A program made the position numbers and the translations under genes. Below are positions 1 through 64,000 of a DNA stretch of 64,000 nucleotides, in pieces (position 1 is the stretch's first letter; each line of letters starts with the position of its first letter). The notes under the pieces are model-generated. The model saw only the letters and a program-made list of their open reading frames with translations, did not search any database and was not told the origin of the DNA. Source of the stretch: Erodium maritimum (lineage: Eukaryota > Streptophyta > Magnoliopsida > Geraniales > Geraniaceae); NCBI GenBank assembly GCA_963921825.1, contig OY997594.1:14575001-14639000 (forward strand), in the 5' to 3' direction.

Positions 1-722
1 AGTTGCAACCCAAAAAGTTAAAAAATTATTAACTAAATTGAACCAACAAAAGGCGAGTTATGAATGTTACACCTGGCGCAAGGTTCACAGTGTGACAACA
101 GGAGCATCTCACACTAGTTGCCCCACGGGTGTACATTAGCAATGTCCTGCAACCTCCACAAATAAGTTGAGCCATGTCCATCCCTGTAGAGGTACGAGAT
201 AGACTTAGCAGGTAGAACCCCAGAAACTCTCAACTCAATTAGCTTTTTTTTTTATAAACGAAAATTACTCAATTAGCTTATAAATTGTCTTTGGTAATAA
301 TCATCTTGTTATGTCTCTTCACATGTATGTTAAAAGCTAAGCTTCATGAGTCCTCAAGACAATGGAGGCATAATCCTTCGAAATACACTTTTCATATATA
401 CGTCAATAATCTAAGCTAAAACAGTTCAGTTGATTCTCATTCATGTTATTCCGAGAAAAAGGCACTTAAACCTCTCAAGGTTCCACAGGAAAATATGTTT
501 TTATTTTTTCTCATTCTTACAAGGCTTTCAAGTGCTTGATTAATATGAAAACGACAAGTGCATGATAAAATTTGCAACTTATACGGATAAAGTGGCAAGG
601 AAATGTACCAGGAGGAGGGACTGAGGTAACTGTATTACATAGTGCACAACAAACATTTGTAGCTCCTCTTGGATAGAGAAGAACGCTCCTGCACCCACTA
701 CACACGAGTTGGCTCTGCATGG
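1..722 (-). CDS. LSD1: LSD1-like zinc-finger protein, 5' part (runs off the left edge)
   Basis: Plant LSD1/LOL proteins carry three copies of a small zinc finger (CxxCRxxLxYxxGAxxVxCxxC) and regulate cell death and oxidative-stress responses through protein-protein binding. Two fingers are visible. The first coding exon is 722-609: its acceptor AG lies at 724-723, the start codon is at 720, and the protein begins [11 protein letters not shown] and ends VTSVPPPG. The second exon is 183-73: it starts [12 protein letters not shown] and ends CCHTVNLAP. The donor after 609 (GTACAT), the acceptor before 183 (CTACAG) and the codon phase (G|GG) fit together exactly, and 73 is followed by a GTGTAA donor. 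The third finger must lie outside the window. The start MQSQLVC and the PPPGM linker resemble dicot LSD1 more than LOL1 or LOL2, but the assignment within the family is by memory of the family, not by alignment. Confidence 0.86.
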
Positions 723-1490
723 CTACAATTACAGATAGTCCACATAAGAGAAATACATAGCGATTTAGATGGAATCTCATACGAAAGAACCTTTTAGCTC
801 ACACAAGAATGACACAGTTGAATTTGCATGATGGCCCAGCTAATAAAAAGCAAATACCAAAAGAAATCGCAATAAGAAATTTTAAGACAAATTTGATTAA
901 TGAAATTAGTGTTTATGGTCATTAGAAGGTGAAGGTTAGCCAATCGAAAAGGTGTCAATGTACTAAAGATCCCATGGTGCTTGATTAAAACAATTAGATA
1001 CTCAGCTAATTGGAGGAATTAGAAGGGGGAAACCTGATTTTTTTTAACTTCTCCTAAATTTTGTGCATGCAGACCAGATGTTGGAAATGGGATTGGAAAA
1101 AAAAAGTACACAGAGAGAATCCAAACTCAATCTACAAGGGAAATAATTAACAATATCTTCCCACGAGCTCAACCAACCAGAAAAATGAAAAGACCAATTC
1201 AAAATTACCTCTTTTGCTTCAACAAAACCAACCTCGCGATCTCCCGCTACCCAAAAAGAAGCCTGATTTCTTCAAATTGAAGAAGCAATCGAAGCAGCAG
1301 AAGAAGCCCAGATCAAATTCAACCACGAACGAAACAGAAGAAGGAAAAAAAAAAATCAGAAAATGGGTCCAGCGCTTACCTCGAAGCTTCCAAATAATCG
1401 ACCTTTACCGTGAAGAGATACGCGGAGAATTTAGTGTACGAATACGAAGAAAAATCCCCCCCCGCGGATTAGGGTCAAAGAAAAGCAATT
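723..1490 (-). other. 5' UTR exons and introns of the LSD1-like gene
   Basis: No coding exon is needed upstream of the start at 720, yet good minus-strand donor sites occur at 1379-1374 (GAG|GTAAGC, counting down from 1380) and near 1208 (AGAG|GTAATT). This suggests one or two untranslated leader exons in roughly 1210-1490, spliced to the acceptor at 724. The purine-rich DNA at 1214-1490 is open on the plus strand but looks like CT-rich leader on the minus strand. Exact exon ends are inferred. Confidence 0.45.
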
Positions 1491-1815
1491 AATTTTGGGG
1501 ATTATAAATATTTTTGAATCCGAGTCGTAAATGATTGGAATTAATAATAAGGAATAATGCGGTACAGTTTTGGATATCGGCTTGTAGATGGAAAAGAGGA
1601 CGACGAACAAGAAATTGAATTTATTTAATATGTAGCTATTAATGTCGGGATTGGGATCTTAGAACATTTCAACGACAAAATATAAGCATAGCTTAAAGGC
1701 AAATCCTTCCGTACCTTTCCCTTCCCGTTTAGTATTTGCATATACACCCCTTTAACTTCTGCGTTATTATATTTTGGGTAGTCACACTTCTTTCGGGGAA
1801 GGATAGTTACACATA
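1491..1815. other. Intergenic, probable LSD1 promoter side
   Basis: AT-rich DNA between the LSD1-like leader and the Harbinger element. I see no coding exon or repeat. Confidence 0.4.
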
Positions 1816-2025
1816 GAGCACCTTCAACGGTCGGTATAGAATCGTTTTTTAGGTGTTGTTGTAGCCCCTGGAACGGCTCTATGACAGTGTGTTAACGTAG
1901 GAGTCGTTTCAAATCGTGCTGATGCAGCCCGTCGCCTCAAGTTCTTGCAACGACGTGCGAGTCGACGGGCCAACTGCGAGACGACGCGTGACAACGTCTG
2001 TTTAAAAAAACCCATAAATTTTTCC

Positions 2026-2033
2026 TATAAATA
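2026..2033 (+). promoter_or_regulatory. TATA box of Harbinger-1 ORF1
   Basis: TATAAATA about 95 bp before the ORF1 start, followed by a CT-rich leader. It mirrors the TATA box on the other strand at 4574-4581. Confidence 0.55.
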
Positions 2034-2127
2034 CACTTTGACCTCTACCCAAAAATCATACATCTTCTTCTTTTTTACACATATTGTCTCCTCTTTTTCT
2101 CCTTAATTTTTCCTACATCCCTTGACA

Positions 2128-2268
2128 ATGGCCGATCCGACTAACTTCGATTTCATCATCGACTCGTTGAACATGGACGATACGTCTCATCACACTGAAG
2201 AAGATCTCAACTATCATATCGAATCCTACACCTCCCTCCTCCAACGGACCCAATCCGTCTCATCGTAA
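2128..2268 (+). pseudogene. Harbinger ORF1 (DNA-binding accessory protein), truncated
   Basis: PIF/Harbinger elements need a second protein, ORF1, that binds DNA together with the transposase. An ATG at 2128 opens an acidic N-terminus (MADPTNFDFIIDSLNMDD) and a TAA at 2266 stops it after 46 codons. Beyond the stop the frame continues with Q/S/P-rich sequence ending near 2368, where a retroposon tail is inserted. No Myb/trihelix core is left downstream. Identification rests on position, on the TATA box and on the resemblance of layout to the ORF1 of the second Harbinger element at 33176. Confidence 0.5.
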
Positions 2269-2368
2269 TTCAACCCGATCCAATATTCCCAATGGTCGCA
2301 GTCACAATTCTCTAATGTGCAACCTTCTCAATCTGCTCCACCCAAACAATATAGGAGAAATGAGAAGG

Positions 2369-2453
2369 GGTTGTTGTTGGTTTCTGCAACTGGTCTTGTA
2401 ACTCCTCTTTATCCTCAAAAGAGGTTTAATTTAAATTTGCTTTGTTGATAAAA
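2369..2453 (+). mobile_element. 5'-truncated retroposon tail inside Harbinger-1
   Basis: This short stretch (TTGTTGTTGG ... CCTCAAAAGAGGTTTAA ... TTGTTGATAAAAAA) has the same 3' end as the retroposon at 14862-16346, which ends TTGCCGATAAAAAAA. It replaces the middle of ORF1. It is read as a severely 5'-truncated insertion. Confidence 0.55.
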
Positions 2454-3181
2454 AAACAAAGGGATGTGACACAATGCCGATAGTTATACTGCGTTAAATT
2501 ATCACTTGGTCTCTGATTAATGTTTCTTCTGTTTGGGAATTCACGATTTCATTAGGATTTTGTTCGGACCTTCTTACGTTGCTTGAGATCTCGAAGAGGT
2601 TACTGTTCAAAATATTTGTAGCACGGAAAACTTTCTATATGATATGTGGTGTCCTGTAATGGTTTTATACATTGATCGATCAAAAAGTAAACCATGTTTT
2701 AATTGCACATAATGAATACGACCAATTTTATTCTCATGCAAACTTTTCTTCCTTCTTAAGCCATTAAGAATCCGCATGTTTCTATGTATAATAAGAACAT
2801 GTACAATGTTCCTCAAAAAAACATGTACAGTGAGTCAAACCGGATGATCAAACCGTGTGTTGACTGTGCAAATTTAAGGTTTGCAATCCTTAAAATAAAT
2901 TGTGTTCTACAGTAGTACAAACCGGATAGGAAACCGTATTGTGAGTGGATGCTGACTGGATGCTGATTGTATGTTGAATTGATATTTTTATAATTTAATT
3001 AAATGTTTTATTAGAACATTAAACGTTATATAAAACTGAAAGTAAGTTAATTTTTTTTAATAACAACATAACTTAAAATAAATTTTATTCATCTCCGATA
3101 ATTAACGTCAAGTACACAATTGTTGCATATAAAAAGATATCTTCAGTCATTGTTGGGATTGAAATGCGCTCCAAATCGACC
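2454..3181. other. Interior of Harbinger-1 between the two genes
   Basis: AT-rich DNA with no recognised coding region. It includes short repeats such as ACCGGAT-type words around 2840-2940. Confidence 0.35.
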
Positions 3182-4485
3182 TCATATGTGCTCAATCAGG
3201 TCATTTTGTAGTTGCCGGTGGGTGGAATCATTTGTGGCATTGAGTCGAGCGTCCAAGCGTGTTTGGTATGCCAAGGGACCTGCTCGGTGCCATCGCTCTA
3301 GTGGAGTCCATCCTGGCATTTTTGGAGGGGGGTTGAACAACAATTCGTCATCTCCATACTCGTACCGGTCGCGTTCATCCTCTACAATCATGTTGTGTAG
3401 GATGGTACACGTGTGCATGATATCAGCCATAACGAACTTGCTCCAAACACGAGCGAGACGGGAAATGATGTGCCACCGTGCTTGAAAGAACTCCAAATGC
3501 CCGTTCAATATCTTTCCGAGCTTCTTCTTGGATCTTAGTAAACAATTTCTGTTTGTTAGTGTAGGGATACCGAATAGTCTTCACGAACCGACTCCATAAT
3601 GGGTAAATGCCGTCCAACAAATAATAGGGTCGGTCATACTGATGGTCGTTGATCTCGTACTCCACGGCAAGCTCACGTCCCAAGAAAGCATTGTGGAATA
3701 AATGGTTGTTGTTGAGAACATTGATGTCGTTGTTCGACCCATCCATCCCGAAAAAAGCATGCCAAATCCATAAATCACGGGACACTACAACTTCAAGCAT
3801 AATGGTACTTACCCAGTGGTGACTTCCCCGTCCATTGGCACATTGCGATGCGGTTAGGCAATTCTTCCACTCCCAATGCATACAGTCAAGACTCTCAATC
3901 ATGTCGGGGAACCCTCGGTTGTACCCCTATCTGAGTAATCGGGTCATGTCTTCTGGTGTGGGTGAACGCTCGTACTCAGCCCCGAAAACCTCAATGACGG
4001 CCTTGCAAAATCTGTGTAAACATTCGAGTATTGTACTTACCCAATGCGTAAGGTTTCGTCCAACGAATTGGCCGAGCACCCATACGCAAGCATCTGTATC
4101 GCAGCGGTACATTTATGGTGCGTTGATAACCCTATGCGTCCTGCAGCGTCCGACTTCTGAACGAAGTAAGCATCATGCTCTGCTACCTTGTCCATCACCC
4201 GCTTAAACAATGGTCGACACATACGAAACCGACGCCTAAACATAGTTGGCCCATACAAGGGCTGATCGACAATATAATCATTCATTAGTTTGTCGTGGGC
4301 TTCGAGACGACCTCTAGGAATATCCCGTCGGGCAGGTTCCCCACGCTCGATCCTCTCTCTCACAGCTTGATTCTTGGCATTATTCTCTGTATGCCTCTCT
4401 CAACCCTTCGCTGGAGTCGTTCTTCAATTATAAGCATTTGCACTGTCAACTCCTCATATGATGGGAGACCGTCATCACCAGACAT
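3182..4485 (-). pseudogene. PIF/Harbinger DDE transposase, frameshifted
   Basis: This is a cut-and-paste transposase of the PIF/Harbinger group. Pieces in order: start MSGDDGLPSYEEL at 4485; an indel near 4365; then ERGEPARRDIPRGRLEAHDKL and MFRRRFRM (4363-4037); an internal stop near 3930; then ESLDCMHWEWKNC with the first catalytic Asp (about 3890), LLDGIYPLW with the second Asp (about 3620) and DIERAFGV with the catalytic Glu (about 3500). After a further frameshift near 3485 the C-terminal FFQARWHIISRL and CTILHNMIVEDER continue to a stop at 3182. All three acidic residues of the DDE triad are still visible, but at least three lesions interrupt the frame. A TATA box lies about 90 bp upstream. 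Confidence 0.88.
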
Positions 4486-4573
4486 TTTGTAGCGAGTTTG
4501 AGGTGAGAAATTTGATATTGAGTTTAAGAGAGGTTGTAGAAGTGTTGGTGTGAGATGAGTATAAGGTTGGAGG

Positions 4574-4581
4574 TATTTATA
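4574..4581 (-). promoter_or_regulatory. TATA box of Harbinger-1 transposase
   Basis: TATAAATA on the minus strand, about 90 bp upstream of the transposase start at 4485. Confidence 0.55.
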
Positions 4582-4639
4582 GGGTTTTAGGAATAAAAAA
4601 AATTACCGTTGATTTCCGATCGTTACCAACAGTCGAATT

Positions 4640-4871
4640 TTTTTTCTTTAGATGGCCACGTGTCGCACCCTGATAGACGGAGGCCACGAACCGGATCGAA
4701 CGGCCCGCGAACCGTGGTTCCGGGACGCGAGTCGCGGACCGAACCCCAACTTTGCAGTTCGCGGGCTGCAAAAACCGTGCGCCACACAGTGGCACAGCTC
4801 GCGACCCGCGAACCGCAAAATTACGGTTCGGTTCGCGGTTCGCTTACCGATTCGCACCACTGTGCGTGCTC
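4640..4871. repeat. GC-rich subterminal repeats of Harbinger-1
   Basis: Many copies of CGCGAACCG/CGGTTCGCG-like words in both orientations. The inner edge (GACTGTTGGTAAC ... TCAACGGTAATTTTTT on the minus strand) matches the subterminal part of the Harbinger element at 32990-33040. Such clusters are usual transposase/ORF1 binding zones. Confidence 0.6.
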
Positions 4872-5543
4872 AAAGTGACATACATATGGTATACACGTAT
4901 CCAAGTTATTAAGTCCAGGTGATCTTCGTCGAACCTTGCTGTGAACCAATAGTTAGCAACATACAACCTTGTGCAATAATGTGTTTTACAATATGTTTTT
5001 TAACGAAAATTACTCACGCAACACATCACAAAAACCACAACTACAAGTAACGGTTTGGTGAATTTTTACACCAAGCACTTATACATCTAAAAAGGACATT
5101 ATCTATAGTGTATATTTGATTTCTTAATGGATTATCGAGTGCTTAACCGATTATATATTGGTGATTGTCTACCAAAACTAATTTTTTTTGGTTAAACGAA
5201 TAGTCTCCAACTTTCAAAGGACTTGGACTAGAATCAAGTATTTGAATTCTTTGTCCTGATAATTGCACATTTGATTACTAATCTCTAGCAAGTGCATTGA
5301 AAAAGTCCTGAATATAGTTCAAAAATACCAATTTTTGTAGTATGTTTCAAAGACATCATCTTATGTCTCAATCTCGGATCAAAAACCAGAACTTAACTCA
5401 TTTTCATTCCACAATGTACTCAACATAATCAAATATCCCAAGGGCATGATCTTGCAATGTGTAGTTTAAATGCCAACCGATAGGTTTATTATTACAGGGA
5501 ACTAACAAAATAGCATGCCTTGGATTAACGACAACAGCACGAG
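4872..5543. other. 3' flank of FOLB copy 1, shared with other FOLB copies
   Basis: Non-coding. From about 5080 this flank is recognisably the same sequence as 39740-40400 (downstream of FOLB copy 3) and as 13763-14450 (a FOLB copy without coding region). It therefore marks a duplicated block rather than unique intergenic DNA. Confidence 0.65.
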
Positions 5544-6459
5544 TCAGTCTTGAGCATGTGTTTTTCTGTACCTGAGAATCTCGACCCCCAAATAGTCAAT
5601 GGGGCCAAGAACAGCCACATGAGGTTTCTGAATGTGCACACGAACAGCTGATATCTGGGGAAACTTGGTTAATGTGGTGGATGCAATGAGGTGAGCTACA
5701 GATTCAAGAAGATTCTGCGGCGTGCCTTCCACAACGTCTCTCACAATGCTGTCATTCAACAGAAACGAGATACCCAATCAGATCATATAGACTTAGCACT
5801 GGCATCTCACTCAGCTTTACTTTTTAATCTACTCTTGCTTTCTTCTCATGCCAAAAGCGAATGTGATTGCATAAGCGTTCATGGTGCACACAGATACAAA
5901 TCAAGACACAGTGAAGCATGAAAGGCACAAATTAATATAAACCCTTAACAACAGACCTCATAACAATCAGGTAATTAATTGTATGACGATACATTTCTAA
6001 TTAAGAGAGCATCAATGGCATTGACATAGCAAACTTGGAAACCTAAACAGGCTACAAAAATTCACAGTAAAGCAATGGTAAAGAGTAGTAAGTTACAGTA
6101 GACAGATATGCATCTGAAAGACATCAATCTTTGCTCAAAACCCTAAATCAACCATGTAAATGCCCAATTGCAGAAAACAATAAGAGTGAACTGAAATCCC
6201 CAATTTATAAACAAAATAGAAAAAGTAAGTAGCGATGCAGTCCTCACCGGTAAATTTCAGTGTAGCTGAGAGTATCGGCGAGGTTGTCGGAGAGACCGGC
6301 AGGTTGGAGATCCATCCAGGCGTCGACGTCGATGACGAACTTCTGACCCAGTGTTCTCTCTTCCGGCTTGACGCCGTGGAAGCCATGGAACTTGAGCCCC
6401 CTCAGTATCAGCTTGTCTCCGTTCATCATCTCAAAGCTTCCCACCGCTGACGCCGCCAT
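5544..6459 (-). CDS. FOLB: Dihydroneopterin aldolase, copy 1 (two exons)
   Basis: FolB converts 7,8-dihydroneopterin to 6-hydroxymethyl-dihydropterin plus glycolaldehyde in the cytosolic branch of folate synthesis. Exon 1 is 6459-6248 and exon 2 is 5748-5544. The GT donor after 6248, the AG before 5748 and the phase (CG|C, Arg) join to a 138-residue protein, the usual family length. Visible family features are GDKLILRGLKFHGFHGV, EERTLGQKF (active-site Glu), LSYTEIY (substrate-binding Tyr), LLESVAHLIA (Glu) and HIQKPHVAV (the conserved Lys). The frame is intact. It is nearly identical to copy 3 at 40406-41369, including intron and flanks. This points to a recent segmental duplication. Confidence 0.92.
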
Positions 6460-7620
6460 GCTTGTTCACGATTGCCTTAGGCCAAAAATATGAAAATGGG
6501 CCTTTTAATAATTAAAAATGAGACAGTACTATAATAAACGCATGTCCGACTTCTTACTTTGTAACTTAAATTTGAAAACCTATAGAATAATTTGAAAGAT
6601 ATAAGAAAATTTTCCTTACAAATTCATAAAATCACTTTTTGGTCAGTTGAGATACATTCATAAGTTATTGTATTCTAACATTTTGGCATTGTCTCACAGT
6701 CCGAACATTGCTCCCACACCATACATGTTTCAGAGGCTCAATCACTAATCAATTTAGTTAGTCAGGAACAGCACAATCCAAATACACTACACAAAGCAAC
6801 TCAGGCATTTGCTTGTCATTTAGTGTAACTAATGGTTGTTAAATTAAACAATAAACCTCTAGTTACTGTAAGTCAAAAACCTAATAAATTAGTGCAGTTT
6901 TCGTGAAACTCATAATGTTTGTGATGAAATTAGGGAGGCAAAAAAAATATTGGGCCTTCACTCTACAAGCATATTACTGTAACAGTCATCACTGTTAAAA
7001 CCTATTCACCTCAGTATAGACAAATGCACAAGAAATATTTGATAGCTATGCCTCGGATGTTGACCAGTTTAAGCAAATGATAAAGGAAGTTCTCGATCAT
7101 TAACAGATTTACTCACTAATTAGCAAAAAGTGAAACATAATTAACAATAATAACCTTGTATTGCAGATGTCTTCTTGGTTGTCTCTGTTCCCTACAACAA
7201 GGGATGAAACAATGATAAAAAAAAGGATAATTTTTTAATTGACTTAGAAAGACTTAGAAACTAATCAACTATGAAGATTGATTAGGAAGGAGGAACGTTG
7301 GGTTGGGAAGAAAATTTGAATTGAGATTGAGAAGAAACAATAACTTGGAAGAAGAAATGTTACCTCCGGAGACAAAATTCGTTACAGCTAGGGTTTCATT
7401 TTCCTTGACAAATTATTGGGAATCCCAAAGGCTCAGCTCAATCGGAATTGCTGAGCATTTGAGAGCACCCTGTCTATCCAGTGATGTCTTTGCTGATTAT
7501 TTAATAGGATACTCTCATGTCGTGTTTTGGGCTGGGCCCATTTTACTCCAATAATGATGATGAAATGAGAACGTGATACTTAATATTATATTTTCTTGTG
7601 TATTTTGGACCCATTGATAA
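6460..7620. other. Upstream region of FOLB copy 1, interrupted
   Basis: FOLB copy 3 has a promoter segment with TTTGAGAGCA and TCGTGTTTTGGGCCCATTTCACTCC directly upstream. Here the same words occur only at about 7440-7555, so roughly 0.9 kb (about 6480-7440) separates copy 1 from its original promoter. I do not recognise the intervening DNA. A short open stretch at 7303-7554 has no family resemblance. Confidence 0.45.
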
Positions 7621-9322
7621 TCTATCCGGTAAACTCCATTTTTGTGTTGTAAAATGATTTTTTTTTTGTATGTATTCACTCTGATCATCTTTGTATGCAA
7701 GTCCTATACTAATCTTTGTTTTCATTTTCAAGTCTTACCAATGATTTTTAGTTATTTTAAAAAAAATACATGGTCTTCTTTTGTAAATGTTAGCGTCGCC
7801 TTTAACAAATTTCGTCATTTTTTTTGGAAATTAAAGGTCGTTTTCTAATAGGACTTCAACATAAAGGTCGTCACAGTATGGACTTACCACTTTCACCTTT
7901 GTCCCCAACACAGAAATATCGTTACCCCTATCTATTTTGTCTAGGAGAATAAGACTTGATTTCACGTGCATACTCCGATAAACATTTTACTCCTAATCCA
8001 CACGCGTTACTCACACGCTTATTCGTCGACTTCAATTTCACATTTTTTTGCTCCTTATTTCGTACGCGTTTATTTTTTATTACCCTTCCCCCAATTCGTT
8101 TTTAGTCGTTCCTCTGTGTATTGTATGATCCTTTTTACTGAACAACTTTTTCATCCGTTTGTGTTGATTTTTCTTTCATAACGATTTTCAATGGTTATTT
8201 TCGCGGGTATATTTAAGTTCGGAGGCGTACAACAAAATTGGAATTTTTGTTATCCATATTGTCGGAGCGCACGTATGAGGTACAGTTCTCCTTTGTTCTT
8301 TCAGAATTGGTAATTATGATAATGCGTCAGAGGTATGAGTTATCTTTTATACTTCCAAAATTGGTAATTATGACGATGTGTCTGAGTTAAATCTATTTTT
8401 TTTCTTCAAAATCAGTAAATATGACGTCGTTTGTATTTATTGTTTGTACGATTGGATATCGGTGGATACATCCTTGATTTGGTTAATGTTTTGAAAAATG
8501 ATCTGGGCGATGTCAATATATGTTACTATGTTTGTGCAATGGATGATTATTGTATGTTCTATAGATTTCGGCAATCCCTTCGTTCTATTATATTTAATCA
8601 ATCCAGTCAATTTCTCGGTGGCGTGTTTTGGGTTTGGGGTGCTTGTATCAAAGTGAAATGACAATACATATAGATTTAGTGATTATATCTTGTATTGTAG
8701 TTCTATTACTCTCTATCCTTGAAGTCGTAGAGAGAAGAAGATTGAGAATTGTTGTAGCAGAAAGATGGATTGAAGGAGGAAATGTTGAGTATCCATACTT
8801 TTATTGGTTTCGGTGTCACCTCTCTTGCTAGTTCTAATGACGCCTATTTTAATGAAGAATCGAAATCACAAAGAATAGAGAGAGAAAAAAATAGTCTCGG
8901 ATACCATACTAAGTTTAAGAAAAGAGAGATGAAAGAAATTCTCTTCGTGTTCGGTCGTATTGAATGACTACCGTCCTTATTTATACACAAAACGACATTA
9001 ATACATTTATCAAGTGATTAATTCATCCATACTTTCGATGTGAGACATGTTATAACACTCCACCTCATGTGCGGTCCTCGCATGTGGCATATTCGGGCAT
9101 CGAGGACATGTTCCTTAATATAGGCACAAACCATCTCTGATACATGTCAAAGTCCAATCCAACCCGAAAGATAAACCTTCTTTGTTGAACACGACCTTCT
9201 TTGTTAAATACAAAATACATCTACTAAAGGAAACAATCCTAACAAATATCAATTACTTTCCATAAACTTAAATAGTATCAGTTACTAGGAGTATACTCCA
9301 AGTAATATCAACTACTATATAT
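7621..9322. other. Long stretch without a recognised gene
   Basis: AT-rich DNA. The open stretches at 8431-8664 on either strand match nothing I know. Around 9030-9100 a GATGTGAGACATGTTATAAC segment is of the kind often seen in plant LTR or promoter repeats, but no boundaries can be drawn. Confidence 0.35.
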
Positions 9323-9338
9323 AAACCATTCAATATTT
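9323..9338. repeat. Target-site duplication of the LINE (left copy)
   Basis: AAACCATTCAATATTT, identical to 13747-13762. A 16-bp perfect direct repeat at both ends of the LINE is the expected product of target-primed reverse transcription. Confidence 0.75.
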
Positions 9339-12300
9339 TTTTGGACAAAATACAGCCTAGTGCATCCGGTATAGTAAAACTGGGCCACGATTGGACAGAC
9401 ACAGAACGGGCCTCCCGAGTTAACCAGTGGGTTGCCCCGTTCGCTGTCCTAAAAATGTACTCGAGTTTAACATCCTCGAGAATAGCTAGTAGAGATCGAC
9501 AATCGTCAACTAGTCGACCTAAAGGGGAAAGGACCTTATGGTTCCCTTGGATCAAGTGCACCAAATATTGAGCATCATTGCGGATGACCACTCTAGATAG
9601 AGACTGCTCCCGAATCCACTAAAGAGCCTCACAAACTGCCATTGCCTCCACAAATTCAGCCCCCGGGATTCCTTGACCCGTGGCACTCCAGCCTTCCAAA
9701 ATCCCTCCTTGATCCGTCCTACAAATCCAACCCCAGCCAAACTGCACTGAGTGTGAAAATATCTCCATGCACATTGATGGACGAGCATGCCAGGAGGGGT
9801 GGGGTCCACCCTGTTTGCCTGCTTCGAACAGTGACACTCGGTTTTATCCGACCTCTATGTGCTTCAACCCAACTGTGTTGGTTGCATATGAATGTGGCTA
9901 TGATACTCTGGGATCTCGTGGAAGCATTGTCCCAAACAAATTCATTCATCGCCTTCCATATTTCCCATAAGGTCATCGCCACCCTACATTTCGCATCCAT
10001 ACCTGAAAATTCAAGGACCAATGACTACCAATCAAGTAGAGTATATTGTGATGATATAGGAACCTGTAACCCCGACAATGCACAGACGGCCTGAGCAAAA
10101 TGGCAATTTAGTAGGAGGTGCGAAGTAGTCTCCTCCTCGGTCTGACATACAAGACAATAGATCGATACAGGGACATGTTTAGTATAGAGGTTCGCCGCTA
10201 CCTGAAGTGTACCCTATAGAGTCCGCCAGAGAACGACTTTTATATGGGGTTGAGTGTCCAAATCCCATATACCTGTCTAAGACATGGCCCCCATAGTATA
10301 GTGTCAGCGTCCATTTTCCCTTGATAGAGCCTTGTACCCCTCTTTAACACTGTAGATGCCAGAACATTATATTTCCAGAAGCATCTATCCACATGATGAG
10401 GAATGGGAGCCGGGACTTGCATGATGTCCTCCACTATCCCTGGGGGGGAATTTTGGTGGAGTTTCGGTCTGTCCCATTCCCTTCACTGTGACGTAGCTAG
10501 GTCCGAGATCAACATATTAGGGGTAAGTGAGGTGTGTAGCGGGATGATTGGGTCGCTCCCTATTAGCCACGGGACGCCCTCAACTAGGGTTGACCGGCCA
10601 TCCCCAATTGCACGGCGCAGGCCCTGTTGGAGGATGTTTTGAGTGGCCCGTACCCCCGTCCAGATATGACTCGGGTTATTGCCCTCACTTGCACTGAGAA
10701 AGTTCCTTGTTGGATAATAGCAGGCTTAAAAAACTCGAGCCACCAAACTGTCCAGTTGAGTAAGGAATTTCCAACCCATTTTTGCCAACAAGGCAATGTT
10801 CATGTCCCTCATGTCCTGAAAGGCCATACCACCTTCCTCCTTCGGCTTACACATATTTTTCCAATCCTTCCAAATGATTAGCTTTTTACCTCGGGGAGTA
10901 CCTATCCACCAATAGCGAGCTAAAGCAATAAATATATGTTTTATGGACCCCTATGGCAGCATGAAAACACTCATCGCATATATTGACATTGCTTGTAAGA
11001 CGGATTGGACCATTACCTCTTTTTCTTCTGCTGAGAGCATCTGACCATCCCAGGAGCCGATCTTGGTCACAATCCGATCACACAAAAAAACTGTAGGCTC
11101 TTTCCTTTCCGTCTCCCCAGCATATTCGGGACTCGCAAATACATCGAAGGTTGGGATATCTCCTGTATGCCCAAAGTGGTGCAACATATATCTCGATCAG
11201 CCTAGGGCGTGTTGGTGCAGAAAAATATGGACGACTTCGCCTTGTTAATGACCTACCCCGACATTGTCTCAAAAAAATTAAGTAGTTGATGCACCTATTC
11301 GGCCTCATTCTTGTTTGCCCTGCAAAATATGTAGCAGTCATCGGCGAAGAAAATATGTGATATGATTGGGGCTCCCCTGGCCACCAAGACCCTATGCAAT
11401 TTCCCATCCATTTTTCCTATGCCAACATACGAGATAAAACATCCATGCAGAATAAAAACAAATAAGGTGATAAAGGGTCTCCCTGACGAATTCCCCGACC
11501 TTTTGTGAAAGGGACAGTGTTCTTCCCGTTAGAGCTAACTGTATACTGGATGGATCACATGCACGCGAGAACCAGAGGTATCCACCTTGAACCAAATCCA
11601 AACGCTCCCATCATAGCTAATAGGAAATACCACTCTACTCGGTCGTATGCCTTACTCATATCGAGTTTCAAGGCCATAAACTCGTTTAGACCGTGAGTCC
11701 GTCGTCTAAGGGCGTGTATGATCTCATATGAGATGAAAATATCATCCTGTATTGCTCTCCCAAGGACGAAGGCTCCTTGTTTTATAGATATGATCGGGTC
11801 CAACAAGGGCTTGAGACGGTTGGCGAGGACCTTGGATAGGATTCTAAATATTACATTGCATAACGCAATGGGACGGAGATCTGCAATTTTTCTGGCCGAC
11901 ACTTTCTTGAGGATCAACACCAATGTAGTTTTATTGATTTCACTATCAATATTCCCGGTGGCGACAGTTGATCGAACGAAATCAATAATCTTCGATCGCA
12001 AAGTATCCTAATAGTGCTGAAAGAATTTCTGACTGAGACCGTCTAGGTCTGGTGATTTTGACGGCCCCATTTGGAACACCGTTATCCGAACTTCCTCATC
12101 CGTGGCCGGTTGTATACATACGGTATTCTGGGCCAGGGGGATCGTGGTGGGGACAGACATTGGGAGATCATAATCTGTGCTCGGCCCTGCAATGAAAATC
12201 TATTTGAAGCAGTTTAACAACAAGTCACTCATACCTGTGTTCCAAGAGACTTTTATCCCGTCATCATTTTCCAGTACACTGATTTTGTTCCTCTTTTTCC

Positions 12301-13746
12301 TTTTTGTAGCCGAGCACTGGAAAAACTTAGTATTCCGGTCCCCCACATCCAGCCAGCGTTGCTTAACACGTTGGCACCAAAATTCTTCTTGTTGTGTTAG
12401 AGCTCGATTATAAAGCTTCTGGACCGCCAGTCTGTGTTTGATGCGATGTTTGTCTGTACGTCCATTCAGGTATGCAAGCTTCCGTTGGAGCTTTCGAATC
12501 TTGTTGATATTGTCCCGAAAAAGTGTCTGCCTCCAAATGTCTAGTGAGTTCCCAATGTCTCTGAGGTGATAGTTGATGTGGCGATCTCCCAGTTTTCCAT
12601 ATTCATTCTGAATCAATTCCCCACATTCCAAGTGTTCCACTCAGGCATTCTCAAATCTGAATTGTTTCAGCCCTCGAGAAGCATCTTCCCTTTGAAGCCT
12701 AAGTAGAATAGGAATATGATCGAACGTAGAGAAACCCATATTCTGCAACGAAGCGAGAGGAAACCGAGTACCTGCCTCAAGAGACATGAAGGCTTTGTCC
12801 AGTTGTATTTCCAAACGAGTGTCAGGGTCCTGGCCCTTTGTCCATGTAAATTGGTACCCCGATAATGGGACCTCCTCAACTCCAATGTCGATAATAGAAT
12901 GCTGAAAAGCTTGGATGAGTGCTATAGGGTACAGGATACCCCCTTCTTCTCGGATGGTCGGAGAATGCCGTTAAAATCACTCATTAAAATCCATGTCGAC
13001 GGTGCCTGAATTGTTGCCAGTTACTGGAGGAGATTCCAAGTCCGGTACCAGTGCTCCCTAGCCGGTTCCCCATAAATTCCGGTGAATCGTACAACCGTCT
13101 CTTGTTCAAACCAAACAATGACGTCGATGTGCGTTTGCTGCTCTGATATCACTTCAACCATGCACTTGTCCGACCAGAATAGCATAACCCCTCCCTTATG
13201 AGTCCCTGGAGCTCTACCTTGCACCGGTGGTGAGACCATACCCGGTACCCCCGTTCCACCATGAAACCCCAGCATTCGACGGAGGATAACTAATCGAGAT
13301 CGGGAGCTTTGATTTTCCACATGACGTGTCTCCGTCAAGAACACCACGTCCGGTTTAATACGAGAAACCAATTCCTTAAGTTGCCGACGATTTTGATCAG
13401 TTCCAAGACCACGACAATTCCAGGCAATTATCCTTGTCGTTGACTGAGGAAGGCATGTAAATCAATTATGTTCGGCAGAGGAGAAAACGCAGCAGAAAGC
13501 CCACAAAACAACAAAGAAGAAACACTAAAATACAATAGGATGGTCGGAAGACGATCGCGTACCTACTGATGAAGATATCGGAGAAAGGCCGACGACCGAT
13601 AATCGGATTTCGTGGAAAAAACTGTAGAAACCCTAGGATTCGGAGTTAGGGTTTTTCCCTCTTTTGCTTACTGTCTTTAACTAATCAGTAGGGTTATTAA
13701 TTATTTCACGTGTTCATTAAACTATTCAATTTTTTTTTTTTGAGAA
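9339..13746 (-). mobile_element. LINE (plant L1-type non-LTR retrotransposon)
   Basis: A 4.4-kb minus-strand element between perfect 16-bp direct repeats. In element order it has a ~300-nt leader, endonuclease, reverse transcriptase, a zf-RVT-like Cys/His region, an RNase H-like end and a short A tail (T run at the left end). Only one protein region (ORF2) is seen. The usual gag-like ORF1 is absent, so the copy either lacks it or lost it before insertion. It is inserted in the downstream flank of a decayed FOLB copy. Confidence 0.85.
9340..13440 (-). pseudogene. LINE ORF2: endonuclease, reverse transcriptase, RNase H
   Basis: Translation starts near 13440 with IIAWNCRGLG, the standard N-terminus of plant L1 endonucleases. 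It continues as LKELVSRIKPDVVFLTET (13371 onward) and VVRFTGIYGEP. A linker with the SRLKWLDVGDRNTKFF type of sequence lies at 12200-12640. The RT gives LRPIALCNVIFRILSKVLANRLK and KLDMSKAYDRVEW at 11555-12001, and the FADD catalytic box in another frame at about 11336-11350. A SHLLLNC zinc-ribbon-like region is near 10110, and an RNase H-like C-terminus is at 9345-9800. The parts sit in different frames, with several stops and indels, so ORF2 is dead. Confidence 0.85.
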
Positions 13747-13762
13747 AAACCATTCAATATTT
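13747..13762. repeat. Target-site duplication of the LINE (right copy)
   Basis: AAACCATTCAATATTT, identical to 9323-9338. Confidence 0.75.
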
Positions 13763-14500
13763 AGAAGTTTATATACATCTGAAAAGGACATCATACATTG
13801 TATAAAATTTGATTTCTTAATAGATCAGCGAGTGCTTGGCTGATTATATATTGGTGACTGTCTACAGAACTAATCTTGTTGGTTAAACAAATTAATCTCC
13901 CATTTTCGTAGGACTTGGACTAGAATCAAGTATTCTAATTCTTGACCTTGGTTTGATTTTTGTAGCTAGTGATCTATAATTTGTCCGTCTGATTTAGTCT
14001 TTGATTATGTGAGTTTTAATATATTATTTTGTCGATCAAAAAAGTATTTGTTTACTGATCTCTAGCAAGGGAATCGAAAAAGCCCCGAAGATAGTCCAAA
14101 ATACCAATTTTTATTCATACTTATACGTGGTCCATCCGAGAAAATAAACGATATATGAAATACGATTTTAAAATGTTATAGTATCAAACCATGATCCCAT
14201 CCACATGTAGATGTCTAGAGCCGAACCCATATATGTAATCTATTTCAAAGACATCATCTTATGTCTCGATCTCGGATCAAAAACCAAAACCAGAACTTAA
14301 CTCATTTTCATTCCACAATGTACGCAACATAATCAAATACCCCAAGAGCTTGATCTTGCAATGTGTAGTTTAAATGTCGATCTATAGGTTTATTATTACA
14401 TGGAACTAACAAAATAACATGTCTTGGATTAATGACAAGGCACGACTCGCAAAGCATTGAAGAGCACCAGGTCTTTTCTTGTTTTTGGCCCCGTTTCACT
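13763..14500 (-). pseudogene. FOLB copy 4: flanks without the coding region
   Basis: From ATATACATCTGAAAAGGAC (13770) to CATGTCTTGGATTAATGAC (about 14440) this is the downstream flank of FOLB copies 1 and 3. At the point where the stop codon and exon 2 should follow, the sequence jumps (AAGGCACGACTCGCAAAGC) straight to FOLB upstream sequence (GAGCACCAGG ... CCCGTTTCACTCCAAAAATAA). Both exons and the intron are missing. The upstream part (14550-14860) matches, inverted, the region upstream of FOLB copy 2 (29330-29640). Confidence 0.7.
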
Positions 14501-14844
14501 CCAAAAATAATCATAAAATAAGACTTGATAATACCTAATATAGTAATATTTTATTTTCTTGTCTTGTCTTGTTTTAGGCCCATTTCACCTAACAATGATG
14601 ATAAAATGGAGATGTGATACCTAATACTCCTGTCTTGTTTTGGGTCCATTTCACTACAATAATGAAGATAAAATGAGAATGCGATATACCTAGACGTATA
14701 AAATTTATCGGTTATCAGAAACCTATCCTTATCGGTGTCCATGTCATAAGAGAACCCAAAAACGTTCTTACCACCATCAAACCCGATTTGAAAAGAGGTG
14801 AATAGCCGTAATCTAAATGTGATTTTTAAAATATGAGTTTATGA

Positions 14845-14861
14845 ATGTGAATATCAAGAAT
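14845..14861. repeat. Target-site duplication of retroposon E1 (left)
   Basis: ATGTGAATATCAAGAAT, identical to 16347-16363. Confidence 0.8.
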
Positions 14862-16346
14862 TGAGAAGTCTGTTATGAGTAAATAATATGGGCCTGCAAG
14901 TTTTGTAAAAGAACTAACCACACCCTAAAAGGGCTCTGACTTGAAAACCGTGCTTGCCATAAGGTCCAGCCGCCCGTCGCCCCCTCTTCCTCGCCGGTGG
15001 CGGCCACGGCCACCATGGCTGTGGCTGTCGCCGGCGAGGCCTTGCTCCTCCTCCCCCGTTCCTTCTTCCCCAACCCTTTCTCCCGTTCGGATCCCTCCTC
15101 AGATCTGAACCATCCCGCTCTGCCCGCACTCAAGCCCCCGACTCCGGCGCCGCTCCTCCGTCATCTCTCAGGCACGACACCAGCTCTCAGGCCTAGCCCT
15201 CCTTCCTCTGAACTCCAGCGCTGCGCCGCTCTTCCGTCCTCTCTCAGATTTGGACTGCTTCGACTCGGGCAGCGTTCTGACCGACGAATCTGGCCACCCA
15301 TGACCCAGATCTGATCTCTCCAGGCGTGCTTAGGGCGAGCGGTGGTGTCCGAGTCATCTGAAGCTGGTGATTCGTACGTCTCCTTCACTGTCTGTTCTTG
15401 GATGCCAAGGTGGGAATCTGGTTGGACCCTTCCCCTCATCTCCTTCCTTGTTCGGTATTCTTCTCCTGTCTGATCTCTCTTCGCTTCTTTCGATTATCTG
15501 TGCCCCCAATTTCTATTATGATTGGAATCGCCGGACGGTGTTGGCCTCCGGTGATAGCATGGGGCCTTGTCGCCCTAGATAATTGTTAGTAGTGTTTGTT
15601 GTATTGTCGGATTTTTATGCCGTTTGTGGTGCTGGCCACCGGTAATTCACATCTCTCCTGATCCTTTTTTGGATTTGGGAGGCTTTGTGGATTGAGGAGT
15701 AGATATATTTCCTGCTTTGAAGTAGTTTGAGGGTGGAGTAAGCAACTTACTTTGCCCCCTCCTGTGATTCGATGGTCGGGATTCAAAGGATCGATTGGGT
15801 TCTTGGCTTGGTCCTGTGATGTTTTTGTTAGATGTGCTCATCTATGGGGAAGCTTGCGAGACCACACAATGATTGTAGCAGCAGCAACAAGGTCATGCTG
15901 GCAGCAAAACCAGTCTGGTGGAGAAACAACCTCCCCATTACCCTGTCTCTGCAACTGCTCAGCAAGCATTTCCGGACTAGTCATCAAAATCAGCTAGCAA
16001 TTCGTTTGGCACCCAGCACAACAAGCAAAGGCCCGGGTCTAGTTCGTCTCATTGGGACAACCTCAACACCACTCAATACCTTGATCAGTATGCATTTCAC
16101 ATCTACACCTCCACAAGCAATCAAAGATCTCAACCATGAGTCAAGAACGCATTTACTCATTCACAAGATGCATCTTTTTCTTTTTGTTGTTTGTCTCTTT
16201 ACTTGCTCTTTGTTTAGTTTCCCCTCCTCCTTACCTCTTATAATCAACATATGATTGATTAGGGGTAGGAGTTGGGTTGTTGTTAGGTTCCTCTTTCTCC
16301 TCAAAAGGGGTTTATCAATCTAACTTATGTCTTGCCGATAAAAAAA
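14862..16346 (+). mobile_element. Non-autonomous retroposon E1 (~1.5 kb)
   Basis: A plus-strand insertion flanked by a perfect 17-bp duplication and ending in GCCGATAAAAAAA. The 5' third is GC-rich, with an ATGGCTGTGGCTGTCGCCGG start-like segment at 15014. No reverse transcriptase or endonuclease is present. Its 3' end is shared with E2 (16818-18320) and with the fragment at 2369-2453, and its GC-rich head resembles the head of E2. It behaves like a LINE-mobilised, non-autonomous family. Open stretches inside do not look like conserved proteins. Confidence 0.72.
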
Positions 16347-16363
16347 ATGTGAATATCAAGAAT
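16347..16363. repeat. Target-site duplication of retroposon E1 (right)
   Basis: ATGTGAATATCAAGAAT, identical to 14845-14861. Confidence 0.8.
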
Positions 16364-16800
16364 AAATATATGTGATTTATAAAATATAAGTTTATGTTCG
16401 TTTTTTAACATTTATGCGATCATGCAATCTTTAATTTGGGCTCTTGGATTAAAAAAACAAATAGCAGAGAAGAAGAATCGATGAAATAACGAGTGAGATG
16501 GTTGAAAAAAGACAATTCAGACATGTAATATTGGTAGAACGCGTCATGTGTCGCTCTCTGGACCTGTTTCGTTTAAACTCCGATTTACTTTGTTCTTGCA
16601 TCATTATTTTTATTTTTCAAAGATTTATCTATCAAGAATAATGTTTAATATATTTTGAAGCACGAAAAAAAATCAACAATCTAGTGTGTATGATGATGAC
16701 CACCACAAACTATGTCTTCTATATCCATAATCTACGTTTTATATATCCACAAACCACATCCAGACTTTTCAATGCATTCCCACACACTACATCTTCTATC

Positions 16801-16817
16801 ACCAAGATCTACATCAT
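16801..16817. repeat. Target-site duplication of retroposon E2 (left)
   Basis: ACCAAGATCTACATCAT, identical to 18321-18337. Confidence 0.8.
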
Positions 16818-18320
16818 TTTTTTATCGGCAAAGCAAATTGAAATTAAATCTCTCACGAGGAAGAAGAGGAGTACAAGATATCTATCTACTAAACACAAAA
16901 ACCCTATAAGGACACAACCTTCTTAACAGGTACAACAAGATTACAACCAAGAAAACAAGCAAACCATACACCTAGAAAACAACCAGCCAAGACAACAACC
17001 ACCAACAAGAAAGAACAAAAACCAAAAGAACACAACCAAGAAACTGAAACTGAAAAACTTTAAAATGTTTGGCACCAAAATTTCTCAACCTTGAACCACA
17101 CTACAAAATGAAAGCAAAAGGGTCGGCAACACCCAGATTTAACCACCATGAAGACCATAGAACACAGAAGGGTCACTACTGCTCTAAACCCTAAAGGAAC
17201 TTCTACATCCCTGAAACATTAGAGTCACTGGATCCCTAAAAAGGAATTAGGTGAACCCTAATACGCCCGCGGCCAGGACCGTTAACGACAGTAACATCTC
17301 TGGAAGATAACCATCGAAACTCTCCTAAACCACACAAAAAAACACGATTGGCTTCATACAAAGGCATAACACAACCTTAAACACTCGCTGGCGACAAACA
17401 CCTTCTAACCGGCGAGCTTGACCAACCCAGTAGGACGAGAAAAAGAGAAGTCAATCGAGAAATTATAAGGGAAGGGAAGGAATAGAAAAAACCAACAGAG
17501 CTAGAGACGGAGAACCTCACCCCAACCGAAAAGGCACGAACAACTCCAAGAACGGTAATGGAGAGGGAAGGGCCAAAGTGCACCGCTACATCAGGAACTA
17601 ACATTAGACGTGCTTGGCTCCACCGCAAACCCCGACACCACAATGAACTTGGGAACACACCCTACCTTCTCCTTAACAACGTAGGAGGTAGACCGGATTG
17701 ACCCGATGGAGAGGCCACTAAAATGGCCAGACCGAAGATAGGAAGCACGACATGAACCAAGACCCATCTTCACCGGAAACAGCGATCAGCAACCCAAATC
17801 CGCTCCGGAGGACGCCGTGGTAATTCAATTGGGGCCAACACCACCAGAGGCCAGAGAAGGACAGATCTGAGTCTTAAAGGACCAGATCTGTGAATATTGG
17901 GAAGGAAACGACTAGCGGAGCGCTACTCACCCTTTTTTGGAGCACCTCAAGCAACTCCCCAGCCGCGACCAATAATACAAACTTCACCGAGGCTTCAAGG
18001 GAGGTCAGATATGAGCCCTAAGGACTAGATATGAGAATATCGGGGAAAAATCAGACCGATGAACCAAAGAAACTTTGACACCGAAAAAGAAAAAGGAGGC
18101 GAGGCAAGGAAAAAAAACTTCAGAAGAGGAGAGAGGTTTGGGGGAAGAAGGAAAAGGAGGGGGAGAGGTCCTCGCCGGTTACAACCATGGCTAGAGCCAG
18201 AGTCGTGACCGACGAAAACAAGGTTGAAGAAGAAGCGACAGGTACAGAAGAGGGGGTACTAGAGAGGGGGGGTTCGAGAGCGTTTTAGAAAGAATAAGTT
18301 TCTTTTACTATGCGTGTATT
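16818..18320 (-). mobile_element. Non-autonomous retroposon E2 (~1.5 kb)
   Basis: A minus-strand insertion between perfect 17-bp direct repeats. On its own strand it begins with a GC/CT-rich head containing a CCATGGTTGTAACCGGCGAG segment (near 18180). It ends ATTTGCTTTGCCGATAAAAAAA at 16818, the same tail as E1. No RT or endonuclease domain is seen. It is inserted in the left arm of the palindrome. Confidence 0.75.
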
Positions 18321-18337
18321 ACCAAGATCTACATCAT
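18321..18337. repeat. Target-site duplication of retroposon E2 (right)
   Basis: ACCAAGATCTACATCAT, identical to 16801-16817. Confidence 0.8.
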
Positions 18338-18652
18338 GCATATCCACAAACCACATCCAGAATTTTCAATTTTGACGTTTGCTTGTTAAAAGGATCATAA
18401 CTCTTTCCACAAGAAGCCAAATCACACAAAATCGGTTGGGTTAGAAAGTACACTCAAATATATTTCCAATGATGTAGGCTAACCCATTTAATACCTTGCA
18501 GATAATTCTATACTATTTAATAAAAATAATCTATAAAATCAGTTTTACATATTTTGGCATATTTGATGTAGGCATACTTTTCTGCCCATTACTCATTTAT
18601 GGAGTATGAAAGTGGAGAACCATTTTTTTAAGGGATAATTTCAAATCTTAAA

Positions 18653-18968
18653 TGTCTCAGAGGTCATTGGCTAATTATGCTGCACCTTTTGTCACAGATC
18701 TTAACACAAATGTGGTTTTTTTTTCTTTCCAAAAACATGAAAATGATGCCAAAAAAGTGTTTTTTTTTGTACATTTATACCACCTACCTCTTGTAGTACT
18801 CTGACAAACGAAAATTATACAAAAAGTAAGAGGCAAAATCATCAAATACGAACATTATACCATTTTTTGTGTCATTTTACACGTTTTGTAAAAAAAAAAC
18901 ATTTTTGTGTTAGGATCTGTGACAAAAGGTGAAGTGTAGTTACGACATGCGAATGACCCTTCCGAGAC
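18653..18968. mobile_element. MITE-like inverted-repeat element (~316 bp)
   Basis: The left end (GTCTCAGAGGTCATTGGC ... CACCTTTTGTCACAGATC) returns inverted at the right end (GATCTGTGACAAAAGGTG ... GAATGACCCTTCCGAGAC). Arms are about 65 bp, and the interior is AT-rich and non-coding. The superfamily cannot be assigned. Confidence 0.6.
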
Positions 18969-19154
18969 AGCTATGATTCATCGTTTTGCCTTTTTCAATG
19001 CAAAGTAGACTCACAGAGCTTTTTATAACATCAAAAAATCTGAATTTGATAAAAAGATGAATTTTATATAATTTCTCAAACGCAGCAAATGTCGTTATCT
19101 TGAAAAACATGAACATCAAATGTATACAAAAAAAAATATAATAATATTTATAAA

Positions 19155-20335
19155 ACAGGTTTATTTTCACCTTAATACCCTAACTTTCATTTGTGGCACC
19201 TCAATACCCTATAATGCTATTTTTTTGACATTCATACATATCGTCAACTTTCCATCCATTTTCCATCCAAGACACTTTAAAAGTCCAAAATACCTCTCAC
19301 TAACACTCAAAATTTCAAAAGCATGTCATTTAGTATTCAAAAAAAATATTTAAAAAATCAGATTTTATTTTTTAAAAAACAGATTTTATTTTTAAAAATA
19401 AGATATATTTTTTTTTTCTGAAATATCAGTTTTTATTGTTAAAATTCATATTTTATTTTTGAAAAATCAGTTTTTATTTTTAAAAATCAGTTTTATTTAC
19501 TAAATTCATTTTTTATTTTTAAAAATCATATTTTTTAATAATAAAATCAGTTTTTAAATTTTTTTTGTGATACTTTATTTTTAAAATTAGATTAATTATT
19601 TTAAAAAAATTATTTCTTTGTCATTTTGTTCATCTTCAAGCACAGATCTGTAGATCCGTTTCACCCTTGAAATCTCAAACCAAATCCAAATCAAAGCCAC
19701 CACCAAGAGCATAACGATTCAAATAATATTCACAATCCTCTCAATTAAAAACCAAAAATATACAGATGATGAGAAAACAAAAAAAATTAAATCCTTAAAA
19801 ACAAAAACAAAATAGATATGGAGGACATCAGAGCACTCCACAGTGTGGCAGCTCTGGGTCTAGAGAAGGTGGCGCTCTCGGGGGTCGAGTCCTGCGATTT
19901 AGGGTTCGAGGACACTGTCACCATCTCGCCGCCGAACCCTTTGTGCCTCGCCGAGCTTGATCTCGATCTTCCTCTGGCGGCGCTCGTGGGACGACGGGTT
20001 GCTTTTGGGACTACGAGTTTCTGGCGGCGCTCCGGTGAGCTTCTGGCCACGGCGTTGGTGGGTCGGCTTGGACAGTGGTGTTTTGAGAAGATGGGAGCTG
20101 GTGTGCGGCGGAGAAGAAGAAGAGAAAGAAGAAATGAAAATGGAAAAAAGAAATTTAGGGTTTAATAGAATAATGGGTATATTTTTCATTTTCAGAAGAA
20201 AAAAATAAGGTCACATGACCATTTTCCATCCAAAAATGGATGGAAAGTTGACAGTAGGTATGAAAGTGAAACAAATGACATTCTAGGGTATTGAGGTGTC
20301 ACATATGAAAGTTAGGGTATTGAGGTGAAAATAAC
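19155..20335. mobile_element. TIR element T1 with AT-rich minisatellite core
   Basis: The ends are inverted repeats: TTATTTTCACCTTAATACCC and, from the right, TTATTTTCACCTCAATACCC, extending over about 60 bp including CCATCCATTTTTGGATGG. The core at 19350-19620 is a degenerate array of (A)TTTTTATTTTTAAAAATCA units. A GC-rich segment with open frames at 19818-20165 matches no family I know. The structure is shared with 38011-39673, so this is a repeated non-autonomous element, perhaps Mutator-like. Confidence 0.6.
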
Positions 20336-20341
20336 CCTACA

Positions 20342-21095
20342 AAATAAGTTTGGTTTAGGAAAATAAACATATGAAAGAGTTATTTGATCTTGAATAACAA
20401 TGTGAATACTTGTTATCATCAAAACAAATATATATTATAATATTGACACAAAGTAACAACACCACATCCCACACATCCTCAAAACATATTATCCATAATC
20501 TACACCTTACATATCTAGAATCTACATCTTACACTTTTATAATATACCTTTTACACATCCATAATATACCTTTTGCATATCCAAAATCTGCATCATGTGT
20601 ATCCAAAATCAATATCTTCCATATCCACAACCCGAATTCAGAATTTTAAGCTTCAATGTCTTCTTGTTAGAATGACCATAACTCTTTGCACAAGAAGCCA
20701 AATCACACAAAGTCAGTTGGGTTAAAAAATAGACTCAAAGATATTTCCAACAGTGTAAGCTAAGTTATTTAGTACCTGGTAGATAATTCCATTTTATTTC
20801 ATTAAAATAATCAATCAAATATGTTTTTACATGTTTTTGGCAGATTTGACGTTGGTTTACTTTTCTACTCATTACTCTTTTATGGAGTATGAAATTGGTG
20901 AAGAAATTTTTGCATTGCAAGGTAGACTCATAGAGGTTTTTAGAACATATAAATATGAATTTGATAAATATATGGATTTGTTACGTTATGTCAATATTGT
21001 AATATATATTTATTTTGATGATAACAATTATTCACATTCTTATTCAAGATCAAATACGTCTTTCACATATTTATTTTCCTAAACCAAACTTAGTT
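20342..21095. repeat. Inner inverted repeat of the palindromic complex
   Basis: AGTTTGGTTTAGGAAAATAAAC ... GATCTTGAATAAC at 20345-20400 is repeated inverted at 21030-21095 (GTTATTCAAGATC-type and TTTATTTTCCTAAACCAAAC). The intervening DNA holds a direct copy of the outer arm. Confidence 0.6.
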
Positions 21096-21930
21096 TATAA
21101 ATTTTCTTATATTTTGTATACATGTGATTTTCGTGTTTTCAAAACAACAACCTTGGTTGCATTTGGGGTAAGTTTGAAAAATAATTAAAATTCATCTCTT
21201 TATCAGATTCAAATGTTTTTTATGTTATAAAAATCTCTGTGAGTCTTCTTTGCATTCAAAAAATTGGTTCTCCATTTTCATACTCCATAAAGATTAATGT
21301 GCAGAAAATAAGTCGATGTCAAGTATGTCAGACACGTAAAACTGATTTTTTAGATTAATTTTAGTGAACAAAATATAATTATATGCAAGTTATTAAATGT
21401 CTTAGCCTACACCATTGGAAATATCTTTGAGTCTACTTTCTAACTCAACCGACTTTGTGTCATTTGGCTTCTTGTGGAAAGAGTTATGATCATTTTAACA
21501 AGAAAACGTCAAAACTGAAAATTATGGATGTGGTTTGTGGATATGCGTGATGTAGATCCTAGTGATAAAAAATGTAGTGTGTGGGAATGCGCTGAAAAGT
21601 ATAGATGTGGCTTGTGGATATACATAACATATATTATGGATATAGAAGACGTACTTTATGGTGGTCATCATCATACTCACTAGATTGTCTATTTTTCCCA
21701 TGTTTCAAAATATATTGAACACTATACTTATTAGATAACTCTTTGAAAAATAATAAAAAAATGACGCAAGAACAAAGTAAATCAGCGTTGAAACAAAACG
21801 AGAATGATTAAATTATTAAACTTGTCAAGAAAAAAAATGCAGCTTTGTCCAGAGGACGACAAGTGGCGCGTTCTACCAATCTAATATGTCCAAATTGTTC
21901 TTTTTTCCCGTTAAACAAAAGAAAATAAGC

Positions 21931-22567
21931 TTTCTTATATAGTTTAGTTGTGCAGTAGAGCACAAGCCATCACTAGAAAAAGTAAAGTAGCTTTTAAAAA
22001 AACACTTTATAAAAGTGGTGGCGTGGCAGATTGCCACGTGGGGAAGATGGCCAACCAGTGGGTTGGATTTCTTGCTGGCTTATTGTGACATTATGCTTGT
22101 CTGATCAACATCATTGTTTGAGTAGTTGGCTATGATGATAGGGACTTGATGCTTATCTGGTTAGCATTTTTGTTGGTTGTTGAGCTAGCAGCCGTTTAGT
22201 TGGCAAGGTTAGGTCCGCCTCTAGGGCCTTGAGTCTGTTGGCTTACTGCTCCTATGAGGGAGTCCTAGTAATCTCCAAGAGTCGGCTCGTCTTCCTGTTC
22301 TTGGGACTCTCCTGAACGAACATGGAAAGAATTCATATTCATTTATTCTTGGGAGGACGTCTCCATTGCGTCGCCGATTGTAGTTATCGATTATTTCGGG
22401 AAGACTGCCAGAAATTGTTGTTTTATGAAGTCTAAAGCTATGACTGTTATCTGCCCCTCAGATTACGTTAGATACTTTCGTTGGATATAATCTTTCAGCT
22501 TGTCCAGTTCCATATGTTGATGGGCCGGTTGTTGAGCCATTGCAGCCTTGTCATGAGTGATGACTTT
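21931..22567. other. Unassigned flank between palindrome and viral-like remnant
   Basis: No convincing coding region on either strand. It may belong to the remnant at 22568-23760 as its downstream part. Confidence 0.3.
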
Positions 22568-23760
22568 TTAGATCTTATCTTGAAGAACTTGGATATCTTC
22601 TTTGTGCATTTTACCCCACCATTTAAAGAAGAAATTTCTTCTTAAACTTGGAATTTGGAGTTTGTCTTCTGTGACTGAGAAAGTCCATCGCCAAATCCAT
22701 GGGATCTGGAATTTAGAAATGAAGAAAAATGGACATTTCCCATACATTCGCAAGTTGCCAGGTGAGATTATAGATCTAGTTAAAGGATTGTATTTGTACC
22801 AGGTCTTGTAAAGGTCATTGATCTCTTTGGGGAGAATTTCCAAGGATGACCCGAATTTTGACCACCACTCAAAGAACAAATTTGGGATTGGTTTTCTAGA
22901 ATTTTTGGATTAATAGAAAAGAACCAATAATGCTTATTCTTATGGTTTTGGTAGTAAAATGCCTTTGTGAAGATTTCAACATAATCCCAATAGTTGAAAT
23001 AAATGTATGGCCTTTTCCCCATTGGGGTTTAAGCCCCATTCTCTAGGAAGGAGGATTTTGTTTTAGTGGCATTTGTTGAACTTAATAAAACTATCAGGAT
23101 TATTAGTTAAATAATGATAGGTGATACTTATCGATCCGATAATAGTTAGGAGGACCTCAAGATTAGATCTAGCCTTACCTAGTGGCTAAAGACCAACCAT
23201 CTTTGGGTGTTAGCTTAACATCATCATGCTTGAGGTAGAGAACATGCTCTATTATGTGTTTCTCGAAATATTTGAGTTCTGGCTATATATCTTTTACTGC
23301 TGCATTTTTACAGGATGCTAAGGGGAAAGATGGTGCCTCATAATGAATTTTCTTCGTAAACTGTTTGAGAAGCGTAATGCGGAGGTGCCTGCTTATTAGG
23401 CTATTTTATAAGAGCTGACAAGTCTCCTAGAAGGGGAGCTGTCTATTCTAGACGAGGAAGCATATTGCTTCTTCCTGAACCTCGATCGTGGCTATTATTG
23501 CATCCTCCCCTATAAGGGGTCATCATAATCCTTGCAAGAATTCATGGGTTAAATAATCGGGTAGAGAATTATTTTCTCCTTTAATATATTCAATATCAAA
23601 TTCAAAGGCTAAAAGTTGGGCTTGCCATCCTGCAAAAATTTGTTTTGCCACAAGGTTTTTAGTATCCTTTTCAATTATTGATTTGGCAGAACTGCAATCA
23701 ATTCAGAGCAATAATTTTTGGTTTAGAAGATCACTTGGGAGAGTTCACTGGTCTTCTAAG
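22568..23760 (-). pseudogene. Endogenous pararetrovirus-like (Caulimoviridae-type) remnant
   Basis: Two decayed protein stretches lie on the minus strand. At about 23700-23545 is an RNase H C-terminus of the caulimovirid/retroelement kind (a Lys/Asp-rich, ARWQA-like, then EYIKGENNSLPD-like ending), running into stops. At 23022-22568 is a Trp-, Phe- and Tyr-rich stretch in two frames that I associate with pararetrovirus-like polyproteins in plant genomes. Stops and frame changes are frequent. An old Ty3-type element is the main alternative. Only fragments remain, and no complete viral gene is present. Confidence 0.45.
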
Positions 23761-23883
23761 TGGATTTGGCAGACACACTAGAGCTGGGTGAATTGGCAAG
23801 GTTTCTGAGTTTCCTTACCTTCGTCTTGTCCCGAATTTGGACTGGTAATATCCCTTAGATTCGCTGATGTGCTTGGCGTTCGT

Positions 23884-24706
23884 TTAAACCTCTAAGGCTT
23901 TATTTTCCTCGGGCGTGGGTAAGGTGTCATCGATACCGGACTCCAGCAAGACTAAGGTCGCAACATGTACGATCACCACAAAATCCTCATTAGTCGCTGC
24001 AAACATTTCATGAGATAGCCGGGGAAATGAAAGAAAACGGTTATTTGGAATATTAAATAGAAACATACGATTTAATTTAATGCAGTGTTCGAAAGTTGGA
24101 AATCTTACCCCACGTTTCCTGGTCAAGGAGTGTGGATCGTTAGCCGGAAAATACCTGAGTATAGCGCTAATCAGGGGATAGATGGATTCTTTTGTGTCAT
24201 TGTCTTTGTGTACGTCTGCATACAAGTCCATCGACTTACTTCAACCACGGGTCTTCAACTTATTGTTACCTCGAGCCGCCTTACCCCGATCCGACTTGGC
24301 TTAACATATTTACAAAGTCATCCCAAATTAATGTTGGAAATTAGTTATACATGAAAAAAAAAAAAGAGAATGGAAACCATGTACTTGTTATGCCCTTACA
24401 GACTCCTAGTAATTGTGAATTGACCGCCACTAGTCGGGACGAGAGAGTAAGTCCTTCGGCACTACAGCATACAAGTCCTTAAAAAAATCAACTTAATAAT
24501 AAATGACAACAAAACTGAAAATCGATAAAGTACTTACCATTAACCAGTCCCAAAGCGCCACCCGACCTAGTGCATCAAGTTCGGACTACCCGATTGGGGA
24601 ATCATGTTCTACGGTATTGTGGCCAGTTCCCTCCCCACCAAAGTGCTCTATAAGGGAATCGACTATCTTTACTTTATTTGGCGGCATCCTGCATTACAAA
24701 ACTTAA
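23884..24706 (-). pseudogene. Unrecognised gene-like fragments
   Basis: A 115-codon open frame (24231-23884, starting MDLYADVHKDNDTKES) and, upstream on the same strand, a segment starting MPPNKVKIVDSLIEHFGGEG (24683) that meets an in-frame stop. A good GTAAGT donor lies near 24537. These could be exons of one decayed gene. I do not recognise the family and propose no function. Confidence 0.3.
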
Positions 24707-25118
24707 ACAATCCATGTATTGTATTTCTAATCCATAACCCTAAATCAATTCAAATAATCAAGTTTCAATTATCCAAAAATACCTAAAACTCTAACCGAAA
24801 AGATGGATGATGTAACAACACAAATAATCATGTTGGAGGAAAGAACAAATGCAGAAATCAAATCAAAACTTTAGTTTGGGACAAGTTTTACCATCAACTT
24901 AAGTAGGTAATTGCTTCACACCTTAGAACATGCGAGAGATACCACCCATTCTTTCACCTTTTGAAGTACTTTACTTCTTTTTTACAGGCCTTAAGATATA
25001 TAATTGTCTCCAACCTTAATTTCCTTAATTTTTCAAACCTTTGTAGATTGACACAATATGAGATTATAGAAATTATTACTTTAACATAATTATGTATGAG
25101 ATTGTAGAAATTGTTACT
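24707..25118. other. AT-rich spacer
   Basis: No feature recognised. A short direct repeat (TATGAGATTATAGAAATT / TATGAGATTGTAGAAATT) occurs at about 25058 and 25093. Confidence 0.35.
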
Positions 25119-25747
25119 TTATAATATAGAGAACATAATTAGATATGAGATGGTATCATAAAAAAGAGGTAAGTGATGCACCGAGTCATCACTAGGGTAT
25201 GGGGGAAGACATCGGAGGGCCTGGTCATCAAAGACATCGGACCGAAGGTGTTCGGTTTCTACTTCGATTCGGAGGAGGCACACACGTGGGTTCGTAGGAA
25301 TGAATCTTGGTGTTTTGGCGGGCGATAGCAACCTGCACCTGAGTAGTATCAACCATAGGAATTGGGCTTGCAGGCCCAACCGCGGTGGATTCCAGTCCAC
25401 TAACCGAGTTTGAAGACTGGTCATCGTCTTCTACCTCGCGTGAATCACGTATAGCCGAAACTGCACGCCCACCACGGACCTCCGAATCAATCCGATCCCA
25501 AGGATTTCCCATATCAGTCGCGACTTCAAAATTTGAAATCAAGGAAATCGCGGGATCATGAACAATCTTTGAACTTCTGTTTGAATTCAAAACACACTAT
25601 TCATCGTGCTTCTCCACCGGTGATCGGATTGTGTTGCCTTCGGTTGGTACATGAGCAATAAACTCACCCACACCTCCATGTACCATCTTAATCGGACTTG
25701 ACCTTAGCATGCTCTGTTTTTCTAATTGAACAGAGCAAATATGTTGC
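25119..25747 (-). pseudogene. ORF1-like retroelement protein, C-terminal piece
   Basis: A low-complexity, Ser- and Val-rich open stretch (25590-25228; MGNPWDRIDSEVRGG, GLESTAVGPASP). It lies immediately beyond the solo LTR from the RRM-like piece at 28551-29190 on the same strand. Removing the LTR and one GTTGC brings the two together, so they were probably one gene, such as a plant LINE ORF1. The assignment is by arrangement. Confidence 0.4.
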
Positions 25748-26439
25748 TGTCACGCCCCAAATCCGGTTTTGACCGGACTCGAGACGTGAATTTAAAAATA
25801 AATAAATAAAAGGACAAAATCAAATAGGTAAATCTCAAAATATAATAATAAACCAAAACGGAAGAGTCAACAGCTCTTAAAACCAGTACATAAGGTTTAG
25901 TTCAAAAATAACTGCACGTCTCTAGACCTACTAGACAAGACCCTTGCCAGCTCCCAAGCTCAACTGTGTCCTGCTAGTACACATCCCGCTCAACACTTGA
26001 AACACAACAAGGTAAGGGGTGAGCTTTCGCCCAGTAGAAAAAGTAGTTAAGGTAATGAACATCGCCTCATCACCACGAGTAACTGTCCAATTAGGGCATA
26101 CTAGTACAGCACAACTAACTACCCCAACGGGGTTCATAGCCAAACTTACAACACACTCAAACGACCGCTTTCACACAATAAAACATTAACCGAACAGCAA
26201 ACGTATCACACACAAACCAACCAGCACACGTCCCGTACCGCAGTCCCCGAACTCCGCCGACTGTACACAGCCCGACTCCATCATATCATACCGGAAAGTC
26301 ATTGTATCATATCAGATTGCCCCTCGGTCCAGAGGAGACACATGCGTCGAGGCTACCGGAAACGTTCCCTAGGAACGCATCTCATTGGAAGTCCCGGAAA
26401 TGTCCCCAAAGGATCATAGATCATCGGGGTAGGAACACG

Positions 26440-26660
26440 ACACCTAGTGCCAAACATGACCCGTAGGCCCAACACGACCCGTAGGCCCAATACGACCCGC
26501 AGGCCCAATCACAACCGTCGGCCTAGATGTCCTACACCGGCATACCCCCTCGATGTAGGCATCGTACCAGAATAACACACCGGGGGACCGCGTATACGTG
26601 GGACCACATCGTCGGCCTAGGTACTACCCCACACCGACACACCCCCTCGGTGTAGGTACC
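26440..26660. repeat. Short tandem-like repeats in the solo LTR
   Basis: Repeated words GGCCCAACACGACCCGTA and ACCGGCATACCCCCTCGATG / ACCGACACACCCCCTCGGTG. These are local duplications within the LTR. Confidence 0.5.
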
Positions 26661-27369
26661 ATACCGAAATACCACTCCTCTTGGAACGCACATCAAGATA
26701 ATATCACGCATCGTAATGCCACAGATCAAACACGGCTCACCAAGCCCAACAATATTACCACAATTACACGTCACGTCGGTCTATTACTCACCCGGCCATA
26801 TCACAACCAATGATTCACATCATACCAATCACGGCACACTTGCCCACACATAGCAACAACATGTTACACCGAATAAAATATGCTTTGAACCTTAATCTTA
26901 TCGACACTAAGTCACACAACATGCATCTCAATCACGATCAGACATTTCAATCAGCACACAATCTAAGGCTCGACATGGCCATTCTACCAGCACGAAAATT
27001 TCCCAGAATATTGAAAGCGGCTAAACTAGTGAATCACATCCTACATGTTACTAAGACTCGTCCGGTTATTATATAATATAAACGACTGTTCCAGTTTTAT
27101 TATTACCTAGCATGCATACGAGTAACTTTCCGTAATTAGACCGGCATTTGCTACTTTCCCTACCTCAAGAAGAACCAACAGCTACGCCTCCTAGCTGCTG
27201 ACGTCCGGGCCTGCCTCCTGTCTTCTCGGGAAAAGTCAAAGTCTAAATTTAACAGGTAAACGTCAAAATCAGTCCCGGTACAGTCCGAAACAGTCCTCTA
27301 ATTATCAAATTAGTCCTTTAAATCTCCATTTTAAATTATTTTAAATTATTCAATATTAAATTTTATTCA

Positions 27370-27560
27370 GCCGACCCGTTTCCAACCCGGATCCGAAAAC
27401 CGAACCCGAAACCGACCCGGCTCCGACCCAGTCCAGAACCCAGACCCGACCGGACCCAAAACCGACCCGGACCTGGCTCCAGACCCGACTCAGGCCCGGT
27501 CCAGACCCGAGTCCAGACCTGGTCCAGACCTGGTCCAGACCCGAGTACAGAGACCTGGGC
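27370..27560. repeat. GC-rich minisatellite (CCAGACCYGRGTC-type units)
   Basis: An imperfect array of short units such as GGTCCAGACCCGAGT and GGTCCAGACCTGGTCC, inside the solo LTR. Confidence 0.7.
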
Positions 27561-28396
27561 CTGGCCCATGGCCCGTCTTGTTCTGGTCTGGCCCAAGGCC
27601 CATTTCGTTCTGGTCTGACTGAGCCGGAGACAAAGTGGGATGGTGGCTAGGGTTTATTGCAGCCCGCCGGCAACGACGGGGATAGGAAGCTCGGAGGAGT
27701 CGCGGCGTCTCTGGGTGTTGGTTCTCGTCGCAGTTCCGGTGAGTCTCTCCGGCGACCTACACCCAGCGAGGAATTACGCCCTCACAGACCCAACTCGAGC
27801 ACGGCAGATCTAGGTCGAGCTCTCCGGCGAGGGGTAGAATCCGTCGCGAGGAGTTCTGCCCGAAGAGATCTCGCGCGCGCGATTCTCAGGTGGGGGAAGG
27901 ACGGGGCCGGCGCGTTGCTTACCGGTGCTGAGAGCTCACTCGAAGGTGCGGTGCGATTTTTGGGCTCGGGGAAGAAGCGGCGGCGTCTCGGTCTTGTGGT
28001 CGGATTCGCAGAGCTCGGGTTCGGAACGGTGCGAGGACGGCTTCGAGCGAGAGCGAAGGAGAAGGAGAGGAAGGGAACGAGAGCGAGAGATGGAGAGCAC
28101 GAGAGGCTGCGAGAGGAGAGAGGGAGTGTTGCCTCAGTTTGCGTGCTCGAACTGAGGAAGGAGAAGCGTGCATAGTTAGGGTTGAGGGGAGTGTAATGGG
28201 CTTGGGCCCGGTGCTGGCTTGGGCTCAGCGTACTGGGCTTGGGCCTGAGTCAGCCTGGCCCAAGTTGCTTCTTTCCCCTTTTTTTTTCTCTTTTGTGTTT
28301 TTTTAATTCGATCCAAAATTCAACCCGTTTTTCAACCTCGACGTTCCCATCGAACAAATTTAGATAATGAATCTTTTAAACCGGGCGGTCTTTACA

Positions 28397-29190
28397 GTTG
28401 CACTCCAGATAACGAGTGTTCAGGCCTAACTCCAGTTGTCTCCGGTGAAGCTGGAGTATTTCCAGTCAGCTCCGGTGAACTGGCGACAGCCATACCTCTA
28501 CCCAAGCTCAAAACCGATTGCGAACCTAAAATAGGGGCCGACTGAGCTGCTCATTTCCAGGCAATCGCAACGAGGAGGATGTGCACATTTAACTTAAAAC
28601 CATTCAAGCTGTTCACAACGTTAGACGCAGCTGAGGAAGATGAAAACTTGATGAAACCGAAAAAACGACATTTCTTATTTGGGCGTTGCAGAAGAGAAAA
28701 ATCAACGATTGGACCATAGCCGCTGAAGAAATTCTTAAACCAATCCTCAGAAGTTAGACACGAAAATCTCAGAAGCGTTGAGCTCCTTCTGATGCTTCTC
28801 AACGTGCATACGACCTCCACCTCTACCTGTATTAAGACCATGATGTTTCACGCTCAATCTGTCGCCTTGTGCCCTTGGCTGATCCAAAAGGGACAATAAC
28901 GCCACCATCTGAAGTCTTCGAGCCGTACCCAACCACCTGAGTCATTGTCGCCGGATTAATCTTTGTCGCCCCGATCTTCTTCTCAGCCTTGGGCGCTACA
29001 CGAACTTTGGGAATTTTGCTAACCTTTGCTCGAGCAAACCCAGACACCACCTTAGTCGAAGACTTGGCATTACTAGATCAAGAGATGATCTTACAATAAG
29101 AATCATAAGATGACAATAACACTGAACAAAAGTCGGAGAAAGGAAGAGCCATTCAAGCTTGCCGGAGAATCTGCTGACTTGTTTCATTGT
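28397..29190 (-). pseudogene. RRM-domain fragment of a retroelement ORF1-like gene
   Basis: On the minus strand, SEIFVSNF (about 28750) and, after a frame change, SEDWFKNFFSGYGPIVDFSLL, then KCRFFGFIKF and AASNVVNSLNGFKLN (28551-28740). These match the RNP2/RNP1 order of an RNA-recognition motif (IFVSNF as RNP2, RFFGFIKF as RNP1). A Lys-rich N-terminal part lies at 28832-29187. RRM domains of this form occur in plant LINE ORF1 proteins and in splicing factors. The neighbouring broken sequence favours the former. Confidence 0.55.
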
Positions 29191-29799
29191 TGATGAGAAG
29201 AGAGCTAGAGAAGGAGCTTGAGAGAGAGCATCGTAGGAGCTTCGAATGAGTATACAAACACTCGATATTTATAATAACAATTGTTATTCTAACAAAATAT
29301 GAATGTGAAAAAAAAAAAACATAAACTCATATATTAAAGATCACATTCATTGATATTCACATTCATAATCTCATATCTTAAAATTCACACTTAGATTACG
29401 GCTATTCACAACATTTCAAATCGAGTTTGATGGTGGTAAGATCGTTTCTAGGTTCTCTGATGACAGGGACACCGGTGACAATAGGTTTCCAATAACAGAT
29501 AAATTTTATACGTCCAGGTATATCAGGTTCTCATTTTATGATATTACATTATTGGAGTGAAATGGACCCAAAACAAGATAAGGTTATAATATCAGGTATG
29601 TATCACGTTCCCATATCGTATCTTCATTATTGGGTGAAGTGGGCGGTGGGCCTAAAACAAGATAAGAAAATTAAATATTACTATCATCATGATTGAGGCC
29701 AAAACAAGACAAGTCCTGGTGCTCTTAAATGGTCATCAACCAGCCATTCCAGTCCATTGATCTGAGCCTCTGGGGATACAAGAGTCGGCAACAATAACA
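29191..29799. other. Upstream region of FOLB copy 2, duplicated
   Basis: From about 29330 the sequence is the inverted counterpart of 14550-14880 (GTTTGATGGTGGTAAGA, TAAATTTTATACGTC). It is the promoter side of FOLB copy 2, shared with the coding-less copy 4. Confidence 0.55.
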
Positions 29800-30696
29800 A
29801 TGGGAAGCGTTGAGGTGATGAACGAAGACAAGCTGATACTGAGTGGGCTCATGTTCCATGGCTTCCACGGCGTCTTCCCGGAAGAGAAAACGCTCGGTCA
29901 GAAGTTCGTCATCGACCTCGACGCCTGGATAGATCTCCAACCTGCCGGCCTCTCCGACAACCTCGCCGATACCGTCAGCTACCATGACATTTACCGGTGA
30001 GTGCATTGCTACAATTTCAGTTCACTCTTATTGTTTTCTGCAATTGGGTATTACACGGTTGATTTATTAGAAATGTATTGTCATACAATTAATTACCCTA
30101 TCGTTATATGAGAAGAAAGCAAGAGTAGATTAAACACTAAAGCTAAGAGCCTCACAATGCTTATGTTGGTTTGTCTGTTCGTGTAGATTGTTCGATTAAA
30201 AACTAATATTTCAGCAAATAATCAATCAACAATCAGCATTAACCGTTAGCAATCTTTAATTCTAGTTTCTTGGTGTTGGCTATTCGTGTTATTTTCTTCA
30301 CAAATTTTCAATTATCGGCGATTCGTATCGATGGTGAGCTTATCACCAGCCCTCACTGCAAGTGATGAAACGTCGACTACCCTCCAGCTCAACGACATCA
30401 TTTTCTCCCGCCAGTGCCTTACTGTCGGCTTCCGCACCAACGTTATGGATGCTTTTAAGTCTATATGATTTGATTTTGTGTTGAATGACAGGCTAGTGGG
30501 AGACATTGTGGAAGGCAAGCCGCAGGAACTTCTTGAATCTGTAGCTCACCTCATTGCATCCACCACATTAACCAAGTATCCCCAGATATCAGCTGTTCGC
30601 GTGCACATCAAGAAACCTCATGTGGCTGTTGTTGGCCCCATTGGCTATTTCGGGCTCGAGATTCTCAGGTACAGAAAAACAAAGCCTCGAGACTGA
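29800..30696 (+). CDS. FOLB: Dihydroneopterin aldolase, copy 2 (two exons)
   Basis: Exon 1 is 29800-29996 and exon 2 is 30492-30696. The GTGAGT donor, CAG acceptor and phase (CG|G) give a 133-residue protein. The active-site features of the family are kept: GFHGV, PEEKTLGQKF, SYHDIY, LLESVAHLIA and HIKKPHVAV. It lacks the first residues seen in copies 1 and 3 (it begins MGSVEVMNEDKL) and differs from them at many positions, so it is the older or more divergent paralogue. It is the only copy on the plus strand. The frame is intact. Confidence 0.92.
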
Positions 30697-31521
30697 GCCA
30701 AGGCATGTTATTTTGTTAGTTCCGTGTAATAATTAACCTATCGGTTGACATTTAAACAAATAATTCAAGATCATGCCCTTGAGATATTTGATTTTGTTGG
30801 CTACATTGTGGAATCAAAGTGAGTTCAGTTCAGCTCTTTATTTCTACTATCATCATGAATCAAACCCTGACTACCAAACCACAAACTCTGGCTATCAGGT
30901 ACTCACACACTTGGATGTGCAAGTCAATCAAGAAACACCTGATACTCATTCAAAATAACCATTTTATTTAGTAAATGTTCTGCAACTCTAACAGTTCTGT
31001 CCAAGTAATCTGTGTTAGTCGAATTAGTTCAGAAACCATATAGAACAGATAAAAGATAAACAAATATTATTAATAAAGATCGGAGTGCATAAAGTAACAA
31101 AAACAAAGACAACGTAAACGAACTCAAAACTGTGCATGAGAAGTAGCACCAAGTAGGAAGAAAGCGGTAGCCTTGTTCTTGGAGGAGAGAACATTTATGT
31201 GGGTAATTTTCGTGTCTATTTCGTCTGTACGAATAATGAACTAGAGCAAAGCTTAAATAGAAAAAAGCGTGAGAGTTGAGAGCGAGTTTTGGAAACAATA
31301 ATTTTCGGAAATACCAGATTTTGGAAGCATATAATTTTTGAATTTAATTATTAATTTTGAAATATAATATTTAGAAATTAAATCAATTTTAGAAATATTA
31401 TAAAATTCGAAATAATATAAAATTAAGAAATAATAAATTCTGAAATTTCTTTATTGCATATCAATTTCCAAAATTAATTTCAGATTTCCTTGACATGCAT
31501 ATTCTGAAATTGAAAATTAAT
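30697..31521. other. 3' flank of FOLB copy 2
   Basis: No gene recognised. The first part (TTTTGTTAGTTCCGTGTAAT ... AAGATCATGCCCTTGAGATA) is the inverted counterpart of the flanks of the other FOLB copies. Beyond 31300 it is very AT-rich. Confidence 0.5.
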
Positions 31522-31920
31522 TGTTGGGATGTTAATATGGACCGAAGCAAAACGAAACTAGCGCTACGAGCCCAAATTCATGCAGTATTCACGCTCTACA
31601 CATAGCTTTTCATTTAAGCAATTCAAATATGTTAGGAAGACAATACTATATAAACTCAATGAAAGTTTGGTAATCTTTCCACAAGAATGATGCATTTTTC
31701 ATTTGTAATTTTCTCAACAACTAAGTTCAATGAGTGATCATTGAACTTTAATTTCTCATTCACCTCTTGTCTGTTTAGACATCATAATATCTCGTTGGAA
31801 AAGCCTCATTTCCTAGAACACGAAATTAATATCTCTATTTTCTAAGATAACTCGATCCAATAGATAATTGAGTGTCAAGTTGACCGTTTCCACTTTGTCT
31901 AAACTCACTTTTGTCCAACA
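31522..31920 (-). repeat. Copia 3' LTR (399 bp)
   Basis: It starts on the plus strand with TGTTGGGATG and ends GTCCAACA, giving TGTTGG/CCAACA terminal repeats. Confidence 0.8.
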
Positions 31921-31932
31921 ATCCCCCACATG
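31921..31932 (-). promoter_or_regulatory. Polypurine tract of the copia element
   Basis: ATCCCCCACATG on the plus strand, that is CATGTGGGGGAT on the element strand, directly before the LTR. This is the normal plus-strand primer position. Confidence 0.7.
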
Positions 31933-32586
31933 AATAGAAATTAATGCGAGAGGAAAGCTATAGGATGGTGACTTCTCATAGCTGAAATCTACATAGGATT
32001 GAACCTTTCCTTGTGAAAATATATTTACTTTACTGACTGACTAGTAGATGCGATGTTCTTGAACTATTATGTTGTATATGTAAGTGATGATATATTCCAC
32101 ACAGACACCAACAAACACGATTTTTTCGGTTTTCATGGTTATGTCCGATAGGTCATGGTTATCTCTTGATCCTGCAAGAATTTGAGACAACTAAGCCCAG
32201 TAGTTTCTCTGGAAGCGACCCCACTTTACTCTCACATAGATGATTTCTTTTGCTAATACTCTTCAAGCACAAAGAATCATTAAAAGCATAAATTAACCTT
32301 AACATGTTTTAAATCACTGTTTAACATCATAGGAATTGACTCGGGGTTACCCCTACAGTGACCACACAAGGTTTATGCAATTAGGTTGTCCTATTGAACC
32401 TAGATCTTGGGATCTCCAGTAAACTAGGTTGAGTTTTCCTTCACATAATGTCTTAATTGATCTCAGGCTTTAAACTCATTCCTTTGGATGCTTGTTCAAC
32501 TAGATCTCTATTTAACCCTTTGGTTAGCGGATCCACAATGTTATCTTTTGATATTACACAATTAATAGCGATAACTCAAGTCAAAA

Positions 32587-32852
32587 TCAGTTGTTTAATG
32601 GTGCTGTGTCGATGACATATGTATCGACTTTTACCATTGTAATCTGATTATGTGCCCTATTAATTACTGATTGATTATTGCAATACAAGCACCCCTTGGG
32701 CATTGGCTTTGACCATTTTGGAATATCCTCCAACAAATTTCGTAGCCACTTAGCTTCTTTACTTGTTTTTATCCAAGACCACAACTCAGATTCCTTGGAG
32801 GATCTGGTTGTGACCATTTGTCTTGAGGATTTCCACGACACTGTTGTTTCTA
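32587..32852 (-). pseudogene. Copia RNase H domain, distal part
   Basis: Minus-strand ETTVSWKSSRQMVTTRSSKE, KEAKWLRNLL and LYCNNQSVI match the copia RNase H pattern (SWKSxKQ...SxxEAEY...EAxWLRxxL...CDN). The catalytic CDN-like box reads CNN. The domain is cut at its 5' side by Harbinger-2. The missing residues (a SDAS-like box and DSKSVSGYVLTL) are found at 36481-36545. Confidence 0.82.
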
Positions 32853-33080
32853 TTAGAGCAACCACAACAAGTGAACCATCATGCGAACCATGATTCGTGA
32901 GTCGCGATGCGAACCGCGACTCACATATGTGAGTCGCTGGTTCGCAAGCTAGCCAATGAACGGGCGACACTGGCATGGGGAAGGAAAAAAATTTGGACTG
33001 TTGGCAACTGGCCGATTTCAACGGTAATTTTTTTAATTAAATTAAATACAAAATTAATACAAAAACATTTTTTCTCCACC

Positions 33081-33088
33081 TATAAATA
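33081..33088 (+). promoter_or_regulatory. TATA box of Harbinger-2 ORF1
   Basis: TATAAATA about 90 bp before the ORF1 start, the same layout as in Harbinger-1. Confidence 0.55.
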
Positions 33089-33779
33089 CCCCTTCCCCCA
33101 TTCATCAAACCCACAACACTTCTCTCAACTTTTACTCTCAAATTATCCACTTCCTCTCTAAAAAAACGATAAAAAATGTTCGACAATTTGACTCAACCGT
33201 CGTCCTCACCGGACAACCAAGACTACACGCCGGACCAACCCGATGATCAGGTCAACACATCTCTAGCAGGCGGCTTTCAAGAGATGTTGAACACATCGGA
33301 CAACCCTCCGCCTTTCAACCCAGTTGCCGGTTCTTGGGACCATGCCGCTTCCAATGCACTCATGCAACAACATTGGAACCCAGGTACATTCCAACAACAT
33401 CTTCTTTAATTTTATTATTTATTTTAAAAAATTACATTATGTTGTCAAATGCATTCCATCAATTTTTTATATTATTATTTATGATGTTAAATGCATTCCA
33501 ACTCAGGTACATTCCAACTACAGTCCAAGCCGGGTACATTTCAATAACCATCTAATCCTAGTACATTCCGACTAGCACCTTTCAACCCCCCGCCTTACAA
33601 CCCATCTATCAACTACTACGGCTACCCTGGGGCTAGCCAATACCATCAGCAACACGTCGGCGGTAGTAGAGGCACCCAGATGTCGTCTACGCCATCCTCT
33701 ATCAGCCCAACAGAACGAAAGAAGTCGACACCAAATGGCTCCCTGAGGTGGACACATTCCTCATCCATATCTGTCTACG

Positions 33780-35266
33780 TGATGTGAACGTAAAATACAT
33801 CTATTTGAGATGTTTTTAGCCCACATTCTTGATCTTTTCAGTCCCGGGATGGTGAACTTTGAAGAGTATTTCTCTTGGTTTGTGCAGTTGATCAATCTCC
33901 ATAGGAGTTGGGACATTCGGGACGGAATTGGAGCGAATTGGAGCAAAAATACCAAAAGTCAAAATGATAAAGCCTCGCTCACCAAACCACCCTCCAGGCC
34001 CTCGGATTGCTCTGATCTGCTAAAGCCTCGCCGACCAGACCACCCTCCAAGTCGCAGAGGTCTCACCCACCAAACCACCCTCCGGGCCGCGACGGTCTTG
34101 CCCACCAGACCCCCTCCAGGCCGCGGGCGGCCTCGGCCACCAGACCACCCTCCAGGCCCTCCTGATGCTCTGACCTGCTAAAGCCTCGCCGACCAGACCG
34201 CGGCCCAGGCCCTCGCGGCGCGACTGGGCCTTTTTCCACTTCGTTTCAGACTCGTTTTTTCAACCCTATTTAAGTCAAAAGTTAGGTTTAGAAGGGGTAT
34301 CACGAAAGTAGAAAGGGAGCACGTTTTTGGAGGAGAGAAACACATTGGAGAGCACTTGGAGAAGATCAAAAGGAGAGATACGAGGATTACATCAAAGGTT
34401 TTGTGTAGTTTGGATTGGTACTTGATATTTGTATTACTTTCATCAATTAATATGAATGTTATTGTTTCAATCCTTGCCTTGTGCTTATCTCTATTTGCAT
34501 GAACTAAACTCTCATGATCTAGGGCTAGGGTAAGAATGTGATGAATTGAGTTAATGTATTCGGTTGTATATTTGTCAAACAAGTATTAGGAAGATGTTTG
34601 TTCAATTTCGCTCGTAATGCTACACTGCCTTGATCACGTACATGTATGATTCAATCTTGTTAGCCAACAATTGAGAAATGAGATTAAGAAGAGGAACTAG
34701 GAATTAGAAAACTCGGGTTTTAATCTAAGCCAGAATATGGTTACACTGACACGAGTGCAATAACTATAGGAGTAAGACCCGAAAGTTAGAGGAATTCATA
34801 AATCGTAGTGATGTATACCTTTCTACACCTAGATTAGAGATAATTAGGTGGACTGCGTTTGTTAGGGTCCTAATACGATCGAGAGATGGTTAAGACTACA
34901 TTGAGAGAATTCCCGTTGCCATTGGAATAGTAGTAGTTGCAAATGTATACCGAATTCCGTTAAGTTGTTCATCGCATTCGAATCCCGTTAATGTCCTAGA
35001 TCGCCTTTTAACTCTGTTATTCGAAATCACTTGTGACCTTGTGCTTATTTTTGGATCATTCATATATTCTCATTACTTGCATGAATTTACTATTTTCTAA
35101 AACAAAACCAAACACCATTATAGGAATAGCTTGACGACGAATTAATTAACTAAAGTGCTTGTCTAATTGCTCCCTTGGGTACGATATCTCGGACTTAAAA
35201 CTCAAATACTACTTGACGACCGGTACGCTTGCCGTACCATTCTGAGGGTTAAATCTCGGAGCGTCG
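33780..35266. mobile_element. Solo LTR (1.49 kb) inside Harbinger-2
   Basis: The pentamer CTACG lies on both sides (33775-33779 and 35267-35271). The left end TGATG and the right end CGTCG look like a decayed TGACG/CGTCA pair. Joining the flanks restores ORF1-like reading across the junction. The interior has the CATGAACTAAACTCTCATG and GGGCTAGGGTAAG words typical of plant Ty3-type LTRs, and near the end CCCTTGGGTACGATATC. No internal genes. Confidence 0.68.
33965..34215. repeat. C-rich minisatellite in the solo LTR
   Basis: About six imperfect units of the form CACCAGACCACCCTCCAGGCC, alternating with CTAAAGCCTCGCCGACC. Confidence 0.75.
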
Positions 35267-36110
35267 CTACGCACAACCAAAGGCCCTATTAAGGGAAACT
35301 CCTAAGATGGAAGCACGTTTTGGAGCACAGTTGCCAAACAATTATGGAAAGAGGGGAAATTCAACCCTAGAAAGATTTACATGGCAAGTCATCAAGAGTC
35401 ATTGGAACGGGCAGGCGCCTAGAGTGCGGATGTACATCACCACCCTACGGCGCAAGAAGGATGTAGAGCACAACGGATGGAACGGCGAAAAGTACAAACC
35501 GCAGGCCAGAAACATTTACCAAAACACGGCGAAACCCAACGACCTGAAGCATTTCAACCTCGACCATTAGATCGAGTCGTTGGAATTCGAAGACAAGTTC
35601 TGGGTGGAGGAAGGCACGATCGGGGTTGTACGACGACGATTGGATGAGGTCGGTAATTACAACTCAACCCCACCCACTTCACTTCTCACCGATGATGAAC
35701 ATGTTACAGCCCTCAGTGGTGAGTCCCAACCTGGTGGGGTATCCTTTAACCCGATCGAGGAAGGTAGTACCCCAAGTTCCCCTCAGAATGTAGTATCCCC
35801 TCGGAATGTAGAAGAGCGCCCGATGGGCCAGAACGCTGCAAAGAGAAAGGGGAAGGGTGTGCAAAGCCAAGTAGACTCCACCCGAATGGACCAAGTGAAG
35901 ACCGAAAAGGCTAAAGTCATTCTCACACTAGACGAAAAATTCAAAAAAATACTATATCGAATACAAAGAATTGCAGAGCAGGGACACGCTAGACTTCGAT
36001 GAGGAGTAGTTGGTCTTACACGCAAAAATGATGTTTTTGGTGTACGCATAATGTGAGAAGATCAAAACTCATCTTGACGATCTCAAATTAAATGTTGTAT
36101 TTAATTAATG

Positions 36111-36112
<2 letters not shown>

Positions 36113-36188
<76 letters not shown>
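36113..36188. repeat. (AT)38 microsatellite
   Basis: An uninterrupted AT dinucleotide run of 76 bp, between the ORF1 end and the right end of Harbinger-2. Confidence 0.95.
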
Positions 36189-36192
<4 letters not shown>

Positions 36193-36480
36193 TTACAAGT
36201 TCAAGTTTATTTTGCATTTTAGTTAATTAATTTTTTTTATTGATTAATTTTATTTAGTAATTACTATTTAAAATATGAATTTAATAAATCCAGCAAAAGA
36301 ATAATTAATTATTCAGTCGCCATCCATTCAGCATCCCTGCAAATCATGACCCCATATGTGATCCGTTCATTGTGGAAATCAGCTCAGTTTCAGGGGCGTG
36401 CGTCACAATTCAGTCCAGTCCACCACATGATTCGCGCATCATGATCTTCATATGTGATCCTCTTATTGTACATGCTCTTA

Positions 36481-36925
36481 GAGTAAGGACATATCCACTC
36501 ACACTTTTTGAATCCTTGATATAAGATATTCAACTAGCATCAGAGTATCCTTCGAGAACAGTAGGTTCTCTCGTATAGTACAGTCCATAGTCACGAGTGT
36601 ATATCTTAAGTACCCAAGTACTCTAATTATAGATGTCCAGTGGTTTTCTCTAGATTACTCGTGAGTCTGCTCAATGTACTTACCGGGAATACAATGTCAT
36701 AGTCAATGCTTTCACCTATTTTAGACAAGTGTTTACTAGTGTCTATCTGTCTTTTTGGCATTACAAGTATCCTTCTTACTGAACTTACTCAACATCTGGT
36801 CTATGTAGTGTGATTGGGTTAACATGAGACCGTCAGATGAAAGTTTGATTTGGATATCCAAAATCACATTCAAATTTAGAGTTCAACAAGATTTTGGTAG
36901 TCTTTACCATCGTATCATTACTCCC
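36481..36925 (-). pseudogene. Copia RT end and RNase H start
   Basis: Minus-strand LGSNDTMVKTTKILLNSKF (about 36920) lies just after where the YVDD box would be. It is followed by stop-laden RT sequence and an EGYSDAS-like box leading into DSKSVSGYVLTL (36481-36545). The latter continues in phase of content into the RNase H at 32852 if Harbinger-2 is ignored. Confidence 0.72.
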
Positions 36926-36929
36926 CATT

Positions 36930-37480
36930 ATTAGAAATACATACATTGGAGCCGTTTATCTATACTTGGATTTCTCATCATGCTAGTTGCTAAAGAATAC
37001 TATCAGAAACAAGTAGACAAATTAGTTTCACATGCGTCAGAAATGCATACATTGGAGCAGTTCATATCAATTATGTTGTAACAGTTATTTCTCATCATGC
37101 TAGTTGCTAAAGAATACTGTCAGAAACAAGTGCACAAATTAGTTTCACATGCGTCAAAAATGCATACGTTGGAACAGTTCATATCAATTATGTTGTAGCA
37201 GTTTTAACACCATTATCTACAAAATTCATGTGATGCCCATAAATTCCCAATTGTGATGTTGAGTTTTTCACACAGTAATGTATTCCCATCATGCTAATTT
37301 GCAACAGAAGAACTCCATAGTACACTATAAATAAATAAAAGATTCATACCTCTTGTTGCAACAGCCATATCTCTCTTGCTCTCCCTGAGAGCTTCTGTTA
37401 AAACATAACATTACCACAATTCATTATTTCGAAAAACCAGCAAAAGGAAAACAAAACCTAGCCTCTGATTTGGTTTTCCA
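36930..37480 (-). pseudogene. Duplicated VPS2 exon 2 with flanking introns
   Basis: 37394-37350 is an identical copy of the 45-bp exon 2 of VPS2 (EALRESKRDMAVATR) with the same splice sites. The flanks match VPS2 introns 1 and 2 (45000-45260 and 44610-44900), including the tandem GCATACATTGGA ... CATGCTAGTTGCTAA units. No other VPS2 exon is nearby, so this is an orphan segment of a duplication. Confidence 0.85.
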
Positions 37481-38010
37481 GTAAAATTAATGTCAGTGTT
37501 AAGTTTTACTGCTTTAGCTATTTTTTCTTTACTTATTGACTTCTACATGTAGAAGTACCGTCAAAAGTGTACATAAATCTATCAACTTCGTGCATCTTAT
37601 ATTTAGGTGCTCCTAAAAAATACAACCTTTAATGACCCTGATATTCTTTAATTTCTTCTTTCATTTGGTGTTCATTGATATCGTTTATTTCATATAGAAT
37701 CGGTGAACTTATTCTGTCATTCACATGCTTTGAAAATCTTTGGGGAGGATGTATCATTGACGTAAAATTTGTACGTAAGTTTCCTTTTTTGACCATTTAT
37801 GTGATGATCATGTATTGATACTTTTGTTTGGTGGTAGTAGTTTAAATCTCGGGACTCACGCCTCTTTTTCTTTAATATATTTCCTTCTCTATAGAAAATA
37901 TTGTGTATTAAATGATTTATGACCAATGATCAAGTGTGATTTAAAATTTTATAGGTTCAATTGTTTTTACAACTTTTATGGTCAGAATTATTTTACCATC
38001 ATATAATGTA
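37481..38010. other. AT-rich spacer
   Basis: No gene or defined repeat recognised. Confidence 0.35.
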
Positions 38011-39673
38011 GGGTAAACTTCATCCCACTACCCTAAACCATCTTAAATTCCAACTCACTATCCTAACGAAACTTAGTTTCATCTCACTACCCTAACAAAA
38101 CTTGTAGTTGCACTTTCATACCCGCCGTCAACTTGACATCCATTTTTGGATGGAAAATGGTAAAAAGTCCAAAATACCCCTCACTAACACTCAAATTTTC
38201 AACAGCATGCCATTGGTTTTCAAAAATTCTTTTTATTTATTTATTTTATATAATTCAGATTTTTATTTTTAAAAATCAGTTTATTCTTAAAAAAAACAGA
38301 TTTTATTTTTTAAAAATTAGTTTTTATTTTAAAAATTAATATTTTATTTTTTTAAAATTTAGTTTTTATATAAAAAAATCAGATTTTATTTTTAAAATTT
38401 TAGTTTTTATTTAAAAAATCAGTTTTTATTTTTAAAAATCATTTTAAAAAATAGATTTTATTTTTAAAAATATAAATTATATTATTATTTAACTCATATC
38501 TTATTTTTTAAAATATTTTATTAAATTATTTTCTTTTTTTATTTAGCTAACCATCTTCTCCAAATTGTTTTTTTGATTTCAATCCAGATCTATTCAGTAG
38601 TACCCAATCTGGCAATCTCAAACACATCATTCATAGCCATGTTACTTCTCTTCTCATTGAAATTTCTAAATATACCAAATCAAAGGAACCCAACCCATCT
38701 ACAACGCCACCCACACCCACCCCGATTCGCCTCCTTCCTCCAAATTATCATCCCCCTTCTCTGCAAATTCATCTCCACCACTTCTCTGAAAATATTTATC
38801 AAGACACTGTATCTTCCAAGTCCTTGTACCAAACCAATATTAAAGAGAACAATGAAACTCGATCCAGCTACTTGTACCAACCAATATGCAATGAAACATG
38901 AATTAAAACCGATGATCTAAAACTCATAAATTCCAAAACTTCCCCAATCTAACATACCCAGCAAAACCCTCCTCAACATCAACACGAATTCGAGATCGAA
39001 AATCAACAGAGGAAGATGAACAGAATTGAAAAAAAATCCATTATCCCTAAAATACAAGTTAGATTTGATTTTTTTTTTCAAAACAAAATCAAATCGAAAA
39101 TTAAAAAAAAATCAGATCTGGAACATTCAAACCCAAACCCACGCCTCGCCACCTCCCTCCTCTTCGACCACCACCATTCCCCGGCCTCTTTAAACCCAGA
39201 TGAAGGTGAAGGACGAAGAGCATATCCAAGACGCCTCCACCTCCGCGTTGCTCTGGGCGGTGGCCCTTCTCGGTTCTCGGAGTTCCGGCGACGTCTGCGA
39301 GGGGATGAACTGACGGCGCCGTGCGACGAGAGGTTAGGGGTTCAGCCTGCAAATCAGACATGGAAAGGAGGTTGAAGATCTTGTGGTTGCTGGAGTGAAT
39401 AGCTTGTGAGGAAGAAGCTGCTAAGACTGAAACTAAATGAAATGGTGGTGATGAAGTAAATTAGTGTTCTTGAATGTTTAAGGGGTATATTGGGTATTTT
39501 TAGAAAAAATGGGGTCATGTGCAATGCACATGACCTTTTTCCGTCCAAAAACTAACGGTAGGTACTAACGTGCAACTAAAAGTTTCGTTAGGGTAGTGAG
39601 ATAAAACTAAGTTTCGTTAGGATAGTGGGTTGGAATTTAAGTTTGTTTAGGGTAGTGGGATGAAGTTTACCCT
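38011..39673. mobile_element. TIR element T2 with AT-rich minisatellite core
   Basis: Termini TAGGGTAAACTTCATCCCAC and, from the right, the same 20 bases inverted. The repeats continue with CACTACCCTAAC and CCATTTTTGGATGG words. The core at 38220-38520 is a degenerate TTTTTATTTTTAAAAATCA array, as in T1 (19155-20335). A GC-rich part at 39150-39370 has open frames without a known domain. Flanks resemble each other (CATATAATG/TAATATATG), but a clean 9-bp duplication is not certain. Confidence 0.65.
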
Positions 39674-39780
39674 ATAATATATGTTCATTATGGCAGAACA
39701 TGTCATTTAACATGTTTGCACAATACGCGGTGTTCGCACCTAATCTTTATAAGTTCATATACATCTGAAAAAGGATATTA

Positions 39781-39900
39781 TCGATCATGTATAATTCGAT
39801 TTCCTAATGGATTACCAAGTGTTTGGCTGACTATAAATCACCGATCATGTATAACTCGATTTCCTAATGGATTACCAAGTGTTTGGCTGACTATATATCG
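39781..39900. repeat. 60-bp tandem duplication in the FOLB copy 3 flank
   Basis: Two adjacent 60-bp units beginning CGATCATGTATAA and containing GGATTACCAAGTGTTTGGC. Copy 1 and the LINE-bearing copy 4 have a single unit. Confidence 0.85.
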
Positions 39901-40405
39901 GTGATTGTCTACCAGAACTAATCTTGTTGTTTAAACGAGTTAGTCTCCAATTTTCGAAGGCCTTGCACTAGAATCAAGTATTCGACTTCTTTGTTGTGAT
40001 AATAGCACATCTGTTTACTGATCTCTAGCAAGGGCATTGAAAGAGTCCTGAAGATAGTTCAATAATATCAACATTTATTCATAAATATATGCAGTCCATC
40101 CCTAAAAAAAGATATATGAAATCCGATTTCAAAATTTTAGTGTCAAACCATGATATCATCCACATGTAGATATCTAGAGCACGTACCACATATTTAGTAT
40201 GTTTCAAAGACATCACCTATGTCTCAATCTCGGATCAAAAACCAAAACCAGTACTGAACTCACACTCATTCCACAATGTACTCAACACAATCAAATATCT
40301 CAAAGGCATGATCTTGCAATATGTAGTTTAAATGTCCACCGATAGATTTCTTATTACACAGAACTGACAAAATAGCATGCCTTGGATTAATGACAACAGC
40401 ACGAC

Positions 40406-41369
40406 TCAGTCTTGAGCATGTGTTTTTCTGTACCTGAGAATCTCGACCCCCAAATAGTCAATGGAGCCAAGAACAGCCACATGAGGTTTCTGGATGTGCA
40501 CACGAACGGCTGATATTTGGGGAAACTTGGTTAATGTGGTGGATGCAATGAGGTGAGCTACAGATTCAAGAAGATTCTGCGGCGTGCCTTCCACAACGTC
40601 TCTCACTAAGCTATCATTCAACAGAAACGAGATACCCAATCAGATCATATAGACTTAGCACTGGCATCTCGGCTTTACTTTTTAATCTACTCTTGCTTTC
40701 TTCTCATGCCAAAAGTGAATGTGATTGCATAACAACCATGCCAAAAAAAATGTCTTAAGAGAGTCTTGGCATTGCCAAAGATAGAGTTCAACACTCAGTG
40801 AAACACGAGAGGCACAAATTAATATAAACCCTTAACAACAGACCTCATAACAACAGGGTAATTAATTGTATGAGAATACATTTCTAATTAAGAGAGCATC
40901 AATGGCGTTGACATAGCAGCAAACTTGGAATCCTAAACAGGCTACAAAAATTCACAGTAAAGCAGTAGCTTGTTCCAATCCCTAATGGTAAAGAGTAGTA
41001 AGTTACAGTAGACAAATTCATTGAAATATGCATCTGAAAGACATCAATCTTTGCTCAAAATCCTAAATCAACCATGTAAATGCCCAATTGGAGTGAACTG
41101 AAATCCCCAATTTATAAACAAAATAGAAGAAGAAGTAAGTAGCGATGCAATCCTCACCGGTAAATTTCAGTGTAGCTGAGAGTATCGGCGAGGTTGTCGG
41201 AGAGACCGGCAGGTTGGAGATCCATCCAGGCGTCGACGTCGATGACGAACTTCTGACCCAGCGTTCTCTCTTCCGGCTTGACGCCGTGGAAGCCATGGAA
41301 CTTGAGCCCCCTCAGTATCAGCTTGTCTCCGTTCATCATCTCAAACCTTCCCACCGCTGACGCCGCCAT
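40406..41369 (-). CDS. FOLB: Dihydroneopterin aldolase, copy 3 (two exons)
   Basis: Exon 1 is 41369-41158 and exon 2 is 40610-40406. Splice signals and phase are as in copy 1, giving 138 residues. It differs from copy 1 by few residues (for example GRFEMM for GSFEMM, LVRDVV for IVRDVV, VLGSIDYLG for VLGPIDYLG). The catalytic Lys in HIQKPHVAV and the Glu and Tyr positions are kept. Intron, both flanks and orientation match copy 1. Unlike copy 1, this copy keeps its promoter next to the start codon (GGGCCCATTTCACTCC near 41500), so it may be the ancestral one of the pair. Confidence 0.92.
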
Positions 41370-41606
41370 GCTTGTTGTTCACGATTCTTCTATCTCCCAA
41401 AGCACCAGAACTACTCACTCACGGACCATTTGAGAGCATTTGAGCATCAGTCTTTGCTCATCATTTAGTATTATATTTTCTTGTCGTGTTTTGGGCCCAT
41501 TTCACTCCAAAAAAAAAAAATGAGAATGTGACACCTAAACGCACCAAGGATTGCTGATTTATTTTTTTTATTATTACTAGAAGAGCAACAGATAAACTCG
41601 AACCGA

Positions 41607-42407
41607 TAAACAATCGCTGATAAAAAACTCTCTCGGTCTGCGAGAACTCTCACCCCCAAAATCTTAGCCGTCAACGACGGTCAACATAGCTTCGGTTATG
41701 GAGGTTGTCGATGGAGCTTTCTCTTGCTCTTGTTTTTTATTGATCCCCTCTTGCAACAATCGACTACGCCTGTACAATAACTGCAACTTTTCTTCATCCG
41801 AGCACAGTCGCCTCTATCCTTGTCATGTCCCTCCATCGTTGTCGGATCTACGCTTCAATCTGGCGAGCCGCATGTGGTCAATCTCCTCATCATCATCGAC
41901 AGAGGTAACACAGAGTCGAGAAGACTATAATGAATCCTCGGGTTTATTCACAAACCGATCTCCACAGTTTATCCACTTGGAGAAGATTGTGGAGCGATAC
42001 AGTCTGTGGAATTGGGATCCGGGACCTACCCATCATGACTCGGGATCGACGTTGTCTGACCGTCCCGGGAGAAGAAAGGAAGCAGATCGTCTTTCATGTT
42101 TTAGGTTGGATTCAGTTTTAGGTTCAATTTTGAATTGCAAGGATTGTTTTAGTTGAATTTTATGTTGATGTAGGATTTGGTTTTTAGGTAGTTTAAATTT
42201 TTCGCTTCGTACTTTTGAGATGTCGATAGGGGGAAGTCCTAAGTTAGTATCTGCGAGCAGAAACAGTATTTTTCTACGGGTCCATAAGTGTCAGGTTGGC
42301 TACGGACAACTAGGACATATATATCTGGAACTCGGGGCTTTTACGCCCCGCCTTGTATGGTGTATTGCTTGTATCTCCGATTACTTGTTTCCAAAAAACA
42401 AAACAAA
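41607..42407 (+). mobile_element. Small non-autonomous retroposon E3
   Basis: A 0.8-kb segment ends CCAAAAAACAAAACAAAAAA, and its flanks repeat: AAACTCGAACCGA (41594-41606) and AAACTCAAACCGA (after 42407). It contains one open stretch of 152 codons (41698-42156) without a recognisable domain. The 3' part (GGGGCTTTTACGCCCCGCC ... CCGATTACTTG) looks like the tail of a plant LINE-related family. No RT. Confidence 0.5.
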
Positions 42408-42588
42408 AAACTCAAACCGACGACATTATAACATCATTTACATTACAACCATTTAGTACTAGTACTAGGTAACTAAGAACATATAATAAGTGAATTCTCC
42501 AAATCAAGTTGCATATGGGTTCGTTTAATCTACAAGTAAGGAACAAGAACACTATAATCTGCACATTCCCGACCGACCCTTTTCATCT
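42408..42588. other. VPS2 3' untranslated region
   Basis: About 180 bp after the stop codon, AT-rich, on the minus strand. Confidence 0.4.
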
Positions 42589-45500
42589 TCATATGCGTCT
42601 AAGTGAAGCCAGCCTCTTCTCAAGCTCCTCAACTTCAGGAGATTCAGTGCTGCATAATTATAACAAATTATGACAAGTACAGCCCATGAATTAAGCAAGA
42701 AAGGGATATATCTTAGTAATTTCTACGAATGAAAGTGAAGTACAAATATACCTTGTAACAACATTTGCAGCATTCCTTGATGCTATACGGCCCTTTGGAG
42801 CTGAAGATAACTGTTGGAAACAAGGAAGATAATTGCATTACTAGGTTGTTTGATAATTATAAAAAGTGTAACAAATCCATTGTGACGTGATCAATTAAGA
42901 AACTAACCTGGGATGCAATGTCCACACCAATCTCATCAAGCACCTACAAGTTAACCACGCGAGTAAGAACACAACACAAGTGAAGTGGGAGCTGCATATA
43001 TGATCTATGAAGAACAGAGAAACATAAACGACAGTGTGCGCATTACCTGGTTGGTAAGCTCCTCTGTTTCCTCTTCAGCTTCATCTTTATCTAAGGTTTC
43101 ATCGATAGCCTCTGACATCATCTCAATCTGCACAAGAACAATAAGACTTATAAAGCATATCCTTGATTCTAGTTCCTTGGTTTAGTGCAAAAATACTTCA
43201 TCAATGGCTTATGACTATGAGAATGTTCTAATAAACATTACCGTCATATCCAGTTGTGCAGACTGCTTTTGAAACTCCCTGATCACTTTAACTTGCTTTG
43301 CAGGCGCCATTTGCTGGAAACAAGTAGATATATTGATTAGCAGCAGTGGTTAAATCAATTGCTATGCAGAGAACTTTTAGTGTTCTGAATAAATAAGATT
43401 AATTAACAGCATATACTTAACATGGAGTAAACAGATATTTGCAATAATATCAACTAGTAATGATGAAAAGCAAACCTTGTTCATCGCGGACATTGCTTTA
43501 GTTGCGCCTTTCATCCCAGTAGACATTGAAGTGCTTGCATAAAGTGCCTGTGAATGTAACAATGATACACATTCAGGAAAAAAAATGATACATGAATGAA
43601 TACTTATAGGCTTGTAATCTAAATTTTGTAGAAGCAAGAACCTGAGTATGTGTGGCAACGCCCCTGATCTGAGCACGACTTCCCTGCAAATTAGTGATTT
43701 GTTGGCGCAGTCGCACTAGTTGGCGGGCCAAGATTTTGGTTGCAGCCTGGATAGTGCATGTATACAACAGGTGACATCAAAGAGATAAAGAAACTACATT
43801 TTGGACATAAATAGATTACAGACTTGGAACTTTCTTTTTATCAGCCATGTGAACCAAGGTTTGGTTTTTATTAGACTTAAGATTGACGTATCAAGAAACG
43901 GGCCCCAAGACCTAGTTCTATGCACTTGACGCTTAATATACACACTTGGGTTCGTGCATGACTCAATCAATACAGGTGTAAGGAATGTCAAAACCATATA
44001 AAATAAAATGAACTTGCCTCATTGCCAGTTTTAGCGGTTTTCTTGATCTCAGCTACCAATTTCTTCTCCTAAAACCGAATGCCAGAGTAAAGTTTTGAAA
44101 AATGTAATATGACTAGTGAAAAAAGAAATAACGTGACTGCATAAATAGCATACCTCCAGCTGCAGTGATGCAATCTCGCGTTCAATACCTGAATAAGAAC
44201 CGTGAAAAGATGAGGAAAGTGATTAAGCTAGAATCATATAATACACTTGGTACATAGTAACCTAGTATTCCCTCTGTCCCAAAATAAGTTTCACATTTCC
44301 TAAAATGGATGTCAACAAGAAGCTCCAGGCCCAGTTATATACGACAACGTCAGAAAAACAGTTTATTACTCACAACAGGGTTTGTACACATCTGAATGGG
44401 CTGGGATAAGCAGAACTGTTTAACAAGTACTCAAGTTGTTATGGTAAACTAACTTGCTTCACTATATTTGGACTGCTCAATATGCTAGTTGCTAACAATA
44501 CTATCAGTTTGACCAAGTTTCATACACGAATGTAGACCGTGTATCTGTCATATTTGCATTCTATGAGAAACGTGTATGCAAGTTAGATTCCATGTGATTT
44601 GAAAAGTGAAACCCCAACAGATGCTTCAGAAATGCATACATTGGAACAGTTTATCTATATTTAGATTTCGCATCATGCTAGTTGCTAAAAAATACTATCC
44701 GATTGAGCTAGTTTCAAACAAGAATGGAGAACGAGTATCTGTCATATTTGCATTCTCTAATAAACAAATGTGCAAGTTAATGTATTTGAAACGCTGAATA
44801 TGTTTCAGGAATGCATATGCTGGAACGTTTATCTCTAAGAAACGAAACAAGTGTACAAATTAGTTTCACATGCTTCAGAAATGCATATGTTGAACATTTC
44901 ATATCTACTATGTCATGTATAGTTTGTGATAAGAGAAACTATAATTAATCGACAGTCGCAACAGTTTTAGCTCCAGTGTCTACAAAATTCATGTGATGCC
45001 CATAAATCCCCAATTGTGATGTTGAGTTTCTCACACAGTAATGTATTCTCATCATGCTAATTAGAAACGGAAGAACTCCCAAGTATACGATAAATAAATA
45101 AAAGATTCATACCTCTTGTTGCAACAGCCATATCTCTCTTGCTCTCCCTGAGAGCTTCTGTTGAAACATAACATTACCACAATTCATTATGTAGCAAAAC
45201 CAGCAACAATAAAACAAAAACTAGCCTCTGATTTGGTTTTTGCCAGTAAAACTAATGTCAGTGATTCAGCATACCAATTTCTATCTATTGCTTCCCCCAT
45301 TTTCCCAGCTGCCAAACAATATCAGGGAAATAAAACACAGAAAACTGGAACTTGAAATAAAATAGAAGATCGGGACATAAAAATACTAGCAGTTTTAGAG
45401 CACAGAGACTAAAAACAAATAAATTTAGAAACGGGAACTAAAACTCAATTTGGAAAGACGAAGAACAACTAAGAAAAGGGGGAAGAGCTCTTGATCAATT

Positions 45501-45604
45501 AGGACAAACAAAAATTGAACTTTTCCCCTAGAAATGAAATGAACAAAAAAACGAGAGAGTGTACCTTTGGGCGAGGTCTTCTTCCTGAAAATGTTCATAT
45601 TCAT
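42589..45604 (-). CDS. VPS2: ESCRT-III subunit VPS2 (CHMP2-like), 11 exons
   Basis: VPS2 is a charged multivesicular body protein that polymerises with VPS24 on endosomes and recruits the VPS4 ATPase. Exons: 45604-45565, 45157-45113, 44188-44154, 44068-44018, 43746-43642, 43547-43476, 43313-43242, 43127-43047, 42943-42908, 42810-42752 and 42649-42589. They total 657 nt (218 residues), and every junction is in phase. The start may instead be the in-frame ATG at 45598. Landmarks are MNIFRKKTSPK, RESKRDMAVATR (basic membrane-binding helix), LVRLRQQITNLQG, MKGATKAMSAMNKQMAPAKQ, an acidic stretch DKDEAEEETEEL, and the C-terminal MIM1 motif VEELEKRLASLRRI that binds VPS4. Exon 4 ends in a GC donor (GAG|GCAAGT); all others are GT. 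It appears functional. Confidence 0.95.
44330..44920. repeat. Tandem-like repeats in VPS2 intron 2
   Basis: Three or four imperfect ~150-bp units with the words TCATGCTAGTTGCTAA, ATACTATC, GTATCTGTCATATTTGCATTCT and GAAATGCATACATTGGAACAG. Copies of the same unit lie at 36940-37200. Confidence 0.75.
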
Positions 45605-46024
45605 AGTGACCTAGATTGAGCTGCAAAAGCTGGGTGAGTGAGTACAGTAGTTCGTCGGCAAGTATCGAAATTGAAGTATCGATTAAGGATGATTCCTTGT
45701 AGATCTTATTGTCTTTCCTTTTCTGTTTGCAGAGAGAGGATCTGAGCAGTGGAAGAGTATAGAAAGGAGGAGGCTTTCCAGTCTGGGTTTCATCTGGGAG
45801 AGCGTGATGCGAACCCTCATATCCAACGGTGTTCTTCAAAGTAGCCGTTACGCATTTCTGGAATTACCATAGTACCCTCTCACTTACTATTACTCACGCT
45901 GGGTGCCAATTTGATTAACTTTAAGTACCCCTTTTCACAGTTGGGGATAACAAAAAGAATTTGAAACGAGTAAATATGAGGATGTGTATTATTGTATAGT
46001 CAAACCAATATATAACACGGTAAA
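45605..46024. other. VPS2 leader and promoter
   Basis: An in-frame TAG stands three codons before the VPS2 start, which fixes it. Upstream to about 45840 is CT-rich leader on the minus strand. Beyond that no feature is seen up to the MULE. Confidence 0.5.
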
Positions 46025-46469
46025 GGGGGGAAATTGTGCTGAGCCTTAATAGAAGATGGAATTTGAGGGGTAGCCTCCGTAATTTGGCAATTTGGGTTTG
46101 AGCATTTGTTTTTTATTTTTTTAATAGAAAAGCTATGAAAGGACGAAAAAACCCTTTCTACTTTACTAAATTTTTCATTGTAACCCCGACCCCACCTCTT
46201 CATCTTCTTCCTCCTTACCCGATTCTCGGCATTCAAACACGAGAAAAAACCGGCAACTGTCGACGTCGACTCCGTCTTCATCCAAGCAGTGGGTCTCTTC
46301 AAATATCGACGGCGGCGGCTCCAACTCAGTCTCGAGGGTCCATTCAACTCGCACCTACTCGTTTCAGGTTAGAATTTTGGGTTTGTTTAGGTAGATGGTA
46401 GAGTTAGGTTCATCGCCGGTAAATGCGGGAAATCGCCGGCGATGATGGCCATTGCCGGGAAATGGCCAA

Positions 46470-47340
46470 AGGCCCGCCGAGTGACTTTAATTCGGCGGAG
46501 GATTGAACCCCTAGGGCCACGTAGTTGACTGGCCGAGGAAAACCTAATTTTGGCCGAACATTGGCCGATTTAGGTGATAATCCTCCAAACGATGGCCGAC
46601 GATATGTCAATCCTCCAGTGGAGTAAACAATGAGGGAATGGATGGGTCAATCCTCCTAAATTTGGCCGAGGAATTGTCAATCATCGGCGGGTCAATCCTC
46701 CAAAATTTGGCCGAGGATCTATCAATCCTCCAGTGTAGTGAACACTGAGGAAATGGGTCAATCCTCCAAAATTTGGCCGAGGATCTATCAATCCTCCAGT
46801 GTAGTGAACACTGAGGAAATGGGTCAATCCTCCAAAATTTGGCCGAGGATCTATCAATCCTCCAGTGTAGTGAACACTGAGGAAATGGGTCAATCCTCTA
46901 AAATTTGGCCGAGGATGTACCAATCCTCCAGGTGGCCGAGTTGGTCAAGCATCCTAATTCTGGCCGAGGATTTGTCAATCCTCCAAGTCAACAATGACGG
47001 GTTGTCAATCCTCGGCCGAGTGGGTCAATCCTCCGCCGAGTGGTGGAGTTGTCCAAAACACATGCTCTCTGGAATTTCCGATCGGCGAGGTTATTCGCCG
47101 AACACTGAGGAAATGGGTCAATCCTCCAAAATTTGGCCGAGGATGTGCCAATCCTCCAGGTGGCCGAGTTGGTCAAGCATCATAATTATGGCCGAGGATT
47201 TGTCAATCCTCCAAGTCAACAATGACGGGTTGTCAATCCTCGGCCGAGTGGGTCAATCCTCCGCCGAGTGGTGGAGTTGTCCAAAACACATGCTCTCTGG
47301 AATTTCCGATCGGCGAGGTTATTCGCCGATCGGCCAATGA
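46470..47340. repeat. Motif cluster 1: 66-bp tandem units and 228-bp direct repeat
   Basis: Dense copies of CAATCCTC and GGCCGAGG words upstream of the Ulp1-like gene. At about 46740-46905 a 66-bp unit (starting AACACTGAGGAAATGGGTC) is repeated in tandem. Then 46873-47100 and 47101-47328 are two adjacent, nearly identical 228-bp units, each with CAATCCTCGGCCGAGTGGG, and each ends with GGAATTTCCGATCGGCGAGG. The open frames across this stretch are products of the repeat period being divisible by three. Confidence 0.88.
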
Positions 47341-47481
47341 CACAAATATGAGTCATTGTCAGATTTTCATGTTTTGCTTCTGGTTCACTCATAATTGAAT
47401 TATGCAATTGGTATTGGAATTATAGAAGTATTTATTTGAGCTTGTTTTATATTGTCATTGGAATTGCAATAGCCTCGGTAA

Positions 47482-50400
47482 ATGGCAACAGAAGGGCAAG
47501 GTATTGAACAAAGCGATGACAGTGTCACCCGATCAGTTGCCAGTGCAACCCCGTCTGAGCACCCGAATAGGGTTCGTCGACTTCGAACTAAACTCCAAGA
47601 AGATGAGTTGTTCGAATGTCGGATAACCGTGAGATGTGGTTATGAGAAGTGGATAAAGGACGTGAAGGAGTTAAGGGATGGTAATGAGAACATAGTTGCA
47701 GCTATTGAGCAGGGTCCGTTCGGTAAGTTCCTGAACTTACCGACGAAGTTTAACCAGTCAAACAACATTGCGTGGGCCCTTGTCGTGAGGAGCGCAGATG
47801 TTTGTCCATGGTCTGAGGTGTGGTTCGTCGTTAAAGGGACACCAATTAGGTTGTCCATCAAGGAGTATGCGATGATCACCGGGTTATGCTGCTCAGCTCC
47901 AGATTTGGAAGACCCAACGATGGTAGAGCAAATGAAGTCGACAGCATTCAAGCAAAGACATTTCCAAGATCACAATCGTGGAGTGTCGGTGTTAGACCTT
48001 GAGAAGAAGTTAAAAGAACTAAAGAACACCCTGTCGACCTCAGGCCGCCGAAGAATCGCGGAAGAGCGAGAAATTTGCAAGGTCATTAACTTGATCTTCG
48101 TTGGGGATTGTTTGGTACCCCATTCAAAAAAACACAAAGCGATCAATGCCAAGTGGTTGGGGCTAGTGGACAACATAGAAATGTTTGAGAGGTTCCCCTG
48201 GGGATATGTGTCCTTCAAACGTCTAAGGGATGAGTGCTTTCGAGACTTGAGAGCTAAGTCCCAGGGCTTGGGAGCAGATAGAAGGGGTGCGACATACACC
48301 TTCTCTTGTTTTATCCCTGCGTTAATGGTAAGTAACATCAGTCAAATTATTTATTAATAGTTTTATCATTTTCTAAATCATAGTATCGTTGATAAATTAA
48401 CTTCTGTACGTAATAGATATTGGCGTTGGAGTGTATTCCGAAACTTGCCGAAGCATTTGTGAAGGAGAACGAGGGATACACTGATGAGTTGCCACGAATG
48501 TTCAAATGGAACATGTCGTGGGCAAAGGCACCGGCGGCGGAAGCAGTTACTGCAGAACTTGCAAAACCTGAGGTAATACAATTTAAACAATTTAATTCAA
48601 TTGCATGTATATATTAACGTACTTCTGAAGGACATCGGGAATATCAAATTCATGTAAATGTAATTTGTGTGCAGGTGCAGGTGGCCCAGAGTATCCTCAT
48701 TCCTACGGAAGCAGAGATGCAACGTCCGTGGATGCAGGATATCGCAGAAATACCGGCAAGGGAGAGGAATCCTAGAACGGACAGGATTTCTGAAATTCTA
48801 GAGAGGGGCGGGACAATTGAATGGGAGGATGAAGAAGGGAACCCGGTTGTGGATGAGGAGGTGGGTGAGGAGGCAGCCAGAACGATGGAAATTGGCCAGT
48901 CGTCTCGTCAGGCTGAGGCGCAGGCAGATAGGGTCGGTGATCGAAACAGTGAAGAAGACCTCGTACACACTACTTAGGAAGAAGGGGGCGGGCTGGTGCT
49001 CAGTCGGCAGTCCCGGCTGATATCCAGGCTGTCCGGGATGATATCCGAACGGTCCGGGACGAGATCCGAGGTGTGGACGGTAGATTACGAGCGGTTGAGG
49101 GTCAACTAACTGAAATCCTCAACCTACTTCGCGCCCAGGCCGGTGCCCGGGACGTGCCTCAGCGCCTGCCATCCGAGTCGCATCCACCCCCCCAGCGAGA
49201 CGAGTCGGGTCCCCGTCCATCTGGTTCACGCCACCATTCTGATGGCCCCCCCGGCGATCCTCTTGCTGCCCATGTGGAGGAGGTTGCTGATTGTCAGTCT
49301 CAGGCTCATTCTGCTGGTCGTCCATCAGGTACCTCGGTTGGAGGAACGCATCAGGTGGCAGTGTCTGAGCCTATCCCTCTATCTGTGAGGGTTGTTACGT
49401 CTCAGCCACAAGCATCATGTGCAGCAGTTGAAGAGGTGGGGGAGTCGGAGGATCAGCATCATTCGGAGCAGGTGGCTGCAGCTGAGCCTGCTGAGGGTGC
49501 GTTTCAGACTGTGACTTCTTGGCTTAGGGACAACTCAGAAGAAGCTGCAGATGAGGGGGCAGAAGGCACTGGGGAGGTTCAGTCTACGGCCCAACATGGT
49601 AGTCCTATTGTCCGGGGATCTTTAGTTGATATCCTCGGCAGTCCCCCGGCTCCCAGTTCACGGAAGAGAAAGAGATCCCGAGTGGTTAGTACGATACTAG
49701 GGACTGAGGTGACATAGTGGAAGCCTACAAAGACGATACCTCATCAGTTGGCCGTGGTTTCGAAGGTCGTCGATGAAAGGCGTTTCCCCGCGGATGCCCC
49801 GAGGCACAACACTTATTTCATAGCCCTCGCAACAAGCGCTAGATGGGTCACCGAAGAGGTAATGCGTTTGAAAATATTTACTTTTTTCATGCTTTAATTT
49901 TGGTAATGCTTATAAACAGTACTACGTTTGTGCAGCAAATGGATGACGCGTTGATTGGGATACGGTTGAGGCAACTTCGTTATCCTAGGGTTTTCAAAGT
50001 TCCGGGGCAAATAGTACTGGATGTCCTGTTCCATAAACTATTGGAGGCACAGTTTGAAGCCCGAGTTGAACCAGACCTCCGTTTGATGGAATATGCTCGG
50101 GGGAAGTTGCCGGAGATGCATAGTAAGTCGTGGACGTATGCTCAGCACATTTATTTTCCAGTGAGATTGGTGATGGGCCACTGGCTATTGCTGGTCGTTG
50201 ACGTACAAGCGCGTAGGATCAAAGTGTACGACAGCTCTACAAAAGCTCTAGCCGCCAACAAGTTAGTGACTATAATGCAACCTTATGTGCATATGATCCC
50301 CAAGATGCTCCATCGTGTTTTACCCGGATCAGCGGAGACGTTGACGCCTTATGAGCAGGACTTCCCGTTCGATAGGGTGGCCCATTTACCTCAAGTTACA

Positions 50401-50662
50401 AAGTATGTCACAAGTCCTTTAATAACTTATTCAATTATTTTAATTAATTCCACAACTTCAACATAATATATGTTGTTATGTTTGTAGGACGGGCGATTCG
50501 GGGATCTATGTACTTAAGTTCATCGAACTGGAGTTGGCGGGAATAGATATCGAGCCTAACGTGAGAACCAGCCTAATTCGCCAGTTCCGCAAGAAGTATT
50601 GTGTTCATATGCTGACGGATCACCAACATCTTTTGTACACTTCTGTACTCTATATAAACTGA
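47482..50662 (+). pseudogene. DUF1985-like plus Ulp1/C48 protease-like protein of the MULE (5 exons)
   Basis: Exons: 47482-48327, 48417-48572, 48675-49858, 49936-50402 and 50488-50662, with good GT-AG sites and matching phases. Exon 1 (282 codons; FGKFLNLPTKF, WSEVWFVVKGTPIRLSIKEY, ITGLCC) is of the DUF1985 type that precedes Ulp1-like domains in plant MULEs. Exon 3 encodes a charged linker and a heptad-like stretch (AVRDDIRTVRDEIRGVDGR). Exons 4-5 carry the C48 core: GHWLLLVVDV (His), KVYDSS (Asp), LPQVTK (Gln) and TGDSGIYVLKFIE, where the catalytic Cys of the usual DCG box is Ser. A frame change lies between about 48915 and 48980, and an in-frame TAG is at 49715. The domain could bind SUMO-like targets but should not cleave. 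SUMO proteases are the family reference. Confidence 0.8.
50650..50658 (+). promoter_or_regulatory. Possible TATA box before ORF-A
   Basis: CTATATAAA overlaps the last codons of the Ulp1-like gene, about 320 bp before ORF-A. It would fit if ORF-A has a spliced leader, as the acceptor next to its ATG suggests. Confidence 0.3.
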
Positions 50663-50759
50663 AACCCCAAAACGTGTGACTTTTGCATATATATGTGTTA
50701 GACCTTGAAAGTTTATTATTTCCAGCAAAATATTACGATAAGATATATATGTTCTACCC

Positions 50760-50835
50760 GATTGGATCCCAATCCTCCGTTGACCATAGTCAATCCTCCG
50801 TCGAATATATCAATCCTCCGCTGATCGGAATAGGT
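50760..50835. repeat. Motif cluster 2
   Basis: CCAATCCTCCGTTGA, TCAATCCTCCGTCGA and TCAATCCTCCGCTGATCGG, spaced about 20-25 bp apart. Confidence 0.8.
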
Positions 50836-50980
50836 ATTATCTGTACTCCAACCATCGCCACTTCCAGCCTACCAAGTATCTGTCAAGTTTTATCGGAATA
50901 GGTATTCGATGCATGTTGTTGCCTTTTTTTTGTAGATGTGTTTTTTTTTGTAGTGTAACGATGTAATTGTTTCTGACAGA

Positions 50981-51325
50981 ATGGATCCCAACGATGTGAA
51001 TCGTGAGGAGGAGCGTCGATGGATAAGACAGGAGCTAGCCGGAGAATACGTCACAATGTTGGCCAACGGGAGAATAGTCAGAATGCCCGAACGACTATAT
51101 CAAGCACCGGAACCATCATGGTCGGTAGAGTACTACCGGTTACTTGATGAAGCAAATCAGCAGCTGGACCAACTGGAGGCCCTTATGCGCGAGAAAAATT
51201 TACCATGTCCTCCGCTCCCTCATGGTGACAACCCATTTATTCAACCGCGGATGAACGAGGATGACCTTCTTCATTCTTGGGAGGAGCCTGCTTGGTTCCG
51301 GGAGTACAGACAGTGGATGGTTTGA
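50981..51325 (+). CDS. ORF-A, 114-residue MULE accessory protein
   Basis: Unrecognised family. It starts MDPNDVNREEERRWIRQEL immediately after a TTTCTGACAG acceptor-like site, so a leader intron is likely. It is highly charged. The central part is helical (YRLLDEANQQLDQLEALMRE), followed by a Pro-rich turn KNLPCPPLPHGDNPF and a C-terminal EEPAWFREYRQWM. It is a paralogue of ORF-B 1 kb downstream, which has the same order (helix, KNLRCPPP, EEPRWFHAFVQWM). The shared pattern across two copies argues that both were under selection as proteins. No function is proposed. Confidence 0.65.
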   Translation: MDPNDVNREEERRWIRQELAGEYVTMLANGRIVRMPERLYQAPEPSWSVEYYRLLDEANQQLDQLEALMREKNLPCPPLPHGDNPFIQPRMNEDDLLHSWEEPAWFREYRQWMV

Positions 51326-51444
51326 AACCAAGAAATTACACAGAGGCTCATTCACATTCTGCTAGCTGCGTAGTGTACTGTATTTTGGATTTGAACTGTA
51401 TTACTTATGGTACTTGGATGAATAAACTGTGGACTTGTACTATC

Positions 51445-51620
51445 AGTATGTCAATCCTCGGCCGAATCTGGTACCAATCCCCGCCGATTATGTCAATCAT
51501 CCCGGCCGAATATTTTACACCCCGGCCGAACTTTTAGGTACTCGGCCGAGTAATTCAATCCTCGGCCGAACATGTCAATCATCGGCCGAGTAATTCAATC
51601 CCCCGCCGATTGAAGTATCT
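51445..51620. repeat. Motif cluster 3
   Basis: At least seven copies, such as GTCAATCCTCGGCCGAA, CCAATCCCCGCCGA, TCAATCATCGGCCGAG and TCAATCCCCCGCCGA, in a row between ORF-A and ORF-B. Confidence 0.85.
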
Positions 51621-51805
51621 ATTTTGGCAATTAGATTCAATGAATTGCATTGCACTTAATTCTATGCACGCACTACATTCAATGCAGTCAACATATTAAT
51701 GTATACAATGAATTCTATGCACGCACTACATTCAAGACAGTCAACATATTAATGTATCACATTTATTATGACACACACACCAACCAATCCATGTCTCACC
51801 ACGCC

Positions 51806-51813
51806 TATAAATT
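51806..51813 (+). promoter_or_regulatory. TATA box of ORF-B
   Basis: TATAAATT in CCACGCCTATAAATTGGG. The same CACGCCTATAAA context precedes ORF-C at 53538. A leader intron (donor TCGTAG|GTACTA near 51884, acceptor GTGACAG at 51960) follows. Confidence 0.6.
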
Positions 51814-51962
51814 GGGCTAAGGAGAACCATTCCTTGCACTCCAACTCTGTTATCTGTCATACTGTCAAACACAAAAATTTCGTAGGTACTATTTTTGCAT
51901 TATAAATTCATACAACCTATCAGTTTTATTTTAATTCGACTCGTACATATGTTTGTGACAGG

Positions 51963-52313
51963 ATGGCATCCAACAATGATCCTCGTCTTGATCGTAGGTG
52001 GAGGCGTCGGGAGAACGTCGGAACTGTAGTATTTGTCGCGCCACCACCGTTGTTGGTTCAGTACGACTGCATACTCGCTGAGTCACATCAGCGGGCGGAC
52101 CGAATTGAGGAAGCCCTGCAACAGAAGAACCTACGGTGTCCTCCACCCCTTGATGGTGAACACCCATTTCAGTTCCCAGATTTTGACGGAATGGCTCGTG
52201 ACCTTCGGAGGCCTTCTTACGAAGAGCCTCGATGGTTTCATGCTTTCGTACAGTGGATGGATGAATGTAGAGAAGCCGAGGAGAGGCTCCTTAATAGTCT
52301 GCTAGATGAGTAA
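51963..52313 (+). CDS. ORF-B, 116-residue MULE accessory protein
   Basis: A paralogue of ORF-A. It starts MASNNDPRLDRRWRRRENVG directly after an intron acceptor. It has a helical centre (AESHQRADRIEEALQQ), then KNLRCPPPLDGEHPFQF, then EEPRWFHAFVQWMDECREAE. The motif PxLLVQYDxxLAExxQ corresponds to the WSVEYYRLLDEANQ part of ORF-A. Own TATA box and leader intron. The family is not known to me. The conserved CPP turn and the W-F-x(4)-QWM end may be a protein-binding surface, but that is speculation. Confidence 0.65.
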   Translation: MASNNDPRLDRRWRRRENVGTVVFVAPPPLLVQYDCILAESHQRADRIEEALQQKNLRCPPPLDGEHPFQFPDFDGMARDLRRPSYEEPRWFHAFVQWMDECREAEERLLNSLLDE

Positions 52314-52404
52314 TATATTAATGTTTTTGAACTTCCATAAGTATGCTATTTGGATTAAATAAAATGAAATTAGCTTATGTTTTGTTTGCAATATACCGTT
52401 GATT

Positions 52405-52540
52405 ATGGTCCCAATCCCCCGCCGAATGAAGTCATTCCCCCGCCGAATGAATTCCTTCGACCGCCGAATGAAGTCATTCCACCGCCGAATAAGTCATTCC
52501 TCGGCCGAGTAGTTCAATCCGTCGCCGAGTAGGACACAAC
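52405..52540. repeat. Motif cluster 4
   Basis: Successive CCCAATCCCCCGCCGAATG, GTCATTCCCCCGCCGAATG, GTCATTCCACCGCCGAAT, GTCATTCCTCGGCCGAGT and TTCAATCCGTCGCCGAGT, with spacing near 20 bp. Confidence 0.88.
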
Positions 52541-52544
52541 CCAA

Positions 52545-52940
52545 ATTCTCTAACCCTAAACCATAATCCCTAAAACCAATCCTCAAACCCTTAACCATAA
52601 ACCTCAACACTTGAAACCTTAAAACCAACCTTAATAAGTCAACTCTAAACGAGAAAAACCCTAACCCTACAACCCTAACCCTAGAACTGAACCCAACACT
52701 CTAACCCTCAAACTCTAACCCTAAGAGTGTAACCCTAACAAGGTAACCCATACACCCAAAACCCTAAGAAACCATTTGTAAGAAGTACACTTGAAGCATA
52801 AAACTCTAACACTACAACTGTAACCCTACAATTATAACCCTAAAACTATAACCCCTACAGTTGAAACCCTAAACCCTAAACCTAATAGGTACAGTCTAAC
52901 CCTACTACAGTATCCCTAAACCCTAAACCTAATACGTAAT
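52545..52940. repeat. Degenerate telomere-like (CCCTAAA) stretch
   Basis: Many words CCCTAAACCCTAA, AACCCTAACCC and related, broken by other sequence. Further short stretches are at 53110-53145, 53283-53315 and 53420-53460. This is an interstitial, not terminal, array, because genes and motif clusters continue on both sides. Confidence 0.75.
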
Positions 52941-53024
52941 GTTGTTTGGTTTTGAACATCCATAACTATGTTGTTTGGATGAAATCAAATGAAATTAGCT
53001 TATGTTTTGTTTGCAATATACCGA

Positions 53025-53405
53025 TGATTCTTGTCCCAATCCTCCGCCGATCAATTCAATCCTCCGCCGAGTGAAGTAAATCCTCGGCCGAGCAGGTCAA
53101 TCCCCCGCCGAGTTTGCCAAACCCTAACCCTAAACCCTAACACCCTAATCCGTACAACCAATCCCCCGCCGACTGATGTCAAACCTCCGACGAGTGAGGT
53201 CATTCCTCCGCTGATCAATTCAATCCTCCGCCGAGTGAAGTCAATCCTCGGCCGAGCAGGTCAGTCCCCCGCCGAGTTTGCCAAACCCTAACCCTAAACC
53301 CTAACACCCTAATCCGTACAACCAATCCCCCGCCGACTGATGCCAATCCTCTGAGGATTGAGGTCAATCCTCCGCCGACCTCGTCAATCCGCCGCCGATT
53401 ATGAC
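53025..53405. repeat. Motif cluster 5 with a ~180-bp direct repeat
   Basis: Rows of TCAATCCTCCGCCGAGTG, TCAATCCTCGGCCGAGCAGG and TCAATCCCCCGCCGAGTT. The block from GATCAATTCAATCCTCCG to CCAATCCCCCGCCGACTGAT occurs twice (about 53048-53177 and 53211-53341). Confidence 0.85.
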
Positions 53406-53537
53406 ATACCCAACAATTTCTTAGCCTAAAACTTTAACCCTAAAACTCTAACCACCATTGAAGTCTTCCCAACCACCACCAACCCTATATTAATAGAACC
53501 CACCACCCAACTTACATTAATGGAAATGCACCACGCC

Positions 53538-53544
53538 TATAAAA
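53538..53544 (+). promoter_or_regulatory. TATA box of ORF-C
   Basis: TATAAAA in CACGCCTATAAAACCC, about 70 bp before the ATG at 53609, with a CT-rich leader between. Confidence 0.6.
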
Positions 53545-53608
53545 CCCACTCTTCACTCCAACCCTCTTCACTTCACTCATCACTAATCTTTCACTCACTT
53601 CATCAAAA

Positions 53609-53878
53609 ATGCCTGAACCTTTAAGAGACATCATCACTACACAACGCGTTCAACTTCAACACCAGGAGAGGTTGGATAAGCTGCAGAAGATCAGGATAAG
53701 TCTTCTCCGGGTTTCAGTGAAAGCTGATGCTCTGATGGACAAGCTGAGACTAGCCGATAGACATGGATGGACAGATGCAGACGAGAATAATGCGCGTCTC
53801 GTGTTGGAGCAGCTCGAAGGACTTCGACACTTCGTCTTGTCCTTCACTCACCAAGACGAGCTCATTACCCATTGGTAA
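53609..53878 (+). CDS. ORF-C, 89-residue helical MULE accessory protein
   Basis: Starts MPEPLRDIITTQRVQLQHQE. Almost all of it looks alpha-helical with heptad spacing (RLDKLQKIRISLLRVSVKAD, ALMDKLRLADRHGW), ending HFVLSFTHQDELITHW. No resemblance to ORF-A or ORF-B beyond size and promoter, and no known family. It lies convergent to the transposase gene, separated by motif cluster 6. Confidence 0.55.
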   Translation: MPEPLRDIITTQRVQLQHQERLDKLQKIRISLLRVSVKADALMDKLRLADRHGWTDADENNARLVLEQLEGLRHFVLSFTHQDELITHW

Positions 53879-53999
53879 AAGTTTTATCGGAAACAAAGAC
53901 CTCAAGTTTTCAACTCCTTATGATAGTCTTTGTTGTAATGTTTAATTATGCTACTCGGATGAATGAAAGAAGTTTATATTTTTCAATTTAACGTTGCTG

Positions 54000-54175
54000 T
54001 GGTATCAATCCTTCGCCGAGTCTGCCAATCCTCGGCCGAATATCTCAATCATCCGCCGAATATATCAATCCGCCGCCGAATAGGTCATTCCTCCGCCGAT
54101 TGGGCCTTGTTCATAAAATCACTACTCTCTGGAATTTCCGATCGGTAGACTGCCTTGTGTAATTAGCCGATCGGC
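54000..54175. repeat. Motif cluster 6
   Basis: TCAATCCTTCGCCGAGT, CCAATCCTCGGCCGAAT, TCAATCATCCGCCGAAT, TCAATCCGCCGCCGAAT and GTCATTCCTCCGCCGATT. The run ends with CTCTGGAATTTCCGATCGG, which also ends the 228-bp units of cluster 1. Confidence 0.85.
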
Positions 54176-54334
54176 CAACTGCACTTACCTACAAACCTTG
54201 CCATGTGCAAGGAAAAAAGGGGATACATTCAACACATCTAAGGAATACATGGTACCCTTAAACATAGATTCGAGTTACAAATAGTAGCATAATCGAAAAC
54301 AAATACATAGTCCGTGAAACAAACATAAATTATC

Positions 54335-56823
54335 CTACACATTAGATGTAGAAGCAACCGAAGGACAAGTTCGTTTGTTGTGACCAACAGTCGAACAAAT
54401 TCCACATTTTCGTGGACGCTTTGGAGCCGCTGCAGTCGCTCTAGGGTCCTCACCTGCTGAAGGAATTCTTCTCTCACCTCTTCTACCGAGTTCAACTACA
54501 AACTTTGGTGGCTCAACTTCAATAAGGTCACGAAGTTCATCAACATTCCACTCTGTTTCTCGTAACACTGGATAAATGGTTCCATGATAAGCGAGCGCCC
54601 ATGCTTGTACCGAAGAGTAGTCGTCGCATAGCTCGTACATATCCATGTTAGCATCCTCACAACACGCTAATGCATGAGTACAAGGGATTCTATCGATGTC
54701 AAACTTCCGACAACCGCATGTCCTCTTAACCAAATCAACCAAGACGTCATCGAAAGGACCGGTAACCCGATACTGGCCAAGTCTGTTCAGTGGTGTTATT
54801 TGCATTTTCTTCGCTTTGAAGATCCTCTTAGCAATGATACTCTCTACCTTGTGAACCACAACTTGGCAATCCGGTAATTTGGCCATCACATCTCGACGTA
54901 GCATGAACCATTCACTAACCTTTTCCTGTATGGCGTTGAACAACGCAATAATGGGCCACTCTCTCTGTTTTCGTAATGTGTTGTTGATGGATTCACAACC
55001 GTTCGTTGTCATGATATTGTACCGAGCGGCCTCGAAGAAAGCTCTCGCCCATTGAGGACGTTCTATGTTCGTTGTCTCCACATATCTCGCAGCCTCGGGG
55101 TACAATTCTTGGAACTGTTCCCACCTAGCATTGAACTTTTCTGGTGTGTACGCATCAGCAACTTTTTGGAATAACTGAGAAATACCCTCCTTGTCCCTTC
55201 CCCCATGATGAGATTTGACATTTCGACTCAAATGCCACCTACAATGGCCATATTTATCCTTTGGGTAGTGTTCCATCACTGCCTTCCTGATACTTCCATG
55301 TCTATCGGAAAGGATAACCAAGTCATCCTCGTCCGGGATCTCCGGCCTCAACTTTTGGAAGAACCAATTCCATGAAGCGTCTGTCTCCCTGTCAACCACA
55401 GCCCAAGCTATAGGATATTGGTGACGGTTACCATCTTCCCCGATTGCAAGTAGCAATACCCCTTTATACTTTGTTTTCAACCACGTACCATCTACTAAGA
55501 TCACCTTTCTCAAGGCAAGTTTAAATCCATCAATGCATGGTCGAAATGCTATAAAAACATAGTGAAATCTACCATGCTCATCCACCTTCAAATGAGTTAC
55601 TGCCCCTTCATTCATCTTCCAAACTTGAAACAAATATGCTGGGATTAATCCATAACTTAAATCAGGATCCCCTACAAGTTTAATCATCGCCAACAACCGA
55701 GCCCTCCAACACTTCCAGTATTTATATTCGCCAAGTTTGTCATTCTTGAAATCGTCTTGAAGAATCCTTGGACAAGGAATATGTTTCTGACCAGCATATT
55801 GTTTAGCCACCAAACAGGCCAGTGCTTCTGAACTCAGTTGACCTCTTCGGGTGCTGCGATCACGGGCCAAACAAGTATGGAAAGACTCGTAGGTTCTAAT
55901 GGAGAATTCATCAGATCCCCGATCTTTGGCTCCACGCACTCTCCATCTACAATCAACACCATGACATTTTGCAATGTATAGCGTTTTTGAATATCTATCT
56001 CGGTCTATCCAAAATTTATCCTTCTTTGCAACCTCTCTCAGATACGTAACAAATGCTTCCTTGTTACGAAACTTTTTACCAACTACTAAATCTGACCGAT
56101 CACTGAAACCGATATTGGTTTGTTCTGGATCCATGTTATCTAACGGAAACTGATGGTTTGTAGAACAATACTCCACCATTTGACCGTTCTCTTCGATACC
56201 ATCCAAACTTACCATCACTGGCGTAGGAGCTGGTATACTATCCAAACTAACCATCACTGGCGTAGAAGCTGGTATACTATCCAAACTTACCATCACTGGC
56301 GTTGGAGATGATGCTTCTGCCTCAGTATCAACCTCTGTACGTCGATGCCGAATAACTAGGTTCTCAGCGTTCTCTACACGACTACAAATATCCAAGTCAA
56401 AATGACCATCGTACCCACCATTCTCATTTCCATCATCGTGGACCCTCTCTTCAACTGCCGCACCACTGTTATCTTTTTTTTTTTGATCAGCTCTACACGT
56501 AACATGGTTCTACGACATTCTTTCATGTTTTCAGCTACTACATACCGAACACCCATATCCGTTACAATCCAAACTGGAGAGATAATTTCTGTGTAATTGG
56601 GCAAATAAGGTTGGTAACTAAGTTTCAATTCTGTATCATTTTCATTCACCCCAATTTCGGAATACAGCAGTTCCTTTAATGTTTTCAATGTTGCATTGGC
56701 ACCATCAGCAATAGCAAGACCAATAATTTTATTGTTTGTTGATGATATCCATTTATAGTTCCCATCCTCCTCTACCTTATATTCCCCACCGTAAGTAGCA
56801 TGAATCACTGCAACTTCACCCAT
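54335..56823 (-). pseudogene. MuDR-type MULE transposase, one homopolymer frameshift
   Basis: Start at 56823 (MGEVAVIHATYGGEY, the N-terminal domain of plant MULE transposases). An A11 run (T11 on the plus strand, 56474-56484) breaks the frame. From 56395 a 686-codon frame continues to the stop at 54335. In order: GKKFRNKEAFVTYLREVAKK (MuDR N-domain), the MULE core with RKVILVDGTWLKTKYKG (first Asp), DLVILSDRHGSIRKAV (second Asp) and MTTNGCESINNTLRKQRE (Glu), a SWIM zinc finger (CGCRKFDIDRIPCTHALACC) and a CCHC knuckle (CGICSTVGHNKRTC). All catalytic and zinc residues are present. Only the single homopolymer shift separates the two parts, so the gene is recent, or intact with an assembly error. 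Confidence 0.92.
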
Positions 56824-56924
56824 TTCATGTACAATTACCACCTATTTCATTTAGGACATTACATTAACCATACACAGACCCATAATACTAACAATACTAA
56901 AAATGTAGGGTACTCTAGGATTAT

Positions 56925-57075
56925 GCATCCGGCCGATCGGCGAAATGTGGCCGAAGGAGTCCCTGGCCGATGACCGAAGGGAGTCACTCGCCGATTACCT
57001 TGGCCGATGACCGAAGGTAGTCCCTGGCCGATTGACTCCAATCGGCGCTTCAGGCCGACTGACTTCAATCGGCGA
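56925..57075. repeat. Motif cluster 7 (transposase promoter side)
   Basis: Variant units GGCCGATGACCGAAGG(G/T)AGTC and GGCCGATTGACTCCAATCGGCG in alternation, upstream of the transposase. They share the GGCCGA core with the other clusters, but the CAATCCTC half is altered. Confidence 0.75.
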
Positions 57076-57635
57076 CCTTCTCCTACCACATGCCTTCCTC
57101 TGGTTTGTTTCCCTAAACCGCATCTACTCTACTCCACCCTTTTCCAATCTACTCCAATCTATTCCAATCTATTCCAATCTTTGTGTGTACAACCTTTGTG
57201 TGTATAGCCTTTTTTTCTCAAAACCCTATAACTCAAATTAAAGCTTCAGATTAACATTTCTGGTTTACTTACTTGGGCTCACTGCCTAGGAGGAAGACAG
57301 GGTCGGGACGGTGGTGGACGACGCTCGGGACGGTGCTGGACGGCGATCTGGACGGCGGTGAACGTACGGCAGATAAGATTTGTTGAAGCACCTCGTGTCG
57401 GGTCAAATTGTGGGGATATATTTGGAATTGGGTTTGTTTTGCAAATATAGAAATTGGGTATTTGGGGTGTGTTTTGTAAATATAGAAACTTGGGTTCTCT
57501 TTTTGCAATTAAAGACAAGGGTAGAAGAGGTATGCTGAAACTTTCATTAACTTGAAGGCTTTTTTCAAATTCCATCTTTGCTTGAGGTTTTTTTCAAATT
57601 CAATATCCTATTAAGGCTAAAAACAAAATTCACCC

Positions 57636-57775
57636 TCAAAAAGGGCTGAATTTTAGAATATTGTCCGTATCATAGTAACTAATCCGGTTGTTATGAATCC
57701 GTAGAAATAGTCTATTTTATTTTTGTAAACACATCATGAGAACATCCCCTTCCCAATATTTCAAATAAAAGAAAA
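57636..57775. other. Short spacer after the MULE
   Basis: No feature recognised. Confidence 0.3.
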
Positions 57776-59690
57776 TCAAACTAGAAGTCCAGCAACCCAA
57801 AAAAATACACGTCCAAAGTAAAGCGAGAACAATAATAACCATAAAACAAGAAAAAAATATGTGATGTTCTTGGTGCTTTCCGGAAACTTCTCAGCACCGA
57901 CCGTCCTGGGTCTTTGGGGATAGGCCCTCCCCGAGCCTCCCCTCCCTCCAAGTCTCCTTATTTGACATGCGAGCATGTTGAGCCCTCTCTTGTTAATCGT
58001 CGATATCCTCCTCATCAAACCAGAGAGCTCTAGTACCTTCGTCATAGTAGTGGTCTGAGTGTAATACTGCCCCACTTTACCTTTGCCCCTGGAACTCATG
58101 GCCTTGGACTTGATTGGACCTACACCTTTAGACTGATCTTGAGGTTCCTTCTGTTTCCCTTCTTTTAGTGTCATCACACTTGCAGCTAAAATGGGAAAAA
58201 GAATGTCCTCATCCTCTGTCACGTTAGCCAAGTCGTCGGCCTTTGAAATACCCGAGTTCTTAGCTAACGGTCCTGGATGTGCCCCCTACATTTTTGAACC
58301 CACCCACTCAGAGGCGTCCTTAGCCAAGTCGTTGGACTCCAAGCGAAATTCCTCATCTCCCCCAAGGTCGAAAATCCCGGTAAGGGTAACATGGGAACTC
58401 TATTGTTACCTACTCCACTCCCTCTTACAAGTCCCTAATTGGTTCAATGGACATAGAGGTGAGAAGGTCGTCCACCGAGGGTACTCGTGTTACTCTCGGA
58501 GCCCTTCATTCCGTCTTAAGGGAGCTGGTCCACATCCAATTCCTTAGGAACACGAATGGAATCATCATACCTAATTTCCTCCCGACCAATTCCCGGTAGA
58601 CGAGTTGTACATACATCAATAAGGTGGCTTAATCTTCCACACCGAGCATAAAATACTAGTAATCATTCGTATTGTAAGCCGATCAGAGAGGGGTGTAGGT
58701 GTCCCGAAAAACGGAGACGAATCCGTCTGCGCAACGGCTTATCCACATCAAGGCTGACCCGCATCTACAAAAAGTCATCCATACGGCAAGGTGTAGGAAT
58801 GGAAGCAAAGGTTACCTTGATACCAATGACCGAGGTGGGGAGAGAGCAGATTGGGGGGTTACGGGCATCGTCGAGAACGTTCGTTGCTCGTACTTCGATC
58901 TTCATGCACACGAACGAGATGAAGCTGGGTTGCATGTATGGTTGTAGCGGCACTAGAATCAACGAGTAACCACTGAAACCCCATGGGCCCCGGTGGCGAA
59001 TGTCCTTCATCGATGTTCTTGATGGAAAATGGAATGCCACATCTTCCTTAGTGGGGCACTCCACCTCCAGCCCGACCACCTTCCAATTTCAAAGCATTAC
59101 CACATAGAGAGAATTAAGATTATGTCACCCCGCACCCGTAACCTTACCTACAAATGATTAACGATACTAGCCATCGGCAATAGCAGAACCGACCTCAACG
59201 GGAACCTCTAGGGCTTCGTCTTCAACCTCCCAATCAGGCACATGAGTTCGGGATCCCGATGCAAATCTGATAAAGAATTGGGTCGCCAGCGCTTGATTCA
59301 CGCGATGACTACTGAAATGGCTTATGGTGTGCCAAAAATGACTCATCCTGGCTCTAGGGGTCTCGGTGTGGCCTTCCCCGCCTTTTCATGGGGCAGCCAG
59401 AGGTCATTCCAGGCCAACGCTTGAGGTTCCCAAGGGGTGCAAGGCCGAAGGGGTTTGGATATGCTCCCTGATACATCCTGTACCAATCGGTGGAAGCCTT
59501 GTGGAGGTGTGGGTTGTGAAGGAGATATGTGATCTAGGTGGGGCACTCTATTACGACCGTGGGAGGTTGTTCCGTCATGTATGATAGTAGAGACATGAGA
59601 ATAGGAGCGGTGGCGGCATTGGAGAAAGGGAAAAGAAAAGGAGAGGTTTTTACAACCCAAAGTCTCTCAGACTCATTAATACTTAAGGTC
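57776..59690 (-). pseudogene. DUF4283-type ORF1 fragment of a LINE-like element
   Basis: The minus-strand stretch at 59079-58765 contains a piece of the DUF4283 fold found in plant LINE ORF1 and CCHC proteins (AFHFPSRTSMKDIRHRGPWG, FSGYSLILVPLQP, then a short Cys region). A Lys/Gln-rich tail follows at 58231-57776 (EGKQKEPQDQSKG). The 5' side to 59690 is CT-rich leader-like. No reverse transcriptase is adjacent, so this is an ORF1-only remnant with several stops. Confidence 0.5.
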
Positions 59691-60229
59691 ACAGATGGAG
59701 AAAAATTAGTGGTGATTTTATCTTCTTTTATGAGTAAAAAGGTTTTTTTGTTTACAGTAGAAATAGACCGTCACGATTTGTTAGCATTTGTGAAATGCCG
59801 TGGGTCAACTTGTCTTGGTTTTATGATAAAGTTGTCTTTTCTTTTCCTTCAATCTTCGTCTTGATTCTCTTTTCAATTTATGTGCTCAAATGTTTATAAA
59901 AAAATTTATTGAAATACATTTCAATATGTTTTTCAATTTTGATTTGACATACTTGTTTTTTCGCTGATAATCGGCTTAATTATTGATTTAAAAATTTATG
60001 AACGAGGAACAAGCTAAAGAATATATTATAATTAAATAATAATAAAAAAACAATATTAGTCTGGTTTAGACTATTCCCACTGTATTATAATTTTTATCAG
60101 CCCAATTTTTACTGGTCAAATCTGAGTTAATACCATTGAAGATACTCTAATAACATCCACATGCATTTTTGAGTCATGATGTATCAAAGTCGTCTTCAAA
60201 TTTTATTATCTCTCTCGAATTATTATCAA
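59691..60229. other. AT-rich spacer
   Basis: No gene recognised on either strand. Confidence 0.35.
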
Positions 60230-60260
60230 TTAGGTGGGGGCACCGCGCGATGCGCGGTGC
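60230..60260 (-). mobile_element. Helitron-like 3' terminus (hairpin plus CTAA)
   Basis: A perfect 9-bp stem GCACCGCGC/GCGCGGTGC with loop GAT lies at 60240-60260. On the minus strand it is followed by six bases and then CTAA, with T as the next base. This is the standard Helitron 3' end (hairpin, CTRR, insertion before T). The element would extend to higher coordinates, over the captured exons below. Its 5' TC end was not found and may lie outside the window. Confidence 0.55.
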
Positions 60261-60716
60261 ATGGCGGGATAACTCGAAAATGATATTTAGTCGGTAGAGG
60301 GAGACGAATGTTTTGATTGTTATAGGTAAACAATGCAAAGATCGTGACTACTTGTTAGAAGTCGTTTGTGATACATGTATTAAATTTTTTTTTCCATTGT
60401 TATATATGTGTACGAAATGCATTTAAAAGAATAAACAATTCAAAGATGTTTCAAATGAGCTGTCAAGGGCAATTCAACACAATGCTAAGATAACATAATA
60501 ATAGATAAACATAATATAATTAGAATAAACCATGTTCAAACAAAAGTTAGGTACACCAAAATAGAGAACCCAATTACTTAGCCTGCAAGACTTTAACAAA
60601 CTATATCATACTTGCTAAAAGGGGTTTTCGCTAAGGTAATCATCAATGACAACTGTCTAATCATTCCTCAAAACAGCATACTGTCAACGCCCCCTTATCA
60701 ATATAAAAAAGTAGAC

Positions 60717-60854
60717 CTTAGTTTGTGAATGGCAGTACTCAGAGAGCAAACAACGGTTGATGTGGTAATCTTTTTTCAATCTTGACCCATCTATAAGTGC
60801 CCGAGATGCACGCTCACTACCTGCCCAATCAATAAAATTCCGCAACAGAGACCA
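60717..60854 (-). pseudogene. Captured kinesin motor-domain exon fragment
   Basis: Minus-strand FIDWAGSERASRALIDGSRL and KKDYHINRCLL correspond to the switch II region of kinesin motors (DLAGSER...LKE..HINRSLL), closest in style to plant kinesin-7. Leu of DLAGSE is Trp here. A one-base shift then gives LSTAIHKL, the next kinesin residues, and the segment ends at a GT donor after 60717. Only this one exon of a motor gene is present, which fits a captured fragment. Confidence 0.72.
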
Positions 60855-61737
60855 ATTTATTGACATCATTACTATGCATGCAATTTATGAATAGAAGCAA
60901 CTAATAGGACCTCTGGGCAATTTGTAAATACTTCAAGAGATCAACCGAATCATACCACACTGGCACAAAGGGTGGTTGAGTTTTCTTTGCCTAAGAACTC
61001 ATGTGAAGATCTACAATTGTCTGCAAGAATTAGATCCGTAGTTATTGTGCATAATGATCAAGCAAGCTAGAAATATCAAAACCTGTATTTTGAACATTTT
61101 ACTAAAAGGAAAATACAAATTAACCTGTATAGCGAAATTTAACAAAATTGTTGTATCAATACACAAATAGATGAAGAAATTTAAGAAAACTAAGATATAT
61201 CAAACAAACATTGGAACATATATTCAAAGTATTTACTTAACAAATTACATGATCGGTTTAAACATGCAAGACAAAAGCCTCAATCTTCACAACATTAGCA
61301 AACATTTATTTGGCCAACAAAATGTTCATAACTTAACCAAAAGATCAATTCATTTCTTATGTTTACATGATTTGTAAGAGGCTTAATCCGTAAAAAGCAT
61401 TGCTGAAACAAACACTAAAACAAAAAAAATGTACAAAATATAAAAGTCAAATCGCAAACATGATGATCACATTAACCAAATAGCTCATTTGTTTAAATTC
61501 TAGCTCTCAATTTGTAGCCCAATCACATCATTGTACTCAGATTTTGTCCACATTGACCAAAACAAATCTTCCTTTCATATACAATAAGCAAGATGAATTA
61601 ACAAACCTCAAACATGATAGCAACAAAAAATCATAATTATTGATCATTGCAATATTGCAGAATAGAGAAAAAACACTACAACGAAACTTTTGAAACCCTG
61701 ATAGAGCAATAAGTTGAGAGAGGCAGAAAGTGAGGGT

Positions 61738-61850
61738 ACCTTTTTGCGATCGATGGGTTCGAAGCCGGGGCGAGGAGGTGGTGGCAACCTACCCTATGGA
61801 TGGGAGGGACGCCTGAACGTCTCGAGCTCCGGGGTTAACCCAAAAATACT
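61738..61850 (-). pseudogene. GC-rich exon-like segment, unrecognised
   Basis: A GC-rich island in AT-rich DNA with a minus-strand donor (AAAAG|GTACCC at 61738). It looks like another captured exon, but I do not recognise the product. Confidence 0.3.
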
Positions 61851-61992
61851 GATGATGTACAGAGAAGATGAAACAAAAATGTGTAAAAGGTCGTTAATTT
61901 CTATGAAACCTCGACAACCCAAGAACATAAACATCAAATCCTCAACAACCCATGATTTTTGTGGGGGAAATCCATGTGGGTATCCAAAAAAA
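61851..61992. repeat. Direct repeat, copy 1 (~145 bp)
   Basis: Contains ATTTCTATGAAACCTCGACA and CCTCAACAACCCATGATTTT. It is repeated in the same direction at 63717-63872 with few differences. Confidence 0.9.
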
Positions 61993-62359
61993 TATATTTT
62001 CAGACCATGGAAGGGCATAGATGAGTACCTCATTGATCAAACAACATGATGCAAATGATTAAGCACATATTAGTTGCATTTTCACCATTAAGGCAACAAT
62101 GTCAAGCAATTTCATCGTTTCTTCAATCAAATCCATACCTACACTTACCTCCCTGTTAGCAAACCGTAAATCAATCAGGGCACTAAATCAGCAAACACAG
62201 ACAAGACAATGCACGAATTGAGACACCAAAGAAAAGACTTAAACAGTTGGCTAATGGTGATGTCACATCAAACGAATGATTAAGCACATGTTAATTGAAT
62301 TTTCACTATTAATACAACAATGCGAAGAGAAACCTATGGTTTCTAAAGAATTTCCATAC

Positions 62360-62433
62360 CGGTGGAGGTGCAGGTTCATCCTCATCCTCCCGCGAATCCT
62401 TTACATCATTCACATCTACATCTTCGTCATCCT
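62360..62433 (-). pseudogene. Acidic exon-like segment
   Basis: Between a TTTCAG acceptor and a GTATGG donor on the minus strand: DDEDVDVNDVKDSREDEDEP then a short Pro run. It is very acidic, and the parent gene is not recognised. It follows the V-ATPase-like exon on the same strand. Confidence 0.4.
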
Positions 62434-62599
62434 CTGAAACAATTACAACTAAATTTTTAGTAAACCAAACAAAAGAACACGCAGCATGAAAGTGCACAAA
62501 CAAAAGTAATTGCAAACTACTTAAGCCCCGAACCATTAGGTAAACAAACTTCATAACTGAACCTGATATAAAAGAAGACAAAAATGGAAATCACGATAC

Positions 62600-62707
62600 C
62601 TTCTCAGTAGAAACAGAGATCTTGTTAGTTTTCTCCTCGACCTCCTGACTGATGAACCAGACCATCTGCTTCAACACATCAGCTTCAACAAACAAACCAA
62701 AACCAAC
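62600..62707 (-). pseudogene. Captured V-ATPase subunit E first-exon fragment
   Basis: Minus strand, acceptor TTACAG before 62707 and donor GTATCG after 62600. The residues ADVLKQMVWFISQEVEEKTN and KISVSTEK match the N-terminus of plant V-ATPase subunit E (ADVxKQ..QMVRFIRQEAEEKANEISVSAEE), the peripheral-stalk subunit of the proton pump. The start codon position is altered (FVEADV), and no further subunit E exon follows; the next exon-like segment is unrelated and acidic. It is therefore a fragment, not a gene. Confidence 0.7.
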
Positions 62708-63716
62708 CTGTAAGGAAAAGGGGAAAATCCAGACCAGCAACCCCATGACAGAGGAAATCGTGATAAATAGAAGCCGAATCAAACCCAAAATTCCGCAATC
62801 GCCGACCATGAACGACCAGAGAACACCAAATTCGATTAAAAATAGAAAATTTACGCAAATTACACAAACCCAGATCACAAAATCATCCATAGAATCGAAG
62901 AACATGAAAATTAAAAACCAAAAGTACTCATTTTCAACGTTCATACATTCATACGTCTACTGTCGCCGGGATATTCCATCTCCGGTCATTGGAACATTAC
63001 AAAAGGTCAAACCTAACAACCAAAAGTTCTACCTCAATCTAGGCTTGCCGGTCCTCCCTATGAAATTTGGATTTTTTGTTAGTTTAAAATTAAAATTTTC
63101 TACGGTAAAATCGTCATTCTGAAACAAAATTTAAAAAGTGCAACAAAAAAGACACGTTCACGACATTTTTTGTACAATTACCTAAGAAGAGGACCACAAG
63201 TTGCTAAAAGTGAATACATTATGGTACTTTTTTGCAATTACCTCAGACACAAAATAGATCATGAAACGTTCAATTTAAATGGAAAAGGAACAGTAAACAA
63301 CAATTCAAACCAATATAATTAATCTAAAAACATGGAATAAAAAGTAATATGAGGAATGACAAGTTCTCCAGTCAATGGACTCACTGTCCTCACTGCTCAC
63401 TTTATATACATCTAGAACAATGTAACAACTAAACTAACCATTTTTAGGGTTCCTAATAGAAGCAAAGGAAAATCATCTTAATAATAAAGCTTATCTCATC
63501 CAATTCATCTTACTTTGATGCCAAATTATAGAGATTTTGTTTTTGCAAAAGCTGGTAACAGTAAGTCTCATGGGTTCATATGTGATTCGAGCTAAACTAC
63601 TGAGCTAACACATAAACCTACTAAAACATAGCAAAGAATCATTAAGCTACACAGATTACCAAAAACACTCATAGCTGATTTAATCTCCACAGCTCTACAA
63701 AACATTAACAACTATT
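62708..63716. other. Flank of the captured exons
   Basis: No further family recognised. Open frames at 62652-63122 on the plus strand are antisense to the captured region. Confidence 0.3.
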
Positions 63717-63872
63717 GATGATACACGGAGAAGATGAAACAGAAATGTGTAAATGATCGTTAATTTCTATGAAACCTCGACAACCCAAGAACGGAAACAT
63801 CAAATCCTCAACAACCCATGATTTTTTTTTGGGGGGGGGGGGGGGGGAATCCATGTGGGTATCCAAAAAAAA
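63717..63872. repeat. Direct repeat, copy 2
   Basis: Same sequence as 61851-61992, with the short G run of copy 1 expanded to 17 G. Confidence 0.9.
63822..63847. repeat. T9-G17 homopolymer tract
   Basis: Nine T followed by seventeen G. The corresponding place in copy 1 reads TTTTTGTGGGGG. Confidence 0.9.
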
Positions 63873-64000
63873 ATTGCGACTGATACAACAAAATCTAACA
63901 TAAAAAATGAAAACTTTAATCATCTCCGAGCTAGAAAAAACTAAAATAAGTGAAGCTAATTGAGAGATGTATATGGGGCTCTCTAATCGAACTCCAGATT

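Follow-up and report, generated by a model that had tools for sequence, protein, structure and literature searches.

Arrays of a directional GC-rich motif in a MULE are candidate binding targets of the VANC-like protein that it encodes

The element at 46024-57636 of the 64-kb stretch of DNA that we analyzed (the window) is, on the evidence of its sequence, a MULE, and about 35 copies of a GC-rich, 14-bp core, CAATCCTCSGCCGA, lie between its genes. These arrays are most likely the target sites of the element's VANC-like protein, whose predicted binding would free the element from silencing; we infer both that the protein binds the motif and that binding removes silencing. Because the element combines the core copies between its genes with an encoded relative of the array-binding protein VANC21, it probably adds a new case to the transposons that mark themselves for release from host silencing. 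The best reading of these observations is that this is a VANC-type system, distinct in its target word, while the mechanism itself is already known. The features of the element are collected in Table 1.

Table 1. Features of the element and of its motif arrays, with positions counted along the window.
Feature	Positions	Strand	Remarks
Left terminal inverted repeat	46024-46066	+	43-nt arm, degenerate; 77% complementarity with 57594-57636
Array 1	46470-47340	+	Upstream of VANC-like gene; mostly split half-sites CAATCCTC / GGCCGAGGAT
VANC-like gene, exon 1	47482-48327	+	DUF1985 (PF09331), E 2.2e-19; splice site inferred
VANC-like gene, further inferred exons	48417-48572, 48675-49858, 49936-50402, 50488-50662	+	From splice signals
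Array 2	50770-50824	+	3 cores; downstream of VANC-like gene
ORF-A	50981-51325	+	Small protein, no assigned function; paralogue of ORF-B
Array 3	51452-51609	+	4 cores and degenerate units
ORF-B	51963-52313	+	Paralogue of ORF-A
Array 4	52412-52528	+	5 cores, 3 of them with CATTCC, and one degenerate unit
Probable relic	52925-53036	+	Copy of ORF-B 3' flank; no ORF of at least 70 aa listed in front
Array 5	53037-53398	+	13 cores, partly within 164-bp duplication
ORF-C	53609-53878	+	Small protein, no assigned function
Array 6	54006-54099	+	5 cores, steps of exactly 20 bp
MULE transposase	54335-56841	-	MULE, Transposase_mut, DBD_Tnp_Mut and SWIM domains
Cluster 7	56925-57075	-	Upstream of transposase gene; SGCCGA half-sites dense on both strands
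Right terminal inverted repeat	57594-57636	-	Pairs with left arm

The transposase domains are recognized with E-values of 1.4e-20 (MULE), 1.9e-14 (Transposase_mut), 6.4e-8 (DBD_Tnp_Mut) and 1.6e-7 (SWIM), and the N-terminus holds a Plant_all_beta-like stretch whose score of 22 bits falls short of the 30-bit cut-off. Near 56480 a poly-A run interrupts the reading frame, which changes there. By eye, P0001 looks collinear across this break, so decay or a sequence error seems likelier here than an intron. A protein search (E ≤ 1e-5, with the 7997 candidates sharing most words being scored) listed ten relatives of the transposase: six from Humulus, Cannabis and Morus (35-45%), three from Euphorbia and Cuscuta (28-31%), and one at 42%. 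This set of relatives hints, short of proof, at a eudicot host. When compared with contig collections of viruses and prokaryotes, the transposase had no match in the viral collection, and none of the nine stretches matched in the genome collection was confirmed; the single viral stretch matched by exon 1 of the VANC-like gene was likewise not confirmed. ORF-A and ORF-B are identical at 31 of 78 aligned positions (E 1e-14), and a three-way alignment gives 30% identity between ORF-C and ORF-A, a figure that carries no significance value. By eye, no clean 9-bp target duplication is seen at the element ends. The window holds no second element-like sequence (blastn at 1e-3, tblastx at 1e-4) and has no Rfam match at gathering scores; ARAGORN reports no tRNAs.

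Scanning the 64-kb window for CAATCCTCSGCCGA gives 12 exact copies on the plus strand and 1 on the minus strand, 27 and 1 when up to one mismatch is allowed, and 34 and 1 when up to two are allowed. All 35 copies in this last set lie within 46492-54099, and the 52 kb of the window outside the element hold none. When a PWM is trained on these 35 matches, it finds 34 plus-strand sites and 1 minus-strand site of at least 12 bits inside the element and none outside, compared with a mean of 0.35 and a maximum of 1 in 60 simulations under a first-order Markov model of the element. At 10 bits or more there are 35 and 5 sites inside and 1 outside, and at 8 bits or more 41 and 7 inside and 8 outside. 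The expectation that the motif might be equally common in unrelated regions is thereby rejected within the 64 kb. The initial annotation had placed the motif only in the element, which holds for the core within the window but not for its halves, as these are less exclusive to the element than the whole core. Counted on both strands of the window, the half-site CAATCCTC occurs 33 times in the element, never in exons and 3 times outside; the corresponding numbers are 44, 0 and 13 for GGCCGA, and 86, 7 and 51 for GCCGA. A literature text search with the core word and a 10-base part of it returned, among the matches listed, the 10-base part only.

Coding exons had been described as free of the motif, and none of the 35 cores touches an exon as drawn (6301 bp coding and 5312 bp non-coding in the element, with exon limits inferred from open frames and splice signals). 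The binomial probability of this outcome is 1.3e-12 if the copies are independent and 0.002 if 8 clusters count once each. The further claim that the motif fills all non-coding intervals does not stand, as the inferred introns of the VANC-like gene, four in number, hold no whole core, and neither do the outermost parts of the element (its first 0.47 kb and final 3.5 kb). Six of the seven clusters originally reported do hold whole cores, but cluster 7 has none; its best site reaches 10.3 bits (GAGTCCCTGGCCGA), the common part being the SGCCGA half. Similarly, array 1 qualifies as a core array only in part, with five whole cores (at 46492 on the minus strand, and at 47006, 47026, 47234 and 47254), the remainder being separated half-sites that fall largely inside tandem repeats of 66 and 228 bp. 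Telomere-like CCCTAA stretches are interspersed in array 5. Folding array 5 as a single DNA strand gives a z-score of -0.85, with 20 of 100 shuffles being equally good, and so there is no sign of strong hairpin structure in this array.

The placement of the cores bears on an alternative function. In En/Spm, which belongs to the CACTA superfamily, TnpA binds subterminal repeat arrays. Transposase binding sites of this type, serving transposition and not anti-silencing, are an improbable explanation of the arrays described here because 30 of the 35 cores are in mid-element (50770-54099), both ends are core-free over the distances given above, and the cluster near the right end consists of half-sites only. 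It is nevertheless the case that SGCCGA half-sites are dense directly upstream of the transposase gene, and that Spm TnpA and MURA are, according to PMC10398659, also able to lower methylation.

The core is directional, with 34 of the 35 copies in one orientation. This orientation speaks against the near-palindrome that had been given as the fullest form of the motif; the full 20-bp palindrome was counted 0 times, and the palindrome is ruled out as the motif unit. Regular spacing, by contrast with the palindrome, was correctly recognized at the outset: among the 26 distances of less than 70 bp between neighbors on the plus strand, 16 are 20 bp and 6 are 21 bp (22 of 26 in all), the others being 42 bp (twice) and 61 bp (twice). 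The prevailing step of 20-21 bp is about two helical turns. Sasaki et al. (EMBO J, 2022) reportedly found that VANC specificity is set by motif sequence, density and helical periodicity, and the 20-21 bp step would fit such a periodicity. When all half-site distances are considered, helical phasing gives a resultant of 0.72 at 10.25 and 10.5 bp, a moderate value obtained without a null model, and 0.56-0.70 at the other periods tried between 9 and 12 bp. Some half-site distances (15, 36 and 55 bp) do not fit the phase, and it is the 20-21 bp step that stands out clearly.

Both consensus cores (S = G or C) have two CpGs and one CHG site each. The observed/expected CpG ratio is 1.06 for the pooled clusters, 0.80 for cluster 1 alone, 0.80 for the exons, 0.67 for the other non-coding parts of the element, and 0.80 and 0.71 for the flanks. 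Because the motif itself holds CpG, the ratio of the clusters says nothing firm about methylation.

Comparing the core with the 6-bp linker provides evidence on how the arrays have been maintained. This comparison uses 32 copies from six clusters, leaving out two copies in the 228-bp duplicate and the inverted copy but including those inside the 164-bp duplication. The mean mismatch between copies is 0.140 in the core and 0.636 in the linker, for which linker composition predicts 0.718 by chance, although this contrast is inflated because the copies were picked by their cores. With the core kept while the linkers are near random, the core looks to be under selection. Sharing a cluster does not make copies clearly more similar to one another; core mismatch is 0.128 within clusters and 0.143 between them, a difference reached by 634 of 5000 label shuffles, and linker mismatch is 0.636 and 0.637, respectively, with 2255 of 5000 shuffles reaching the difference. 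In units that were listed by hand in register, the core is kept in 30 of 36.

Duplication has nonetheless contributed to the arrays. Tandem repeats with periods of 20-21, 66, 164 and 228 bp are present in them, and tandem repeats are also present in the coding part of the VANC-like gene. Of the six pairs that can be formed from the 3' flanks of ORF-A, ORF-B, the probable relic and ORF-C, five score above all 300 shuffles, three of these only narrowly (36 vs 34, 45 vs 43 and 42 vs 40), and the score of the sixth is reached by 1 of 300 shuffles. None of the four pairs between the flank of the VANC-like gene and these 3' flanks exceeds the shuffles, and none of the three pairs of 5' flanks of ORF-A, ORF-B and ORF-C is more similar than shuffles. 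The 3'-flank similarity implies that array-bearing intervals have probably been duplicated, so segmental duplication was probably one of the routes by which the arrays spread; the segment in front of array 5 is a probable relic of a duplicated gene-plus-array module. One recent tandem duplication fails as a full explanation, given that the cores lie in six separate intervals with different linkers, and the 66-, 228- and 164-bp repeats leave this six-interval spread unexplained.

These repeats and duplicated flanks are what would be expected if the arrays were passive, satellite-like sequences that spread by tandem and segmental duplication without any bound protein. Passive repeats should decay in core and linker equally, however, and the difference in mismatch between the two, the core retention in the hand-listed units, and the lack of a clear excess of similarity inside clusters together make this explanation quite improbable. 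Support for the original suggestion of a binding site amplified for function is instead provided by the conserved core, the near-random linkers and the encoded relative of VANC21, which point to the arrays as probable targets of a protein made by the element.

Exon 1 of the VANC-like gene matches VANC21 in the PDB (9lnj and 9lnk; chain 9lnj_A) with an E-value of 1.8e-10 over query residues 47-247, and VANC21 is the sole PDB sequence that it matches at E up to 10. At the level of sequence, exon 1 is clearly homologous to VANC21. Searches of a large protein database gave no DUF1985 relatives at E ≤ 0.001, whether exon 1 was read to the next stop (1409 candidates) or region 45-330 of the 941-residue reading was used (2123 candidates). 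Since the homology to VANC21 is clear, the missing relatives may reflect the effect of the word filter on a fast-evolving family. The single-sequence structure model of exon 1 has a mean pLDDT of 39.4. When the gene is spliced, its C-terminal Ulp1-like domain (Peptidase_C48, PF02902) is recognized with an E-value of 4.6e-19, and we infer from splice sites and collinearity that this domain and DUF1985 belong to one gene. His and Asp are 17 residues apart in the spliced reading of the Ulp1-like domain, and Ser (in TGDSGIYV) stands where the active-site pattern would place the catalytic Cys. In this copy, the VANC-like gene has a stop together with a change of frame at 48975-48977 and an in-frame TAG at 49715-49717. 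Because the frames of both the VANC-like gene and the transposase are broken, this copy of the element may be dead.

The presence of this gene also affects how we view the possibility that the motif acts as an enhancer or as part of a promoter, through which host transcription factors drive the genes of the element. Although the arrays adjoin those genes, such a role is highly improbable because a promoter should need neither as many as 13 cores within a single interval nor copies 3' of genes, and because the element itself encodes a relative of a DNA-binding protein.

We therefore favor recognition of the arrays by the VANC-like protein. What weighs against it is that the word is longer than the VANC21 and VANC6 words and contains CpG, that the inferred introns are free of the motif, that this copy has broken frames, and that the searches of the large protein database gave no DUF1985 relatives. 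On this proposal, the DUF1985-Ulp1 gene at 47482-50662 would encode, or before decay would have encoded, a DNA-binding anti-silencing factor that recognizes CAATCCTCSGCCGA as a directional site. Phasing of the sites by about two helical turns would let protein molecules bind densely or cooperatively along one face of the helix, and binding in the intergenic gaps would cause loss of DNA methylation and of silent chromatin on the element, permitting expression of the VANC-like gene and the transposase. Growth of the arrays would have come from local tandem duplication as well as from the copying of modules made up of an ORF and its array, with selection presumably keeping the core and probably its spacing. 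A more elaborate scheme, rather unlikely when its two parts are taken jointly, would have methylation of the arrays block or favor binding of the VANC-like protein, so that the whole element would switch bistably between on and off, and would have the Ulp1-like domain, with Ser for Cys, act as a non-catalytic adaptor that links to the SUMO pathway and aids desilencing. Given that each core contains a CHG site and two CpGs, whereas the VANC21 and VANC6 words are CpG-free, array methylation could affect binding.

The element thus offers a candidate protein-motif pair that can be read from sequence, in a type of system that has been characterized experimentally in Arabidopsis. Being unlike the VANC21 and VANC6 words, its word could help to reveal what determines the DNA word recognized by a DUF1985 protein, and because it contains CpG it could also help to show whether methylation of the word matters for these proteins. 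Moreover, a transposon in which the core is conserved, the linkers are nearly random and the spacing is fixed carries a simple signature by which other such systems could be sought in unannotated plant genomes.

Among the known systems, En/Spm differs in being a CACTA element with subterminal sites and an unrelated protein, TnpA. It resembles the present element in that an element-encoded protein is tied to demethylation of its own element, as described in PMC10398659. VANDAL elements have terminal inverted repeats that are absent or degenerate and a 9-bp target duplication (PMC6446971). In PMC5735166, VANC21 is the anti-silencing protein of VANDAL21 (Hiun) of Arabidopsis thaliana. It binds YAGTATTAY, copies of which are dense, in one orientation, located in non-coding regions and rare elsewhere, and it strips DNA methylation at its motifs, with non-CG loss reaching wider. 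According to the same paper, VANC targets have expanded by tandem repeats, VANC proteins have tandem repeats in their coding part, and VANC6 of VANDAL6, which is related to VANC21, uses another word, AGTTGTCC or AGTTGTAC. The present element is like VANDAL21 in having a transposase and an additional DUF1985 gene, and in its dense, tandemly repeated short motifs of one orientation in non-coding parts, their rarity being established here within 64 kb. It differs from VANDAL21 in its word, as YAGTATTAY is 9 bp with no CpG and CAATCCTCSGCCGA is 14 bp with two, in having a Ulp1-like domain and three small ORFs, and in that its arrays lie between genes and its inferred introns lack the motif, whereas VANC21 is found on introns too (PMC5735166). 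VANDAL6 similarly pairs a VANC protein with its own motif in non-coding tandem arrays, although that motif is AGTTGTCC or AGTTGTAC and not CAATCCTCSGCCGA; the VANC21 and VANC6 motifs, at 8-9 bp and CpG-free in that paper, are shorter than the GC-rich core found here. A VANC-type gene with a Ulp1 domain is shared with KIU, the name given in a review (PMC13317346) to such genes in some VANDAL elements, where motifs of the own group are said to be recognized; the present copy differs in having Ser in place of the expected catalytic Cys.

The VANC-like gene of the MULE, a homologue of VANC21, is interrupted twice in this copy, by a stop with a change of frame and, downstream, by an in-frame TAG, and the copy may therefore be dead or dependent on others. 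In the C-terminal Ulp1-like domain of the same gene, we read TGDSGIYV, in which serine occupies the position where, from the active-site pattern, we presume that the catalytic cysteine should lie. As the serine codon (TCG) is two changes away from either cysteine codon, the codon suggests that the serine may be an old replacement and that the domain may be a pseudo-protease. The minus-strand transposase gene also changes frame, at a run of A, and P0001, one of its relatives, is seemingly collinear with it across this frame change when judged by eye.

ORF-A and ORF-B, two of the small plus-strand ORFs lying at 50981-53878 between the motif arrays, are paralogues, to which ORF-C is perhaps related; none of the three matched a Pfam family at the cut-off. 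Telomere-like AACCCTA units are numerous (18 starts) both inside and between the arrays of the interval 52552-53481, and a similar block carrying CTCTGGAATTTCCGATCGG and CCGATCGGCC is present at two sites. The palindrome CCGATCGG was not found in the flanks of the element within the window, where fragments of a Plant_tran transposase and of a reverse transcriptase are also seen.

Features in and around the element (window positions)
Feature	Position	Strand	E
Plant_tran transposase fragment	3423-3926	-	3.5e-61
Reverse transcriptase fragment	11555-12007	-	9.3e-14
CTCTGGAATTTCCGATCGG/CCGATCGGCC block, 5' of VANC-like gene	47294-47340		
VANC-like gene, stop and frame change	48975-48977		
VANC-like gene, 21-bp repeat	49006-49067		
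VANC-like gene, in-frame TAG	49715-49717		
TGDSGIYV	50488-50520		
AACCCTA units (first to last start)	52552-53481		
CTCTGGAATTTCCGATCGG/CCGATCGGCC block, 3' of ORF-C	54125-54175		
Transposase, 39-bp repeat	56196-56307		
Transposase, run of A	56460-56500	-	

Both genes contain tandem repeats within their coding regions. That of the transposase (2.9 copies of 39 bp) corresponds to a 13-residue peptide repeat, and that of the VANC-like gene (3 copies of 21 bp) to a seven-residue repeat in the protein. Tandem peptide motifs in variable regions are reported for VANC proteins (PMC5735166).
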